A DNA stretch of 64,000 bases from an uncultured Curvibacter sp. (GTDB lineage Bacteria > Pseudomonadota > Gammaproteobacteria > Burkholderiales > Burkholderiaceae_C): assembly GCA_903828535.1 (NCBI GenBank), contig CAIKMN010000003.1, positions 124,001 through 188,000 of the forward strand, in the 5' to 3' direction. Made by a program: the position numbers and the translations under genes. Shown piece after piece: positions 1 through 64,000 of this stretch. Below the pieces are notes generated by a model. The model worked only from the letters and a program-made list of their open reading frames with translations. It was not told the origin of the DNA and made no database searches. Position 1 is the first letter of the stretch, and the number at the start of each line of letters is the position of its first letter.

Positions 1-270
1 GCTTTGGCGGGCTGCGATTTGTTGACCATTTCGCCCGATCTCTTGGCCCAATTGGCCGACACGCAGAACCAGCCAGAACTGAATCCCGCCTTGACCCTCG
101 CTGCCGCCAAGGCCGTTGCTTTTGAGCGCCTTCATCTCAATGAGGCGGCCTTTCGTTTCGCCTTGAACGAAGACGCCATGGCCACGGAAAAGCTGGCCGA
201 AGGCATTCGCGCGTTTGCGGCCGACGCCATCAAACTAGAAAAATTGATTTTGGACGCCCAAAAGAATTAA
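1..270 (+). CDS. tal: Transaldolase, C-terminal part (cut by window edge)
   Basis: This is the last 89 codons of a transaldolase, open at the left edge and read in the frame starting at base 1. Transaldolase moves a dihydroxyacetone unit between sugar phosphates in the non-oxidative pentose phosphate pathway in the cytoplasm. The visible text matches the end of TalB-type enzymes: [13 protein letters not shown] early on, then the [24 protein letters not shown]-like tail where enterobacterial enzymes have DPMAVDKLAEGIRKF (known family pattern). The catalytic lysine lies upstream and cannot be seen. The gene ends 67 bp before pgi, a functionally related sugar-phosphate gene, so the two may be cotranscribed. 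Confidence 0.9.
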
Positions 271-337
271 AGACCTTCAATTAAAGCCTTTTAAATCAAA
301 TCCATTCAACAAGCCTCTCAATCAGGAGACCTTTCCC

Positions 338-1978
338 GTGACTGCACCAGAAGCCCCATCGCTGGCCACCCCCCAAAATGCCTTAATGGACTCATTCAGC
401 CGTGGCCCCCGCGCGGATCAAACCCCGGCATGGCAGGCTTTGCAAGCCCATTTTGAGCAAAGTGGGCAAGGTTTTGATTTGCGTGAAGCCTTTGCCGAGC
501 CTGAGCAAGGTCAACAGCGTTTTGACCAGTTCAGCCAGCAAGCGCCGCATATTTTTGCGGATCTGTCTAAGAATTTAGTGGATTCAAAAACAGAGTCTTT
601 GTTGTTTGATTTGGCTCGACAAACTGGTTTGGAGCCCCATCGCCAAGCGATGTTTTCCGGCGAAAAAGTCAATGCGACCGAACAACGTCAAGTCATGCAC
701 TTTTTGCTGCGCAACCCCGAACAAGGCGGCTTTGAAGGCTCGGCACTGAGTGAAGGCCAGCAAGAGGTTCAAACCACCCTCAAAGCCATGCTGGCTTATG
801 CAGAAAGCGTGCGGGCAGACAAATCGTTGACCGACATCGTCAACATCGGCATTGGCGGCTCTGACCTGGGCCCGCAAATGGCGGTGTTGGCGCTGCAAGC
901 GCAGGCCATGCCCGGCAAGCGCTTTCATTTTGTTGCGAACATCGATGGCGACGAGTTGGGTGAGGTTTTGGCTCAAGTCAAGCCCCAAAACACCTTGTTT
1001 TTAATCGCCTCCAAAACCTTTACCACCCGCGAGACCATGACCAACGCCAATACCGCCAAGGCTTGGTTTTTGCGCGAAGGGGCGGCCCAAGGTTTGGGTG
1101 AGGCAGATATTGCCCGGCACTTTGCCGCCTTGACCACGAATGTCCCCGCGGCCAAGGTGTTTGGCATCAGCACTTGTTTTGGTTTCAAAGATTGGGTGGG
1201 GGGGCGCTATTCCATGTGGTCGGCGATTGGCCTGCCCATTGCGATTGCCATTGGCGCCAAAGGGTTTCAAGAACTCTTGGCCGGCGCACACGCCATGGAC
1301 CAGCACTTTGCCACGGCGCCGTTGCAACAAAATTTACCCGTTCGTTTGGCTTTGCTCGACATTTGGTACCGCAATTTCCATGGCTTCTCCAGCCGAAATG
1401 TGGCCCCTTACCAACATGCTTTGAACCGCTTGCCGGCTTATCTGCAGCAATTGGAAATGGAAAGCAACGGCAAGCGGGTCGACATCGAAGGCCGCCCTTT
1501 GCCCTTTTCCACCTCGCCGGTGGTGTGGGGCGAGCCGGGCACCAATGGGCAGCATGCGTTCTTCCAGATGTTGCATCAAGGCACGGATGTGATTCCGGTG
1601 GAGTTCATCGCCTTCAAACAACCCGCCTATGACTTACCCGGCCACCATGCTCAACTGACTGCAAATGCCCTGGCTCAAGCCCAGGCATTGATGGTGGGCA
1701 AGAGCGACGCCGGTGGACACCGCCATTTCACGGGCAACCGACCCAGCACATTCTTGATGCTCGAAAAACTCGACCCTGCGAGCTTGGGCGCTTTGATTGC
1801 ACTCTACGAGCACCGCGTTTTTGTCTCGGGCAGCGTTTGGGGCCTTAACTCCTTTGACCAATGGGGCGTTGAATTGGGTAAGGTCTTGGCGCAAGACATT
1901 GAGCCGCGCTTGGCCTCGGGCGATGCGGCCGGTTTAGACGCCTCCACAGCGGGTTTGTTGGCGCTTTTTAGGGCTTAA
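338..1978 (+). CDS. pgi: Glucose-6-phosphate isomerase
   Basis: Pgi interconverts glucose 6-phosphate and fructose 6-phosphate in the cytoplasm. The 546-residue length is normal for the bacterial long form. Visible motifs are the substrate-binding stretch NIGIGGSDLGPQM near residue 168, the GRYSMWSAIG segment near 290, the ESNGK segment near 374 that carries the catalytic Glu in the family, GTNGQHAFFQ near 400 with the family's catalytic His, and the C-terminal signature GSVWGLNSFDQWGVELGK near 498. The start is GTG at 338, chosen because AGGAG lies at 324-328 with good spacing. It follows the transaldolase gene, so carbon can be shuttled between the pentose phosphate pathway and hexose phosphates. 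Identity is secure. Confidence 0.97.
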   Translation: MTAPEAPSLATPQNALMDSFSRGPRADQTPAWQALQAHFEQSGQGFDLREAFAEPEQGQQRFDQFSQQAPHIFADLSKNLVDSKTESLLFDLARQTGLEPHRQAMFSGEKVNATEQRQVMHFLLRNPEQGGFEGSALSEGQQEVQTTLKAMLAYAESVRADKSLTDIVNIGIGGSDLGPQMAVLALQAQAMPGKRFHFVANIDGDELGEVLAQVKPQNTLFLIASKTFTTRETMTNANTAKAWFLREGAAQGLGEADIARHFAALTTNVPAAKVFGISTCFGFKDWVGGRYSMWSAIGLPIAIAIGAKGFQELLAGAHAMDQHFATAPLQQNLPVRLALLDIWYRNFHGFSSRNVAPYQHALNRLPAYLQQLEMESNGKRVDIEGRPLPFSTSPVVWGEPGTNGQHAFFQMLHQGTDVIPVEFIAFKQPAYDLPGHHAQLTANALAQAQALMVGKSDAGGHRHFTGNRPSTFLMLEKLDPASLGALIALYEHRVFVSGSVWGLNSFDQWGVELGKVLAQDIEPRLASGDAAGLDASTAGLLALFRA

Positions 1979-2009
1979 TAGGGGGCTTCACATCAGGAAG
2001 CCCATCAGC

Positions 2010-2459
2010 ATGCCCATGACGGATTTGAAATCAAGAAGCGCCCCTGGTGACGCCTTGTTGCTGCGCTTTGCGCTTGCTTCAATGCTTTTCATCATGGGCA
2101 TCCCTTGCCACGCACAGTGGGTCAAGGTGACTGAAAACAACATCGGTAATTTTTTTGTCGACCCCAGCGCTGTGGTGATACGCGGGCCGATTCGTGAAGT
2201 GACCGAGATTCACAACCTGAATCAAGTGACGCGCATGTTTAAGTATTTGTCTGTTGTGATTCAAGCCGAATACGACTGCGATAAAAAACGCTACAGAAAC
2301 CGCCACCGCCAAGAGTTTTCAGACCACATGGGCAAAGGAACGCTGATGGCCACTATCGACATGCAGGAAGACTGGAGTGACATTTATCCTTATTCGCCGG
2401 TCGATATGACGATGAAGTTTGTTTGTGCTGAGCGTTCTGATTCGGGTGCCACAAAATAA
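2010..2459 (+). CDS. Small exported protein, surface-adhesin E-like
   Basis: The product has 149 residues. An N-terminal hydrophobic segment (about residues 17-35) ending in CHA-QW looks like a Sec signal peptide, so the mature protein of about 115 residues should be periplasmic or surface-linked. The mature part begins WVKVTENNIGNFFVDP, and contains two cysteines (DCD near residue 90 and a C near the end, FVCA) that could form a disulfide. This layout resembles the small 'surface-adhesin protein E-like' family that is common in Burkholderiales; that is recognition from memory, not a search. No function can be given. It is convergent with fccB. Confidence 0.75.
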   Translation: MPMTDLKSRSAPGDALLLRFALASMLFIMGIPCHAQWVKVTENNIGNFFVDPSAVVIRGPIREVTEIHNLNQVTRMFKYLSVVIQAEYDCDKKRYRNRHRQEFSDHMGKGTLMATIDMQEDWSDIYPYSPVDMTMKFVCAERSDSGATK

Positions 2460-2472
2460 TCAAAAAAGCCCT

Positions 2473-3774
2473 TCAAGCCCCCAACATGTCGGCCCAAATG
2501 TTGTGCGCCCAAGCTTGGGCGTATTGCCCTTCTAGCTCCGTCGGGCCTGTACTCAAGCCGCCCGAGCCCGGTACCACTTTGTAGGTGTTTTCGCTGGCGA
2601 TGTATTCGTGCACGCTGGCGACGTGGATCACCCGTTTGTCATCGACAAAGCTGTAGCAGGTGTTGTTCAACAAGGGGGTTGAATTGACGGGCAAGTCCAT
2701 CAGTTCGCTGACGATGGCGCTGGCGGCCACCTTGGCATGGCTGTTGGCCATGTGACCGCTTTTTGGCATCAAGGGCGCCGACTGAACGGAGTCGCCCAAG
2801 ACATGGACGTCCTTGTGCTCGATGGCGGCGAAGGTTTTGAAATCGACGCCGCACCAGCGTTGGTTGGCCTTGTTGTTGAGGCCCATGGTTTGGGCAATCA
2901 GGCCCGCCCGCATCGGCGGCAAGGCGTTGATGACGTCGGCTTTCACTTCGCCTTGCACCTCAAAGTTCATCCAGTGGCCTGAGCCACTCACCGCCATTAG
3001 TTTGTGCAGGGGTCTGTACTCCACCATGCCGGGATAGGCCTCGGCCCAGACTTTTTTAAACAAAGCGGCTTTGGAGGTGATGTCCGGGTTTTCGTCCAAC
3101 ACCAACACCTTGCTCTTGGGTTTGTGGTTTTTGAAATACCACGCCACTTGGCAAGCCCGCTCGTAAGGTCCCGGTGGGCAGCGGTAGGGCGCTTCAGGGA
3201 TGGTGATGGCGAAAACCCCGCCGTCGGGCATGGCTTCAAGTTGGCGCCGCAACGCCAAGGTTTCAGGTCCGGCTTTCCATGCCTGCAAAATCAAGCCTTG
3301 GTCGTGACTTTCCGACAAGCCTTGCACCTTGTCCATCATGAGTTCCACCCCCGGGGAGACGATCAGCTTGTCATAGCTGACCTGGAGGTAGTTGTCCAGG
3401 CTGATTGTTTTGGCCTGCGTGTCCACGCGCTTCGCGCGGGCTTTGACCACCGTGACACCGTACTTTTTCTGTAGCAAGTCATAGGAGCTGGTCAAGGACG
3501 CCAGGGTCGTGGCGCCAGACAAGACCAAGTTCGATAAGGGGCATGAAATGAATTGAGCGTCGGGCTCGATCAACATGACCTGCACATTTTGGCGGCTCAG
3601 GAGTCGGATGTATTTGGCCGCGGTGGCGCCGCCAAAGCCGCCGCCGATGATCACGACCTGGGCCTTCGCAGCGCCGCTCATGGCCAGGGCGCTAAAGGGG
3701 TGAGCGCCAAGCGCCAGCGATCCACCGGCCCATTTCAAAAAGTCTCGGCGAAGTGATGGGTTTGGGTGCTTCAT
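2473..3774 (-). CDS. fccB: Sulfide dehydrogenase flavoprotein subunit (flavocytochrome c, SoxF/FccB)
   Basis: This is the FAD subunit of flavocytochrome c, which oxidises sulfide or sulfane sulfur in the periplasm and passes electrons to the cytochrome subunit. A Tat signal is visible (SLRRDFLKWAGG, residues 7-18). The FAD-binding GGGFGG lies at 44-49. Cys78 in FISCPLSN matches the cysteine that binds FAD covalently in the Allochromatium enzyme, and Cys199 (YRCPPGPYERA) and Cys373 (NTCYSFVDD) match its redox disulfide; these assignments are by family analogy. Length 433 is normal. The start codon overlaps the fccA stop by four bases (ATGA), so the two subunits are translationally coupled. The pair faces away from soxC. 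Confidence 0.93.
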   Translation of the reverse strand: MKHPNPSLRRDFLKWAGGSLALGAHPFSALAMSGAAKAQVVIIGGGFGGATAAKYIRLLSRQNVQVMLIEPDAQFISCPLSNLVLSGATTLASLTSSYDLLQKKYGVTVVKARAKRVDTQAKTISLDNYLQVSYDKLIVSPGVELMMDKVQGLSESHDQGLILQAWKAGPETLALRRQLEAMPDGGVFAITIPEAPYRCPPGPYERACQVAWYFKNHKPKSKVLVLDENPDITSKAALFKKVWAEAYPGMVEYRPLHKLMAVSGSGHWMNFEVQGEVKADVINALPPMRAGLIAQTMGLNNKANQRWCGVDFKTFAAIEHKDVHVLGDSVQSAPLMPKSGHMANSHAKVAASAIVSELMDLPVNSTPLLNNTCYSFVDDKRVIHVASVHEYIASENTYKVVPGSGGLSTGPTELEGQYAQAWAHNIWADMLGA

Positions 3775-4115
3775 GGTTTGACCGCCGCAAAGTATTGGGC
3801 CAAGGCCTCCAGCTGCTCGTCGCTGTAGCCCTTGGCGATTTGGTGCATGACGGTCGCAGGCCGCTGGCCGGCCTTAAAGGCTTTCAACTGCGCCATCAAG
3901 TCGTCCTGTGGCTTTCCGGCGATGGTTTGGCTGGCATATCCCGGCGCAGAAATCCCTTGAGTGCCATGACAACTCGCGCAGGTTGCGGCCAAGCCCTCGG
4001 TTTTAAGTTGCTCGGCGCTCAAAGGTTGGGCCCCAAGAGGCGATGCATGAAGTAGGCCAATGACCATCACCCCAACAAGGGTTTTGGCGCTGAAAAACAG
4101 GGGGTTCATGCGCAT
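3771..4115 (-). CDS. fccA: Monohaem cytochrome c subunit of flavocytochrome c (SoxE/FccA type)
   Basis: A 114-residue class I c-type cytochrome with a signal peptide (about residues 1-30, ending LGAQP). A single haem site CASCH is at residues 46-50, and Met90 in TVMHQIAKGYS fits the distal ligand. Its place directly before fccB with a 4-bp overlap indicates the electron-accepting partner of the flavoprotein. The Allochromatium subunit is larger and dihaem; the short monohaem form seen here is also known from Sox-linked pairs. There is no strong ribosome site before ATG 4115 or the in-frame ATG at 4109, so the exact start is uncertain. Confidence 0.9.
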   Translation of the reverse strand: MRMNPLFFSAKTLVGVMVIGLLHASPLGAQPLSAEQLKTEGLAATCASCHGTQGISAPGYASQTIAGKPQDDLMAQLKAFKAGQRPATVMHQIAKGYSDEQLEALAQYFAAVKP

Positions 4116-4143
4116 GAATTAAAAATGGATGAAAGTAAAAAAG

Positions 4144-4179
4144 CCAATGAAACCAATGAAATCAATGAAACCAATGGAC
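4144..4179. repeat. Four tandem 9-bp units between fccA and soxC
   Basis: Two exact CCAATGAAA units (4144-4161) are followed by TCAATGAAA and a decayed CCAATGGAC. The array lies in the 155-bp divergent promoter region, about 30 bp from the fccA start. Its copy number could alter spacing of the fccA promoter, which is an inference. Confidence 0.8.
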
Positions 4180-4199
4180 CGAGAGAAAATTACCTTTAA

Positions 4200-4212
4200 A
4201 GTGGTGTCCACT
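4200..4212. promoter_or_regulatory. Short palindrome in the fccA-soxC divergent region
   Basis: AGTGG-TGT-CCACT is a perfect 5-bp inverted repeat with a 3-bp spacer, in the middle of the only intergenic gap between the two sulfur gene sets. It may be part of an operator for a Sox regulator; a 5-bp arm can occur by chance, so support is weak. Confidence 0.3.
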
Positions 4213-4270
4213 CTACAACAGACTCGTTCCCCGCGCTTCCTGTTAATCCCCTAGTTCTCCCTGTTCATGA

Positions 4271-5716
4271 ATGGCCAGTTCAAGCCCTTCATTTTCAAAG
4301 GAAGGCGCAAAGTTTGATAATCCAACCATGAGTTCATTCAAATCATGGCGGCGCGCACCTGAAAATTTTTTGAGCGCGCAGACCCTGGAAGACATCCAGC
4401 GCTCCGGCTTTGATGCGCAACGTCGCGAGCTGGTGGCCAAGGCTTTCTTGGCGGCCACTGGCTCAGCGGCCATGGTGCTCAGCAAGTCGGCGAGTGGCGC
4501 GTCGGCTGCTCAAGAGGTGTTGCCGGCAGGGGCCAGAACCACTGTGAGTGAAGACGACCCGAACATCGTCCAATTGCCACCGCACACCACCCACCTCGGC
4601 AACCCAGTGGCGTTGCGGGGTTATGGCCTGCCTTCGAAATATGAAGGGGCGACATTGCGCCGAGAGTCACCGGGCTTGACCAAGGTGCGAGAGTCATCGG
4701 TGGCGTTCACGCCGCTGCAAAATCTGTTCGGTATCGTGACGCCCAGCGGGCTGCATTTTGAGCGCCACCACTCGGGTTGGTCTGACATCGACCCGAAGCA
4801 CCATCGGCTGATGGTTCACGGCTTGGTCAAAAAACCCAAGGTCTACACCATGGACGACCTCATGCGCTTGCCCAGTGTGTCAAGAATTCACTTTTTGGAG
4901 TGCGGCGCCAACACCTCGATGGAATGGGCCAGTCCTGCTGTGCCCACTGTCCAGTACACACACGGCATGCTCAGTTGCAGTGAATTTACCGGTGTGCCTT
5001 TGTCGGTGCTGTTGGACGACTGTGGTGCCGATCTGAGCCAGGCCCAGGCGGTTTTGGCCGAAGGCGCTGATGGCAGTTCGCTCACCCGCTCGATCCCAAT
5101 GGACCACGCCTTGGACGACGTGTTGGTTGCTTGGGGCATGAACGGTGAAATGCTGCGCCCCGAAAATGGGTATCCTTTGCGCTTGGTCGTCCCGGGCGTG
5201 CAAGGCGTCTCTTGGGTGAAGTGGTTGCGTCGCCTCAAGTTGGGCGACCAAAAATTTGCCACCCGCGATGAATCCATTCATTACGTCGACGCCCTGCCCA
5301 ATGGTCTTTATCGCCAATACAGCGGGATTCAAGAATGCAAGTCGGTGATCACCACACCCTCGGGGGGGCAGCGGCTCATCGAGCACGGTTTTTACAACAT
5401 CACGGGGCTGGCTTGGTCGGGGCGCGGCAAAATCAAAAGGGTCGACGTTTCGGTCGACGGCGGCCGCAACTGGCAAACGGCCGCGCTGCAAGAGCCCGTG
5501 TTGACCAAGTGCTTGACGCGCTTTAACCTGCCTTGGCGCTGGAACGGCGAGCGTTGCATCTTGCAATCGCGCGCCATCGACGAGACCGGTTACGTCCAAC
5601 CCACTTACGCCGCCTTGCGGGCGGTTCGGGGTAGCCAATCGGTTCACCACAACAACGCCATCCAATCTTGGCGGCTCGACGCCACCGGCGAGGTGCTGAA
5701 TGTGCAAGTCGGTTGA
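4271..5716 (+). CDS. soxC: Sulfur (sulfane) dehydrogenase molybdopterin subunit SoxC
   Basis: SoxC is the molybdenum-cofactor subunit of periplasmic Sox(CD)2, which oxidises the sulfane sulfur left on SoxY. A Tat-like export signal is visible (RRELVAKAFLAATG near residues 37-50). The sulfite-oxidase fold follows: HFLECGANTSMEW carries the expected molybdenum-ligand cysteine at residue 211, and the C-terminal dimerisation part contains GLAWSGRGKIKRVDVSVDGG near 375. The start is unsure: ATG 4271 has no clear ribosome site, and ATG 4328 is in frame and would give a protein 19 residues shorter with the signal intact. It is followed directly by soxD, soxY and soxZ. Confidence 0.95.
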   Translation: MASSSPSFSKEGAKFDNPTMSSFKSWRRAPENFLSAQTLEDIQRSGFDAQRRELVAKAFLAATGSAAMVLSKSASGASAAQEVLPAGARTTVSEDDPNIVQLPPHTTHLGNPVALRGYGLPSKYEGATLRRESPGLTKVRESSVAFTPLQNLFGIVTPSGLHFERHHSGWSDIDPKHHRLMVHGLVKKPKVYTMDDLMRLPSVSRIHFLECGANTSMEWASPAVPTVQYTHGMLSCSEFTGVPLSVLLDDCGADLSQAQAVLAEGADGSSLTRSIPMDHALDDVLVAWGMNGEMLRPENGYPLRLVVPGVQGVSWVKWLRRLKLGDQKFATRDESIHYVDALPNGLYRQYSGIQECKSVITTPSGGQRLIEHGFYNITGLAWSGRGKIKRVDVSVDGGRNWQTAALQEPVLTKCLTRFNLPWRWNGERCILQSRAIDETGYVQPTYAALRAVRGSQSVHHNNAIQSWRLDATGEVLNVQVG

Positions 5717-5717
5717 A

Positions 5718-6494
5718 ATGACGCCGCTCATTCGATTCGCCATGGGCTGGATGGTCATGGGTGCGCTGTTGCTCACCTGGAGTTCCCGGCTCGTCGCCCA
5801 AGAGATAAAACCCGACCTCAGCGGTTTGGGCCGAGCGGCCAGGCCGAACGAGTTGGCCGCTTGGAACATCGATGTGCGCGCCGATTTTCAGGGGTTACCG
5901 CCCGGCCATGGCAGCGTGAAAGAGGGGGAGGTGGTTTGGGAGCAAAAGTGCGCGCGCTGTCACGGCAGCTTTGGCGAAAGCCATTCCCACACCAACCCGC
6001 TGCTGGGCGGCATTACCCCCGACGACGTGAAAAAAGGCCGTGTTGCTGCCCAAGCGCCCGACAGCAAGGTGCCGGTTTCAACCCTCATGAAGGTCGCGAC
6101 CGTCTCGACCTTGTGGGACTTTGTTCGGCGCGCCATGCCTTGGGATGCGCCCAAATCCTTGAGCACCAACGAGGTTTACGCCAGCCTCGCCTACCTTTTT
6201 TACCTCGCCGATCTGGTTGAAGCCGACTTTGTGCTGTCAGACAAAACCCTGCCGAAAATTCAAAGCCTGCTCCCCAATCGGTTCGGCATGACACTCGATC
6301 ACGGACTCGGCTCGGTGAATGGCAAACCCGACGTCAACCAGCCAGCCTGCATGAAGGACTGCGTGGTGGACGAACCCAAGGTGAAAGTCATGCCCACCCG
6401 AATGAAGCAAATTCATGGCAACTTGGAAGACCAAATGCGCGACTTCGGCCCCTTCAGAGGCGTGACCTTAGAAACCAAGGCTGCTAAGCCATGA
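5718..6494 (+). CDS. soxD: Sulfur dehydrogenase cytochrome subunit SoxD
   Basis: SoxD is the c-type cytochrome partner of SoxC and takes electrons from sulfane oxidation. A signal peptide spans about residues 5-28 (ending VAQE). One haem motif, CARCH, is at 78-82, and Met140 in RRAMPWDAP is the likely distal ligand. The C-terminal part has CMKDC but no second CXXCH, so this is a monohaem SoxD, whereas the Paracoccus protein carries two haem domains. I chose ATG 5718, one base after the soxC stop; an in-frame ATG at 5700 would overlap soxC and add six residues. The stop overlaps the soxY start (ATGA). Confidence 0.93.
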   Translation: MTPLIRFAMGWMVMGALLLTWSSRLVAQEIKPDLSGLGRAARPNELAAWNIDVRADFQGLPPGHGSVKEGEVVWEQKCARCHGSFGESHSHTNPLLGGITPDDVKKGRVAAQAPDSKVPVSTLMKVATVSTLWDFVRRAMPWDAPKSLSTNEVYASLAYLFYLADLVEADFVLSDKTLPKIQSLLPNRFGMTLDHGLGSVNGKPDVNQPACMKDCVVDEPKVKVMPTRMKQIHGNLEDQMRDFGPFRGVTLETKAAKP

Positions 6495-7033
6495 CCCCCA
6501 GACGACATTGGCTACAAGTGTCTTCCGCTTTGGCGTTGGCCTTGACCAGCGGACTGCTGAAGCCTGAAGACGTTTTCGGTCAAAGCAACACCCCCACCCC
6601 ATCCGCCAAGGACTCTAAAAAACCGGGCATCTTGACCCCTTTGGGCATGGGCCCCTATGAGGCCGAATGGAACGGCAAAATTTACACCGCGCGGCGAGTT
6701 GAGTTCATGATTCGAGCCTTTGGTGACCCCGAGGTTTGGCAAGAAACCGACTTGATCACCGTCAAAGCCCCTGAACTGGTTGAGAACGGCGCGGTGGTGC
6801 CGGTCTCGTTGAACTCGGCGCTAGAGGGCACAGACTTTTTGGCCCTGATCGCGACCTTGAATCCTTACCCGGTTTGCTTGGGTTTTTACGTCTTGCCCGG
6901 CACTTTGCCTGAATACGCGACCCGCATCAAGGTCTCGGAATCGTCCACCTTGGTGGCCTTGGCGCGGGCCAAGGGCAAGTGGTACACCGGCAGCACCGAG
7001 GTGGCTGTCATCGTCGGTGGGTGCCTGCGATGA
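6491..7033 (+). CDS. soxY: Sulfur carrier protein SoxY, atypical C-terminus
   Basis: SoxY carries sulfur intermediates on a cysteine at the tip of a flexible C-terminal arm while SoxAX, SoxB and SoxCD act on them. The protein has 180 residues. It has a Tat-type signal (RRHWLQ at residues 4-9 and a hydrophobic run), and the carrier fold with GLLTPLGMGPYEAEWN-like text before it. The C-terminus reads VAVIVGGCLR with the carrier cysteine at 178. The family norm is GGCG or GGCGG, so Leu-Arg after the cysteine is unusual; the codons are GGT GGG TGC CTG CGA TGA. The start overlaps soxD by four bases and soxZ follows 33 bp later. Confidence 0.9.
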   Translation: MTPRRHWLQVSSALALALTSGLLKPEDVFGQSNTPTPSAKDSKKPGILTPLGMGPYEAEWNGKIYTARRVEFMIRAFGDPEVWQETDLITVKAPELVENGAVVPVSLNSALEGTDFLALIATLNPYPVCLGFYVLPGTLPEYATRIKVSESSTLVALARAKGKWYTGSTEVAVIVGGCLR

Positions 7034-7066
7034 GTCCTTGGTTTGAACCGATGGAGGCCCGCTCCC

Positions 7067-7381
7067 ATGGCTGAACCCATGAAAATTCGCGCGACCCTGA
7101 CCGGTGACACCGTGGAGGTGAAAATTCTCTTTCGTCACCCCATGATCAGCCACCTCCGCTGGACCAGTTCGCTGGGCTCGCTGCCCACTCAAATCATCGA
7201 AACCATCAGTGGCACGTGCAACGGCCGCTTGGTCTTGTTTATGCACTTTGGGTTTTCAGTCTCCCGCGACCCTTTCTTCTCGTTCAAATTCAAAGGCGCT
7301 TCGTTGGGGGATGAAGTGGAAGTGACTTGGTTGGACTCCGACGGAGAAACCCAAACCAACCGCACGCGGGTCGTGGGTTAA
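7067..7381 (+). CDS. soxZ: Sulfur carrier partner SoxZ
   Basis: SoxZ pairs with SoxY to form the SoxYZ carrier complex. It is 104 residues, lacks a signal peptide and is expected to be exported with SoxY. The text MKIRATLTGDTVEVKILFRHPM and the later DPFFSFKFKGA are typical of the family's all-beta fold. I chose ATG 7067 because GGAGG is at 7053-7057 with 9-bp spacing; an upstream TTG at 7043 is in frame but has no such signal. It is the last gene of the soxCDYZ run and is followed by a strong terminator, so soxAXB are not part of this transcript. Confidence 0.95.
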   Translation: MAEPMKIRATLTGDTVEVKILFRHPMISHLRWTSSLGSLPTQIIETISGTCNGRLVLFMHFGFSVSRDPFFSFKFKGASLGDEVEVTWLDSDGETQTNRTRVVG

Positions 7382-7420
7382 AGGGCTGAAGGCCCTCACT
7401 GGGCTCAAAATTCAGCCATA

Positions 7421-7449
7421 AAAAAGGGCTCCGAGAGGAGCCCTTTTTT
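7421..7449. terminator. Bidirectional intrinsic terminator
   Basis: A perfect 7-bp stem GGGCTCC (7426-7432) and GGAGCCC (7437-7443) with a GAGA loop is flanked by an A run on the left and a T run on the right. It can stop soxCDYZ from the left and the molybdenum hydroxylase genes from the right. Confidence 0.92.
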
Positions 7450-7465
7450 GAGTCAAACGCAGCGA

Positions 7466-9604
7466 TTAGGCTTTGCTCAACACCTCAGCGGTGATGGGCA
7501 GGCTGCGCACGCGCTTGCCTGTCAGCGTGGCCACCGCGTTGGCGATGGCAGGGCCAATCACCGCCGTGGCGGGCTCACCAATGCCGCCGGGCTTTTCGCT
7601 GCTCTTCACGAGGATGACGTCGACGTGAGGGGCTTCGTAAGCGCGAATCGGCTCGTAGGTGTTGAAGTTTTGCTCTTGCACTTCGCCGTTCTTGATGTGG
7701 ATTCGGTTCTTCAAGGCGGGGCCCATGCCCAAAATGATGGCGCCTTGAACTTGTGCTTCCACGGTGTCGGGGTTGATCAACATGCCAGCGTCGACCGCCA
7801 CTGTGACCTTGTGCACGCGGACCACGCCGTTGGTGACACTGACTTCAGCCACTTGCGCCATGTAGGTGTCGTAACCTTCCATCAAGGCAATGCCGTGGGC
7901 ACGGCCAGCAGGCAGGGGCTTGCCCCAACCGGCTTTTTCAGCGGCCAGCTTCAGCACATTGGCGTGGCGGGGGCTGTTTTGGAGCAAAGCCATGCGATAA
8001 GCATAGGGGTCTTTGCCAGCGGCCTTGGCCATTTCGTCAATGAAGCTTTCATTGGCGAAGGCGTTGTGGTTGTGGCTCACGGCGCGCATGTAACCGACAC
8101 GAGCACCGGTGTCGTGGATCATCAGGTCGAACTTGGCGTTCGGGATGTTGTAACCCGGCACAGCGGCTTCGACCATGAACGGATCCAAGGTGTCTTTTGG
8201 CAAGCCGAAGGCACGTTGGGTCACCGATTGTGAGCCCACCTTGAATTCATAAGCCACGGGCATGCCAGACTTGTCCATCGCGCCCTTCAGTTGGTTCACG
8301 GCCATAGGACGGTAGAAGTCGTGGGTCATGTCGTCTTCGCGGGACCACACCAGCTTGACGGGTTTGCCAACTGATTTTGAGATTTGAGCCGCTTGAACAA
8401 TGAAGTCCAACTCAATGCGACGGCCAAAACCGCCGCCCAAGTAAGTGGTCTTCAAAGTGATGTCTTCGGGCTTGACGCCGAGGGCAGCGGCCACCGAACC
8501 TTGAGCACCTTGCTGGAACTGGGTGGGGCCGACCAAGGTCACTTTGTCGCCTTTGACGTCGGCGGTAAAGTTCATGGGCTCCAGTGGTGAGTGCGATTGC
8601 CAGTACTGAAGGTACTCGGCTTGCAATGTTTTGGCGGCGCCCTTCATGGCTTCGTCCACGTTGCCGACAGGCTTGGTGATTTCAATCACTTTGCCTGAAG
8701 CGATGGCCTTGCGGGTGCCCGCAAAAGCGCTTTCGTCGCTGAGGTTGGCGCCAGCGCCACGGTCCCAAGTCACGGTCAAAGTGTCTTTGGCTTTCTTGGC
8801 GCGCCACCAGGTGTCGGCCACGACGGCAACGCCGTCCGCGATCTTGACCACGGCGATCACGCCAGGCATGGCCTTGGCTTTGGAGTCGTCAAAGCTGACG
8901 GGTGTGCCGCCAATCACGGGGCACTGAGCCAACGCAGCGTAGACCATGCCAGGCAAAGTGGCGTCGATACCGAATTGAGCAGTGCCGTTGGTCTTGATCA
9001 TCAGGTCCACTCGGGGGGCACGGGTGCCCACCAAACGGAAGTCCTTGGGGTCTTTCAACGCCACTTTTTCGGGGACGGGCAGTTTAGAAGCCGCATCGGC
9101 CAATTCGCCATAGGTCGCGGTTTTGCCGCCGGGGCCGGACACGATGCCGCGGCTGGAGGTGAGCTGGCTCTTGTCGACGCCCCATTTAGCGGCGGCGGCA
9201 GAAAACAACATTTCACGCACTTGGGCGCCTGCGACGCGCAATTTTTCCCAGCCGTCACGCACCGAGGTGGAACCACCGGTGATTTGAGCACCCAACAAAG
9301 CGTTGACATACACCGCAGCAGGGGGTGCGGAGACGACGTTGACTTGGTCCAAGTCAACGTTCAGTTCTTCAGCCACCAGCATCGACATCGAGGTGTAAAC
9401 GCCTTGACCCATTTCAGAGTGAGCGTTCAACAAGGTGATGCTGTTGTCGTCGCCGATGTGCACCCAAGCGTTGGGTGTGTGAACGGTGCCAGCGGCCATG
9501 GATTTGCCAGCCACAACGGGCAGGCTCATGGCGAGCATCAAGCCACCGGCGGAGGTGGAGCTGGTTTTCAGGAAGCCGCGACGCGAGGTTTGTGTTTCGA
9601 TCAT
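7466..9604 (-). CDS. Molybdopterin-binding large subunit, xanthine dehydrogenase family (IorB/CoxL-like)
   Basis: This is the molybdenum-cofactor subunit of a xanthine-dehydrogenase-family hydroxylase or aldehyde oxidase. The 712-residue length and the Tat signal (TSRRGFLKTSSTS near residues 5-17) fit the membrane-linked or periplasmic IorB type. Visible family segments are LLNAHSEMGQGVYTSMSMLVAEEL near 60, TYLGGGFGRRIELDF near 390, and the C-terminal KPGGIGEPATAVIGPAIANA, where Glu is the catalytic base in relatives. I chose ATG 9604 because GGAG lies 8 bp before it; a start at 9631 would run into the upstream gene. It follows the 2Fe-2S subunit by 19 bp. The substrate cannot be told. Confidence 0.9.
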   Translation of the reverse strand: MIETQTSRRGFLKTSSTSAGGLMLAMSLPVVAGKSMAAGTVHTPNAWVHIGDDNSITLLNAHSEMGQGVYTSMSMLVAEELNVDLDQVNVVSAPPAAVYVNALLGAQITGGSTSVRDGWEKLRVAGAQVREMLFSAAAAKWGVDKSQLTSSRGIVSGPGGKTATYGELADAASKLPVPEKVALKDPKDFRLVGTRAPRVDLMIKTNGTAQFGIDATLPGMVYAALAQCPVIGGTPVSFDDSKAKAMPGVIAVVKIADGVAVVADTWWRAKKAKDTLTVTWDRGAGANLSDESAFAGTRKAIASGKVIEITKPVGNVDEAMKGAAKTLQAEYLQYWQSHSPLEPMNFTADVKGDKVTLVGPTQFQQGAQGSVAAALGVKPEDITLKTTYLGGGFGRRIELDFIVQAAQISKSVGKPVKLVWSREDDMTHDFYRPMAVNQLKGAMDKSGMPVAYEFKVGSQSVTQRAFGLPKDTLDPFMVEAAVPGYNIPNAKFDLMIHDTGARVGYMRAVSHNHNAFANESFIDEMAKAAGKDPYAYRMALLQNSPRHANVLKLAAEKAGWGKPLPAGRAHGIALMEGYDTYMAQVAEVSVTNGVVRVHKVTVAVDAGMLINPDTVEAQVQGAIILGMGPALKNRIHIKNGEVQEQNFNTYEPIRAYEAPHVDVILVKSSEKPGGIGEPATAVIGPAIANAVATLTGKRVRSLPITAEVLSKA

Positions 9605-9623
9605 GTAAGTTCTCCGTCCTTGA

Positions 9624-10091
9624 TTAAGCATTGCGCATCAAAGCGGCGGCATCATGGATGGCGGCGCGCATGCGTTGGTAGGTGCCGCAACGGCAGATGT
9701 TGCCGCTCATGGCAGCGTCGATGTCGGCGTCGGTTGGGTTCTTGTTGGTTTCCAACAGAGCCGCTGCGCTCATCAATTGACCCGATTGGCAGTAGCCGCA
9801 CTGAGGAACTTGGTGTTGAATCCAGGTCATTTGGAGTGGGTGCAGTTTGCCGTTGGTGCCCAAACCTTCGATGGTCGCCACCGATTTGCCGGCCACCGAA
9901 GCCAAAGGAGTTTGGCAAGAACGCACGGGCTGGCCGTTGACGTGCACGGTGCAAGCGCCGCACAGTGCGGCGCCGCAACCAAATTTGGTGCCGGTCATGC
10001 CCAGCTCGTCACGCAGCACCCACAACAAGGGGGTGTCTGTCTCGGCACTGGCCTTGGCAGCCTTGCCATTCACTTTGAACTCAACGCTCAT
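9624..10091 (-). CDS. 2Fe-2S subunit of the molybdenum hydroxylase (IorA/CoxS-like)
   Basis: A 155-residue protein with two [2Fe-2S] domains. The plant-type ferredoxin cluster uses Cys39, Cys44, Cys47 and Cys59 ([14 protein letters not shown]). The second, all-helical domain uses Cys98, Cys101, Cys133 and Cys135 (CGYCQSGQ and CRCGTYQR). It hands electrons from the molybdenum site to an outside acceptor. It starts the two-gene unit; no FAD subunit gene (CoxM type) and no chaperone gene is adjacent, as in isoquinoline oxidoreductase-type enzymes. The 142 bp upstream separates it from the divergent cation efflux gene. Confidence 0.93.
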
Positions 10092-10202
10092 GAAGGATCT
10101 CCTGTATAAAAAACAAAATTCATCGGTATGACATGGATGAGCATATCGAGAAATTTACAATTTGGCATAGTGATTACCCTTGCTCGACAACCTCTCCGGG
10201 CA

Positions 10203-10223
10203 AACCCCAAGGGGTTCATGAAC
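10203..10223. promoter_or_regulatory. Two abutting palindromes before the cation efflux gene
   Basis: AACCCC-AA-GGGGTT (10203-10216) runs into the perfect palindrome GTTCATGAAC (10214-10223), 10 bp before the ATG at 10234. They could be a regulator site or a start-codon hairpin. No regulator gene is nearby. Confidence 0.3.
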
Positions 10224-10233
10224 TTGGATTAAG

Positions 10234-11244
10234 ATGCCACTGCCGACCCAGGTCGCTACCACCCCCTTTATGACCCTTCCTTCCCCGAGTGACCACGCTG
10301 ACGACAGTCAAGAAAGCGCTGCTGCCCGTGCCAAGGCCGCTCAAAAAAGCACTTGGGTCAGTGTGGTTGTCAATTTGGGGCTCAGTTGTGCCCAGGTGAC
10401 CACAGGACTGATCACTTCATCGCAGGCCTTGGTGGCCGATGGGGTTCATTCCCTGTCTGATTTGGTGGCTGATTTTGTGGTTTTGGTGGCCAGTCATCAA
10501 AGCCAAAAAGCCCCCGACGAGGACCATCCCTACGGGCACCATCGCTTTGAAACCGGGGCCTCTTTGGCTTTAGGGCTCCTGTTGCTGGGGGTGGGTGGGG
10601 GCATGTTGTGGCAATCGGTGTTGCGCTTGGAAACCCCAGGCCAAGTGCCCCAGGTTCACATTGCTGCCTTGTGGATGGCCTTGCTGGCTTTGCTTGCCAA
10701 GGAAACGCTGTTTCGTTACATGTTGTCAGTGGCCAAGCGAGTTCGCTCCAGCTTGCTGGTGGCCAACGCTTGGCACGCGCGGTCTGACGCTGCGTCGTCT
10801 TTGGTGGTGGGTTTGGGTATTTTGGGGAACTTACTGGGCTACCCCATTTTCGACCCCATTGCCGCTGCGATTGTGGGCTTCATGGTGGCACGCATGGGCT
10901 GGACTTTTGCCTGGGCCGCCCTGCATGACTTGATGGACCGGTCTGCGGATGAACAAGAGGTCAAATCGATCCGTTTGACCTTGTCTGAAACCCCCGGTGT
11001 TATTGATGTCCACGATGTGCGCACCCGAAAAATGGGCGACATGATCGTCGTCGATGCGCACCTGGAGGTGGATGCGGACATCACCGTCGAGGCCGGCCAC
11101 GACATTGCGGTGGCGGCTCAGCAGCGGGTTTTGAGTCGACACAACGTCATCAGCATGATGACCCACGTTGACCCCCATAAAAGACCCGATTTAGATCACA
11201 TTGAACCGCTCGGTTCGCTTGAGAGTCTGCAAAATGAACGATAA
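10234..11244 (+). CDS. Cation diffusion facilitator family efflux protein
   Basis: A 336-residue inner-membrane transporter of the CDF family, which exports divalent metals such as Zn, Fe, Mn or Co in exchange for protons. About six membrane segments can be seen from residue 40 to 220. Metal-site residues of the family are visible in [13 protein letters not shown] (near residue 69, HxxxD) and [12 protein letters not shown] (HxxxD), and the [10 protein letters not shown] loop is typical. The C-terminal cytoplasmic domain begins near residue 240 ([12 protein letters not shown]). ATG 10234 or ATG 10270 could be the start. The end overlaps the kup start by 11 bp, which implies coupled translation. 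The exact metal cannot be told from sequence. Confidence 0.92.
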
Positions 11245-13162
11245 ATCACGCGTTTTTTCAGCCGCCACCAAACCGGTCAAGGAACATGCCGAAGGGCGCC
11301 ATGCCTCTGGTTTGGCGGCCCTTACTTTGGGCGCGCTCGGGGTGGTTTACGGCGACATCGGTACCAGCCCTTTGTACACGGTTCAGGAAATTTTCAAGCC
11401 CGGAACCGGCATTGCATTGGACGCAGTGGGCATCATTGGATCGGTCTCCGCCATTTTTTGGGCCTTGATGCTGATCGTCACTTTTAAGTATGTGGTGCTC
11501 ATTTTGCGGGCCGATAACCGAGGTGAAGGCGGCAGTTTGGCGCTGACCGCTTTGGCCGCGATGACGGTCCGTCACAAACCCAAATTGCGATTGGCTTTGC
11601 TAACCGTTGGCGTCTTTGGGGCCACCCTTTTTTACGGCGACAGCATCATCACACCGGCCATTTCGGTGCTCGGGGCTGTCGAAGGCCTCGAAGTCGTGAC
11701 GCCCGGGTTGAAGTCTTTTGTCGTGCCCATTTCATTGGGTGTTTTGTTGGCTTTGTTTCTGATTCAACGCCACGGCACCGCTTTGGTGGGCAAGCTTTTT
11801 GGCCCCGTGATCGGCCTGTGGTTCGCCACGCTGGCGGTGATTGGTGTGATTCACATCGCTCAAGAACCTGGCATTTTGGTGGCACTCAACCCCCTGTACG
11901 CGTTGCACTTTTTGATGGACCGAGGTTGGCAAGTGTTTGCGGCTTTGGGGGCCATTGTGCTGGCGTTAACCGGGGCCGAGGCTTTGTATGCCGACATGGG
12001 TCATTTCGGCCGCAAGCCCATTCAGTTGGCTTGGCTGGGTTTGGTCATGCCCGCCTTGGCCTTGAACTACATGGGCCAAGGGGCCTTGTTGATGCACGAT
12101 GCCAGTGCCATAGAGAATCCTTTTTTCAAAATGTTCCCGACCGAATGGGTCATGCCCATGGTGGTATTGGCCACTTTGGCCGCCATCATTGCGTCCCAAG
12201 CGGTGATCTCGGGCGCTTTTTCAATGACCAAGCAAGCCATTCAATTGGGCTACTTGCCGCGCATGGTGGTGCGCTACACGTCCTCCAAAGAGGCCGGTCA
12301 AATTTATTTACCCGCCGTTAACTGGGCCTTGTTGATGGGCGTGGTGGCCGCGGTGATTGGTTTTGGCAGTTCATCCGCTTTGGCTGGCGCTTATGGCATT
12401 GCTGTCACCATCACCATGTTGATCACCACCTTCATGACCTTCTTTGTGGTGCGTCGACGTTGGCATCTGCCTGCGGTTGTGGCTTGGGGCGCCACCTTGT
12501 TTTTCATGGTCATCGACTTGGCTTTTGTGGCAGGTTGTGCCATCAAATTCTTTGACGGCGGTTGGTTCCCCTTGGCCATGGGCGTGGGCTTGTTTGTGGT
12601 CATGAGCACCTGGTCAAGAGGCCGCGAATTGGTGATGGAAAGCGTCAACAGCGAAGGGTTGGAATTGAAGCCCTTTATTGCTGATTTGCACGTCGAGGGC
12701 ATTAACCGCGTGCCTCGCACAGCGGTTTTTGCTGTGGCCAACCCCAAGTCAGTGCCACAAGCGCTGCTGCACAACTTGAAGCACAACAACGTGCTGCACG
12801 CTTGCAACATTGTGATGACCGTGGTTTTTCATGAAGTCCCTTGGATTCATGAAGACGAACGAATCGAGTTGAAAGCCCTGGGACACAGTTTTTGGAGCCT
12901 GAAGGTGCATTACGGGTTCATGGACTCGCCCGATGTGCCCCATGCGCTCACTTTGTGCCAGGCCAAGGGCCTGCCGGTGAGCCATTTCGAAACCAGCTAT
13001 TTCCTGAGTCGTGAAACCGTGGTGCCCACGCCGGGTTCGGGCATGGCCGATTGGCGCGAACATTTATTCGCCACCATGAACCGCAATGCCAGTGGCGTGG
13101 TGGAGTTCTTCCGCTTGCCCGACAACGCGGTGGTGGAGTTGGGCACCCGCGTTCAAATTTAA
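11234..13162 (+). CDS. kup: Low-affinity potassium uptake protein Kup
   Basis: Kup is a proton-coupled K+ importer in the inner membrane. The 642-residue length and twelve hydrophobic segments fit. The family signature [17 protein letters not shown] is near residue 34, followed by DNRGEGG near 95 and [19 protein letters not shown] near 136. The hydrophilic C-terminal part (from about residue 480) is also normal. I chose ATG 11234, inside the end of the cation efflux gene (ATGAACGATAA, 11-bp overlap); an earlier start at 11201 would add 11 residues unlike the family. Overlap with a metal efflux gene is uncommon for kup. Confidence 0.96.
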
Positions 13163-13214
13163 GTTTCAAAGGGTCCCAATAACCCTGTCCACTCCGTTAA
13201 CCCCATTCAAGGCT

Positions 13215-13889
13215 TTACGGTTTGGCCTTGGCCTGGCACTTGTTTTTGCCGATGTTTTTGTCTTTGTAGCCGCAGCAGGCATTGACCGCACAGGAATTGC
13301 ACTGGGGGCTGCGTGCCGTACAAACATAGCGACCGTGCAAGATCAGCCAGTGGTGGGCATGCACCATATAGGCTTTTGGGATTCTTTTTAACAAAGCCTT
13401 TTCCACCGCCAAGGGTGTTTTCCCAGGGGCCAATTGGGTTCGGTTACTGACCCGAAAAATATGCGTGTCCACCGCCATGGTGGGCTCCCCAAAGGCCACA
13501 TTCAACACCACATTGGCGGTTTTACGGCCCACGCCCGGCAGCGCTTCTAAAGCCTCGCGGTCACGAGGGACTTGGCCGCCATGACGCTCAACCAGCATGG
13601 CGCAAGTGGCCAGCAGGTGCTTGGCTTTGCTGTGATAAAGGCCAATGGTTTTGATGTGTTGTTCTAAGCCATCGAGCCCCAGGTCGAGTATTTTTTGCGG
13701 TGAGTTGGCGACTGCAAACAAACCACGTGTGGCCTTGTTGACGCCGACATCGGTCGCTTGGGCAGACAGGAGGACAGCGGTCAGCAGTTCAAAATGATTG
13801 CTGTATTCCAGCTCGGTTCTGGGCTCGGGGTTCGCCGCTTGAAGGGTTGCAAAAAAGGTCTCGATTTGGGGCTTTTTCATAGGCGACAA
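13215..13889 (-). CDS. nth: Endonuclease III
   Basis: Nth removes oxidised pyrimidines and cuts the abasic site in base excision repair. The helix-hairpin-helix LPGVGRKTANVV holds the catalytic lysine, and the catalytic Asp is in MAVDTHIFRVSNR. The [4Fe-4S] loop near the C-terminus follows the family spacing C-x6-C-x2-C-x5-C (CTARSPQCNSCAVNACC). Length 224 includes a short Lys-rich tail after the cluster. The start may be TTG 13889 or ATG 13880; neither has a strong ribosome site. It is convergent with kup and divergent from the aminotransferase. Confidence 0.96.
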   Translation of the reverse strand: MSPMKKPQIETFFATLQAANPEPRTELEYSNHFELLTAVLLSAQATDVGVNKATRGLFAVANSPQKILDLGLDGLEQHIKTIGLYHSKAKHLLATCAMLVERHGGQVPRDREALEALPGVGRKTANVVLNVAFGEPTMAVDTHIFRVSNRTQLAPGKTPLAVEKALLKRIPKAYMVHAHHWLILHGRYVCTARSPQCNSCAVNACCGYKDKNIGKNKCQAKAKP

Positions 13890-13934
13890 TCATGCCTGAA
13901 ACCCTTCATTACAAAAGCCCAACCCCTCAACGCC

Positions 13935-15179
13935 ATGAGTTCTGCTTCAATCCAAGCCACCCCTGCAGGTTTTGTTCAATTTGCTGACCGCCTGAAGAAC
14001 GTCGAGACTTCGGCCATCCGGGAGTTGTTCAAGCTCTTGGGCAAGCCCGGCATCATCAGCTTTGCTGGCGGCTTCCCCGACAGCGCCTTGTTTGATGTCG
14101 AGGGCATTCGTGAAGCCAGCCAGCAAGCCTTGATCGAACAACCTGGTGCCGCCCTGCAATACGGTGCCACGGAAGGTTTTAACCCACTTCGTGAGGAATT
14201 AGCGGCCTTCATGCAAAGCAAGGGCGTTCACTCGCTTCAGCCTCAGGATTTGATCGTCACCACGGGCAGCCAGCAGGCCCTGGACTTGCTGGGCAAAACC
14301 TTGATCAGCCCCGGTGACAAAGTGATCGTCGAAGGCCCGACTTTCTTGGCCACGATCCAGTGCTTTCGTTTGTATGGGGCCGAGCTGATCAGCGCCCCCA
14401 TCGACGCCGACGGTGTGCAGACCGACCGCTTAGAGGCCTTGATCGCGGAGCATAAACCCAAGTTCGTTTACTTGATCCCGACCTTTGGAAATCCCAGCGG
14501 GGGGCTGCTGAGCTTGGCGCGTCGTCGCAAGGTCTTGGAATTGGCGCTGCGTTACAACACCCTCATTGTCGAAGACGACCCCTATGGCGACTTGTACTTT
14601 GGCGAGGCGCCTCCCCCCAGCTTGCTGGCACTGAGCGAGCAGGTCCCAGGCAGTCGTGAGGCCTTGGTGCACTGCGGCTCCTTGTCCAAAGTGTTGTCGC
14701 CTGGCCTGCGTGTGGGCTGGATGGTGGCGCCACCGGCTTTGCTGGCCGCCGCCACGATGTGCAAGCAATTCAGTGATGCCCACACAAGCACCTTTGCCCA
14801 AGCCACGGCCGCGGCCTATTTGAAGTCAGGCCGCATGCCTGCGACCTTGGCCCGGGTGCGTTCAGTTTATGCCGAACGCGCTCAGGCCATGGGACAAGCC
14901 CTGAAGCAACGTTTGGGAGGCACCCTGGCGTTTGTCGCGCCCCAAGGCGGTCTTTTCGTGTGGGCCCGGTTGACCGGACAAGACGGCGCCTTGACAGACG
15001 GCGCGACCTTCGCTAAACAAGCCATTGAACAGGGTGTGGCCTTCGTGCCAGGGGCCCCTTTTTACTGCGCTGAGCCCGACTTATCGACCCTGCGACTGTC
15101 GTTTGCCACCGCCGACATCGGCCAAATTGAAGAAGGCGTCGCGCGCCTAAGCCGAGCTGTTGCTAGGCATTCCAATTAA
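13935..15179 (+). CDS. PLP-dependent aminotransferase (class I/II, 2-aminoadipate/LysN type)
   Basis: A 414-residue fold-type I aminotransferase in the cytoplasm. The N-terminal IISFAGGFPDSALFD and QYGATEGFNPLREELA are typical of the 2-aminoadipate transaminase and MocR-related group. The cofactor lysine is in HCGSLSKVLSPGLRVGW near residue 260, and NPSGGLLSLARRRKVLELA lies before it. No DNA-binding domain is attached. The start ATG 13935 was chosen because the longer open frame from 13758 overlaps nth and adds unrelated residues. Likely substrates are aromatic or branched amino acids or 2-aminoadipate, but specificity is not visible. It overlaps the convergent MFS gene by 4 bp. Confidence 0.88.
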   Translation: MSSASIQATPAGFVQFADRLKNVETSAIRELFKLLGKPGIISFAGGFPDSALFDVEGIREASQQALIEQPGAALQYGATEGFNPLREELAAFMQSKGVHSLQPQDLIVTTGSQQALDLLGKTLISPGDKVIVEGPTFLATIQCFRLYGAELISAPIDADGVQTDRLEALIAEHKPKFVYLIPTFGNPSGGLLSLARRRKVLELALRYNTLIVEDDPYGDLYFGEAPPPSLLALSEQVPGSREALVHCGSLSKVLSPGLRVGWMVAPPALLAAATMCKQFSDAHTSTFAQATAAAYLKSGRMPATLARVRSVYAERAQAMGQALKQRLGGTLAFVAPQGGLFVWARLTGQDGALTDGATFAKQAIEQGVAFVPGAPFYCAEPDLSTLRLSFATADIGQIEEGVARLSRAVARHSN

Positions 15180-16435
15180 GCCGAGCGCTCGGCAATCATC
15201 GAAGCGGCGCGGGGCAGGCGCTGAAAAGCCAACGCCCCGATCAAGAGTAAAACCGCAATCGCCAGGTTGACCGACCGGTATATTGGCCAGCCTTGGCTCT
15301 GAGCCCAAGACGCGACCGCTCCGGTGATGCCCTGCATGAAAGCGACGCCTAAAAACATGGACATGGTGAACAAGGCCATGGCCCGGCCAATTTGCTGGGG
15401 GGTGTAGGACGCCCGCACATCGGCGTATTGCAGCACCATGTAGCCACCACTCAGGGCAATCAGAAAGCAGGTGACGACGCTGACCCAAGCCGAGGGCGAC
15501 ACGGCCAATACCAAGTAGCCCACTGCCGTGCCGACCGTGGCCTGCACAATCAATCGGCGTCGGTTCAAGCCATGCACCGACACGCGCCCAAAAAACGGCG
15601 GACTGAACAAGCCCAGCACCGAGAAGGCCAAAGCGACTTGACCCGCCTCGCTCAAGCTGAAGTCAAGTTGCTGCATCAGCATGGGGCCCAGCCACAGACC
15701 CCGCAGCGTCATGAAAGAGGCGTAGGTCATGCTGCCCAGCAGCAAGATGCCGAGGGTCTGAGGCGCCAAAATCAGCGCTTTGAATTCAGACCAAATCTCG
15801 GCTCGGGTGGGGTAACCCGCAGGCAAGGTGTGTTGACCTTGATTCGGCTCCGGGTTGTTTTTTTCTTCTTGCACCTGCCAATAAATCGCAGCCATCGCAA
15901 ACACCGAGCCAATGCCCAACACCACAAAACCAGCGCGCCACGAGTCGTGTTCGATCAGCCAAGCCAAGGGGGAGCCGGTGAACAGCATACCGACGCCGCC
16001 CACGCCCAACACCAACCCCGAAACAGCGGCAAATTCCTGCGGACGAAAGCGTTTGGCAATGAACACGGTACAGACCAAAAAAGCCGGCGCACAGCCCATC
16101 CCAATCAGCACCTGAGCCACCACCAGCCAAGCAAAGCTGGGCGCCAAGAAAGAAAGTACGGCGCCGACGATGGTCAGCGGCATGGCGAACAGAACCGTGC
16201 GCCGAATGCCATACCGGTCAATGCCGATGCCCATCAAAATTTGCGGCAATCCAAAGGCGAAATGAAAGCTGGCGGCAAACAGACCCAGGTCGCTCGCAAG
16301 CAAGCCAAATTCGTTTTGCACAGCGGGCGCCATCAAAGCCGCCACGCTGCGATAGCCTTGGCTGACGGTGAAGCCCAGGCCCAAACAAGTCAGCATGATC
16401 CACAAGGTGCGGCGGTGTGGGGTGATGGCGGTCAT
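15176..16435 (-). CDS. Major facilitator superfamily transporter
   Basis: A 419-residue inner-membrane protein with about twelve hydrophobic segments in two halves. The MFS loop motif between segments 2 and 3 appears as GIGIDRYGIRRTV near residue 72. The N-terminal half has the GYRSVAALMAP and IGMGCAPAFLVCTVFIAKRF text seen in CynX/NarK-like drug or anion exporters and in putative permeases of unknown substrate. It sits 19 bp after serB on the same strand and could be cotranscribed with mfd-serB. No substrate can be assigned. Confidence 0.85.
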   Translation of the reverse strand: MTAITPHRRTLWIMLTCLGLGFTVSQGYRSVAALMAPAVQNEFGLLASDLGLFAASFHFAFGLPQILMGIGIDRYGIRRTVLFAMPLTIVGAVLSFLAPSFAWLVVAQVLIGMGCAPAFLVCTVFIAKRFRPQEFAAVSGLVLGVGGVGMLFTGSPLAWLIEHDSWRAGFVVLGIGSVFAMAAIYWQVQEEKNNPEPNQGQHTLPAGYPTRAEIWSEFKALILAPQTLGILLLGSMTYASFMTLRGLWLGPMLMQQLDFSLSEAGQVALAFSVLGLFSPPFFGRVSVHGLNRRRLIVQATVGTAVGYLVLAVSPSAWVSVVTCFLIALSGGYMVLQYADVRASYTPQQIGRAMALFTMSMFLGVAFMQGITGAVASWAQSQGWPIYRSVNLAIAVLLLIGALAFQRLPRAASMIAERSA

Positions 16436-16454
16436 GTCCGTGTTGCCTTTGGAT

Positions 16455-17174
16455 TCAGGTCAGCTCAAGCAAGCGGTCCAAGCCGCCTTGGTTGATGGCC
16501 ACCATGGCCTGCTCGCGCACCTTGGGTTTGGCGTGGTAAGCCACCGACAAACCGGCGACCCCCATCATCGGCAAGTCGTTGGCACCGTCGCCCATGGCAA
16601 TGCATTGTGCGGGCGAAATGCGCATCAGACTGGTCACTTCCAGCAAGGTTCGGCGCTTCTCCGCGCCGTCGCAAATGTCACCCCAGCATTGAGGCACCAA
16701 GGTGCCAGTGAGTCGCCCTTGCGTGTCGGTGGCCAATTCATTGGCGCGCACAAAATCGATGTTCAGTCGGTCGGCCACCGCGTTGGCAAAGTAGGTAAAA
16801 CCACCGCTCACCAACAACACCTTGAGGCCGGCAGCTTGGCAGGCTTGTACCAAATTTTGCGCGCCGGGGTTGAGTTGCAGACGGTGCTCTAAAACCGATT
16901 GCAAATGACCGACTGGCACGCCCTTCAACAAGGCCAGCCGCCGCTGCAAGCTGTCTTTGAAATCGGCAATCTCTCCCCGCATGGCCGCCTCCGTGATCGC
17001 CGCGACTTCGGCTTTGAGGCCTGCGGCGTCGGCCACTTCGTCAATGCACTCGATGTTGATGAGGGTCGAGTCCATGTCGAATGCAATCAAGCGGTAGTCG
17101 CTCAAACGGAAAGGCCTGTGCAGGTTTTGCACGACCAAGCCGGGGGGGGTTGAGGAAAGGGCGGTTTCTGTCAT
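16455..17174 (-). CDS. serB: Phosphoserine phosphatase
   Basis: SerB hydrolyses phosphoserine to serine, the last step of serine synthesis. HAD motif I is DMDSTLI near residue 33, motif II is VSGG, and motifs III/IV appear as the lysine region and MGDGANDLPMMGVAG. The following ECIDEVADAAG text is specific for SerB. At 239 residues it lacks the N-terminal ACT domain of the enterobacterial protein. It starts 12 bp after the mfd stop on the same strand. Confidence 0.96.
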   Translation of the reverse strand: MTETALSSTPPGLVVQNLHRPFRLSDYRLIAFDMDSTLINIECIDEVADAAGLKAEVAAITEAAMRGEIADFKDSLQRRLALLKGVPVGHLQSVLEHRLQLNPGAQNLVQACQAAGLKVLLVSGGFTYFANAVADRLNIDFVRANELATDTQGRLTGTLVPQCWGDICDGAEKRRTLLEVTSLMRISPAQCIAMGDGANDLPMMGVAGLSVAYHAKPKVREQAMVAINQGGLDRLLELT

Positions 17175-17186
17175 GGTTCGTTGGCT

Positions 17187-20100
17187 TCATAAAGCCGCTG
17201 TTTTTTTCGGTGTGGGCGCTGGGAGCGGCTGGCCCAAGTTGCGCAAAATATCGCGGACCAATTGGGCGCGGTCTTTGGGCTCTTTCAATTCCCGCTCGAT
17301 CCGCAGCTTTTCATTGCCGACCAATTTGATGTGGCGATTTTTTTGGATGAGTTCCAAAATTCGCATCGGGTCAATGGGGGCATTGGCACGGAAAGTGATG
17401 TGCGTCACCCCCGGTGCGGCATCGACTTTGACGACGCCATATGGCGCGCTCAAGACCCGCAGACGGTGCACGTCGATAAGGGTTTGCGTTTGCGAAGGCG
17501 GCTTGCCAAAGCGGTCGACAATTTCTTCCAGCAAGCGGTCGATCTGATCGGCGTTTTTGGCGGTTGCCAATTTTTTGTAGAAAGACAAGCGCAGGTGCAC
17601 GTCGCCGCAATAGTCGTCGGGCAGCAGGGCCGGCGCGTGTAAGTTGATGTCGGTGTTGACTGACAGCGGAGACAGCAAATCAGGCACTTCGCCGGCCTTC
17701 AGGGCGCGCACCGCTTCGCTAAGCATTTCGTTGTAAAGCTGAAAGCCCACTTCAAGCATGTTGCCGCTTTGGTTCTCGCCCAATACCTCGCCCGCACCGC
17801 GAATTTCCAGGTCGTGCATGGCCAGATAAAAACCACTGCCCAGCTCTTCCATGGCTTGAATGGCGTCGAGGCGTTGCTGAGCGTGTTTGGTCAGCCCTTC
17901 GGTGTCGGGCACCATCAGGTAGGCATAGGCTTGGTGGTGACTTCGGCCCACGCGGCCGCGCAATTGGTGCAGTTGGGCCAAGCCAAATTTGTCGGCGCGG
18001 CTCATCAAAATGGTGTTGGCGCTGGGCACGTCGATACCGGTTTCGATGATGGTCGAGCAGAGCAGCAGGTTAAAGCGTTGGGCCACAAAATCACGCATCA
18101 CACGTTCTAATTCGCGTTCGGGCATTTGACCGTGGGCCACAGCGATGCGAGCTTCAGGCAGGATTTCTTGCAGTTTTTGGCGACGATTTTCGATGGTCTC
18201 GACTTCGTTGTGCAGGAAGTAAACCTGCCCGCCGCGCTTCAATTCACGCAGCACGGCCTCCCGAATCACGCCCGTGCCCTCGTTGCGCACAAAAGTCTTG
18301 ATGGCCAAGCGGCGTTGCGGTGCGGTGGCGATGACGCTGAGATCGCGAAGGCCTTCCAAGGCCATGCCCAGCGTGCGCGGAATGGGCGTTGCGGTGAGGG
18401 TCAGCACATCGACCTCGGCGCGAAAGGCCTTCATGGCCTCTTTGTGGCGCACGCCAAAGCGGTGTTCTTCGTCGATGATCAAGAGGCCCAAGTCTTTGAA
18501 TTTGACCGACTCGCTCAGCAACTTGTGGGTGCCCACCACAATGTCCACCGAACCGTCGGCCAGCCCTTTGATGGCGGCGTTGATTTCTTTGGTGGAGCGA
18601 AAGCGGCTCATCTCAGCGACCCGAATCGGCCATTTACTGAAGCGGTCGACCAAGGTTTGGTAATGCTGCTCGGCGAGCAAGGTGGTCGGGGCCAAAAAGG
18701 CAACTTGGCGACCCCCGGTGACGGCGACGAAAGCGGCCCGCAAAGCCACCTCGGTTTTGCCAAATCCCACGTCGCCGCAGACCAGTCGGTCCATCGGGCG
18801 CGGGCTGATCATGTCTTGAATCACCGCATGAATCGCGGCGCGTTGGTCGGCGGTCTCTTCAAAGCCAAAGTCGGTGGCAAAGGTTTCGTAGTCTTTGGGC
18901 GAGTAGCGGAAGGCATGGCCTTCGCGGGCGGCGCGACGGGCATACAGATTTAGCAATTCAGCGGCCGCGTCGCGTACCTGTTCGGCGGCTCGGCGCTTGG
19001 CCTTTTCCCACTGGCCGCTACCCAGTTTGTGCAGCGGCGCTTCGTCAGCACTCACGCCGGTGTAGCGGCTGATTTGCTGGAGCTGGCTGACCGGCACATA
19101 GAGCACCGCTTTGTCGGCGTATTCCAGGTGCAAAAATTCTTGCATCTCGGGCTGCTCGTTTGAGCCCAAGTTCATGTGCAGTAGGCCCCGGTAGCGGCCA
19201 ATGCCGTGCTGGGCATGCACCACAGGGTCACCCACATTCAGCTCCGACAGGTCTTTGATGAGGGCTTCGACATCGCTGGTTTGCTCTTGTTTTTGACGTC
19301 GGCGCACCGTCACGCCGGTGGCAAAGAGTTCCGTTTCAGTGATCAGGTCCAAACCCGCCAAAGGCCATGAAAAGCCCTGGCTCAGGGCGGCGGTGGCGAT
19401 GCCGATTCGCTCCGGCATTTCACCGGTTGCTGCCGCTTTCTCTGGGGGGGCGGTGTCGAGGAATTCAGCCAGCGAATCAAAGGCCGGCGGGTTCACTCCG
19501 CTGGCGCGTAAAAAGTCGAGCAGGCTCTCGCGACGGCCATCGCTTTCAGCCAAGATCAAGAGCCGTTGCGGGGCGTTCTTCAGATGGCTTTTGAGACGGC
19601 CCAGTGGCTCGTCGCTGCCCCGTTGAACAGACAGGTCAGGCAAGGCCAAGAAGGAAGAAACGGTCGCCTGATCTGGGCTCGCCTCCTGCGCCTTGACTGA
19701 ACCTGGCCTCAGGCTCAATTGCGGGTGTTCATTGGCCTGCAAATAAAACTGCTCAGCCGTTAAAAATAAGGCTTCAGGCGGCAGCAAGGGCCGCTCGGCG
19801 TCGCCTTGGCCTAAGCGGAAACGTTCTCGCGCATCTTGCCAAAAGCCTTGAAAAGGCTGCTCTAAATCGCCGTGCAAAACCCAAGTCGCGTCGGGCCCGA
19901 GGTAATCAAATACGGTGGCGGTTTCTTCAAAAAACAGCGGCAAGTAATACTCGATGCCCGCCGTCGCCACGCCATTGCCCATGTCTTTGTAGAGCCGGCT
20001 TTTGGTCGGGTCGCCTTCCAGCATTTCGCGCCAACGTTGGCGGAATTTGGCGCGGGCGTTGTCGTCCATCGGGAACTCGCGGCCGGGCAAGAGCCGGACC

Positions 20101-20774
20101 TCAGGCACCGGATAAAGGCTGCGCTGGGTGTCGGGGTCGAAGGTGCGGATGGAGTCGATTTCGTTGTCAAACAAATCAACCCGAAAGGGCATTGGCGAGC
20201 CCATGGGGTACAAATCAATCAAGCTGCCGCGCACCGCATATTCGCCGGGACTGACCACTTGGGTGACGTGGCTGTAACCTGCCAAGGTCAGTTGGCTTTT
20301 GAGTTTGGCCTCGTCCAAGGCTTGTTTGACCTTGAAGTGAAAGGTGTATCCCGCCATAAAGCCAGGCGGAGCCAGCCGGTACAAGGCCGTGGCAGCCGGG
20401 ACGATGACCACATCAGCGCCGTTGTCGCGGTCGCGTTGTTGAATGCGCCAAAGCGTCGCCAAACGCTCAGAAATCAGGTCTTGGTGCGGTGAAAAAGAAT
20501 CGTAGGGCAAAGTTTCCCAATCGGGAAACAAAGCCAAACGCAACTCGGGCGCAAAAAACGCCATTTCTTCCATGAGCCGCTGGGCGTCGCTGGCGTCCGC
20601 GCAGACGATGGCGGTGGGGCGTCCTGCCTCTTTTTCTCGTTGCGCCAGTTGGGCCAACATCAAAGCGTCTGCTGAGCCGGGGGGGCGGGGCAGCGTGAAG
20701 CGTTTGCCGGTGCTGAGTTTGGGCAGCGGGACGGGGGTCAGGGCCGGGAAAGGGGAAATAGAAGAATCGGTCAT
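17187..20774 (-). CDS. mfd: Transcription-repair coupling factor
   Basis: Mfd frees RNA polymerase stalled at DNA damage and recruits UvrA. The 1195 residues cover the full architecture: UvrB-like N-terminal part, an RNA polymerase interaction domain near 500-570 (LNVGDPVVHAQHGIGRYRGL), an SF2 translocase with Walker A GDVGFGKTEVAL near 668 and the DEEH box IIDEEHRFGV near 770, the TRG-type stretch with TGIDVPSANTILMSRADKFGLAQLHQLRGRVGRS, and the C-terminal regulatory domain. It is convergent with nothing and divergent from ispD across 32 bp, so the promoters must be very compact. Confidence 0.97.
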   Translation of the reverse strand: MTDSSISPFPALTPVPLPKLSTGKRFTLPRPPGSADALMLAQLAQREKEAGRPTAIVCADASDAQRLMEEMAFFAPELRLALFPDWETLPYDSFSPHQDLISERLATLWRIQQRDRDNGADVVIVPAATALYRLAPPGFMAGYTFHFKVKQALDEAKLKSQLTLAGYSHVTQVVSPGEYAVRGSLIDLYPMGSPMPFRVDLFDNEIDSIRTFDPDTQRSLYPVPEVRLLPGREFPMDDNARAKFRQRWREMLEGDPTKSRLYKDMGNGVATAGIEYYLPLFFEETATVFDYLGPDATWVLHGDLEQPFQGFWQDARERFRLGQGDAERPLLPPEALFLTAEQFYLQANEHPQLSLRPGSVKAQEASPDQATVSSFLALPDLSVQRGSDEPLGRLKSHLKNAPQRLLILAESDGRRESLLDFLRASGVNPPAFDSLAEFLDTAPPEKAAATGEMPERIGIATAALSQGFSWPLAGLDLITETELFATGVTVRRRQKQEQTSDVEALIKDLSELNVGDPVVHAQHGIGRYRGLLHMNLGSNEQPEMQEFLHLEYADKAVLYVPVSQLQQISRYTGVSADEAPLHKLGSGQWEKAKRRAAEQVRDAAAELLNLYARRAAREGHAFRYSPKDYETFATDFGFEETADQRAAIHAVIQDMISPRPMDRLVCGDVGFGKTEVALRAAFVAVTGGRQVAFLAPTTLLAEQHYQTLVDRFSKWPIRVAEMSRFRSTKEINAAIKGLADGSVDIVVGTHKLLSESVKFKDLGLLIIDEEHRFGVRHKEAMKAFRAEVDVLTLTATPIPRTLGMALEGLRDLSVIATAPQRRLAIKTFVRNEGTGVIREAVLRELKRGGQVYFLHNEVETIENRRQKLQEILPEARIAVAHGQMPERELERVMRDFVAQRFNLLLCSTIIETGIDVPSANTILMSRADKFGLAQLHQLRGRVGRSHHQAYAYLMVPDTEGLTKHAQQRLDAIQAMEELGSGFYLAMHDLEIRGAGEVLGENQSGNMLEVGFQLYNEMLSEAVRALKAGEVPDLLSPLSVNTDINLHAPALLPDDYCGDVHLRLSFYKKLATAKNADQIDRLLEEIVDRFGKPPSQTQTLIDVHRLRVLSAPYGVVKVDAAPGVTHITFRANAPIDPMRILELIQKNRHIKLVGNEKLRIERELKEPKDRAQLVRDILRNLGQPLPAPTPKKTAAL

Positions 20775-20806
20775 GGGGTTCTAGCAACTGATTCTAGAAT
20801 GCCCCG

Positions 20807-21553
20807 ATGCCATCGCCTGTCAATTCCTCAGCCGCCACCTTAGACGCTGCGCCTGAGGCCCGTTTTTGGGCCCTGATTCCGTGCGCGGGTTCTGGTTCCA
20901 GGGCGGGGACGGCCCAGCCTAAGCAGTATCAGCCCTTGGCGGGCAAGGCCATGGTCTTGCATACTTTGGCGGCGTTTCAATCCGTCTCCGAGTTAACGGG
21001 TGTGCTGCTGGTGTTGGCGCCCGGAGACGATGTCGGTGCCGACTTGCTGCGGGAACACCAGCCCGTTTTTTGCGGCGGCGAGACCCGCGCCGACAGCGTG
21101 GCGAATGGTTTGGCGCATTTGCAGACCGTTCTGCAGGCCCGCGACGCCGACTGGGTCTTGGTTCACGACGCGGCCCGTTGCCTGATTACGCCCCCCCAAA
21201 TTCAACGTTTGATCGCTGCCTGCGTGCACGATCCGGTGGGCGGGCTGTTGGCCCAGCCCTTGGCCGATACGCTCAAGGTCTCTGGGGCTGGGCTTAATCG
21301 GGTCAGCGCCACGCTGGACCGAAGTGACAAATGGCTGGCCCAAACGCCTCAAATGTTCCGATTGGGCGAGCTGCGTCAAGCTTTGGCGAGCGCATTTTCC
21401 GAAGGGCTCGCTGTCACCGATGAAGCCTCTGCGATGGAGGCGCAAGGCTTGTCCCCCTTGCTGGTGCCCCCTCTGGGGCCCAACCTTAAAGTCACCTACC
21501 CAGAGGACTTTGCTTTGGCCGAGGCGTTGTTGCAGACTCGACAAGCCCTTTAA
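20807..21553 (+). CDS. ispD: 2-C-methyl-D-erythritol 4-phosphate cytidylyltransferase
   Basis: IspD couples CTP to methylerythritol phosphate in the non-mevalonate isoprenoid pathway. The CTP-binding segment is seen as IPCAGSGSRAGTAQPKQYQPLAGKAM near residue 25, followed by VHDAARCLITPP near 123 and TDEASAMEAQG near 205. Length 248 is slightly above the usual 230 because of a short variable N-terminus. It is followed by ispF, the next but one enzyme in the pathway and a common partner. Confidence 0.96.
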   Translation: MPSPVNSSAATLDAAPEARFWALIPCAGSGSRAGTAQPKQYQPLAGKAMVLHTLAAFQSVSELTGVLLVLAPGDDVGADLLREHQPVFCGGETRADSVANGLAHLQTVLQARDADWVLVHDAARCLITPPQIQRLIAACVHDPVGGLLAQPLADTLKVSGAGLNRVSATLDRSDKWLAQTPQMFRLGELRQALASAFSEGLAVTDEASAMEAQGLSPLLVPPLGPNLKVTYPEDFALAEALLQTRQAL

Positions 21554-21586
21554 CCACTTTAAAAAGCCAATTTTCAAAGCCTATTT

Positions 21587-22210
21587 ATGGCCAAAACCCC
21601 TTCCTCCCCTTCCTCCATTTCCTCTACTTCCGCTCCAACCTCTCCAACCTCTGCATTCGACATGTCCAACGGACTTTCCGTCTCCACGTCAACGACAACT
21701 CACTCTGTGGCGTCACCCCCCTTGCCCCAGATCCGCGTTGGCGAAGGTTGGGATGTGCATGCCTTGGTGCCGGGGCGGCGTTTGATTTTGGGGGGGGTGG
21801 AGATTCCCCACCCCACGGGGTTGTTGGGCCACTCTGATGCCGATGCCTTGCTACACGCCATCACCGATGCGGTCTTGGGCGCTGCGGGTTTGGGAGACAT
21901 TGGGCGCCATTTCTCAGACACCGACCCGCAGTTCAGCGGGGCCGATTCCCTTGTTTTATTGGCCGAAGCCATGGCCCGGGTGCGCGCTGCAGGCTGGGAA
22001 CTGGTGAACCTGGACAGCACGGTGGTGGCCCAGGCGCCTAAGTTGGCGCCCCACCTACCGGCGATGTGTGAGCGCATTGCCAAGGCCTTGGGTATCGATT
22101 TGGCCCGCGTCAATGTCAAGGCCAAGACCGCTGAAAAAATGGGCCCGGTGGGGCAAGGCTTGAGCATCGAAGCCAGAGCGATTGTGCTGCTTTGCGCGAC
22201 AGTGCGCTGA
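21587..22210 (+). CDS. ispF: 2-C-methyl-D-erythritol 2,4-cyclodiphosphate synthase with N-terminal extension
   Basis: IspF forms the cyclodiphosphate in the methylerythritol pathway. The conserved domain starts at about residue 49 ([12 protein letters not shown], where the Escherichia enzyme starts at residue 1). [29 protein letters not shown] and the C-terminal [16 protein letters not shown] segment give the metal and CDP sites. The first 48 residues are Ser/Thr/Pro rich, come from a pyrimidine-rich stretch with a doubled CTCCAACCT unit, and resemble nothing conserved. None of the possible starts (ATG 21587, ATG 21662, GTG 21710) has a clear ribosome site, so the real protein may be shorter. 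It is convergent with the histidine kinase gene with a 1-bp gap. Confidence 0.93.
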
Positions 22211-22211
22211 A

Positions 22212-23549
22212 TCAAGCTGCGCGAATTTTCAGCGTCGCCACCAACCCCCCCTCAGGGTGATTGCTGAATTCGATGTTGCCTTTCATGCGCTTGAGGGTTT
22301 TGTCCACAATCGCCAGCCCCAGCCCGGATCCATTGGCTTGCGACCTGGCGGTGTCCCCTCGGTAAAACGGCTCTGTCAGTCGGGTCAGTGTGCTGGCTTC
22401 CACACCCGGGCCGTGGTCTCGAACGGTCAGAACAATCCAAGGGTCTTCCAGCTTCAAGACCACATCGACCACGGACATGAATTCTTCGGGAAAGCGGCCA
22501 TAACGGGCCGCGTTCTCGATCAAATTGCTCAAAATTCGTTTCAATTCCACGGCATCAACGATGGCGTTGGGGCCGGGTTCGGGGGGCATTTCCAGGTTGA
22601 GTTGCAATTGAGGGTCATGCGCAAAGACCTGACAAGCCTGTTCGATGAGGGGGGCGATCGGCAAGGCAATCAAGGTCTTGTACAGGGGCCGTGCGTAGTC
22701 TAAAAATTTATCGATGATGTGGTTGAGCTGCTCAATGTCTTGGGCAATCATTTCACGCGCCAAGGGGTCTGTCACGCTCAGCTCCAGCTCCAGCCGAATG
22801 CGGGCCAGGGGTGTGCGCAAATCATGCGAGATGCCCGCCAGCATGAGCGTCCGGTCGGCTTCGACCTTGGCCAGCCTGGCCGTCATTTCGTTGAAGCGCC
22901 GGTTGACGATGCTGACCTCGTGGATCAGGACGTTTTCATCCAATTGGGCTTGATGAAATTGACCGTTTTGAACGCTGGCGGTGGCGTCCACAATTTGCGT
23001 CAGGGGGCGGTTCAGCAGCTGGGCAATGGCGGCGGCACCTGCCAAAGAAAAAATGCCGGCAATGCCAATCCAAAACAGCCAGGTCCGGTCGCTCGGCTCT
23101 GATTGTCTGAGGTCGTTGAGGGTCAGCCAAATGTCGTTTTGTTGCACATGAATGCGCACCCAAATGCCGTGGATGCCGTTGACCGATTCAGCCAAAATCA
23201 TCGGCCTGTCAAGGGCCGATGCGATGGCCGATGCCAGCGCCACCCCGAAGGCGTCTTGGGGTTTGAAGGGGCGAATCACATCCTCTGAGAGCGCCGTTTT
23301 AAAGCGCACATTTTGGGAGTTGCCCAAGACCTTAAAAACCTGCTTCTCGTTTTCTTCGGGCAAGAGGTCTAGGAGGGTCGCGTTGACGCGCAACAACTCG
23401 GCCACTTGGGCGGCGACCGCCCGATTTTGCGGCGCCAACTCCAAGATGCGGTAGGTTTGTAGCCAAGCCAAGGTGCCTCCCCCCAGCAAGACCACGAGCA
23501 AGATGAAGGTGCGCCAAAACAAGTTCAGTTTTGGCGGGTTGCGCTTCAT
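22212..23549 (-). CDS. Sensor histidine kinase, EnvZ-like
   Basis: A 445-residue inner-membrane kinase. It has a first membrane segment near residues 9-30, a periplasmic sensor part of about 130 residues, and a second segment near 165-185, followed by a HAMP linker. The H-box is ISHDLRTPLARIRLE near 240, the N-box is LSNLIENAARYG, and DHGPGVE and GSGLGLAIV form the ATP site. I chose ATG 23549, which overlaps the regulator stop by four bases (ATGA). Order and domain layout match OmpR/EnvZ pairs; the signal is unknown. Confidence 0.92.
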   Translation of the reverse strand: MKRNPPKLNLFWRTFILLVVLLGGGTLAWLQTYRILELAPQNRAVAAQVAELLRVNATLLDLLPEENEKQVFKVLGNSQNVRFKTALSEDVIRPFKPQDAFGVALASAIASALDRPMILAESVNGIHGIWVRIHVQQNDIWLTLNDLRQSEPSDRTWLFWIGIAGIFSLAGAAAIAQLLNRPLTQIVDATASVQNGQFHQAQLDENVLIHEVSIVNRRFNEMTARLAKVEADRTLMLAGISHDLRTPLARIRLELELSVTDPLAREMIAQDIEQLNHIIDKFLDYARPLYKTLIALPIAPLIEQACQVFAHDPQLQLNLEMPPEPGPNAIVDAVELKRILSNLIENAARYGRFPEEFMSVVDVVLKLEDPWIVLTVRDHGPGVEASTLTRLTEPFYRGDTARSQANGSGLGLAIVDKTLKRMKGNIEFSNHPEGGLVATLKIRAA

Positions 23550-24277
23550 GAGCTGCCGTCGGGAACGAACACGTAGCCGACACCCCAAACGGTCTGAATG
23601 TAGCGCGGGGTGGAGGCGTCCACTTCAATCAATTTGCGCAATCTGGAGACTTGCACGTCCAGGCTGCGATCAAAGGGTTCGAACTCCCGCCCCCTTGCCA
23701 GCAAGGCCAACTTTTCACGCGACAGCGGTTGGCGCGGATGGCGCACCAAGGCTTTGAGCATGGCAAATTCGCCGGTTGTCAGGGGCAGATCTTCGTCGCC
23801 ACGAGACAGCGCGCGGGCGCCCATGTCAAAGTTGAAGGGTCCAAAGTGAATTTGTTGGTTTTCGCCAGAAGGTGCCCCAGGGGCTTCGGTGGGCGGGCGA
23901 CGCCGCAGCACGGCGTGGACACGGGCCAGCAATTCACGCGGGTTGAAAGGTTTGCCGAGGTAATCGTCGGCCCCCACTTCCAAGCCCACAATGCGGTCGA
24001 CGTCTTCGCTTTTGGCCGTCAGCATGATGATGGGCGTGCGGTCGTTCAAGGCCCTTAGTCGGCGGCAAATGGACAGGCCATCTTCGCCGGGCATCATCAA
24101 ATCCAAGATCAGCAAATCCATGGATTCACGCAGCATGATGCGGTTCAAGGCCTTCGCGTCTTCAGCAACCGACACTTCAAAGCCTTCTTGGCTTAGATAC
24201 CGACGTAATAAATCTCGAATGCGCGCATCGTCGTCAAGAACCACGATTTTGTCTGGGCGGTGGTGGGTCGTTGTCAT
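23546..24277 (-). CDS. Response regulator, OmpR family
   Basis: A 243-residue regulator with a receiver domain and a winged-helix DNA-binding domain. The phosphorylation site is in DLLILDLMMPGEDGLS near residue 60, the acidic pocket is VLDDDARIRDL near 13, and the DNA-binding part ends LRKLIEVDASTPRYIQTVWGVGYVF. ATG 24277 was chosen because AGGAAG stands 7 bp ahead; a longer frame from 24358 has no such signal. It is the first gene of the pair with the kinase. A 27-bp inverted repeat lies about 90 bp upstream. Confidence 0.94.
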   Translation of the reverse strand: MTTTHHRPDKIVVLDDDARIRDLLRRYLSQEGFEVSVAEDAKALNRIMLRESMDLLILDLMMPGEDGLSICRRLRALNDRTPIIMLTAKSEDVDRIVGLEVGADDYLGKPFNPRELLARVHAVLRRRPPTEAPGAPSGENQQIHFGPFNFDMGARALSRGDEDLPLTTGEFAMLKALVRHPRQPLSREKLALLARGREFEPFDRSLDVQVSRLRKLIEVDASTPRYIQTVWGVGYVFVPDGSS

Positions 24278-24362
24278 GGCACTTCCTGTTGTTGGTGTGT
24301 GCGCATTTTGGAACTTGTAACAATTCAAAAAGCGCATTCCCAAGCAAATCTGACCCAATGTT

Positions 24363-24389
24363 ATGACTGTTACATATACAAACAGTCAT
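24363..24389. promoter_or_regulatory. 9-bp inverted repeat upstream of the OmpR-like gene
   Basis: ATGACTGTT (24363-24371) and AACAGTCAT (24381-24389) are perfect arms with a 9-bp spacer. It lies between the end of the hydroxybutyrate dehydrogenase gene and the start of the response regulator gene, both on the minus strand. No T run follows in either direction, so it is more like a protein-binding site than a terminator. Confidence 0.5.
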
Positions 24390-24440
24390 CCGCCACACGG
24401 CATTAGTTTTCCTACTCTAAAGTGAGCAGAAAAGAGGTGA

Positions 24441-25229
24441 TTATTGTGCGGTCCAGCCCCCATCCATCGCCCAAGCCACGCCGCGTGTGTTATTAGCGCC
24501 CGGCGAGCAAAAGAACACCGTCAAAGCGCCCAACTCTTCTGGGGTGGTGAACTGGAGCGAAGGCTCTTTTTCTGCCAGCAGTTCTTGAGTGGCTTGGGCG
24601 TTCGTCCAGTGGTTGGCGGCGGCGCGGGCGTCAACCTGTTTTTGCACCAAGGGCGTCAAGACCCAGCCGGGGCAAATGGCGTTGCAAGTCACGCCGGAAG
24701 TGGCAGTTTCCAATGCCACCACTTTGGTCAAACCGACGATGCCGTGTTTGGCCGCGACGTAAGCGGCTTTTTCTGCCGAGCCCACCAAACCGTGCGCGGA
24801 GGCCACATTGATGATGCGGCCCCAGTTGGCCTTCAGCATGGCTGGGAGAGCCAACTTAGTGGTGTGAAACGCGCTGCTGAGGTTGATGGCCAAAATAGCG
24901 TCCCACTTTTCGTTGGGGAAGTCTTGCACCGGCGCCACATACTGAATGCCTGCGTTGTTAACCAAGATGTCGACTTGGCCCTTCTCAGCGGCTGCAAAAG
25001 CCATCATGTCGGCAATTTGGCTGGGTTGGCTCATGTCGGCGGCATGGAACAAAACTTGGATGTCGTGGCCTGCTGCCGACGCGGCGGCTTTGACCTCTGC
25101 CATCGGGCCGCTGGCGTCGCCAAAGCCATTGAGAATTAAATCGGCCCCTTGGGCGGCCAGGCTTTTGGCGATACCCAAACCAATTCCGCTGGTGGATCCT
25201 GTGACAAGGGCTACTTTGTTCTTCAACAT
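24441..25229 (-). CDS. 3-hydroxybutyrate dehydrogenase (short-chain dehydrogenase)
   Basis: A 262-residue NAD-dependent short-chain dehydrogenase. The cofactor motif TGSTSGIGLGIA is near residue 10, NNAG is near 90, the catalytic Ser is in INVASAHGLVGS and the YVAAKHG motif follows. Residues such as HGLVGSAEKAAYVAAKHGI and ICPGWVLTPLVQKQ closely match D-3-hydroxybutyrate dehydrogenases, which link polyhydroxybutyrate breakdown to acetoacetate. ATG 25229 begins MLKNKVALVTG; the longer open frame is not family-like. Function is likely, though other acyl substrates are possible. Confidence 0.88.
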   Translation of the reverse strand: MLKNKVALVTGSTSGIGLGIAKSLAAQGADLILNGFGDASGPMAEVKAAASAAGHDIQVLFHAADMSQPSQIADMMAFAAAEKGQVDILVNNAGIQYVAPVQDFPNEKWDAILAINLSSAFHTTKLALPAMLKANWGRIINVASAHGLVGSAEKAAYVAAKHGIVGLTKVVALETATSGVTCNAICPGWVLTPLVQKQVDARAAANHWTNAQATQELLAEKEPSLQFTTPEELGALTVFFCSPGANNTRGVAWAMDGGWTAQ

Positions 25230-25283
25230 GGGGGTCTTTCTAAAAAGGGGAAAATAATAGAAATGATGACTTAGGATGCGCTG

Positions 25284-27476
25284 ATGGTCATTATCTCGCC
25301 CAAAAACGATATTCCGATCCCTGTTTCTTTGACGGCTCAGGCGCGTCAATTTGCCGAACCCTTCATTGGGCATGAACGATTGCTTTCAGGCGAAAACGAA
25401 CTCAGCCATGCGGACGCTGAGTCGGCGATTTTGCAATCCTTGGGGGGCGCCGATGAGTTGTTGGCTGCGCCCTATTTGGTCTACGCCTGCGCCCATTTGA
25501 GTCGTCCGCAGGAGGTGCTGACCAAGGTTTTTGGCGCGCCACTGGCCAGTTTGGCCGTCACCACGCACCAGTTGATCCGAGTCCAGGCCCAAGCGCGGGG
25601 TTCCGCTCCCGCCAAAATCGATACCGTCCGCAAAATGCTGTTGGCCTTTTCGCGTGATTTGCGCGTGGTGTTGATGCGCTTGGCGTCTCGCTTGCAAACC
25701 TTGCGCTTCCACGCGGCGAACAAGTTGCCACTGGACCCCGCGATGGCTGCAGAGTCTTTGCAGGTATTTGCCCCTTTGGCGAACCGGTTGGGTATCTGGC
25801 AAATCAAATGGGAGCTGGAAGACCTGGCGTTTCGTTTTTCTGAGCCCGAGGTGTACCGAGACATTGCGGCCAAGTTGCAGCAAAAGCGTGGTGAACGCGA
25901 GCAGGGCATTCAGGCGCTGACCGATGCCATTTTGCGCGGCCTCACCGGCCAGGGCCCAGGTCAGGCGCAATTGAACGCGAATGGGCTGGAGGTGCAGGGT
26001 CGCCCCAAGCACATTTACAGCATCGTCAAAAAAATGAGGGGCAAATCACTGTCCTTTGACCGCGTGTTCGACGTCCAGGCCCTGCGCATCATCACCCCCA
26101 GCGTGACCGATTGCTATGCCGCCTTGAGCTGGGTGCACGAGCACTTTACGCCCATTGAAAGTGAGTTCGACGACTACATCGCCCGCCCCAAGCCAAATGG
26201 CTACCAATCGTTGCACACCGTGGTTCGCGATGACCGTGGCGTACCGATAGAAGTGCAAATTCGCACCCGTGCCATGCACGAGCACGCAGAGAGCGGAGTG
26301 GCGGCGCATTGGGCCTACAAAGAGGCGGGTACCAAAGGCTACGCCGGCGTATTGGCCAACAGCGATTACGACAGCAAAATTGCCATGCTGCGCCAACTCT
26401 TGGCCTGGGAGCGCGACTTGTCGGGCAGTTTGGCCACCGAAGGCATTTCGAATGCGGGGCTCTTTGACGACCGAATTTACGTGTTGACCCCAGAAGCCGC
26501 CGTGGTTGATTTGCCCCGAGGCGCGACCCCCGTGGACTTTGCCTATACCTTACACACCGACTTGGGCCATCGCTGCCGAGGGGCGCACGTGGACGGTGTT
26601 TTGGTGCCCTTGAACACGGCTTTACAAAACGGCCAGACGGTCTCCATTGTGGCCGCCAAAGACGGAGGCCCTTCGCGGGATTGGCTGAATTTCGAGTTGG
26701 GTTTTGTGGTCAGTTCCAGAGCGAAGACCAAAATTCGTGCTTGGTTCAATGCGCAGGCCTTGCAATCGACCATCGCCAAAGGCCGCGAGGCGGTTGAAAA
26801 GTTGTTGCAACGTGAAGGTAAAACCGCGCTGAAGCTGGATGCTTTGGCCGAGCAACTGGGCTTCAAAGGCGCCGACGCTTTGTTTGAAGTCGTGGGGAAA
26901 GACGAGTTGTCTTTGCGCAGCATTGAAACGGTACTGCGCCCCCCTGAAGCTTTGCCACCGCCAGATGAGCGTTTGTTAAAAAGAGCGGCTTCTGAGGCGT
27001 TAACGCCGAAAGGCGGCATCTTGGTGGTGGGCATTGATTCGCTCATGACGCAACTGGCCAAATGCTGTAAACCCGCGCCCCCTGACCCGATTGGCGGCTT
27101 CGTGACCCGAGGCAAAGGCGTTAGCGTCCACCGACTGGATTGCCGCAACTTCAAAGAGTTGGTTCAACGCAGCCAAGAGCGCGTGATTCAAGTGACGTGG
27201 GGCAAGCCGGCCAAGAACGCCAACGGATCGGGGGCGTACCTGGCCAAGTACCCCGTTGACGTGGCGGTGGAGGCGAATGACCGCCAAGGCTTGCTGCGCG
27301 ACGTTTCTGATGTGTTCTCTCGCCAAAAGACCAATGTGATTGGCGTGCAGACTCAGACCATTCAAGACGTGGCGTGGATGACGTTCACGGTGGAGGTGAG
27401 CGACTCCACCCGCCTTGACAAGGTTTTGCATGAACTCAAGGGCGTCAAAGGCGTGACATCCGCCAAACGTCGTTAA
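25284..27476 (+). CDS. relA: GTP pyrophosphokinase RelA
   Basis: RelA makes (p)ppGpp on ribosomes when amino acids run short. The 730 residues show, in order, a degenerate hydrolase domain without the HD pair (residues about 30-190), a synthetase domain (235-350) with the EFDDYIARPKPNGYQSLHT stretch, a TGS domain near 395-455 (DDRIYVLTPEAAVVDLPRG), helical linkers and a C-terminal ACT domain. The ExDD motif in the synthetase is the RelA type, as opposed to RxKD in bifunctional SpoT enzymes. Loss of the HD residues means no ppGpp hydrolysis is expected, so a SpoT should exist elsewhere. ATG 25284 follows AGGA. Confidence 0.95.
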   Translation: MVIISPKNDIPIPVSLTAQARQFAEPFIGHERLLSGENELSHADAESAILQSLGGADELLAAPYLVYACAHLSRPQEVLTKVFGAPLASLAVTTHQLIRVQAQARGSAPAKIDTVRKMLLAFSRDLRVVLMRLASRLQTLRFHAANKLPLDPAMAAESLQVFAPLANRLGIWQIKWELEDLAFRFSEPEVYRDIAAKLQQKRGEREQGIQALTDAILRGLTGQGPGQAQLNANGLEVQGRPKHIYSIVKKMRGKSLSFDRVFDVQALRIITPSVTDCYAALSWVHEHFTPIESEFDDYIARPKPNGYQSLHTVVRDDRGVPIEVQIRTRAMHEHAESGVAAHWAYKEAGTKGYAGVLANSDYDSKIAMLRQLLAWERDLSGSLATEGISNAGLFDDRIYVLTPEAAVVDLPRGATPVDFAYTLHTDLGHRCRGAHVDGVLVPLNTALQNGQTVSIVAAKDGGPSRDWLNFELGFVVSSRAKTKIRAWFNAQALQSTIAKGREAVEKLLQREGKTALKLDALAEQLGFKGADALFEVVGKDELSLRSIETVLRPPEALPPPDERLLKRAASEALTPKGGILVVGIDSLMTQLAKCCKPAPPDPIGGFVTRGKGVSVHRLDCRNFKELVQRSQERVIQVTWGKPAKNANGSGAYLAKYPVDVAVEANDRQGLLRDVSDVFSRQKTNVIGVQTQTIQDVAWMTFTVEVSDSTRLDKVLHELKGVKGVTSAKRR

Positions 27477-27500
27477 GACCGAATTAAAGTGGGCTATAAT
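27472..27500 (+). promoter_or_regulatory. Promoter of tRNA-Val
   Basis: A perfect -10 box TATAAT is at 27495-27500. A poor -35 box (GTTAAG, 27472-27477) stands at 17-bp spacing. Transcription would start near 27507, about 13 bp before the mature tRNA. Confidence 0.65.
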
Positions 27501-27519
27501 TGACGGTTTAGAAGTCCCC

Positions 27520-27596
27520 AGGCGCGTAGCTCAGTTGGTTAGAGCATCACCTTGACATGGTGGGGGTCGTTGGTTCGAATCCAATCGCGCCTACCA
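27520..27596 (+). tRNA. tRNA-Val (GAC)
   Basis: A full cloverleaf can be drawn. The acceptor stem pairs AGGCGCG (27520-27526) with CGCGCCT (27586-27592), followed by discriminator A and an encoded CCA. The D arm is GCTC/GAGC, the anticodon arm is TCACC-TTGACAT-GGTGG with anticodon GAC at 27554-27556, and the T arm is GTTGG-TTCGAAT-CCAAT. GAC reads the valine codons GUC and GUU. Confidence 0.97.
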
Positions 27597-27604
27597 AACA
27601 CATC

Positions 27605-27635
27605 AGCCCCAAATCGCAAGATCTGGGGCTTTTTT
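27605..27635 (+). terminator. Intrinsic terminator of tRNA-Val
   Basis: AGCCCCA (27605-27611) pairs with TGGGGCT (27624-27630) and is followed by six Ts. It lies 8 bp after the tRNA. Confidence 0.9.
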
Positions 27636-27705
27636 CATGGTGTTTTCTCTGGGTCTGTGGTCATGAAAAATGACGCAAAATCAAACGACCTATCAAGGAG
27701 ACAAC

Positions 27706-29319
27706 GTGAACACCAAAACCAAATTCTTACAAACTGCGCTGCTGGGCTTGGCGCTCAGTGCCAGCTTATTCGGTGGGGCCCAAGCCAATGAAAAAGGAGG
27801 CGCCAGCATGAACGTCTTGAAGATTGAGGGCGGTCAGATTGCCCAGCCCGCCGCCAACGACCAGGGCCTGCACATTTACAAAGGCATCCCTTTTGCGGCC
27901 CCGCCGGTCGGTGATTTGCGCTGGAAACCGCCTCAAGCGGTGAACCCTTGGCAAGGGACTTTGGCCGTTGACCAATGGGGCGCACGTTGCTACCAAAGCC
28001 AACGTTTGGGCGCCCTGGACCCGAACAACCCCAACATGAGTGAAGACTGTCTTTACCTCAATGTTTGGGCACCGAGCAAAGCCAAGGGCTTGCCGGTCAT
28101 GGTTTGGATTCATGGCGGCAGCAACTTGAATGGCGCTGCCTCCCAGCCCGAATTCGATGCAGCCGCATGGGCCAAGCGCGGTGTGGTGGCGGTCAGCATC
28201 AACTACCGCGTTGATGTTTTTGGCTTCATGGCGCACCCCGAACTGACCGCTGAGTCGGGTACCCAGTCCTCCGGTAACTATGGGCTGTTGGATCAAATCG
28301 CGGCCTTGAAGTGGGTGCAACGCAACATCACCCAGTTTGGAGGCGACCCCAAAAACGTCACCATTTTGGGTGAATCTGCGGGGGCCATTGATGTCAGCCT
28401 GTTGCTCGTTTCACCCCTGAGCAAAGGCCTCTTCCAAAAAGCCGTGGGACAAAGCGGTAGCGCTTTGGTGCCCATCGGCCTTTTCAGCCCCAGGCCTTTG
28501 GCGCAAGGCGAAGCCCACGGGCTGCGCATGGCCGATGCTTTGGGTGCAAAAAGCGTTGCACAAATGCGTCAAGCGACTTCTGCTGAGGTGTTGCAAGCTT
28601 CAGCCAAGCAGCCCAGCATTGTGGGATTGGGCGTGATCGACGGCTATGTGGTGCCTGAATCCCCGACCCGCTTGATGCTGCAAGGCAAAGGCGCCGATGT
28701 CCCTCTGCTGCTGGGCAGCAACGCCGATGAAGGCAGCTTGTTTTCAGCCCGCATGCCATTGCCCCCCAATGCCGCGGCCTATGAGGCGTTGATCACGGCG
28801 CAGTTCAAGGGCCAAGCACCCAAGGCCTTGGCGTTGTATCCGGCAGGCGCGCAAGGCGAGTTGATCAAGTCGTCTTTCAGCGATTTGATTGGTGACCAAA
28901 TCATCAATTACGGGACGTGGGCGTGGGCCGATCGCGCGGCTAAAAACAACCGTGCGCCGGTGTACCGTTACTTTTTTAGCCGCCGTCCGCCTTTGGCGCC
29001 CGAGTTGTCGATTTATCCACTGACTGCACCAGGTTCCTATCACTTCGCAGAGGTGGTCTACGCCTTTGATAATTTGGCCGTTCGACCCGATTGGGGCTGG
29101 CAAAAGGCCGACCACACCTTGGCCAAGACCATGGCCGATTACTGGACCAACTTTGCCAAAACCGGTAACCCCAACGGGTCTGGTCTGCCTCAATGGCCGG
29201 CCTACAAGGCCCCTTCAAATCAGGTCATGGGGTTGGGTGAAAACATCGGCGTGGTATCCGAGCCCCATCCAGATCGGTATCAGTTCTTGGATTCGTTTTA
29301 CACCAGCGCCGCGCCTTAA
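27706..29319 (+). CDS. Exported carboxylesterase (type B)
   Basis: A 537-residue alpha/beta hydrolase of the type B carboxylesterase family with a signal peptide (hydrophobic residues 6-24, ending AQANE). The nucleophile elbow GESAGAIDV is near residue 222, preceded by FGGDPKNVTIL. The acid residue is probably in NADEGSLF near 345, and the histidine in GSYHFAEVVYAF near 445. EDCLYLNVWAP is the second family signature. GTG 27706 was chosen because AAGGAG lies at 27695-27700; an upstream ATG at 27670 is in frame but has no such site. Natural substrate is not known; it should act on ester bonds in the periplasm or outside. Confidence 0.9.
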   Translation: MNTKTKFLQTALLGLALSASLFGGAQANEKGGASMNVLKIEGGQIAQPAANDQGLHIYKGIPFAAPPVGDLRWKPPQAVNPWQGTLAVDQWGARCYQSQRLGALDPNNPNMSEDCLYLNVWAPSKAKGLPVMVWIHGGSNLNGAASQPEFDAAAWAKRGVVAVSINYRVDVFGFMAHPELTAESGTQSSGNYGLLDQIAALKWVQRNITQFGGDPKNVTILGESAGAIDVSLLLVSPLSKGLFQKAVGQSGSALVPIGLFSPRPLAQGEAHGLRMADALGAKSVAQMRQATSAEVLQASAKQPSIVGLGVIDGYVVPESPTRLMLQGKGADVPLLLGSNADEGSLFSARMPLPPNAAAYEALITAQFKGQAPKALALYPAGAQGELIKSSFSDLIGDQIINYGTWAWADRAAKNNRAPVYRYFFSRRPPLAPELSIYPLTAPGSYHFAEVVYAFDNLAVRPDWGWQKADHTLAKTMADYWTNFAKTGNPNGSGLPQWPAYKAPSNQVMGLGENIGVVSEPHPDRYQFLDSFYTSAAP

Positions 29320-29322
29320 ATT

Positions 29323-29358
29323 GACAAACTCATAGACAAACTCATAGACAAACTTTAA
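29323..29358. repeat. 12-bp tandem repeat, three units
   Basis: GACAAACTCATA occurs twice in a row (29323-29346), then as GACAAACTTTAA (29347-29358). The array starts 3 bp after the carboxylesterase stop and fills the gap to the convergent glycosyltransferase gene. Confidence 0.85.
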
Positions 29359-29364
29359 AGGCCT

Positions 29365-31059
29365 TTAGCGAGTCAGCCGTTCAGAACACAGGGCGGTTGA
29401 CTTTTGAGCCGGGTTGCTTGGGGCCAGCTCCCAGCGCAACAAGGCCGTTTGGTTCTGCTTCAAAGTGGTTTTGAGTTGGCTTAGCCATGGATCGGACTGG
29501 GCCTCTTTCTCACTGGCCAAAATCCAGGCCCTTGGCGCCGCGCAGAGTTGCTGGTGAAATTCGTCAACCTCAATCAGGTTGCGGGCGCTGTTCGAATCCG
29601 AAGCAAAGTCACGCGCATCGACCAGTTCACGTTGCCAGTTGTCGTGGGCTCGAACCGCCTCACCCGACCAAAGGCCAACCACTCGGGCTGGCGATTCGAG
29701 ATGGGCATACAAAGGCAGGTCGTAGTAGTAGTGATGCCACATGTAAACCGGCTCATCCGAGGTGCGTTCGCGTCGCAATTGTTGACCAAGTGCCTGGGTG
29801 GATTTGGGTGCCTCGAGCGTAAAAAAAGCAACCAAGATCAAACCCAATAAACCGCTCAAGATCACCCAGATTTTGAAGGTTTTGGCGGAAAGCCCCGACA
29901 AACTTTGAGCCATCAAGAAGGCCAGTGGCGCGGCTGCAGGCAACACATAGCCCACTAATTTAGAAGCAGGCAAAGAGAAGAACACAAGCACCACCAGCAC
30001 CGTGCAGCCCATCAGGGCGTTCAAACGAGGGTTTGTTGTCTCATGCCCTTTGTCATGGAGGCCCGCTTGGTCATGTGGGTTGTCACTGTCATTGGCGGCC
30101 CGTTGAGGTGCCCGCCAAAGTTTGAAGAGTTGCCATGCACTGACAAGGGTCCAGGGCAGGCAAAACAACCACAGCACAGCCGGATAGAACCAGAAGGGCT
30201 GAACGTTGTTAAAGCCCTGGGTTGCAAAGCGTTGGAAATGTTGCACCACAAAAAAGTAATGCAAGAAGTCGGGGAATGCCCTTTCCATCAGCAAAAACCA
30301 AGGCGCTGCCAAGACCAAAAAAACAAAGCAACCCACCCCATCAAACAAGTCTGTCATCAGACGCCATTGGCGCTGCCAAGCCAACCACAAGATCAAACTG
30401 GCCGCCGGTATCACGGCGCCAATCAAACCTTTGGCCAACACCCCCAGCGCCGCCATGGCGTAGGCCCCCCACAAAGCACGACGGGCGTGGTTTTTTTGTT
30501 TTTCGCTCATTCGCAGCAGGCAAGCATGCGCGGCCAAGGCCACCGTGGCGCTGATGAAGCCGGCCACCAACATGTCGAGGTTGGCGTATTGGCTGGCTAA
30601 AAACAGCAAAGGGGTGGTCGCAGCCACGGCCAGCACCCGCTGGGCCAACGCAGGGCTGGCCCATCGCCAGGCCAGTGCCACTACAGAGCCGATGGCCAGG
30701 CAGCCACCCAAAACAGACGCCACTCGGGCTGCAGCCGCATGAAAGCCCAGCATTTTTAAGCTGAACGCGGTAATCCAGTAGAACAACGGTGGCTTGTGAA
30801 AGAACGGCATGCCGTCCAAAGTGGGCACCCCCCATTGACCTGATTGCGCCATCTCCCATGCGACACCCACATAACGCCCCTCGTCCGGCAGTGCCATGGG
30901 GCGAGCCCAGATCGAAAGGCACAGCCAAAACACCAATCCGAAGGCCAGAATGCCTCTGTCCACCAGACTAAAAGAGGCCGAGCGGGCGCGGAGCGAAGGG
31001 GGAGATGGGTTCAAAACACGGATCAGGGACCAGCCCCTGAGAAACAAGATTGACTTCAT
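29365..31059 (-). CDS. ArnT-like membrane glycosyltransferase (PMT family)
   Basis: A 564-residue inner-membrane protein with about eleven hydrophobic segments, like the GT83/PMT enzymes that move sugars from polyprenyl phosphate carriers to lipid A, proteins or other acceptors in the periplasm. The first periplasmic loop has PDEGRYVGVAWEM and PFFHKPPLFYW (near residues 58-95), where Asp-Glu is the catalytic pair in ArnT. The C-terminal soluble part is about 120 residues. No arnA/B/C/D genes are near, so the donor may not be aminoarabinose. The gene is divergent from pilB. Confidence 0.85.
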   Translation of the reverse strand: MKSILFLRGWSLIRVLNPSPPSLRARSASFSLVDRGILAFGLVFWLCLSIWARPMALPDEGRYVGVAWEMAQSGQWGVPTLDGMPFFHKPPLFYWITAFSLKMLGFHAAAARVASVLGGCLAIGSVVALAWRWASPALAQRVLAVAATTPLLFLASQYANLDMLVAGFISATVALAAHACLLRMSEKQKNHARRALWGAYAMAALGVLAKGLIGAVIPAASLILWLAWQRQWRLMTDLFDGVGCFVFLVLAAPWFLLMERAFPDFLHYFFVVQHFQRFATQGFNNVQPFWFYPAVLWLFCLPWTLVSAWQLFKLWRAPQRAANDSDNPHDQAGLHDKGHETTNPRLNALMGCTVLVVLVFFSLPASKLVGYVLPAAAPLAFLMAQSLSGLSAKTFKIWVILSGLLGLILVAFFTLEAPKSTQALGQQLRRERTSDEPVYMWHHYYYDLPLYAHLESPARVVGLWSGEAVRAHDNWQRELVDARDFASDSNSARNLIEVDEFHQQLCAAPRAWILASEKEAQSDPWLSQLKTTLKQNQTALLRWELAPSNPAQKSTALCSERLTR

Positions 31060-31064
31060 GATAA

Positions 31065-31103
31065 GGGCCTAAAGAGACCTCGTTCATCCCCTCTCTTTAG
31101 CCC
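31065..31103. promoter_or_regulatory. Inverted repeat between the glycosyltransferase and pilB
   Basis: CTAAAGAGA (31069-31077) and TCTCTTTAG (31092-31100) are perfect 9-bp arms; GGG before and CCC after extend the pairing past a single unpaired C. It fills the 80-bp divergent promoter region. It could be an operator or an RNA hairpin in the pilB leader; it has no T run. Confidence 0.45.
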
Positions 31104-31139
31104 CTCTCATTACCGCTCCTGCTTGACGGAGGCCATCAG

Positions 31140-32978
31140 ATGACTTCACAGCCGTTCACTCCGCATCCTCCTCAGGCTGGGCCTGCATCTCCTGCTTCTC
31201 CTGCTTCTCCTGCTTCTCCTGCTTCTCGGGCGAGCCCCAATCGGCCCCCTTGGGTCCAGGTGTTGAGGCAAACCAAGTGCTTGCCTGGGGATGATTGGGG
31301 CGGCTCGATGGCGGCTTTGATAGAGGCGGGCCACCTCAGCGCGGCGCTCTTGGCTGAAACCTTGGCCCAGTCATTTAATGTGGCGTATTCGCCCAATGCG
31401 GCTGGCAATTTTGATCCCTTGCCGTTCTTGGATTGGCGTTTTACCGCCAACTGGCCGGTCTATTTGCTGGGTTTAAAAGGAGGACGGGTACAAGTGGCCA
31501 CCGCCGATCCTTCCAACCGCCTGCATTTGAGCGCAATTGAATTCACCACCGGCATTGGCGCTGATTATGTCGTGCTGCCTTTGGATGTGTTGGAAGCCGC
31601 GATTAGCAACCGCGAGGCGAAAAGCCAGGCCAAACAGGTGGCCAGCGCGAAAGCAGATCGGGTGCGCCAAGAGCGCCACGACATGGCGGATTTTGTCGCC
31701 CAAACCCTCACCTCGGAGGGGACGGCTGAAGGCAGAGCCGCCCATGATCTGTCCGATTCAGACAGCACCCCCGTGGTGAAGTTTTTGGATCAAGCTTTGT
31801 GGTCGGCTTGGCAACAAGGGGCGTCCGATTTGCATTTTGAGCCCTTTGAAGGTTGTTACCGACTGCGCTTCCGATTGGACGGTGCGTTGCATGATCAAGA
31901 AGCGCCGCCATTGGGGGCCAAAGACCAATTGACATCGCGCATCAAGGTCATGGCGAATCTGGATATTTCCGAAAGGCGTTTACCGCAAGACGGCGGCATG
32001 AAATTGCTACTGACCCCGCCCGCTGGCCAGGGGCCCGCCCGGGCAGTGGATTTTCGTGTCAGCACCTTGCCCACTCTGTTCGGAGAAAAAGTGGTCATTC
32101 GTATTTTGGAGGGCGGCGCAAAGCGTTTGACCTTGGATGAGTTGGGCTACCTGCCTGCCCAAAAGCAAGCATTGCTGGAGGCCATCGCCAAGCCTCAGGG
32201 CATGGTCTTGGTGACGGGCCCGACAGGTTCAGGAAAAACGGTGTCTTTGTACGCTTGTTTGGACTTGTTGAATCAAAAAGCATTGAACATTTCAACCGTC
32301 GAAGACCCCTGCGAAATTCAACTCAGCGGGGTGAATCAGGTGCACGTGAATGAGCGGGCAGGATTAACGTTTGCCGTCGCGCTGCGGGCTTTCTTGAGGC
32401 AAGACCCGGATGTGTTGATGGTCGGTGAAATTCGCGATTTGGAAACCGCCGATGTCGCTTTGAAAGCCGCTCAGACCGGTCATTTGGTGCTCAGCACCTT
32501 GCACACGAATGACGCCCCAGGCGTCCTCACCCGTTTGCGCCACATGGGGGTCTTGCCCTTTCACATCGCCACCAGCCTGACCTTGGTGACGGCCCAACGA
32601 TTGCTCAGGCGTCTGTGCGAGGTTTGCAAAGCGCCCCGTGTTTGGAGTGGGTCTGCCTTGCAAGCCGCTGGGCTGACCTCACTTGAGCTTGAAACAGGGG
32701 AGAAAAAGGAGCCGGGAGGCCTCAACGCAAGCGTCAAGTTGTTCCATCCCGTTGGCTGCGCTGCGTGCCACCGTGGTTACAAAGGACGGTTGGGCATTTA
32801 CCAGGTGATGCCCATGACCGAGGATTTGCAGCAAATCGTTTTACGCGACGGCAACGCCACAGAATTGGCTGCACAAGCGGCCCGTGACGGCGTCTTGACG
32901 CTGCGGCAATCGGCTTGGCTGCAAGTGCTGGCCGGGCAGACCTCTCCTGAAGAAGTGATGCAAACCACGCCAGACTGA
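31140..32978 (+). CDS. pilB: Type IV pilus assembly ATPase PilB
   Basis: PilB is the cytoplasmic hexameric ATPase that drives pilus extension. The 612 residues show an N-terminal MshEN-type region (about 45-180), Walker [14 protein letters not shown] near 360, the Asp box and Walker [21 protein letters not shown] near 425, and a zinc site of CEVCKAP and [13 protein letters not shown] near 500-545. Ahead of this is a Pro-Ala-Ser repeat (five PAS units, residues about 15-29) coded by 9-bp tandem DNA repeats. GGAGG stands before ATG 31140. pilC and pilD follow. Confidence 0.95.
31182..31226 (+). repeat. Five 9-bp units coding for Pro-Ala-Ser in pilB
   Basis: One CCTGCATCT and four exact CCTGCTTCT units follow each other in frame. 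Copy changes would only lengthen or shorten the PAS tract and would keep the reading frame. Confidence 0.95.
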
Positions 32979-33010
32979 GCTGAAGAATTTCACACCTGAA
33001 CGGGTCGCCC

Positions 33011-34060
33011 TTGCGCATGTCACGCCAAATCAAGTCCAAAGACATCGCGCTCTTCACCCGTCAACTGGCGGCCATGATGCACGCCGGCGTGCCCGTCTTG
33101 CAAGCCTTCGATTTGTTAAGAAGGGGGCAACAAAACAAGGCCCTTTTGCACTTGGTCAACCAACTCAAAATCCAAGTGGCGGCCGGCACTTCTTTGAGTC
33201 AGGCCTTGGCCAAGTACCCGCAGCAATTTGGCACGCTTTATGTCAGTTTGGTCGCGGCCGGTGAGTTGGGCGGCGTGTTGGACACGGTCTTGGATCGGTT
33301 GGCCTTGTACCTTGAAAAAACCCAAGCGCTCAAAGCCAAGGTGCGTGGTGCCTTGTTGTACCCAATGGCTGTCTTGGTGGTGGCCTTGGGCGTGGTCTTG
33401 GTGGTGTTGGGTTGGGTGATTCCGAGTTTCAAAACGGTTTTTTCATCACTTGGGGCCGAGTTGCCCGCGCCGACCCGTTTGCTGCTGGCTTTGAGTGATG
33501 GCCTCTGGGCTTATGGTCTGTGGTGGTTGCTCGCCCTGATGGCGGGCGTGTGGGGCCTGAGACGGGCATTGCGACAATGGCCCCGCTGGCGACGGTCATG
33601 GGACGCTGCATGGCTGAGGTTTCCTGTCTTGGGTCCGCTCTTGCGCGATGCTGCCGTGGCCAGATGGGCGAGGACCTTGGCCACGCTGTTGGCCGCTGGC
33701 GTGCCTTTGGTTGACGCCTTGGTTCCGGTCGGACGGGTGGCTGGGCATCTTTTGTTTGAGGAAGCCACGCAAGCTTTGAGGTTGGCCGTGGTCCGCGGAT
33801 CCAGTGTGAACACGGCATTGCTGGAGGCCAAGGTTTTTCCTGCCATGTTGGTTCAGTTGGTGGCCATTGGCGAGGCTTCGGGCACCTTGGACGCCATGTT
33901 GGCCAAAGCAGCCGAGTACCACGAGCGCGCCGTTGATGAGCAAGTCGCGGGACTTTCAACTTTATTGGAGCCGGTGATCATCGTGGTTTTAGGTGGCATC
34001 ATTGGGGGCATGGTGGTGGCCATGTACCTCCCCATCTTCCAATTGGGACAAGTTTTATAG
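33011..34060 (+). CDS. pilC: Type IV pilus inner-membrane platform protein PilC, N-terminally short
   Basis: PilC is the polytopic platform under the pilus. The protein starts almost at the motif KSKDIALFTRQLAAMMHAGVP, which lies about 60 residues inside usual PilC proteins. Two T2SSF domains are complete (about residues 12-135 and 215-338) with three membrane segments. Length is 349 compared with about 400 normally. The start is TTG 33011 or ATG 33017; an in-frame stop at 32981 and only 32 bp to the pilB stop leave no room for the missing segment. pilD begins on the base after its stop. Confidence 0.92.
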   Translation: MRMSRQIKSKDIALFTRQLAAMMHAGVPVLQAFDLLRRGQQNKALLHLVNQLKIQVAAGTSLSQALAKYPQQFGTLYVSLVAAGELGGVLDTVLDRLALYLEKTQALKAKVRGALLYPMAVLVVALGVVLVVLGWVIPSFKTVFSSLGAELPAPTRLLLALSDGLWAYGLWWLLALMAGVWGLRRALRQWPRWRRSWDAAWLRFPVLGPLLRDAAVARWARTLATLLAAGVPLVDALVPVGRVAGHLLFEEATQALRLAVVRGSSVNTALLEAKVFPAMLVQLVAIGEASGTLDAMLAKAAEYHERAVDEQVAGLSTLLEPVIIVVLGGIIGGMVVAMYLPIFQLGQVL

Positions 34061-34963
34061 ATGTTAGATTTTGATGTTGGCAGCGGTCTCGGCTTGTGGA
34101 GTGGCTTGTCTTTGGGCTTGTTGGTGGGCAGTTTTTTGAGCATGTTGGTACACCGTTTGCCCAAAATCTTGACCGAAGAAAACACCCTCAGCAACGGTCA
34201 ACCCCTCTCTCTTTGGTGGCCGGGCTCGCATTGCCCTTTGTGTGAATCCCCCTTGCGCTGGTTTGATAATCTGCCCCTGCTGGGCTTTTTGTGGCAGCGA
34301 GGACACTGCCGCCATTGTGGTGGGGCGATTGCTTGGCGATACCCTTTGATGGAATTGAGCAATGCGCTTTTGTGGGGCTTTTGTGTGGCGCATGCTTTCA
34401 GCACCCAAGGCACCCAAGGCAGCTTTATCGCCCTGGGTGCCTCTGTCGCGACGAGCCATGGGCCGGGTGCGCTTTGGGTGGGCATGGCTTGGTGCCTTTT
34501 TTCCAGCACCTTATTGGCGCTTGCTTGGATCGACTGGAAAACCCTTTACCTGCCTTCCGAATTAACCCAGCCCCTGCTTTGGGGCGGATTCATCGCGGCT
34601 GAATTTCACCTGACAGGACTGAGCTTGTCCGCCGCTTTGTGGGGTGCTGTCTTGGGATTCGGTATTTTGTGGGGTGTTGCCAAGGCCTTCAAGGGCTTGA
34701 CTGACAAGGAAGGCATGGGGGCGGGCGACTTCAAGTTGCTTGCGGCTTTGGGGGCTTGGTTAGGGCCTTTGAATTTATTGCCGCTGCTTTTATTCGCCTC
34801 CATGGTGGGGGCTGCCGTGGGGCTGGTGTTGCGGGCCCGCTCTCAGTTGCGTGAGGGCGGTTACGTGCCGTTCGGCCCCTTTTTGGCAGCCGCGGGTTGG
34901 TTGATTTATGCCTTGGGACCTGTTGGGATGCAGCGTTTTTTCTGGAGGTTTTTAGGTGTCTGA
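34061..34963 (+). CDS. pilD: Prepilin peptidase / N-methyltransferase PilD
   Basis: PilD cuts the leader of type IV prepilins and methylates the new N-terminus at the inner membrane. It has 300 residues. The N-terminal cytoplasmic zinc domain holds CPLC (near 60) and CRHC (near 85). The first aspartate of the aspartic protease pair is in LAWIDWKTLYLPSEL and the second is in the GxGD motif GMGAGDFKLL near 222. Most family members read LPD where this one has LPS. ATG 34061 directly follows the pilC stop and the end overlaps coaE by 8 bp. Confidence 0.94.
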   Translation: MLDFDVGSGLGLWSGLSLGLLVGSFLSMLVHRLPKILTEENTLSNGQPLSLWWPGSHCPLCESPLRWFDNLPLLGFLWQRGHCRHCGGAIAWRYPLMELSNALLWGFCVAHAFSTQGTQGSFIALGASVATSHGPGALWVGMAWCLFSSTLLALAWIDWKTLYLPSELTQPLLWGGFIAAEFHLTGLSLSAALWGAVLGFGILWGVAKAFKGLTDKEGMGAGDFKLLAALGAWLGPLNLLPLLLFASMVGAAVGLVLRARSQLREGGYVPFGPFLAAAGWLIYALGPVGMQRFFWRFLGV

Positions 34964-35588
34964 AGCCGAAAAAAAGCGGGTTTTTCGTCTGGGGTTGACG
35001 GGCGGCATTGGCTCGGGCAAAAGCGCTGTTGCCCAGGTTTGGTTGTCACAAGACCCCGGCATCGCCCTGATTGATGCCGACAGCATTTCGAGGGGTTTAA
35101 CCGCCCCCGGCGGCGCGGCCATGCCCGAAGTCGCGCGCCTGTTTGGGGCCAGCATGGTGGCCGCTGATGGGGGGCTTGACCGCGAAGCCATGCGGCAGGC
35201 TGTCTTTGCCGAGCCTGAGGTGCGCGGACAACTCGAGGCTTTGTTGCACCCCTTAATTGGCCAGGCCATTCAGGCCCAGGTTGAAGACAAAGTTCGCCAA
35301 GGGGCGCAGCGCCTGTTGTTCGACATTCCCTTGTTGGTCGAGGGCAAAGCCCGCTGGTTGACCCAACTGGACGCGGTGGTGGTCGTCGACTGCCAGCCTG
35401 AAACCCAAATTCAACGGGTCATGCAGCGCAACGGTTTGAGCCGCCAGGCGGTCGAAAGCATCTTGGTTGCCCAAGCCAGCCGTTCACAAAGACGGGCTTG
35501 CGCGGACGTCGTCCTCTACAACGACCAACTCAGCTGGGCCGAATTGACCCAACAAATCTCCGATTTGGCCGCTCACTTCAGGCTATGA
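34956..35588 (+). CDS. coaE: Dephospho-CoA kinase
   Basis: CoaE phosphorylates dephospho-CoA in the last step of coenzyme A synthesis. The P-loop is LTGGIGSGKSAVA near residue 12, and LIDADSISRGLTAPGG follows with the family's catalytic Asp region. PLLVEG and DVVLYNDQ complete the picture. Length 210 is normal. The GTG start lies inside the pilD end (8-bp overlap). The pilD-coaE-zapD-yacG order is widespread in beta- and gammaproteobacteria. Confidence 0.96.
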   Translation: MSEAEKKRVFRLGLTGGIGSGKSAVAQVWLSQDPGIALIDADSISRGLTAPGGAAMPEVARLFGASMVAADGGLDREAMRQAVFAEPEVRGQLEALLHPLIGQAIQAQVEDKVRQGAQRLLFDIPLLVEGKARWLTQLDAVVVVDCQPETQIQRVMQRNGLSRQAVESILVAQASRSQRRACADVVLYNDQLSWAELTQQISDLAAHFRL

Positions 35589-35624
35589 TCTTGTCCATCC
35601 ATGGTGCAAGACGGAAGCGGCGGA

Positions 35625-36389
35625 GTGATCCTTTACGAATACCCCTTCAACGAGCGCGTTCGAACTTATTTGCGTTTGGAGCAGCTCTTTAGGCGATTGG
35701 GCGACTTGATTTCCCGCGATTCGGCGGTCGATCACCACTTTGCCTTGGTCACGATTTTTGAAATCATGGAAGTTGCGTCGCGTTCAGACCTCAAAGGCGA
35801 GGTCATGAAAGACTTGGACAAACAAAAGCAACTGCTCAACAGTTACCGGGGCAACCCCAACATCTCGGAAGGCGTGCTGGACGACATCGTCGCACAGTTG
35901 GACGCTTGCTTTGAAGCCGTTAACACCCCGTCGGGCCGCACCGCCCAAGCGTTGACTGAAAACGAGTGGCTGATGGCCATTCGCAGCCGCATCAGAATTC
36001 CCGGTGGGACCTGCAACTTTGATTTGCCCGCCTACCATGCCTGGCAGCAAACCAGCGGTCCTGTTCGCCAATCGGATTTGCAAAAATGGGCTTCCACTTT
36101 GGGGCCTTTGGCCGACTCGGTGTTCATCTTGCTGAAAATGTTGCGCGACAACGGGACGCCTAAAAAGATGATGGCCGAACAGGGCCAGTTGCAACAAAAT
36201 CTGCCACAAGGCCGTGCCTTCCAATTGCTGCGGTTGCGCATCGATTCGCAGCTGGGTTTGATCCCTGAAATCAGTGCCAACCGGCTGTTGGTTTCGCTGC
36301 GCTTCTTGCAGCAAGCAGAAGATTTAACCAGCCCCGCCACCCAGGTCACACCGGACGATGTGGCCTTTGAAATGGCTTTGTGCGCTTGA
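35625..36389 (+). CDS. zapD: Cell division protein ZapD
   Basis: ZapD cross-links FtsZ filaments at the division ring. The protein starts VILYEYPFNERVRTYLRLE, which is the family's N-terminus, and continues with LIRIPGGTCNFDLPAYHAW-type text near 130 and a second sheet domain. The GTG start at 35625 was chosen because it aligns with the family start and GGAAG lies at 35613-35617; ATG 35601 is in frame and would add eight residues. Length 254 fits. Confidence 0.94.
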   Translation: MILYEYPFNERVRTYLRLEQLFRRLGDLISRDSAVDHHFALVTIFEIMEVASRSDLKGEVMKDLDKQKQLLNSYRGNPNISEGVLDDIVAQLDACFEAVNTPSGRTAQALTENEWLMAIRSRIRIPGGTCNFDLPAYHAWQQTSGPVRQSDLQKWASTLGPLADSVFILLKMLRDNGTPKKMMAEQGQLQQNLPQGRAFQLLRLRIDSQLGLIPEISANRLLVSLRFLQQAEDLTSPATQVTPDDVAFEMALCA

Positions 36390-36398
36390 GGCTCAACC

Positions 36399-36629
36399 GT
36401 GTCGGCGCCCCAAAACGTGACATCCCGGAAATTACCCGAGGGCGCGCGCTTGGTGACGTGCCCAGCTTGTCAGGGCAATAGTCTCTACCACGCCAGCAAC
36501 CCGTTTCGCCCCTTTTGCAGCGAGCGTTGCAAGCACAACGACTTCGGCGCTTGGGCCAGCGAAGCCTTCCGCATGCCCACCGAAGCCCCGCCGGATGAAG
36601 CGCCTTTTGGTGACCCTCGCTTGCAATAA
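36399..36629 (+). CDS. yacG: DNA gyrase inhibitor YacG
   Basis: A 76-residue zinc protein that binds GyrB in Escherichia. The zinc ligands are CPACQGN (near 21-24) and CSERCKHNDFGAWASE (near 40-44), exactly the family spacing. The start is GTG 36399, 9 bp after zapD. It ends the pilB-pilC-pilD-coaE-zapD-yacG run and is convergent with mutT. Confidence 0.95.
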   Translation: MSAPQNVTSRKLPEGARLVTCPACQGNSLYHASNPFRPFCSERCKHNDFGAWASEAFRMPTEAPPDEAPFGDPRLQ

Positions 36630-36684
36630 GCGATTGGACCGTTATTGAACCGGGCGACCCCTTGAACCGCGGGGCAAAATAGTG

Positions 36685-36707
36685 CCTTAAAAGGATACTT
36701 TTGAAGG
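36685..36707. terminator. Weak hairpin between yacG and mutT
   Basis: AAAAG-GATA-CTTTT (36689-36702) is extended by CCTT and AAGG with one unpaired G. It sits 5 bp after the mutT stop and about 55 bp after yacG. Stem strength is low, so termination is only possible. Confidence 0.3.
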
Positions 36708-36712
36708 GCGCC

Positions 36713-37123
36713 TTAAACGCCGGCCTGTTTGGCTTCTGCTTCCAACCAGTCCAACACCGGATAAGCCCCTGCCAAGACCGGGCTGACGGTCAGTGGGAAC
36801 GTTTGCCACGCCATCGCTTGGCCTTCGCGCATCTCGAATTCACCCTGCCAAGCATGCACTTTGCACCAGTGCAAGCGAACGTGGGCGTGCTCGTATTGGT
36901 GTTCTGTGACTCGCCAAACCTCGGTGTCAGCGATGGTGATGCCCAACTCTTCAATCAGTTCACGGCGCAACGCTTGCTCGACTGTTTCGCCGGCTTCTAG
37001 CTTGCCGCCGGGGAATTCCCAAAAGCCCGGGTAAGGCTTGCCTTCAGGGCGGGTGCTGAGCAGCAAGGCGCCGTCTTGGCGGATCAAAATGCCCACGGCG
37101 ACTTCAATGATTGTTGGGTTCAC
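36713..37123 (-). CDS. mutT: 8-oxo-dGTP diphosphatase MutT
   Basis: A 136-residue Nudix hydrolase that removes oxidised guanine nucleotides from the pool. The Nudix box GGKLEAGETVEQALRRELIEELG is complete, near residue 40. The VAVGILIRQDGALLLSTRP start and GFWEFPGGK are typical of MutT. It stands 27 bp after the ATPase gene on the same strand and can be cotranscribed with it. Confidence 0.93.
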   Translation of the reverse strand: MNPTIIEVAVGILIRQDGALLLSTRPEGKPYPGFWEFPGGKLEAGETVEQALRRELIEELGITIADTEVWRVTEHQYEHAHVRLHWCKVHAWQGEFEMREGQAMAWQTFPLTVSPVLAGAYPVLDWLEAEAKQAGV

Positions 37124-37150
37124 GATGGGTGCAGGTTTAGAGGTTCGGCT

Positions 37151-38038
37151 TTAGGCCACTTGGCGTCCGACATAGTCGCGGGAAAACTGGTAGGCCACTC
37201 GGCCACTGCGCGAGCCGCGTTCTAAAGCCCAAACCAAGGCCTCGGGGTGCGACGCTTCAATGGCCGATTCAGACAACCCTTGTGAGCGCAGCCATTGGCC
37301 CACAATCGCCAAGTACTCGGCTTGGCTGAACGGGTAAAAACTGACCCACAAACCGAAGCGCTCGGAGAGCGACACTTTTTCTTCGGTGGCTTCACCCGGG
37401 TGGACTTCACCGTCGGCCGTGTGGGTGTAGCGCTCGTTTTCCTTCAGGTACTCGGGCAGCAAGTGGCGACGGTTGCTGGTGGCGTAAATCAAGACATTGG
37501 CCGTGGACGCGGCGACGCTGCCGTCCAAAATGGATTTGAGTGCTTTGTAACTGGACTCGCCGTCTTCAAAGCTCAGGTCGTCGCAAAAAATGATGAATTT
37601 TTCGGGTCGAGCTGACACCACTTCGACCATGTCGGGCAGGTCAACCAGGTCGGATTTATCGACTTCAATCAAGCGCAAACCACGCGGCGCATAGGTGTTC
37701 AGGCAGGCCTTAATGAGGGACGATTTGCCAGTGCCCCGCGCGCCTGTGAGCAACACGTTGTTGGCAGGTTTGCCATTCACAAATTGCTCGGTGTTGCGCT
37801 GGATTTTTTCTTTTTGCGGTTCAATCTGGACCAACTCGTCCAGACCCAGTGGGGCCACATGGCGCACCGGTTCAAGCAGGGCTTGTCCTGTGCTGCGACG
37901 GCGGTAGCGCCATGCGATGGACTCGTTCCAGTCCTTGGGTTCTTGCAAAGGCAGCGGTAGCACCTGCTCGATGCGGCTGATGAGGGCCTCGGCGCGCTCA
38001 ATCAGGCGCTCTAATGAGGGGTTGGTGAACACGCTCAT
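37151..38038 (-). CDS. AAA-type ATPase of the DUF815 family
   Basis: A 295-residue soluble ATP-binding protein. Walker A is LLTGARGTGKSSLIKA near residue 95 and Walker B is FIIFCDDLSFEDGESSYKALK near 150. The text before the P-loop (LDELVQIEPQKEKIQRNTEQF) and the C-terminal SGRVAYQFSRDYVG fit the DUF815 group, which is widespread next to mutT and argJ in Burkholderiales. The role is not known. ATG 38038 (MSVFTNPS) was chosen over the longer open frame. It follows argJ on the same strand by 20 bp. Confidence 0.88.
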   Translation of the reverse strand: MSVFTNPSLERLIERAEALISRIEQVLPLPLQEPKDWNESIAWRYRRRSTGQALLEPVRHVAPLGLDELVQIEPQKEKIQRNTEQFVNGKPANNVLLTGARGTGKSSLIKACLNTYAPRGLRLIEVDKSDLVDLPDMVEVVSARPEKFIIFCDDLSFEDGESSYKALKSILDGSVAASTANVLIYATSNRRHLLPEYLKENERYTHTADGEVHPGEATEEKVSLSERFGLWVSFYPFSQAEYLAIVGQWLRSQGLSESAIEASHPEALVWALERGSRSGRVAYQFSRDYVGRQVA

Positions 38039-38058
38039 GCTCAAAATTAGGCAGGTGC

Positions 38059-39300
38059 TCAGGACCGGTAATCGGCGTTGATGCTCACGTACTCGTGGCT
38101 GAGGTCGCAAGACCAAACCGTGGCCTTGGCCTCGCCGCGGCCCAAACGCACCCGAACAGTAATTTCGCTTTGCTTCATGACCCGTTGGCCGTCCTCTTCG
38201 CGATAGGCGGTGTTGCGCCCGCCTTGTACCGCCACCAACACATCGTCCAAATACAAGTCAATCGCGGTCGGGTCCAAGTCGGCAATGCCGGCATAGCCAA
38301 CCGCCGCCAAGATGCGGCCCAAATTGGGATCGCTGGCAAAGAAGGCCGTTTTGACCAAAGGCGAGTGGGCAATCGCATAGGCCACTTGTCGGCATTCGTC
38401 GATGGTTTTTCCGCCTTCAATTTGCAAAGTGATGAATTTGGTCGCCCCTTCGCCGTCGCGCACAATGGCTTGGGCCAACAGGCGGGCTACTTCGGCCATG
38501 GCGGCTTTGAGGACAGCGCCGTCACCGCTCTCGAATTGGCTGATCGACGGGTTGCCTGCTTGGTTCGTCGCCATGACGATAAAGGAGTCGTTGGTCGAGG
38601 TGTCGCCATCGATGCTGATGCAATTGAATGAGGCGTCGGCCAAGTCGGTGCACAAGCCATTCATCAAGGCCGGCTCAATGGCCGCGTCGGTGGCCAAGAA
38701 GCCCAGCATGGTGGCCATGTTGGGACGAATCATGCCGGCGCCCTTGCTGATGCCCGTGATCGTGACCGGGTGACCCGATAACACCACGGTTTTGCTGAAC
38801 GCTTTTGGCAAGGTGTCGGTGGTCATGATGCCTTCCGATGCGCGACCCCAATGGGTGCGGCCTGCTTCTGAATGGGCATCGGCCAAGGCAGCGGGCAAGC
38901 CCGCCACAATGCGGTCCACCGGCAGCGGCTCCATGATCACCCCGGTCGAGAAGGGCAAGACTTGCTGGTGCGCCACACCCAATAATTCGGCCATGGCTTG
39001 GCAGGTGGTGTTGGCATCGGCCAAGCCAGCTTCCCCGGTGCCAGCATTGGCGTTGCCCGTGTTGATGACCAAGGCGCGAATTTCTGCCCCTGAATTCAAG
39101 TGCGAGCGGCAAACCTGAACCGGCGCGGCGCAAAAACGGTTGGTGGTGAAGACGCCGCCGACTGCAGTGCCTTCGTCCAAAAGGAAAACAGTCAGGTCTT
39201 TGCGGTTGGCTTTGCGCACGCCCGCTTCAACCACCCCAATTCGAACCCCTTTGACGGGCGACAGCGTTGTGGGGTCAGGGGCAATCAGGTTGACGGGCAT
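38059..39300 (-). CDS. argJ: Bifunctional ornithine acetyltransferase / N-acetylglutamate synthase
   Basis: ArgJ transfers acetyl from N-acetylornithine to glutamate in the cyclic arginine pathway and can also use acetyl-CoA. The precursor cleaves itself between Ala and Thr in [15 protein letters not shown] near residue 190, which gives alpha and beta chains with Thr as nucleophile. [14 protein letters not shown] near the end and [11 protein letters not shown]-type text are typical. Length 413 is normal. It lies 58 bp after secA. Confidence 0.96.
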
Positions 39301-39358
39301 TCAAGGCTCCAACGAATTGGGATAGGGAAGGGTGGAGAAGTAACGAAGTAACGGGCTT

Positions 39359-42094
<2,736 letters not shown>

Positions 42095-42230
42095 GGATCA
42101 GAGAGCTAAGGGGACGCAAATAGCGAAAGCAAATAGGGAGGCGAAATGAGCAAAAGTGGGGGCTCGAAAGCGCCAAACTGGGCATTCTACCGGCTCACAT
42201 GCCCTTCAATGCCCCAGTCATAATGAGGTC

Positions 42231-42545
42231 ATGGCGCAACAAATCAAGACGAACCAAGTGTTTTCCATCGCCCAAGCAGCACGAGGCTCGGACACCTTGG
42301 CGCGTTTGTCCGATTTGGCGGCCGATTCGGCCCGTCGTTTGCAAGCGATTGCCCCTTTGCTGCCGCCCACCCTTCGGGGGGCGTTGAGGGCAGGCCCGAT
42401 TGAGGACGGCAGCTGGTGCTTGCTGGTCAGCTCGAACGCGGTGGCGGCCAAGTTGCGCCAACAACTGCCCGCTTTACTGGCGCATTTGCGCAGCCAAGGC
42501 TGGGAAGTGACGGCTATTCGCCTGAAGGTATCGGTGCCGACTTGA
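42231..42545 (+). CDS. DUF721 family protein (DciA-like helicase operator)
   Basis: A 104-residue protein of the DUF721 group, which includes DciA, the factor that helps load the replicative helicase DnaB in bacteria without DnaC. The core region with RAGPIEDGSWCLLVSSNAVAAKLRQQLPALLA matches the family's small domain. ATG 42231 was chosen because GAGG lies at 42225-42228. Position divergent from secA is common for this family. The end overlaps the convergent DUF2520 gene by 32 bp. Confidence 0.82.
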   Translation: MAQQIKTNQVFSIAQAARGSDTLARLSDLAADSARRLQAIAPLLPPTLRGALRAGPIEDGSWCLLVSSNAVAAKLRQQLPALLAHLRSQGWEVTAIRLKVSVPT

Positions 42546-43368
42546 GGCGCAGGGCCAGCGCGCTCATGATTTTGTAGGCTTCACCGCTGAGCGCGTCCCA
42601 GTTTTGGACCACTTGGCCTTGTTGGGCCAGAACCGCTAGGTCGCCCCGTGCGGCCGGCCCGGTTAAAGCCGCCTGCGGCCCTAAGGCCAGCACATTGTTG
42701 ACGGCACTCTGGAGCAGGGCTTGGGTGAGGGGTTTGACCCATTCAGCAGGCACACCGGCGCTTTGCCAAGCTGCTTGAGCCACCCCCTGTAAAACCACGG
42801 TGAAATTATTCGAGAAGACAGCGGCTGCGTGATAAAGCGCTTTTTGGTCGGGCTGAATCTCAAAGCAGCGGGCTTCTAAAGCCTCAAACAAGGGCTTCAA
42901 AGTGCCCAGTGCCGCGGGCGAGCCTTCCAAGGCGCAGGGGGTTCCAGCAAATTGACCCATGGCCAAAGCGGGGCTGGCGAAGCTCAAAACGGGGTGCAAG
43001 CTCGCAGCCGCCCAACCCAGCGCGCTGAGTGGCGATAAAACCGCCGAGCTCAAAAAACCGCTGCAATGGAAAACGATCGGGGGAGTGTCGGGCGCCTGGC
43101 CCCGTTTGGGGTCCCTCATTAACCCCGCTAATTGCAGTGCCACTGGGCCAATTTGTGAATCGGGCACAGCGAGCAACCAAATGTCAGCCGATGGCATGTC
43201 TGACAAGTTCGCACTCGGGGTGCCACCGCCCATGAAGTCAACAGCAGTCTGTCTGCTGGCCGCGCTGAGGGCGTACAAGTTTTGCAGGTGGACGCGCTGA
43301 GACAGCAATCGTCCCAAGGTCTGACCAACGCGGCCACAGCCGATGAGGTTGAAGGTAGGGCGCACCAT
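42514..43368 (-). CDS. Rossmann-fold and DUF2520 domain protein
   Basis: A 284-residue protein with an N-terminal NAD(P)-type Rossmann motif (FNLIGCGRVGQTLGRLL, residues 6-22) and a C-terminal helical DUF2520 domain (about 150-270) with ALYHAAAVFSNNFTVVL. The layout is like 3-hydroxyisobutyrate or F420-linked dehydrogenases. HCSGFLSS and LHPVLSF near 100-130 are typical of the group. No substrate is known. It shares 32 bp of its 3' end with the opposite dciA-like gene. Confidence 0.88.
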   Translation of the reverse strand: MVRPTFNLIGCGRVGQTLGRLLSQRVHLQNLYALSAASRQTAVDFMGGGTPSANLSDMPSADIWLLAVPDSQIGPVALQLAGLMRDPKRGQAPDTPPIVFHCSGFLSSAVLSPLSALGWAAASLHPVLSFASPALAMGQFAGTPCALEGSPAALGTLKPLFEALEARCFEIQPDQKALYHAAAVFSNNFTVVLQGVAQAAWQSAGVPAEWVKPLTQALLQSAVNNVLALGPQAALTGPAARGDLAVLAQQGQVVQNWDALSGEAYKIMSALALRLKSAPIPSGE

Positions 43369-43395
43369 GGCGGGATTGTGGCAAACTTTCTTGGC

Positions 43396-43420
43396 ATGAA
43401 TTTCCTGGCTTGAAATTCAT
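43396..43420. promoter_or_regulatory. 9-bp inverted repeat upstream of the Spy-like gene
   Basis: ATGAATTTC (43396-43404) and GAAATTCAT (43412-43420) are perfect arms with a 7-bp spacer. It lies 28 bp from the DUF2520 gene start and 86 bp before the Spy-like gene, in a 137-bp divergent region. It looks like an operator for one or both genes. Confidence 0.5.
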
Positions 43421-43505
43421 ACAACTTCACCTAAACGAAACGGACTTTTAACGGTGCCCCGCCACAATGGATTCACCGTCTTTTCGGAACTAAAGGAGTT
43501 TTTAT

Positions 43506-44021
43506 ATGTTGAACACACGTCATTGGGGGGGTGCTTTGGCCGCTGGGGTTCTGGTTTTTAGCGCTTGGACCGCGCAGGCACAAAGTCAGGAACCTTCGCC
43601 ACGTCCACCCGAAAGGGCGCATTCGGGGCCAGGAAATGGGGGCTATCAACACGAACAAGCGCAGCACCTGAAACACATGCTCAAGGCAGTGGGCGCGACG
43701 GATGCCCAACGGGATGCCGTGAAAAAGATCGCCATGGCCGCTCATGAAGACATGAAGTCACAACGCCAAGCCGCCGAAGAACTCCACCGCGAAGGCATGG
43801 CGCTGTTCACGGCTGCCAAACTGGACCCCGCGGCCATTGAAGCGCATCGCCAAAAAACCATGGCCTTTCAAGATGCCATGTCCAAGCGGCGCACCCAAAT
43901 GCGCATCGACATTGCGAATGTGCTCACCCCTGAGCAACGCGCGAAATTAGCCACCTGGATGCAGGCGCACCCTCATCACGATGGCCACGAGCACGGAAAA
44001 GGCGAACACGGGCACGACTGA
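43506..44021 (+). CDS. Periplasmic Spy/CpxP-like protein with His-rich tail
   Basis: A 171-residue exported protein. The signal peptide ends near residue 26 (TAQAQ). The mature part is mainly helical and charged, with DAQRDAVKKIAMAAHEDMKSQRQ near 65 and the LTxxQ-type motif VLTPEQRAKLATWM near 138, as in Spy, CpxP and ZraP. The C-terminus HPHHDGHEHGKGEHGHD has eight histidines and should bind metals. AAGGAG stands before ATG 43506. It may be a periplasmic chaperone or metal buffer. The upstream inverted repeat suggests regulation. Confidence 0.8.
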   Translation: MLNTRHWGGALAAGVLVFSAWTAQAQSQEPSPRPPERAHSGPGNGGYQHEQAQHLKHMLKAVGATDAQRDAVKKIAMAAHEDMKSQRQAAEELHREGMALFTAAKLDPAAIEAHRQKTMAFQDAMSKRRTQMRIDIANVLTPEQRAKLATWMQAHPHHDGHEHGKGEHGHD

Positions 44022-44039
44022 CCCGAGGCGGATGCCGTC

Positions 44040-44705
44040 TTAACGACGCGGCAAGTTATTGGGCAATCTTGGCAGCAGTTGTCCGCCATTGGGCAATGGG
44101 TACTGCGCCAAGTTCAGCTCCATGGCGAGCAGGGTGTAGTAACCGCAAATACCGGCGATGTCGACCGTGCCCGCTTTGCCAAAGCGTTTCTCAGCCCGAG
44201 CAAAAGTGGCCTCTGAGACACCCTTGTTTTGATGCAACTCGGTGGCAAAGTTGTAAACAATCTCTTCGTCTTCGCTCATTTTGGCGGGGCGTTCCCCTTG
44301 GGCGATGGCTTGGGTGATTTCAACAGAAATCCCCTGTTTGACGGCCAAAGGTTGGTGCACATACCACTCGTAATCCTGAGTCCAGACGCGGGCGGTGACC
44401 AAGATCACCAACTCGCTCAAAGTGGTGCCAATGGCCGAGCCATATCGCAAGTAATCGCCCATCGCACGTGCCTGACTCATCAGCTTGGGGCTGTGCATCA
44501 AGGGCTCAAACGGGCCGAAAACGGCTGTTTTGCGGGCCGCCTCAAATTCAACAGAGGCTTGTTTTTGGGCTTCGTTGTATTGGGCTGGCGGAATCGTGGG
44601 CAAACGCTCTTGGGCCTGCAGGGGCGAGCTCATGAGAAGACCTGCAGCACAGGCAGCGAGTGAGGGGAGGGCAAGGGCATGTTTGAGTAAGCGATGAGGT
44701 GTCAT
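44040..44705 (-). CDS. Exported carboxymuconolactone decarboxylase-family protein
   Basis: A 221-residue protein with a signal peptide (about residues 8-31, ending LQAQE). The mature part fits the CMD fold: LRYGSAIGTTLSELVILVTARVWTQDYEWYVHQPLA near 86-120. The AhpD-type CXXC is missing; the only mature cysteine is in GICGYYTLL near 187. A role as a peroxidase is therefore unlikely, and a lactone or decarboxylase role is not shown. Related proteins are often annotated only by domain. It is followed by no gene in the operon and preceded by the next minus-strand gene by 15 bp. Confidence 0.8.
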   Translation of the reverse strand: MTPHRLLKHALALPSLAACAAGLLMSSPLQAQERLPTIPPAQYNEAQKQASVEFEAARKTAVFGPFEPLMHSPKLMSQARAMGDYLRYGSAIGTTLSELVILVTARVWTQDYEWYVHQPLAVKQGISVEITQAIAQGERPAKMSEDEEIVYNFATELHQNKGVSEATFARAEKRFGKAGTVDIAGICGYYTLLAMELNLAQYPLPNGGQLLPRLPNNLPRR

Positions 44706-44720
44706 GGCGCGTTTTTAACC

Positions 44721-45293
44721 TCATTGTCCTGAGCCTGGTGTCGCAGGCGTGCCAGCAGGTCCCGTCGATGGCGAAGGCATGCCATTCGGCGCGACCACCA
44801 CGACCGCGGTGTTCGGGGCACCTGCAGGAGGAGGTACCACCGTGGTCGGGCCAAAGGGACCTTGGGGTCGGCCCTGGGCGCTGGTGCCAACATCTTCCCG
44901 GGGCGGCGGGGGTGGCGCGGGCTTGTCTCCCACAAAATCAACCGACTTCGCGTCCAACAGCTCATCAAAAATGCCATTGACTCGAACGGTGTCCGCAGTT
45001 CCTAGCCATTGGGGGCTGTTGCCAGCGATGTATTGAATTTGAGGCAGGGTGCAGGCGCTGCCGTTCGCTTTCAGCCACGCCAAAACTGCGGTTTCACGCT
45101 CGATGGGGTCGTGGGTGGTCAGCGCCATGGTTCGAAATTGGCGCGTGGCACAACCACTGGGTTTGGTGGGAGCAGACTTGTCGTTCGCTTTGTCCTTGGC
45201 AGTGGCCGCCAGCAGGCTCGAGCCCAAACCGCTGGTCATCAACATCACGCAGGCCAGCAACCAAGTCAGGGGTGTTGTTCGGTGAAATTTCAT
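44721..45293 (-). CDS. Exported protein of unknown function with Pro-rich C-terminus
   Basis: I do not recognise this protein. It has 190 residues. A signal peptide (residues about 10-30, ending LAATA) is clear. The mature N-terminal part (residues 45-115) has two cysteines (GCATRQF, SACTLPQ) around a helical stretch with LAWLKANGS, and then YIAGNSPQWLG. From residue 123 on it is Pro/Gly/Ala rich (PAPPPPPRED, VVPPPAGAP), which suggests a flexible tail. Five-bp tandem repeats lie just before its start. It is 15 bp upstream of the CMD gene and may share its transcript. Confidence 0.7.
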   Translation of the reverse strand: MKFHRTTPLTWLLACVMLMTSGLGSSLLAATAKDKANDKSAPTKPSGCATRQFRTMALTTHDPIERETAVLAWLKANGSACTLPQIQYIAGNSPQWLGTADTVRVNGIFDELLDAKSVDFVGDKPAPPPPPREDVGTSAQGRPQGPFGPTTVVPPPAGAPNTAVVVVAPNGMPSPSTGPAGTPATPGSGQ

Positions 45294-45575
45294 GGCGTTG
45301 CTTAATTTAACTTAACTTAATTTAATTTAATTGTGGGGGGCGCATTGAGGGTGGCAAAAGAGGCACATGTCGCAGGATCAAGAGGGGTTGTCGCCCAAAT
45401 GTCGCATCAAGGCGGGGTTGGTATGAAGTGAACCGTTAAAGTGGTAATCGGCAGCAGTCCATAAATCTTCAGTCTAAAAGCGGTTCCCATGGGGTTTTCT
45501 GGCAGGGCCCTTGACTGAAAAGCGGTGCTTGGGTCGGGCTGCTCACGTCTGTTTTGATTTTTTGAAAGGCTGTAG
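45294..45575. other. Intergenic region between two divergent genes
   Basis: This 282-bp gap holds a TTAAY array at its left end and an imperfect direct repeat (45367-45390 and 45399-45420, both beginning ATGTCGCA and ending GGGGTTG). AAAAGCGGT occurs at 45476 and again near 45519. I see no convincing promoter, RNA gene or small protein. Confidence 0.6.
45302..45331. repeat. Six 5-bp units TTAAY
   Basis: TTAAT, TTAAC, TTAAC, TTAAT, TTAAT, TTAAT follow one another, 9-38 bp before the ATG of the exported protein at 45293. In the transcript it would occupy the leader or core promoter, where a change of copy number could alter expression (inference). Confidence 0.85.
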
Positions 45576-46847
45576 GTGCAAATCGACTTTCCTCTTTCTT
45601 CCGCCCCCCTGTCAGAAGCGCCGCTCGATTTAACCGCTTTTGAACAGCTAGAAGCGCTGATTCAAACGCACTTGGCCGAGGGCCGGTACCCGGGTTGCCA
45701 GGTGGCCTTGGCTTACAAGGGACATCTGCTTTTTGACAAGGGCTATGGCGATGCCAGGCTGGCCGAGCCCATGGGGTCAGAGACGCAAGGCCGCCTTCAA
45801 GGCGACCCAACCGGTCAAATTTCACCGCCTGGTTCGCAGTCTTCCCAGACAGCCAAGTCTGCACAGACTGCGGCCGTGCCCGCTCAATCCGACACCCTGT
45901 GGGCGCTGTATTCGAACACCAAGATCATGGTGGCCACGACTTTGTGGAAACTCATGGAGCAGGGCCAGTTGCGTTTTTCAGACAAAGTGGCTGACCATTT
46001 GCCTGAATTTGCAGCGCATGGAAAAGGCGACATCACCCTATTTCAAGTGATCACGCACCAAGGCGGCTTTCCCAACGCCGATGTCCCACCTGCGCTTTGG
46101 CAGGACCGTGCCCAAGTGCGTGCAGCCGTGGCCGATTTTCGGCTTGAATGGCCCGCCGGGAGTCGGGTGCACTACCACTCTCTCAGTGCGCATTGGGTGT
46201 TGGCCATGGTGATCGAGGCCATCACGGGGCAGGATTTTCGCGAGGCTGTGAACGAGCGGGTGCTGAAGCCTCTGGGGTTGAACCAAGATTTGTTTGTGGG
46301 TTTGCCCAATCGGTTGTTGCCGGCGCATTCAAACCGCATGGCGTATTTGTACGAACCTTCTGAAAATAAAGCGCACCCTCATCAATTGCGTTCTGAAAGC
46401 ACCAGCACCTTGTGGCAGCAAGCCGGCGTCCCTGGCGCTGGGGCTTACGGCACGGCACGTGGCATGGTGGCGTTGTACCAAATGATGTTGCAGGGCGGCA
46501 CGCTGAACGGCGTGAGGTTGTTGTCGCCCCGCACCTTGGCTTACGCCCTTCGAAATTACACCGAAGAGCGGGTGGATGAATTCATGGGCCTGCCCATGCA
46601 CCGGGGTTTAGGGCCGCATTTTCGGGGCGAGTCCATCGCCATTCGTGGATTAGGCAGTTTGGCGCCTGCGAACGTTTACGGCCATGGCGGGGTTGGGACG
46701 TCGTATGTTTGGGCCGACCCGAACACGGGCATTTCATTCGCCTACATCAGCAATTCGCGCGTGCCCGACCCCTGGCATTCGATTCGATTGGATCAAATCA
46801 GCAACGCGGTGCATGCAGCAATTCGAACCCCATCCGCTTCAGCTTAA
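45576..46847 (+). CDS. Serine hydrolase, beta-lactamase class C family
   Basis: A 423-residue protein of the class C beta-lactamase / penicillin-binding fold. The active-site Ser-x-x-Lys is YSNTKIM near residue 111, the second motif Tyr-x-Ser is VHYHSLSAHW near 195, and VYGHGGVGTSYVW near 370 replaces the KTG box with HGG, as in esterase-like members (EstB, LACTB). No signal peptide can be seen, so a cytoplasmic esterase or peptidase is more likely than antibiotic resistance. The start is GTG 45576 behind AAAGG. It is convergent with the next gene, 9 bp away. Confidence 0.85.
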   Translation: MQIDFPLSSAPLSEAPLDLTAFEQLEALIQTHLAEGRYPGCQVALAYKGHLLFDKGYGDARLAEPMGSETQGRLQGDPTGQISPPGSQSSQTAKSAQTAAVPAQSDTLWALYSNTKIMVATTLWKLMEQGQLRFSDKVADHLPEFAAHGKGDITLFQVITHQGGFPNADVPPALWQDRAQVRAAVADFRLEWPAGSRVHYHSLSAHWVLAMVIEAITGQDFREAVNERVLKPLGLNQDLFVGLPNRLLPAHSNRMAYLYEPSENKAHPHQLRSESTSTLWQQAGVPGAGAYGTARGMVALYQMMLQGGTLNGVRLLSPRTLAYALRNYTEERVDEFMGLPMHRGLGPHFRGESIAIRGLGSLAPANVYGHGGVGTSYVWADPNTGISFAYISNSRVPDPWHSIRLDQISNAVHAAIRTPSASA

Positions 46848-46856
46848 ACAAGCCCA

Positions 46857-47981
46857 TCAAGCGGGCCGGCTAGACCAGACGAAGTTGCATTTTTCGCAGC
46901 AACTGTGAACAACCGCCGCTTCTGCCGCGGTTTTGACCTGCGTGGTGTTTGGGTGATTCGGCGTGTTGGGGTTGACCAAATTGCCAATGTGGCGGCCTTC
47001 GGTATCGGTAATGCGGGTCGATGTTTCTGGCGGTTTGTCAGGCGGTGGGGGGCGAACCAGTTGATCGGCAACCTTGATGCGGACAAAGGCCTGACCGCAC
47101 TGGGGGCAAAGCGTGTTGTTGCGCAGAACCCACAAGGCCACCATCGCCATGGTGCTGCCCAATAACACCACCAAACTGGGGTGTTCGTTGGTGAAGCCCC
47201 AACGAACAATCAACCACTCAATCATCAAAAACAAAGCATAAAAACCGAATTGCAAGGCCCGTTGGTTAAAAAATGACGTGCTGGTTTTGCGTTCTTGAGC
47301 CACTTTTCGTATTTGCGCCGTTTGGGTCAATTTATCTAAAAAGCCCCGGACATCGTTTGAAAATGAATTCAACTGACGCAGGCACAAGGCACGTTCCCCG
47401 TCGCTGCCGCCAAATTGCCAAACAGCACTGAGTTCTTGGCGGGGCGCGACCATGCCTTCTAAGGTCATTTTTTCGAAGCCGTCCATCAAGCTGTGGTCTT
47501 GTAGTGCACCCAACACCAAGCAAGCGTTGATGTCATTGACTTCCATTCGCAGCGCGCCCAGCAGTTCTTGGCGCACCAAGCGACGCATGCGCTGGGTGCG
47601 CCGCTGAGCTGGCTGCGTCAGGTCAAGCAGATCTTGAGCGGCTGCCGCCAGCGCGTGCATGATTTTGCTTTGGTAAATTTTTAAGGCTTCGGGAAGACGG
47701 GTTCCTAGGTGCAATAACCGCTGATCTGCTTCGATGCAGCGCTCTAATTCGGCAATGGCCGTATTCGTTTGGGCCAGCAAAAAGGGCGTTTCGTCGATCA
47801 GGTTTTCGATCAAAGCCAGTCGGAGTGTCAGAGCGAAATGCGCCGCGGCCTCGCGACCGATGGGGTGAATCGAGGGCAGACGGTTGTTTTTGGCATATTG
47901 GTCCAACAACAAGGACAGCTGGTTGATTTTCTCCAGGCTTTCAGCGGACAACTCGTTGGGGGCTTGATGGCGAGCGCGCAT
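46857..47981 (-). CDS. Unknown two-span membrane protein with split zinc-ribbon
   Basis: I cannot name this 374-residue protein. Residues 1-240 are helical and charged, with no signal peptide. Two membrane segments follow near 248-264 and 272-288 (GFYALFLMIEWLIVRWG; LVVLLGSTMAMVALWVL). The C-terminal part begins with CPQCGQAF (near 294) and ends with CCEKCNFVW (near 365), so two cysteine pairs about 70 residues apart could make one zinc ribbon, separated by a Pro/Thr-rich loop. The ends of the membrane part put both large domains on the same side. It lies upstream of and divergent from rplU. Confidence 0.65.
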   Translation of the reverse strand: MRARHQAPNELSAESLEKINQLSLLLDQYAKNNRLPSIHPIGREAAAHFALTLRLALIENLIDETPFLLAQTNTAIAELERCIEADQRLLHLGTRLPEALKIYQSKIMHALAAAAQDLLDLTQPAQRRTQRMRRLVRQELLGALRMEVNDINACLVLGALQDHSLMDGFEKMTLEGMVAPRQELSAVWQFGGSDGERALCLRQLNSFSNDVRGFLDKLTQTAQIRKVAQERKTSTSFFNQRALQFGFYALFLMIEWLIVRWGFTNEHPSLVVLLGSTMAMVALWVLRNNTLCPQCGQAFVRIKVADQLVRPPPPDKPPETSTRITDTEGRHIGNLVNPNTPNHPNTTQVKTAAEAAVVHSCCEKCNFVWSSRPA

Positions 47982-48068
47982 GGTTTCCTTTAGGGTTCCT
48001 GGTAAGGCCGCAAGCAGGGCATGGGGATGCGGTGTATGGTAATCACCAGAGGGCAGTGGGCAGAGGGC

Positions 48069-48097
48069 TTGTAGGAGAAAAACCAGCGTGTTATGAT
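48069..48097 (+). promoter_or_regulatory. Promoter of rplU-rpmA
   Basis: A -10 box TATGAT (48092-48097) preceded by TGT as an extended element, and a -35 box TTGTAG (48069-48074) at 17-bp spacing. The transcript would begin near 48104 and leave a leader of about 64 bases before rplU. Confidence 0.65.
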
Positions 48098-48167
48098 AGC
48101 GGGCTCTGCGGCGTCTTCATCCGTGATCTCGCCCTGAGACTTCTATTTTCTCAATGAAGAGGTTTAT

Positions 48168-48479
48168 ATGTACGCGGTCATAAAAACCGGCGGCAAACAG
48201 TATCGTGTTGCTGCTGGCGAAAAAATTAAAGTAGAACAGATTGCTGCGGACGTTGGCCAGGAAATTGTGATTGACCAAGTTTTGGCCGTCGGTAACGGCG
48301 CTGAAATCAAGGTTGGTACGCCCCTGGTGTCCGGCGCCACTGTGAAAGCCACGGTTGTGGCCCACGGTAAGCACGACAAAGTGCGCATTTTCAAAATGCG
48401 TCGTCGTAAGCATTATCAAAAGCGCCAAGGGCACCGTCAGCAGTTCACTGAACTGCAGATCAGCGCCATCTTGGGTTGA
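48168..48479 (+). CDS. rplU: 50S ribosomal protein L21
   Basis: L21 binds 23S rRNA in the large subunit. The 103 residues start [14 protein letters not shown] and end LQISAILG, with the [21 protein letters not shown]-type basic segment near 75-95. GAAGAGG precedes ATG 48168. It is followed by rpmA after 38 bp. Confidence 0.98.
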
Positions 48480-48517
48480 ACTTAAACTCAATCTGAAACA
48501 GTCAAGGAGCACATCTC

Positions 48518-48778
48518 ATGGCACAGAAAAAAGGCGGCGGCTCTACGCGAAATGGGCGCGATTCGAAGCCCAAAATGCTCGGTGTGAAAGCTTTCGGTGG
48601 CGAATTGGTCTCGGCTGGTTCCATCATCGTTCGCCAACGCGGCACCCGCATGCACCCGGGCAACAATGTTGGCATCGGCAAAGACCACACTTTGTTTGCC
48701 TTGGTTGAAGGCCAAGTTGGTTTCACCACCAAAGGCGCTTTGAGCAAGCACACGGTCAATGTGACACCGGTGGCTTGA
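48518..48778 (+). CDS. rpmA: 50S ribosomal protein L27
   Basis: L27 reaches the peptidyl-transferase centre with its N-terminus. The 86 residues start [21 protein letters not shown] and contain [23 protein letters not shown]. It lacks the long N-terminal leader that Firmicutes L27 cleaves off. AAGGAG precedes the start. A terminator follows. Confidence 0.98.
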
Positions 48779-48796
48779 GTTCAAGCCAAGTGCGCA

Positions 48797-48823
48797 AAAG
48801 CCCCGAACCCTCGGGGCTTTTTT
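48797..48823 (+). terminator. Intrinsic terminator after rpmA
   Basis: AAAGCCCCGA (48797-48806) and TCGGGGCTTT (48811-48820) form a 10-bp stem with an ACCC loop and a run of six Ts. It separates rplU-rpmA from obgE, and partial readthrough would still allow expression of obgE. Confidence 0.93.
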
Positions 48824-48829
48824 ATTTAA

Positions 48830-51053
<2,224 letters not shown>

Positions 51054-51061
51054 TCTCTGTT

Positions 51062-51080
51062 CGCAAGCCTAGGGCTTGCG
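51062..51080 (+). terminator. Hairpin directly after proB
   Basis: CGCAAGCC (51062-51069) and GGCTTGCG (51073-51080) form an 8-bp stem with a 3-base loop, 8 bp after the proB stop. Only TTT follows, so it is a poor intrinsic terminator, though a stable 3' end hairpin is likely. Confidence 0.55.
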
Positions 51081-51131
51081 TTTGGGCTTGCTTTTGGGCT
51101 TGTGTTTGGGCTTGTGTTTGGGCTTGTGCTA
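51072..51131. repeat. Five 12-bp tandem units after proB
   Basis: GGGCTTGCGTTT, GGGCTTGCTTTT, GGGCTTGTGTTT (twice) and GGGCTTGTGCTA stand head to tail. The first unit contains the 3' arm of the proB hairpin, so each later unit is a diverged copy of that arm. Confidence 0.92.
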
Positions 51132-51163
51132 GGTAAGCCCCTATTCTTCTTTCTTAAGAGGAC

Positions 51164-51835
51164 TTAAGACTCATTGCCGTTGGCCGAGGACGGGTTGGGG
51201 TCAAAACTGCCCCCTGGGGGCAGCTCAAAGTGCGCGGACATGTTGAAGCCGAATGCACCCGAGGAGCCCGAGGAGCCAGCGGTGCCTGAAGTGCCAGAAA
51301 CTTCAAAGCGGGCCTCGAACGAGCGCTGACGGGGTGGGTTGGAATGGCGCGAAAAACCCTCGTGTCTCGGCAAGTACCGTGACAACTCGGTCAACGCCAT
51401 TTCGTAAACGCCCCGTTTGAATTCCACCACCACATCCAGCGGCACCCAGTAATCGTTCCAACGCCAAGCGTCAAATTCTGGGTGATCGGTGGCGCGCAGA
51501 TTTAAATCCCAGTCGTTACCAACCAGTTGCAATAGATACCAAATTTGTTTTTGGCCTCGGTAGTGGCCACGCGCTTCGCGTCGTATAAATCGATCTGGCA
51601 CCTCGTAGCGCAACCAGTCTCGGGTCCGTGCAACGATGCGCACATGTTCTGGAAACAAACCCACTTCTTCGTGCAGTTCGCGGTACATCGCCTGCTCTGG
51701 GCTTTCTCCCCGGTCAATGCCGCCTTGTGGAAACTGCCAACTGTGCGTGCGGATGCGTTTGCCCCAAAAAACCTGATTTTTCTGGTTGAGCAAGACGATG
51801 CCGACGTTGGGCCTAAAGCCTTCGCGGTCAAGCAT
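51164..51835 (-). CDS. rppH: RNA pyrophosphohydrolase RppH
   Basis: RppH removes pyrophosphate from the 5' end of transcripts and so starts mRNA decay. The Nudix box is [23 protein letters not shown] near residue 36, after [19 protein letters not shown] and [31 protein letters not shown] match the family. At 223 residues it is longer than the Escherichia form (176) because of a C-terminal tail of low complexity (Ser/Gly/Thr rich). ATG 51835 was chosen as the family start. It is divergent from proS. Confidence 0.94.
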
Positions 51836-51926
51836 AATCAACCCCAATTTTTAAATTGAAACCATTATGCACGGCTAACACTTTGCAACAAGTGGTTTTG
51901 CACTTTGTGATAGCGAAATTTTCCCG

Positions 51927-53723
51927 ATGAAAGCCTCCCAATTTTTTATCTCCACCCTCAAAGAGGCCCCCGCCGACGCTGAGGTCGTTAGCCACCGATT
52001 GATGACCCGTGCCGGCATGATCAAGAAACTGGGCGCAGGCGTTTACAACTACATGCCCTTGGGCTTGCGCGTCATCCGCAAGGTAGAAGCCATTGTGCGC
52101 GAAGAGATGAACCGCGCCGGCGCGATTGAGCTCACCATGCCTGTGGTGCAACCCGCCGAGTTGTGGCAAGAAACCGGCCGCTTCGAGAAAATGGGCCCTG
52201 AACTCTTGCGCATCAAAGACCGACACGACCGTGACTTCGTTATCCAGCCCACCTCCGAAGAAGTGGTGACTGACCTCGTTCGTCAAGAAATTCGCAGCTA
52301 CAAACAGCTGCCCAAAAACTTTTATCAAATTCAGACCAAATTCCGAGACGAGCGCCGCCCTCGATTTGGCCTGATGCGTGGGCGCGAGTTCATCATGAAA
52401 GATGCCTACAGTTTTGACCGCGACATGGTCAGCGCCAAAGCCAGCTACCAGGTCATGGCCAGCGCTTACCGAGCGATTTTTGACCGTTTTGGCTTGCGCT
52501 ACCGCGCCGTCGCCGCTGACAGCGGGGCCATTGGGGGTGACTTGAGCGAAGAGTTTCAGGTGATTGCCGCCACGGGCGAAGACGCCATCGTCTATTGCCC
52601 CACCAGTGACTACGCGGCCAACATGGAAAAGGCAGAAAGCCTGGCCCCCGCTCAAGCCCGAGGCGCCGCCACCGAAGCCTTGAACCGACTGCCCACACCC
52701 GGCGTCAGCACCTGCGCTGGCGTGGCTGACTTGTTGAAATTGCCCTTGAGCCGAACCGTCAAATCACTGGTTCTGGCCACCGACCGTTTGAACGACCACG
52801 GCGAAGTGGTGCAAAGCCAAATCTATTTGCTTTTGCTTCGCGGTGACCATGAGATGAACGAAGTCAAGGTGGGTAAATTGCCCGGTTTTGAAGGCGGTTT
52901 CCGCTTTGCCACCACCGCCGAAATTGAAGACCACTTTGGCTGTGTGCCGGGTTATCTCGGCCCCATTGGCTTGCAAAGCACGTCCCGTCCGGACGGCTCA
53001 CTCAGTGGGGTGACGGTCATCGCCGACCGCGAAGTGGCTGTCATGGCCGATTGGATTTGCGGCGCCAATGCGGTTGACTTTCACCTGACCGGCGTGAACT
53101 GGGGCCGCGATCTGGCCGAACCCGCGCGGGTCGCTGACCTGCGCAATGTCGTCGCCGGCGACGCCTCACCTGACGGTCAAGGCGTGCTGGCCATTGAGCG
53201 CGGCATCGAGGTGGGTCACGTGTTTTATTTGGGCACCAAGTACTCCAAGGCCATGAGCGCTACTTTCCTGAATGAAGACGGCAAGCCCAGTCACTTTGAA
53301 ATGGGCTGCTACGGGATTGGTGTGACCCGATTGCCCGCCGCTGCGATTGAGCAAAACCACGATGAACGCGGCATCATTTGGCCCGACGCCATTGCCCCCT
53401 TCACGGTCGTGCTGTGCCCCATCGGGATGGACCGCAGCCCTGAAGTCAAGGCGGCTGCCGAGCGGTTGCACACCGAACTCTTGGCCTTGGGCATCGACGT
53501 GCTACTGGATGACCGAGGCGAGCGTCCGGGCGCCATGTTCGCTGATTGGGAGTTGATTGGTGTGCCGCACCGGGTCGTTTTGTCGGATCGCGGTCTAAAA
53601 GAAGGGCAGGTCGAATACCAACACCGCCGTGCGACCGAGGCCAGCAAAATGGCCTTGGGCGAGGTGGTGGGTTATCTGCAACAGCAACTGGCGCATCTGA
53701 GCCCTGCCAAGGTTCCCCATTGA
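51927..53723 (+). CDS. proS: Prolyl-tRNA synthetase
   Basis: ProS charges tRNA-Pro. The 598 residues follow the bacterial class II form with an editing (INS) domain between motifs 2 and 3. Motif 1 is in the [22 protein letters not shown] region near 70, motif 2 is [25 protein letters not shown] near 140, INS is about 230-400, and motif 3 is [18 protein letters not shown] near 460. The anticodon-binding domain closes the protein. It may be cotranscribed with the following lytic transglycosylase. Confidence 0.97.
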
Positions 53724-53773
53724 GTTGAGTTTCAGGCGACATTTTTGATGTCCTTGCGAACGCCTCGGCCTTG

Positions 53774-54469
53774 ATGACCCCTATGAACTCAATGGCCTCC
53801 CGCGTTCTCGTCAACCGGGTCTTGGCCATTGTTTGCATGCGCTTTGGGGGTGTCGTTGGTCTCGTTTTAATGATGGGTCAGGCCAACGCCGGGCAGCAAG
53901 CGGAAGAAGCGCTGTCGGATTCGGTTCGCACCGCTTTGACGGCGGCCCTCAAGGCACCGGCTCCACCGAGTTTGGTTTTCGTTGACGAGGCCGCGCGTCA
54001 ACGCCACGAAGCGTGGGTAGCGCGCACACTCGTGACCTTGAAGTCAAAAACCGCCGACTGGACTAAGGCGCAGCGGTTGGAATTCTTGCAAACCGTTTGG
54101 TACGAGAGCAAACGCGCCAGCCTGTCGCCGTCTTTGGTGATGGGTTTAATTGAAGTGGAGAGCGGTTTTCGCAAATTTGCCGTGTCCAGCAGCAGCGCGC
54201 GTGGCTACATGCAGGTGATGCCTTTTTGGGCCCGCTTGCTCTCGGGAGCGGGCACAGGCATGAATAAAAGTGCGGAAGTGAACGCCGGGGTGGAACAAGC
54301 CAATCTGTTCCATGAGCAAACGAATTTGCGCTTCGGCTGCGTCATCTTGCGCCACTATTTGGCGTTGGAGGGCGGTCAGTTAGAAATGGCGCTGGGTCGT
54401 TACAACGGCAGCCGAGGGCAGATGGCCTACCCCCGAGCCGTGCTGGCCGCCCAATCGCGCTGGCAATAG
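53774..54469 (+). CDS. Lytic transglycosylase (SLT domain)
   Basis: A 231-residue exported murein lyase. The signal region is residues about 15-38 (VLVNRVLAIVC, ending NAGQ). The SLT domain holds the catalytic Glu in GLIEVESGFRKFAVSSSSARGYMQVMPFW (near residue 130) and ALGRYNGSRGQ near 211. It is shorter than Slt70 and resembles small MltC/EmtA-type proteins without extra domains. The start is ATG 53774, or ATG 53783. It lies 50 bp after proS. Confidence 0.88.
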   Translation: MTPMNSMASRVLVNRVLAIVCMRFGGVVGLVLMMGQANAGQQAEEALSDSVRTALTAALKAPAPPSLVFVDEAARQRHEAWVARTLVTLKSKTADWTKAQRLEFLQTVWYESKRASLSPSLVMGLIEVESGFRKFAVSSSSARGYMQVMPFWARLLSGAGTGMNKSAEVNAGVEQANLFHEQTNLRFGCVILRHYLALEGGQLEMALGRYNGSRGQMAYPRAVLAAQSRWQ

Positions 54470-54510
54470 TTTGCAATAGTTTGCAATGGTTGGCACTGGA
54501 TGGCACTGTC
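54461..54510. repeat. Five decaying 10-bp tandem units at the end of the transglycosylase gene
   Basis: TGGCAATAGT, TTGCAATAGT, TTGCAATGGT, TGGCACTGGA and TGGCACTGTC follow one another. The first unit holds the final codons and stop (TGG CAA TAG) of the gene, so the array seems to have grown from the gene end outward. Confidence 0.8.
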
Positions 54511-54564
54511 TAGGCCACTGCAACGACCAGGGCTTTGATGGGGCCCTCAATTAGCGACCCACCA

Positions 54565-54891
54565 TCAGGCTGCGTTGCCGCTGATGACTTGTTGCAGTTC
54601 GCCAGATTCGTACAGGTCCATCATGATGTCCGAGCCGCCGATGAACTCGCCTTTGACGTACAACTGGGGAATGGTGGGCCACTGGCTGTAATCCTTGATG
54701 CCAGCGCGAATTTCGGGGTCTTCCAACACGTTCACTGTTTTGATGGCTTTGGGTTCAACGCCGCAGGCCTTCAAAATTTGAATGGCGCGGCCAGAAAAAC
54801 CACATTGGGGAAAGCTGGCTGTGCCTTTCATGAAGAGCAGCACGTCGTTTTGCTTCACGAGGTCGTCGATGCGTTGTTGGGTAGCGTCCAT
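54565..54891 (-). CDS. grxD: Monothiol glutaredoxin (Grx4 type)
   Basis: A 108-residue CGFS glutaredoxin that carries and transfers [2Fe-2S] clusters. The motif FPQCGFSGRA is near residue 30, and the text DLVKQNDVLLFMKGT and PQLYVKGEFIGGSDIM fits. The start was set to ATG 54891, with AGGA 9 bp ahead; a longer open frame from 54912 adds MIKGPES only. It is the last gene of the hemA-prfA-prmC-grxD run. Confidence 0.95.
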   Translation of the reverse strand: MDATQQRIDDLVKQNDVLLFMKGTASFPQCGFSGRAIQILKACGVEPKAIKTVNVLEDPEIRAGIKDYSQWPTIPQLYVKGEFIGGSDIMMDLYESGELQQVISGNAA

Positions 54892-54921
54892 GGATTCGGG
54901 TCCTTTGATCAATGACCGCTA

Positions 54922-55848
54922 TTATCTCGAATTCGGCCAAAAGCCGCCGCTGCAGCGTTCAATACCTGCCAAGTCTTTGCGGCTTTTCACGTCTAAAAAG
55001 CCCGCCGAGGAGAGTAGACGGCGTACCTTTTGGGCTTGGTCCCAACCGTGTTCGAGCAAGAGCCAGGCGCCGGGTTTTAAGTGATTTGGCGCCTGGCTGA
55101 TCAGATGGCGTAAATCGTCCAGGCCCTCTGGGCCGCTCACCAAGGCGCTGAGCGGCTCGAATTTCAGGGCCGGCAAATGCACATCCCCTTCAGCGAGGTA
55201 GGGGGGGTTGGAGACGATGAGGTCAAATTGCAGACCGGCCAAGGGCTCAAACCAGGATCCTTGGTAAAAGTGGATGGGCAAAACAGGCGCAGCCGTGGTG
55301 GCAGCAGAAGCCCGCAAACGCGCCTCGTTGTGTCTGGCCACCGCCAACGCCTCGGGACTGGCGTCGACGGCGCTGACTTGGGCGCGCAAGCATTGGTGTT
55401 GAATCGCCAGGGCGATGGCCCCACTGCCCGTGCCCAGGTCCAGCACGTGAGGCGCCCACTTCGATGGCGCCGTTTGCCCGTGCGCTTGCGTTTCAGCAGG
55501 GGATTCATGCTTTGAATCCCCAAAGACCGTGGGTTCCAAGCATTCCAAAGCCCATTCCACCAAGGTTTCGGTATCGGGCCTGGGGTCCAGCACCCGAGCA
55601 TCGACTTGAAGCGACAAACCAAAAAAACCTCGCTCACCCGTCAGATAGGCGACGGGCTCGCCGGCCAAACGGCGCTGCACCAAACCCTCAAAAGCCACCA
55701 GCGCCTCATTTGAAAGCGGGTCTTGGTCGTGGCTCAAAAGCCAAGCGCGACCTTGTTTGACGCCCAGCACATGCAACATCAAAAGCGAGGCTTCAAGGCG
55801 GTCTAGACCTTGTTGAAAAGCCTGCTCTAAAGCTTGCTTCAAGGTCAT
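54922..55848 (-). CDS. prmC: Release factor glutamine methyltransferase PrmC
   Basis: PrmC methylates the glutamine of the GGQ motif in release factors 1 and 2, the first of which is encoded just upstream. The NPPY motif (VSNPPYLAEGD near 215) and SAM-binding VLDLGTGSGAIALA near 140 are visible, and the N-terminal helical domain precedes RVLDPRPDTETLVEWAL. The ATG 55848 lies 7 bp after the prfA stop. Length 308 includes an acidic insertion around residue 105-130. Confidence 0.95.
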   Translation of the reverse strand: MTLKQALEQAFQQGLDRLEASLLMLHVLGVKQGRAWLLSHDQDPLSNEALVAFEGLVQRRLAGEPVAYLTGERGFFGLSLQVDARVLDPRPDTETLVEWALECLEPTVFGDSKHESPAETQAHGQTAPSKWAPHVLDLGTGSGAIALAIQHQCLRAQVSAVDASPEALAVARHNEARLRASAATTAAPVLPIHFYQGSWFEPLAGLQFDLIVSNPPYLAEGDVHLPALKFEPLSALVSGPEGLDDLRHLISQAPNHLKPGAWLLLEHGWDQAQKVRRLLSSAGFLDVKSRKDLAGIERCSGGFWPNSR

Positions 55849-55855
55849 GCGTTTT

Positions 55856-56962
55856 TCAAGGCAAGGCCCCCAATTCAAGCTCGGCCAATTGCTCGGCTTC
55901 TTGGGCGTGGCGCAGGGCGGTGAGGGGTTCGTCCAGATCGCCTTCGATAATAAAGTTGAGCTTATAGAGCGTCAGGTTGATGCGGTGGTCGGTCCAGCGG
56001 CCTTGCGGAAAGTTGTAAGTGCGGATGCGGTCGCTGCGGTCGCCGCTGCCAATCAAGCCCTTGCGGGTCGCCGCGTCTTTGGCCGCTCGCTCGCTGCGTT
56101 CTTTTTCTTGAATGCGGGCCGACAACACTTGCAAAGCCTTGGCCTTGTTGCGGTGCTGGCTGCGGTCGTCTTGGCATTCGGCCACGATGCCGGTGGGCAG
56201 GTGGGTGATGCGCACCGCCGAGTCGGTTTTATTGATGTGCTGGCCGCCCGCACCGCTGGCACGGTAGGTGTCGATGCGCAGGTCAGCGGGGTTGATCTGC
56301 ACCGCTTGGGCCTCGTCGGGTTCAGGCAGCACGGCGACGGTGCAGGCGCTGGTGTGAATGCGGCTCTGCGTTTCGGTGGCGGGCACCCGCTGCACGCGGT
56401 GACCGCCCGACTCAAACTTCAAGGCGCCGTAAACGTGATCGCCTTCCAACCGAAGCACCACCTCTTTGTAGCCGCCCAATTCACTCTCATTTGCGCTGAC
56501 GATTTCGCAGCGCCATCCCACTTTTTCGGCGTAGCGGGTGTACATGCGAGCCAAGTCGGCCGCGAACAAGGCCGATTCATCGCCGCCGGTGCCGGCCCGG
56601 ATTTCCAAAAAGGCGTTGCGGACATCGTCGGGGTCTTTGGGCAACAGCAGTCGTTGTAATTCGGCTTCAAGTTGGCTCAACTCGCTTTGTGCATCGGCCA
56701 TTTCTTCTGATGCCATTTCGGCCATTTCCGCCATTTCCGATATAACGGGGTCTTTGAGCATGGCTTGGGCGTTGCTCAGATCGGCTTCGCGTTGTTGGTA
56801 ACGGGCATAGCGCCCGGCAATTTGAGTCACTTCCGCGTGCTCGCGCGACAGCAGGCGGTACTGGGCCATGTCCGACATGATGTCTTCACGCGACAACAAA
56901 AAATCGATTTCTTGGAGTCGCACCGCGTAGCGGTCGAGCTGTTGACGCAGAAAGGTTTTCAA
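55856..56962 (-). CDS. prfA: Peptide chain release factor 1
   Basis: RF1 ends translation at UAA and UAG. The GGQ loop is seen as [19 protein letters not shown] near residue 235, and the codon-reading PxT motif is [13 protein letters not shown] near 190. The N-terminal helical domain contains repeated acidic [11 protein letters not shown] text near 75-85. Length 368 is slightly above usual because of this insertion. It lies 10 bp after hemA and 7 bp before prmC. Confidence 0.97.
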
Positions 56963-56972
56963 CGTTTTTATT

Positions 56973-58253
56973 TCAACGCTCGGGTCGCAAGAAAAACTTT
57001 TGCACGGCCAAGGCCGCTTGCTCTCGGTCTTGGGCTTGAGCGGTGTTCAATTCCATCAATGCACCGTGCAGCATTTTTTGCGACAAGCCTTTGGCCAAGC
57101 CTTGCAGCACTTGTTCAAGGTCGTCGCCTTTGGCTAAATTCTTGCGGGCCCTTGCTAACTCGGATTCACGCCATTGCTCAGCTTGGGCGTTTAGTTCGCG
57201 AATCACGGGCACGCTGGCGCGTTGATGTTGCCATTGAATAAAACTTTGCACGCCTGCATCCACAATTTGCTCGGCATCGGCCACCGCGGCTTGGCGTTGG
57301 GCCTGACCGGTTTGCACCACTTGAGCCAAATCGTCGACGGTGTAAAGGTACACATCACGAAGGCCTTTCACCTCGGCTTCGATGTCTCGAGGTACCGCCA
57401 AGTCAACCATGAAAAGCGGGCGATGGCGACGTGCTTTCAGCGCACGTTCGACGGCGCCCAGTCCGATCAAGGGCAGGGTGGACGCGGTGCAGCTGATGAT
57501 GGCGTCGAACTCGTGCAGGCGACTCGGCATTTGCGCCAGGGGCATGACCTCGGCCTTGATTTTTTGCGCCAATGCCTCGCCACGGGCCGCAGTTCGGTTA
57601 GCGACCGCCATTTTTTGAGGCTGCTGCGCGGCAAAGTGGGCGCTGGCCAACTCAATCATTTCACCTGCACCCACAAACAAGACTTTGATCTTGCTCAGGT
57701 CTTCAAAAAGCTGAGCCGCCAAGCGAACCGACGCCGCGGCCATGCTAATGGAATGTTGACCAATCTCGGTGTGGGTGCGCACCTCTTTGGCCACAGAAAA
57801 ACTGCGCTGGAATAATTGATTCAGTGTGGTGCCGAGGGCGCCGGCGTTTTCGGCGGCGCGAACCGCGTCTTTCATCTGTCCCAAAATTTGCACCTCGCCC
57901 AAGACCATGGAATCGAGGCCACTGGCGACCCGAAAAGCATGCCGGGCCACGGCTTCGTTTTCAAAGGTGTAGGCGTGCGAACGAAGGTCTTGCAGGTCCA
58001 CACCCCCTGTTTTGGCCAACCATTGCAAAGTGTGCTCCAACGCACTGTGCTCGCCGGCGCAATAAATTTCTGTGCGGTTGCAAGTGGACAATATGGCGGC
58101 CTCCACGTCGGGGTGCCTTGCCGCTTGGCCAGCGCCAAACGATTGACGAAAGCCTTGCAAGGTGGGCGCTATTTGGTCAATCGCAAAGGCCAAGCGCCCG
58201 CGCAAATCCAGCGACGCGGTGTTGTGATTGATGCCTAAAGCCCAGACTGCCAT
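56973..58253 (-). CDS. hemA: Glutamyl-tRNA reductase
   Basis: HemA reduces glutamyl-tRNA to glutamate semialdehyde, the first committed step of haem synthesis by the C5 route. The active-site cysteine is Cys58 in [30 protein letters not shown] near 115 and the NADPH site [18 protein letters not shown] near 200 are typical. Length 426 is normal. hemA starts the run with prfA, prmC and grxD. Only 23 bp separate its start from the divergent small membrane gene, so promoter elements must lie within that gene. Confidence 0.97.
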
Positions 58254-58276
58254 CCTCGAATTATAAAATCTCGATC

Positions 58277-58564
58277 ATGGACGGCGTGTCTCTTTTTTTG
58301 GATGTGGCTTGGCAGGCCCTCAATGGTTTGGCCCCCGCCGCTGCATTGGCTGTCTTGCTGGCTTTGATCAGCACCCTAAAAAAACCAATTCGACCCTTGA
58401 TGCGCTCCGCAGGATGGCGATTGATACTGAACTTTCTGGCCGGTGCGGTCGTCATGGTGGGGGGGTGGTTTGTCTTCGGCCACGACGGCATGATGGCCAC
58501 CTACGCCGTCCTGGTTGCGGTCATGGGCACCAGTCAGTGGTTGCTGACGGGTGGCTGGCGTTGA
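58277..58564 (+). CDS. Small membrane protein of unknown function
   Basis: A 95-residue protein with three hydrophobic segments (about residues 15-32, 47-63 and 70-88) and basic loops (STLKKPIRPLMRSAGWR). I cannot name it. It is divergent from hemA with a 23-bp gap and ends 9 bp before the madM stop on the opposite strand. A TATAAA run at 58262-58267 stands close to its ATG, so the transcript leader would be very short. Confidence 0.65.
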   Translation: MDGVSLFLDVAWQALNGLAPAAALAVLLALISTLKKPIRPLMRSAGWRLILNFLAGAVVMVGGWFVFGHDGMMATYAVLVAVMGTSQWLLTGGWR

Positions 58565-58573
58565 AAATCCAAC

Positions 58574-59335
58574 TTAACCGACCAGGGCTTTGACTGCCAA
58601 ATAAAGCACAGACGGGCCCATCAGACAGCCCAGGCCTGTGTGGAATGTGGCGACCAAAGCACCGTAAGGCACCAAACGGCGGTCGGTCGCGGCCAGCCCG
58701 GCTGAGACGCCGCTCACGGTACCCGCCAGACCGCCAAACACCATGGCGGAGCGGGGTGAGTTGAGCCCCATGAAGCGCGCCAACATGGGCGTGAATACCA
58801 TCACCATGATGGCTTTGACAACGCCGGTTGCAATCGACAGGGCCATGATGTCGGAACTGGCGCCAATGGCGGCGCCGGTCACGGGGCCGACGATGTAGGT
58901 CACCGCGCCGGCGCCGATGGTGGTCATGTCAATCGCGCTGGTGTAGCCCATGCTGTAAGCCACGCTGGCGCCGAAGATAAAGGGAATGAGGGTTCCTAAG
59001 AACAATGAAACGACGCCAATCAGACCGGCTTTGCGGGCTTGGATGACGTTGACCTCAAACGCGGTGGCCACGATGGCAAAGTCTCGCATCATGGCGCCAC
59101 CCATCAACCCAATGCCACCAAAAATTTTTATATCGGACAAACCTTTGGTGCCACCTGTTTCAAGGCCGCCCCAATAGGCCAAGCCAAGCCCCATCAGGAT
59201 CGCGATGGCCGAGCCGTGAACGCGGCCCAATGTCAGGTAGCGCGACAGTTTGCCGGAGATATAAACAATCAGGCCAATGAAGGCAAAGGCGAATATGAGG
59301 CTGTTGCTGGTGAGGGCGTTTTGTAATTCGTGCAT
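58574..59335 (-). CDS. madM: Malonate transporter subunit MadM
   Basis: MadM is the large membrane subunit of the sodium-linked MadLM malonate carrier first described in Malonomonas rubra. The 254 residues include about eight hydrophobic segments. Gly- and Ala-rich stretches such as IFGGIGLMGGAMMRDFAIVATAFEV and YIVGPVTGAAIGASSDIMAL match the family. ATG 59335 was chosen over the longer open frame, which starts inside madL. It follows madL by 77 bp. Confidence 0.92.
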   Translation of the reverse strand: MHELQNALTSNSLIFAFAFIGLIVYISGKLSRYLTLGRVHGSAIAILMGLGLAYWGGLETGGTKGLSDIKIFGGIGLMGGAMMRDFAIVATAFEVNVIQARKAGLIGVVSLFLGTLIPFIFGASVAYSMGYTSAIDMTTIGAGAVTYIVGPVTGAAIGASSDIMALSIATGVVKAIMVMVFTPMLARFMGLNSPRSAMVFGGLAGTVSGVSAGLAATDRRLVPYGALVATFHTGLGCLMGPSVLYLAVKALVG

Positions 59336-59412
59336 GGTGTTCTTTGACCGTAATTTTCTCTTTGTAGGTGGGGCTTTAGAGGCGCAATGGGGTTGATTCA
59401 GACGCTTGGTAA

Positions 59413-59817
59413 TTAAGCGTGTGATTCCTTTGCGGCGGACTCTTTCCAAGATTCATCTTGGTCTTGGGGGCCTAAGCGGTTGATCAAAGCAATCGTGCCA
59501 GCGCACAAGAGCACAGAGCCCAAGGCGGCGATGACCGCCACAGGGCCGCCACGCATCGCCGCCATGACGTTTTGCTGAGCAGCCATGGCCACCACGACGG
59601 GGATGTACATGAGGGACCAAAACTCAACACCGGCTTCGGTCATTTTGGTCATCAAGCCCTGCTGACGCATCCAAAGCCGAACTGAAATCAGCAAGATCAT
59701 GGCAATCCCCACCCCCCCGACGTTGGCTTTGACGCCAATCGCGATGCCCAGCAGATCGCCAATGTAGGCGCCCAGCAGGTGACAAGCGGCCAAGAGAGCG
59801 GTTCCGTAAATGATCAT
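59413..59817 (-). CDS. madL: Malonate transporter subunit MadL
   Basis: MadL is the small subunit of the malonate carrier. The 134 residues hold three or four hydrophobic segments, with GAYIGDLLGIAIGVKANVGGVGIAM near residue 16-41 and EFWSLMYIPVVVAMAAQQNVMAAM near 65. AAAGGAAAC precedes ATG 59817. It is the first gene of madLM and is divergent from the GntR regulator across 68 bp. Confidence 0.92.
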   Translation of the reverse strand: MIIYGTALLAACHLLGAYIGDLLGIAIGVKANVGGVGIAMILLISVRLWMRQQGLMTKMTEAGVEFWSLMYIPVVVAMAAQQNVMAAMRGGPVAVIAALGSVLLCAGTIALINRLGPQDQDESWKESAAKESHA

Positions 59818-59842
59818 GGTGTTTCCTTTTTTGATTTTTGGG

Positions 59843-59850
59843 ATTATAAT
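59843..59850. promoter_or_regulatory. Overlapping divergent -10 boxes in the madL-matR gap
   Basis: TATAAT is present on the plus strand at 59845-59850 and on the minus strand at 59843-59848. Both are at a plausible distance from the matR and madL starts. No clear -35 boxes are seen. Confidence 0.4.
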
Positions 59851-59884
59851 TATCCATAATTATTTGTAATTAAGGGTAATTACC
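59846..59884. promoter_or_regulatory. Phased TAATTA array, likely operator of the malonate regulator
   Basis: Four 8-bp motifs stand exactly 10 bp apart: ATAATTAT (59846-59853), ATAATTAT (59856-59863), GTAATTAA (59866-59873) and GTAATTAC (59876-59883). The last sits within the perfect palindrome GGTAATTACC (59875-59884). They lie on one face of the helix, cover the divergent -10 boxes, and end 2 bp before the regulator's ATG. A palindromic site of this kind is expected for a GntR-type dimer, and several in register suggest cooperative binding (inference). Confidence 0.6.
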
Positions 59885-59885
59885 A

Positions 59886-60587
59886 ATGTCCTCTGACCCC
59901 AAGTTCCAGTCTTTGCACCAAGAAGTCGCGGACCGTTTGCGGGAGCAAATTTTTTGTGGGCAGTTGTTACCCGGTGATTTTTTAGAGGAAAGCCAACTCT
60001 GCGAAGTGCTTTCCATCTCCCGCACCCCCCTTCGTGAGGCGCTGAAAGTGTTGACCGCCGAAGGCCTGTTGCGCCACGAACCGAGGCGCGGGTGTTTTGT
60101 GAACCAAGTGACCGAACAAGATTTGGACGACATCTTTCCGGCCTTGGCTTTGCTCGAAGGCCGTTGTGCATTTGAGGCAACGAACCGCGCCACCGAGGCA
60201 GACCTCTCGGCGCTCGAGGTCATGCACCAAGCCTTAGAGGCCTTTGGCAAGTCGGGTCAACTGAATGAGTACTACACCATGAATTTTCAGATTCATGAGG
60301 TGTTCATCGCCCTGGCTGGGAATCGCTGGATCAGCCAAATGATTGGCGACTTGAGAAAAGTCTTGAAGTTGTCCAGGCAACAGCAACTCCGTGTTCCCGG
60401 TCGTTTAGAAAGCAGTCTGCAAGAGCACTTGGCCCTCTTTAAGGCCATGAAAGCCAGAGATCCAAAGGCCGCGGAGCAAACCATGCGCCATCACATCGAG
60501 TCTCAGCGTGAGGCCTTAAAGCAACTTCAAAGTTCGGTGCTGAATCCGGCCATTCAACTTCTTGAAAGAAAGGGCGCTCTCCAATGA
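59886..60587 (+). CDS. GntR-family regulator (FCD type), probable malonate repressor
   Basis: A 233-residue regulator. The N-terminal winged helix (about residues 15-75) contains LREQIFCGQLLPGDFLEE, SISRTPLREALKVLTAEGLL, which are typical of FadR/GntR. The FCD domain follows, with the metal-binding Asp/His/His residues expected near 95-215. It is next to malonate genes and divergent from madLM, so a role like MatR, which responds to malonate and controls matABC, is inferred. AAGGG at 59872-59876 is the only ribosome site and lies within the operator array. The stop overlaps the next gene by four bases. Confidence 0.85.
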   Translation: MSSDPKFQSLHQEVADRLREQIFCGQLLPGDFLEESQLCEVLSISRTPLREALKVLTAEGLLRHEPRRGCFVNQVTEQDLDDIFPALALLEGRCAFEATNRATEADLSALEVMHQALEAFGKSGQLNEYYTMNFQIHEVFIALAGNRWISQMIGDLRKVLKLSRQQQLRVPGRLESSLQEHLALFKAMKARDPKAAEQTMRHHIESQREALKQLQSSVLNPAIQLLERKGALQ

Positions 60588-61987
60588 ACACACCCACTTG
60601 GTTAAGCCGTGGTGTCGGCAAATTGTTGTCTGCCAAAGAGGGGCAGCGGTCTTGCGCTGAGCGCATGGAAGCCACCTTGCGCCAAGGCCAAGAGGCCATG
60701 TCACCGCGCATGCTTCGCCGGACCTATGAGTTGCTTCGGGGCATCATCGATCCGCGTGTCAGTGAAGTGGAAGGCGGTCGACGCGCTGAAGCCTTTGCTG
60801 CGCTCTACCAAGCTGGAACGATCGAACGACGCAAAGACGTTTGGCTCTTGATGAGCGAAATGTTTGTGGCCGACCAAAAGAAAACCAAAGAAGCCCAAGA
60901 CAAATTTGCCGCGGCCATCGGCACGCCCGATGAAGCGGTCGCTGAGGTGCATTACCGCCGCGCCACGGTGTCGCCGCGTCGTCGTTTGTTGCAACGCTTC
61001 AGCGTCTACCCCGACGGCGTTCAATTTTTGGTGGATTTGCGGGCGGAGTTGCAAAGCGCTTTGAAATCCGACAAGCGCCTCGAAGCACTCGACGTTGAGA
61101 TGGAATACATGTTCTCAACTTGGTTCGATGTGGGCTTCTTGGAACTGCGTCGCATGAGCTGGAACTCGCCAGCCTCTTTGATCGAAAAGCTGATTCAATA
61201 CGAAGCCGTCCACGACATCAAAAGCTGGGCCGATGTCAAAAATCGGCTCGACAGTGACCGCCGTTGCTATGGCTTCTTTCACCCGCGTTTGCCCGACATT
61301 CCTCTGATTTTTGTGGAAGTCGCCTTGGTCGATGAAATCGCCAGTGACATCGTTCCTTTGCTTGACGAACTGGGTGCCGAGGCCGATTTGCAAAAGGCCA
61401 CCACCGCTATTTTTTATTCCATCAGCAATACCCAAGTGGGCTTGCGCGGAGTGAGCTTTGGCGACTCGCTCATCAAAGCCGTGGTTGAGAAATTAAAACA
61501 AGAATTCCCGCGCCTCAAGGTCTTTGCCACGCTGTCGCCCATTCCGGGTTACCGCGCTTGGTTGGAGAAAAACATCGCCGGCTTGCTTGAAAAGCTCGAC
61601 GCCAAAGAGCGCCGGGCTTTGGGTCGGGCCGTGGGCTTTGAGCCGCCAGCGGCGACTCACTTTTTGGCAGCCTTGGCGTCGCCCTTGCAGCTGCCTGAAA
61701 AATCACTGGTGCGCCAATACCTCATGCGCTTTGCCGCCGAGTATTTGGGCCGCCTGAACGCGAAAGGGCAGCCCAATGACCCCGTGGCCCGTTTCCATTT
61801 GGGCAACGGCGCACGCGTCGATCGGTTGAATTGGGCGGGCGACCCCTCCCCCAAAGGCCTCAAGCAGTCTTACGGTTTGATGGTGAATTATTTGTACGAC
61901 CTCAAACGCTTGGATAAAAATCGAGCGCTGTTGGCCGACGGTACTGTGCCGGTTTCAGGTGACGTTGAAGATTTGATGCTGAATTAA
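60584..61987 (+). CDS. Malonyl-CoA decarboxylase
   Basis: A 467-residue malonyl-CoA decarboxylase, which releases CO2 to give acetyl-CoA (matA in malonate operons). The family's helical N-terminal part is followed by a GNAT-fold catalytic part. The catalytic Ser is in FATLSPIPGYRAWLEKN near 315, and the catalytic His is in FHLGNGARVDRLNW near 405; HPRLPDIPLIFVEVAL near 230 is also conserved. ATG 60584 overlaps the regulator stop by four bases (ATGA), so regulator and enzyme are coupled, unusual for a repressor. Confidence 0.94.
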   Translation: MNTPTWLSRGVGKLLSAKEGQRSCAERMEATLRQGQEAMSPRMLRRTYELLRGIIDPRVSEVEGGRRAEAFAALYQAGTIERRKDVWLLMSEMFVADQKKTKEAQDKFAAAIGTPDEAVAEVHYRRATVSPRRRLLQRFSVYPDGVQFLVDLRAELQSALKSDKRLEALDVEMEYMFSTWFDVGFLELRRMSWNSPASLIEKLIQYEAVHDIKSWADVKNRLDSDRRCYGFFHPRLPDIPLIFVEVALVDEIASDIVPLLDELGAEADLQKATTAIFYSISNTQVGLRGVSFGDSLIKAVVEKLKQEFPRLKVFATLSPIPGYRAWLEKNIAGLLEKLDAKERRALGRAVGFEPPAATHFLAALASPLQLPEKSLVRQYLMRFAAEYLGRLNAKGQPNDPVARFHLGNGARVDRLNWAGDPSPKGLKQSYGLMVNYLYDLKRLDKNRALLADGTVPVSGDVEDLMLN

Positions 61988-61999
61988 AAAAGGAAAGAA

Positions 62000-63553
62000 A
62001 TGACAACCCCGACTCAAAATTCCAACCTGTTCAACGCCATCCGTTCCGCCTTCCCTGAAGACCTCAGCGCCGTGGCGGTGGAGGCTGACAACGGCAAAAC
62101 CTACAGCTGGGCCGACTTGGATGCACAGTCCGCGCAAATGGCCAATTTACTGGCTTCTTTGAACCTGCCGGCGGGCTCTCGGGTCGCGGTGCAGGTTGAA
62201 AAATCGGTCGAGGCCATGATGTTGTACTTGGCGACTTTGCGAACCGGTTTGGTTTTTTTGCCCCTTAACACCGCCTATCAAAGCGCTGAAATGGCTTATT
62301 TCATTGGCAACGCGGAGCCCGGAGTGCTGGTCTGCACGTCGAAGAATTTACCTTGGGTCAGTGAGTTGGCAAAGGCGGCCGGTACGCAACACGTCTGGAC
62401 CCTGGACGACAACCAAACCGGCACTTTGCTGGAATCGGCCAAAGCACAAAGCCCCGTTCACACCCCGGTCGTCAGTGCCTCAGAAGAACTGGCCGCCATC
62501 CTCTACACCAGTGGCACGACAGGTCGCAGCAAAGGCGCGATGCTCAGCCATGGCAACTTGCTCAGCAATGCACAAACTTTGAAGCACTATTGGGGTTGGC
62601 AACAGGGTGATGTGCTGATCCATGCACTGCCGATTTTTCACGTGCATGGCTTGTTTGTGGCCATTCATGGCGCTTTGTTGAATGGCAGCAAGATGATTTG
62701 GTTGTCAAAGTTTGACCCCAAGGTCGTCCTCGCGCATCTGCCCAATGCGACCGTGTTCATGGGCGTCCCCACGCTCTATGTCCGCTTACTTGGTGAAGCC
62801 GGTTTGACCCGTGAAGCCACTCAAAACATGCGCCTGTTTGTGGCCGGCTCGGCCCCGTTATTGACCGAAACGTTCAAAGAATGGCAAGACCGCACCGGCC
62901 ACACCATTTTGGAGCGCTACGGCATGAGCGAAACGGGCATGCTGACCTCCAACCCCTATGCCTTGGACGACCGATACGCCGAGTCCGAGCGCCGTGGGGG
63001 CACGGTGGGCTTTCCGTTGCCCGGCGTGACTTTGCGCGTACAGGACGACGAGGGCGCCACCTTGGGCGTCGATGACATTGGGGGCATTCAGGTCAAAGGC
63101 CCGAATGTGTTCCAAGGCTATTGGCGCATGCCCGAAAAAACCGCCGAAGAATTCACTTCAGACGGGTATTTCAAAACCGGTGACGTGGGCAAGGTCGACG
63201 CCCGGGGCTATGTGCAAATTGTTGGCCGCGCCAAAGACTTGATCATCAGCGGGGGCTACAACGTTTACCCCGCTGAAATTGAAAGTTACATGAACGACAT
63301 GCCCGGCGTGGCTGAAAGCGCCTTGGTTGGCGTTCCACACCCTGATTTCGGAGAAGTCGGCGTGGCCGTGGTGATCGCCAAACCCGGCGCTGACTTGCAA
63401 GCCGATGCGTTGATTGGGGCCCTCAAATCGCAAGTGGCAAACTTCAAAGTGCCTAAAAAATGCTTCGTCCTCAATGAGTTGCCCCGCAATGCCATGGGCA
63501 AGGTGCAAAAGAACCTGCTGCGTGATCAATACAAAGGGTTGTTCCAAATTTAA
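62000..63553 (+). CDS. matB: Malonyl-CoA synthetase MatB
   Basis: MatB joins malonate to CoA with ATP. The 517-residue AMP-forming ligase has the P-loop YTSGTTGRSKGAMLSHGN near residue 168, the GYGMSE-like ERYGMSETGML near 308, the hinge GDVGKVDARGYVQIVGRAKD near 395, and the catalytic Lys in PRNAMGKVQKNLL near 505. AAAGGAAAG lies before ATG 62000, 12 bp after the decarboxylase gene. Other acyl-CoA ligases share these motifs, but position makes malonate the likely substrate. Confidence 0.93.
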   Translation: MTTPTQNSNLFNAIRSAFPEDLSAVAVEADNGKTYSWADLDAQSAQMANLLASLNLPAGSRVAVQVEKSVEAMMLYLATLRTGLVFLPLNTAYQSAEMAYFIGNAEPGVLVCTSKNLPWVSELAKAAGTQHVWTLDDNQTGTLLESAKAQSPVHTPVVSASEELAAILYTSGTTGRSKGAMLSHGNLLSNAQTLKHYWGWQQGDVLIHALPIFHVHGLFVAIHGALLNGSKMIWLSKFDPKVVLAHLPNATVFMGVPTLYVRLLGEAGLTREATQNMRLFVAGSAPLLTETFKEWQDRTGHTILERYGMSETGMLTSNPYALDDRYAESERRGGTVGFPLPGVTLRVQDDEGATLGVDDIGGIQVKGPNVFQGYWRMPEKTAEEFTSDGYFKTGDVGKVDARGYVQIVGRAKDLIISGGYNVYPAEIESYMNDMPGVAESALVGVPHPDFGEVGVAVVIAKPGADLQADALIGALKSQVANFKVPKKCFVLNELPRNAMGKVQKNLLRDQYKGLFQI

Positions 63554-63577
63554 GAGGTCATCGCCTATAGTTGTTTT

Positions 63578-63913
63578 GTGATTCAACGTCTTGGCCTCTT
63601 TCTTCTGTTGACTTTTTCTTTGCTGTTCTCCCAGCAAGGCTTGGTTTTGCACGAGTTGAAGCACCATGATCATCTGTCTTCGAACTCACTTCAAACACAA
63701 ACCAAGCGTTTTGAGATAGAACAACCCAATTCAACATTGGGGGCCCTTTGTGATCTTTGCTTGGCCTTTGCGACTCTGGCATCCGGGCTGCTGCCCAGCG
63801 GGACAGGCGTTTGCATTCAGCTGCCCTCTGAGGTCCTTCAACAAGCATTTTCTTTGCCATGGCCGCTTGACAATTCAAGACACCCCCCTAACCGAGGTCC
63901 CCCGAATTCCTGA
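63578..63913 (+). CDS. Small exported protein with CDLC motif
   Basis: A 111-residue protein with a GTG start and a signal peptide (residues about 3-20). The mature protein has ELKHHDHLSS near 26-35 (three His close together) and CDLCLAFATLASG near 58. It resembles small exported proteins often found just before TonB-dependent receptor genes and with DUF2946-like CxxC text; this is from memory. Metal binding through CxxC and His is possible. A next gene with a ribosome site starts at 63978, so the pair may be cotranscribed. Confidence 0.65.
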   Translation: MIQRLGLFLLLTFSLLFSQQGLVLHELKHHDHLSSNSLQTQTKRFEIEQPNSTLGALCDLCLAFATLASGLLPSGTGVCIQLPSEVLQQAFSLPWPLDNSRHPPNRGPPNS

Positions 63914-63977
63914 AACCCCATGAGGACTGTTCAAGCGTTCCTGGCATCGCTTGTTTCATCTTTTTTTAGGAATCAGA

Positions 63978-64000
63978 ATGCCCCTGTTTTCAAAGCGCAG
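63978..64000 (+). CDS. Start of the next gene (cut by window edge)
   Basis: ATG at 63978 is preceded by AGGAATCAG at 63968-63976, and codons read MPLFSKR before the window ends. Nothing can be said of function. A TonB-dependent receptor would fit the neighbouring small protein but is a guess. Confidence 0.4.

Follow-up and report, generated by a model that had tools for sequence, protein, structure and literature searches.

Results

A four-unit array of palindromes lies ahead of a malonate regulator gene

The window (the whole stretch of DNA analyzed here, 64,000 nucleotides) carries a complete malonate system, composed of madM, madL, a regulator gene, matA and matB. An array of four short repeated units lies in its midst. 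The features of the locus are as follows.

58574..59335, minus strand: madM, malonate transporter subunit (TIGR00808, 396.6 bits, cut-off 236.3)
59413..59817, minus strand: madL, malonate transporter subunit (TIGR00807, 163.5 bits, cut-off 113.45)
59831..59860, plus strand: candidate sigma-70 promoter of the regulator gene (TTGATT, 18 bp, CATAAT; 9/12 in a consensus scan)
59843..59870, minus strand: candidate madL promoter (ATTACA, 16 bp, TATAAT; 10/12, from a consensus scan only)
59846..59853: unit 1, ATAATTAT, an extra unit kept in 4/4 madL-matR genomes of the window's clade
59856..59863: unit 2, ATAATTAT, aligned with family unit A, which merges with the CATAAT -10 hexamer
59866..59873: unit 3, GTAATTAA, aligned with family unit B, the best conserved there
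59872..59876, plus strand: AAGGG, candidate Shine-Dalgarno sequence of the regulator gene, identified by eye and straddling units 3 and 4
59876..59883: unit 4, GTAATTAC, aligned with family unit C
59886..60587, plus strand: GntR/FCD regulator (matR-like), 233 aa (Pfam GntR and FCD above cut-off)
60584..61987, plus strand: matA, malonyl-CoA decarboxylase (Pfam MCD and MCD_N)
62000..63553, plus strand: matB, malonyl-CoA synthase (NF005702, 849.2 bits, cut-off 558)

The madL and madM matches are both to NCBIfam equivalogs, above cut-off. MatR and MdcY are GntR-family regulators found beside malonate genes, and here too madLM, matA and matB adjoin the regulator.

Between the start of madL (59817, minus strand) and the ATG of the regulator gene (59886) lie 68 bp, and these hold the array. 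An earlier note on this DNA had described four 8-mers sharing TAATTA, one helical turn apart, and both their centers and their spacing held: TAATTA starts at 59847, 59857, 59867 and 59877, a pitch of exactly 10 bp. We also confirmed that the last unit forms a perfect 10-bp palindrome, GGTAATTACC at 59875-59884, which encloses unit 4, and that the array ends 2 bp ahead of the ATG. The note had further placed both divergent -10 boxes under the array. This stands for the rightward candidate CATAAT (59855-59860), which sits over unit 2, but not for the leftward TATAAT (59848 to 59843, minus strand), which shares only three bases with unit 1. The -35 element of the candidate madL promoter (ATTACA) is poor and is located in unit 3. 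A fifth TAATTA in the window (59410-59415), at the end of madL and at the same distance in the relative L006, was taken as coding sequence.

Chance, or an AT-rich background, was considered as the origin of the array and ruled out by shuffles, by a whole-genome pattern search and, above all, by the relatives described below. TAATTA occurs five times in the 64-kb window versus 1.53 times expected from shuffles, with four of the five occurrences inside the array. When the 68-bp gap was shuffled 20,000 times at the dinucleotide level, two or more copies fell into 10-bp phase in nine shuffles, and three or four never did. The exact pair TAATTA-N4-TAATTA was found in the window's own genome (2,337,972 bases) at the array site only; with up to two mismatches, the pair was at background level in the same genome (21 sites per strand versus 24 for a backward control).

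The regulator has the features of a canonical FCD protein

The regulator combines an N-terminal GntR winged helix (Pfam GntR, 66.4 bits, cut-off 27) with a C-terminal FCD domain (102.8 bits, cut-off 24.3), which places it among the FCD (FadR/VanR-type) members of the GntR superfamily. Its best NCBIfam match, phnR_burk (TIGR03338), stayed below the curated cut-off (126.6 versus 271.5 bits). The histidines of the FCD metal site (H137, H181 and H203) and the DNA-contact positions (E35, R46, T47 and R50) are invariant in an alignment of 35 sequences, these roles being assigned by analogy with Atu1419 (PMC7797058) and from background on FCD regulators. The structure model is a confident one (mean pLDDT 87.2), with low confidence only at residues 1-6 and 218-233, and its helix 1 begins at residue 10. 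Among solved structures, its closest folds are those of a Brucella GntR protein, Atu1419/VanR, Lar, PmiR and McbR; the fold neighbors are FCD regulators, and ranks 3-20 include many Atu1419 chains. As modeled, the protein is a canonical FCD regulator.

A unit pair at exactly one turn is kept in all 88 family loci

We collected related loci from two sources: a scan of genome contigs, from which the best 80 of 90 relatives were taken, and a search of 299 family genomes, which added 30 loci. Both searches combined gave 112 loci, three of them from the window's own genome. The genera represented are Curvibacter, Polaromonas, Ramlibacter, Limnohabitans, Hydrogenophaga, Rhodoferax and Acidovorax; many relatives are MAGs assigned only to Burkholderiales or Betaproteobacteria, and "Comamonadaceae-type" is a working label. 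Left out of the counts were L016, L035 and L044, for which the script found no in-frame start (the array is visible by eye in each); L078, which comes without upstream DNA; L002, L003, L076, L077, L079, L081 and L083, as loci of lower identity or paralogs; and L070 and L074, as non-family orthologs. Eleven near-duplicates were removed (L004, L071-L073, L084, L085, L088, L091, L093, L102 and L107). This left a final set of 88 dereplicated loci, whose regulators are 57% or more identical to that of the window. For the logo and the unit counts, the anchor was set by hand on unit 2 in L001, L005 and L006.

The 10-bp phasing that the earlier note proposed to look for in related Comamonadaceae is kept in 88/88 dereplicated loci: each carries a pair of units, with at most one mismatch each to RTAATTAY, at exactly 10 bp, which supports the spaced motifs as an operator-like element tied to the GntR/FCD regulator. 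Two units are exact in 73/88 loci. Among other spacings up to 60 bp, 20 bp was found in 45 loci and every other spacing in four loci or fewer. Upstream of the regulator, exact RTAATTAY occurs 166 times in 22,866 bp, whereas the remaining 288,022 bp of these loci contain none (mean GC 0.618). The earlier note gave TAATTA as the shared word; the conserved word is the longer palindrome RTAATTAY, as seen in the logo described below.

The same note had treated the array as a feature of the divergent madL-matR promoter, and this had to be corrected. We found madL in only 4/112 loci (the window, L004, L005 and L006), all of the window's clade and with madL divergent from the regulator in each. The divergent arrangement was rejected as the cause of the array, which also occurs with lgt or other genes upstream. 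Across the final set, matA lies downstream of the regulator in 85/88 loci and lgt lies upstream, in the same orientation, in 55/88. This places the array within the promoter of the regulator itself. When the four madL-matR gaps were aligned, TAATTA columns were kept in 23/24 cases versus 20/44 for other columns, and the non-core columns were kept in 7/14 cases inside the array and 11/28 in the leader. The gap of L006 is 20 bp longer, with the surplus outside the array, and its third unit is degenerate (GTTATTAG).

The array overlaps promoter-like sequence

If up to two mismatches are allowed per unit, the 88 loci divide into 25 with two in-phase units, 53 with three and 10 with four, and a third unit at this stringency is present in 62/88. 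The four units of the earlier note thus hold for the window's clade but are unusual family-wide (10/88), the three-unit form being the commonest (53/88).

A logo was built from 85 aligned arrays, leaving out the window's clade. Its units stand at 0 and 10, and more weakly at 20, with conservation in the order B > A > C: unit A reads C-ATAATTA-C, unit B GTAATTAC, and the weaker unit C (A/G)AAATTAC. In units A and B, the core T and A next to AATT are conserved at 95-100% and 97-100%, and unit B contains GT-AATT-AC (G 74%, C 64%), a GntR-type GT...AC palindrome with its boxes within the 2-4 nt range. The flanks are flat except for T-T-G, which is enriched in the 85 relatives at -24 to -22, i.e., with a 17-bp spacer before CATAAT. 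The correspondence of the window's units 2, 3 and 4 to family units A, B and C was chosen by alignment, and by our alignment unit 1 would be an addition towards madL.

At least four of the six TTGACA positions match in 33/88 loci when the spacer is 16-18 bp; with control spacers of 6-8, 26-28 and 36-38 bp, the counts among the 88 loci are 13, 9 and 21. This -35 enrichment is real but modest, and not clean. The family pattern has the appearance expected of a sigma-70 promoter in which the -10 hexamer is merged with unit A, unit B falls near the start site and unit C follows directly. In its commonest, three-unit form, the array spans the -10 box and the probable start of the promoter serving the regulator gene.

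DNA in which AATT tracts recur about once per turn is expected to bend. The units contain such tracts and overlap the -10 hexamers, as they would if the motif were no more than AT-rich DNA of a promoter, or AATT tracts in helical phase that bend it, with no specific reader. However, bending would need neither the strongly conserved T and A beside AATT nor the R/Y ends, and it would not restrict the word to the DNA upstream of the regulator (0 in 288,022 bp elsewhere). The flanks, moreover, are randomized while the units are kept. We regard this explanation as highly implausible.

Sister regulators and distant orthologs keep a unit but no one-turn partner

We then compared the family with regulators outside it. 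An RTAATTA unit lies within 260 bp upstream of sister regulators (44-51% identical) in 20/21 loci. AATT was found at +10 of this unit in 0/20 loci and at +7 in 9/20 (L147-L166), a pitch unlike the 10 bp of the malonate regulators. The sister gene of the window's own genome (L130, at about 3,800, C10) faces a large methylmalonyl-CoA mutase-like gene (by eye); its gene context therefore differs. A lone unit with no partner at 10 bp was likewise seen in seven distant orthologs and in three further Cupriavidus loci, and five Cupriavidus/Ralstonia orthologs (L070-L074) show this state. In L070-L074 (Cupriavidus/Ralstonia), L076, L077, L079, L081 and L083, the unit stands in the context ATCC-ATAATTAT-GAAT or similar; in several non-family orthologs it lies just downstream of a TTGACA-like sequence, a single-unit form at the same regulator.

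The earlier note held that the array would be AT-rich background if related genomes kept the genes without the spaced motifs. That condition applies to orthologs outside the family, which have a unit and no 10-bp tandem, and does not apply inside it (88/88). Judged by its distribution, the unit tracks the regulator lineage, and the one-turn tandem appears to be an elaboration marking one branch. Since the unit follows this lineage across gene contexts, the regulator itself is favored as its reader.

Strict two-unit matches occur mostly, but not only, ahead of the regulator

The strict pattern TAATTAYNNGTAATTAY was found in 40/299 family genomes versus 1/299 (G093) for the backward control, with one array per family genome that has a match. 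In 38 of the 40, the match lies 36-248 bp upstream of a listed regulator match, and the strict form is present in 38 of the 73 genomes that have such a regulator match. The window's own array misses the strict pattern because its units deviate. The two family exceptions are G140, where the match lies ahead of a lipoprotein-like gene, and G214, where the gap holding the match has no regulator ORF of 150 aa or longer beside it within the 5 kb examined.

An order-level search of 300 genomes gave strict matches in 14 (backward control, 4/300): the family member G087, already counted, eight genomes of the family f8, and five others (G453, with its match at a lipoprotein-like promoter, and G382, G427, G522 and G528). 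In the eight f8 genomes (L138-L145), a fixed 18-mer, ATAATTACCGGTAATTAT, lies ahead of a lipoprotein-like gene; a two-unit match alone therefore cannot identify a malonate operator. This lipoprotein-promoter form is a fixed 18-bp palindrome centered on CCGG, with a conservation pattern unlike that of the malonate array.

At these sites we also noted that ATAATTACCGGTAATTAT lies at about 1501 in L138-L145 and L136, ahead of a small lipoprotein-like gene, and that L128 (G140) has ATAATTACCGGTAATTACC at 3019. By eye, the lipoprotein-like gene is flanked by cupin-like and metallo-beta-lactamase-like ORFs (L138, L136 and L128).

Because the array lies at the regulator's promoter nearly everywhere, association alone is also compatible with another protein acting there. 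That a protein different from the neighboring GntR regulator reads the array and controls the operon would agree with the strict two-unit matches away from the regulator (2/40 in the family, plus the lipoprotein-type promoter in another family), such as ATAATTACCGGTAATTAT in the eight f8 genomes and the G140 site. Yet the units accompany the regulator lineage elsewhere (20/21 sister regulators), a second regulator copy on the contig of L006 (L056) has its own array with no matA match, and the lipoprotein-promoter form, with its fixed CCGG-centered 18-bp palindrome, follows another conservation pattern. We consider a different reader very unlikely.

Discussion

The array as a predicted operator of the adjacent regulator

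Starting from the observed array, with its exact pitch, its conservation, its association with the regulator and its position relative to promoter-like sequence, we think it fairly likely that the array is the operator of the adjacent GntR/FCD regulator, bound by side-by-side dimers for autorepression and released by a metabolite. We infer the regulator as the binder, one dimer per unit, repression, cooperativity and a malonate-type inducer. Each RTAATTAY core would hold one dimer, and neighboring dimers would line up along the same face of the helix at intervals of one turn. The 10-bp pitch leaves room for exactly such a 10-bp palindrome per dimer as is bound by Atu1419. Across the family, the two or three core units would extend from the -10 box over the probable start into the early transcribed part of the regulator-matA(-matB) operon; an occupied array would then exclude RNA polymerase, hence the proposed autorepression. 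In the window's clade, the fourth unit would reach the divergent madL promoter, and one array could thus shut both the malonate importer and the enzymes; since the madL -35 element is poor, control of madL is the weakest step of the proposal. A metabolite of the malonate pathway, held in the FCD domain, would release the array.

Dimers on the same face, 34 Å apart, may clash, and their register is ambiguous because the 2-bp spacers (ATTAC-NN-GTAAT) form further symmetry centers. A long array is not required, since 25/88 arrays have two units only. The regulator could instead bind with fewer molecules than there are units, as one dimer on unit B or on alternate units 20 bp apart, with the outer units only adding wing contacts or serving as decoys. 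This would suit the conservation order (B > A > C) and the 25/88 arrays with only two units; a single unit also suffices for the sister regulators, and Atu1419 needs one palindrome only (PMC7797058). On the other side, the exact 10-bp pitch of A and B in 88/88 loci and the third unit with at most two mismatches in 62/88 are both more than incidental contacts would seem to need. Binding by fewer molecules strikes us as unlikely, though enough of a prospect to be weighed seriously.

Returning to side-by-side dimers, we tentatively put forward a fuller version, which we hold as a possibility open to real doubt: regulator dimers with a very short footprint would load successive palindromes at exactly one helical turn, making a row that runs from the -10 box into the leader. 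Unlike NanR, the regulator would need no N-terminal extension for this, and in one clade the row would have grown so as to take in the divergent transporter promoter. Growth of the operator by the addition of one-turn units would be part of this row, and shares its tentative standing.

Relation to known GntR operators

One of the two closest precedents is E. coli NanR, whose dimers bind each repeat of (GGTATA)3 in close proximity, with an effect of spacing and with binding weakened by a metabolite (PMC8012715). The asymmetric repeats of NanR are less than half a turn apart, the dimers are offset by about half a turn, and three dimers load the three repeats cooperatively through a 32-residue N-terminal extension (PMC8012715). 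The malonate array resembles this system, as there described, in pairing a dimeric GntR/FCD-type regulator with tandem short sites over a catabolic promoter. It differs in that its units are palindromic (RTAATTAY) and one full turn apart, not GGTATA at under half a turn, and the regulator, with 233 aa and helix 1 modeled from residue 10, appears to lack the N-terminal extension.

The other, Atu1419, a VanR-type FCD repressor of Agrobacterium fabrum, binds a 10-bp palindrome, ATGTATACAT, with one dimer, over the -10 box and with autorepression; its palindromes, 190 or 109 bp apart, are joined by a tetramer via looping, and its effector is methylenetetrahydrofolate (PMC7797058). The likeness lies in an FCD regulator, among our nearest folds, with a short palindrome over a -10 box, and, by equal spacing, Glu34, Arg45, Thr46 and Arg49 of Atu1419 correspond to E35, R46, T47 and R50 here. 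No 10-bp tandem is described for Atu1419.

In FadR-subfamily sites the GT and AC boxes are separated by 2 or 3 nt, MdcY being listed among the regulators with 2 nt, compared with 4 nt in most HutC sites (PMC4494728). The GT-N4-AC of the array fits a GntR-type palindrome with the usual HutC distance of 4 nt, not the 2-3 nt of FadR. The array differs from MatR/MdcY sites, as far as that source describes them, both in this distance and in the tandem arrangement. FarR and NagQ, GntR regulators of the HutC subfamily, have direct-repeat sites (TGTATTAWTT and TGGTATT; PMC4494728). They share with the present case a GntR regulator with repeated sites, and differ in subfamily, in the words themselves and in having no palindromic units at one-turn pitch.

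The motif was not found in the literature we searched on malonate GntR operators, GTAATTAC and tandem dimers. Suvorova et al. 2012, on malonate and propionate catabolism, is cited in PMC4494728 and would be the most probable source of an earlier prediction; it lies outside that search, and its abstract reportedly announces motifs for four new regulators. Tandem GntR operators are already known; what the searched literature did not show is RTAATTAY as the word, its spacing of one turn or its conservation across the family. The malonate array is a refinement of known regulation and not a new kind of system.

If correct, our proposal would provide a family-wide operator for malonate use and, besides NanR, a second geometry for tandem GntR/FCD sites. 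With its one-turn pitch kept in 88/88 loci while the flanks drift, the array would be a good natural system for studying how dimers pack on adjacent palindromes, and the range from single-unit sisters, through arrays of two and three units, to the clade with four would form a series showing how operators grow. In practice, it predicts malonate regulons, as well as sites for malonate or malonyl-CoA sensors.

On one contig, CAISMH010000004.1, the regulator occurs twice, as L006 and L056, which are 77% and 64% identical to that of the window. L006 lies with madLM and matA, and L056 between lgt and a Bug/TctC-like substrate-binding gene, with no matA match. Each copy has its own phased array, and cross-regulation between them is possible.
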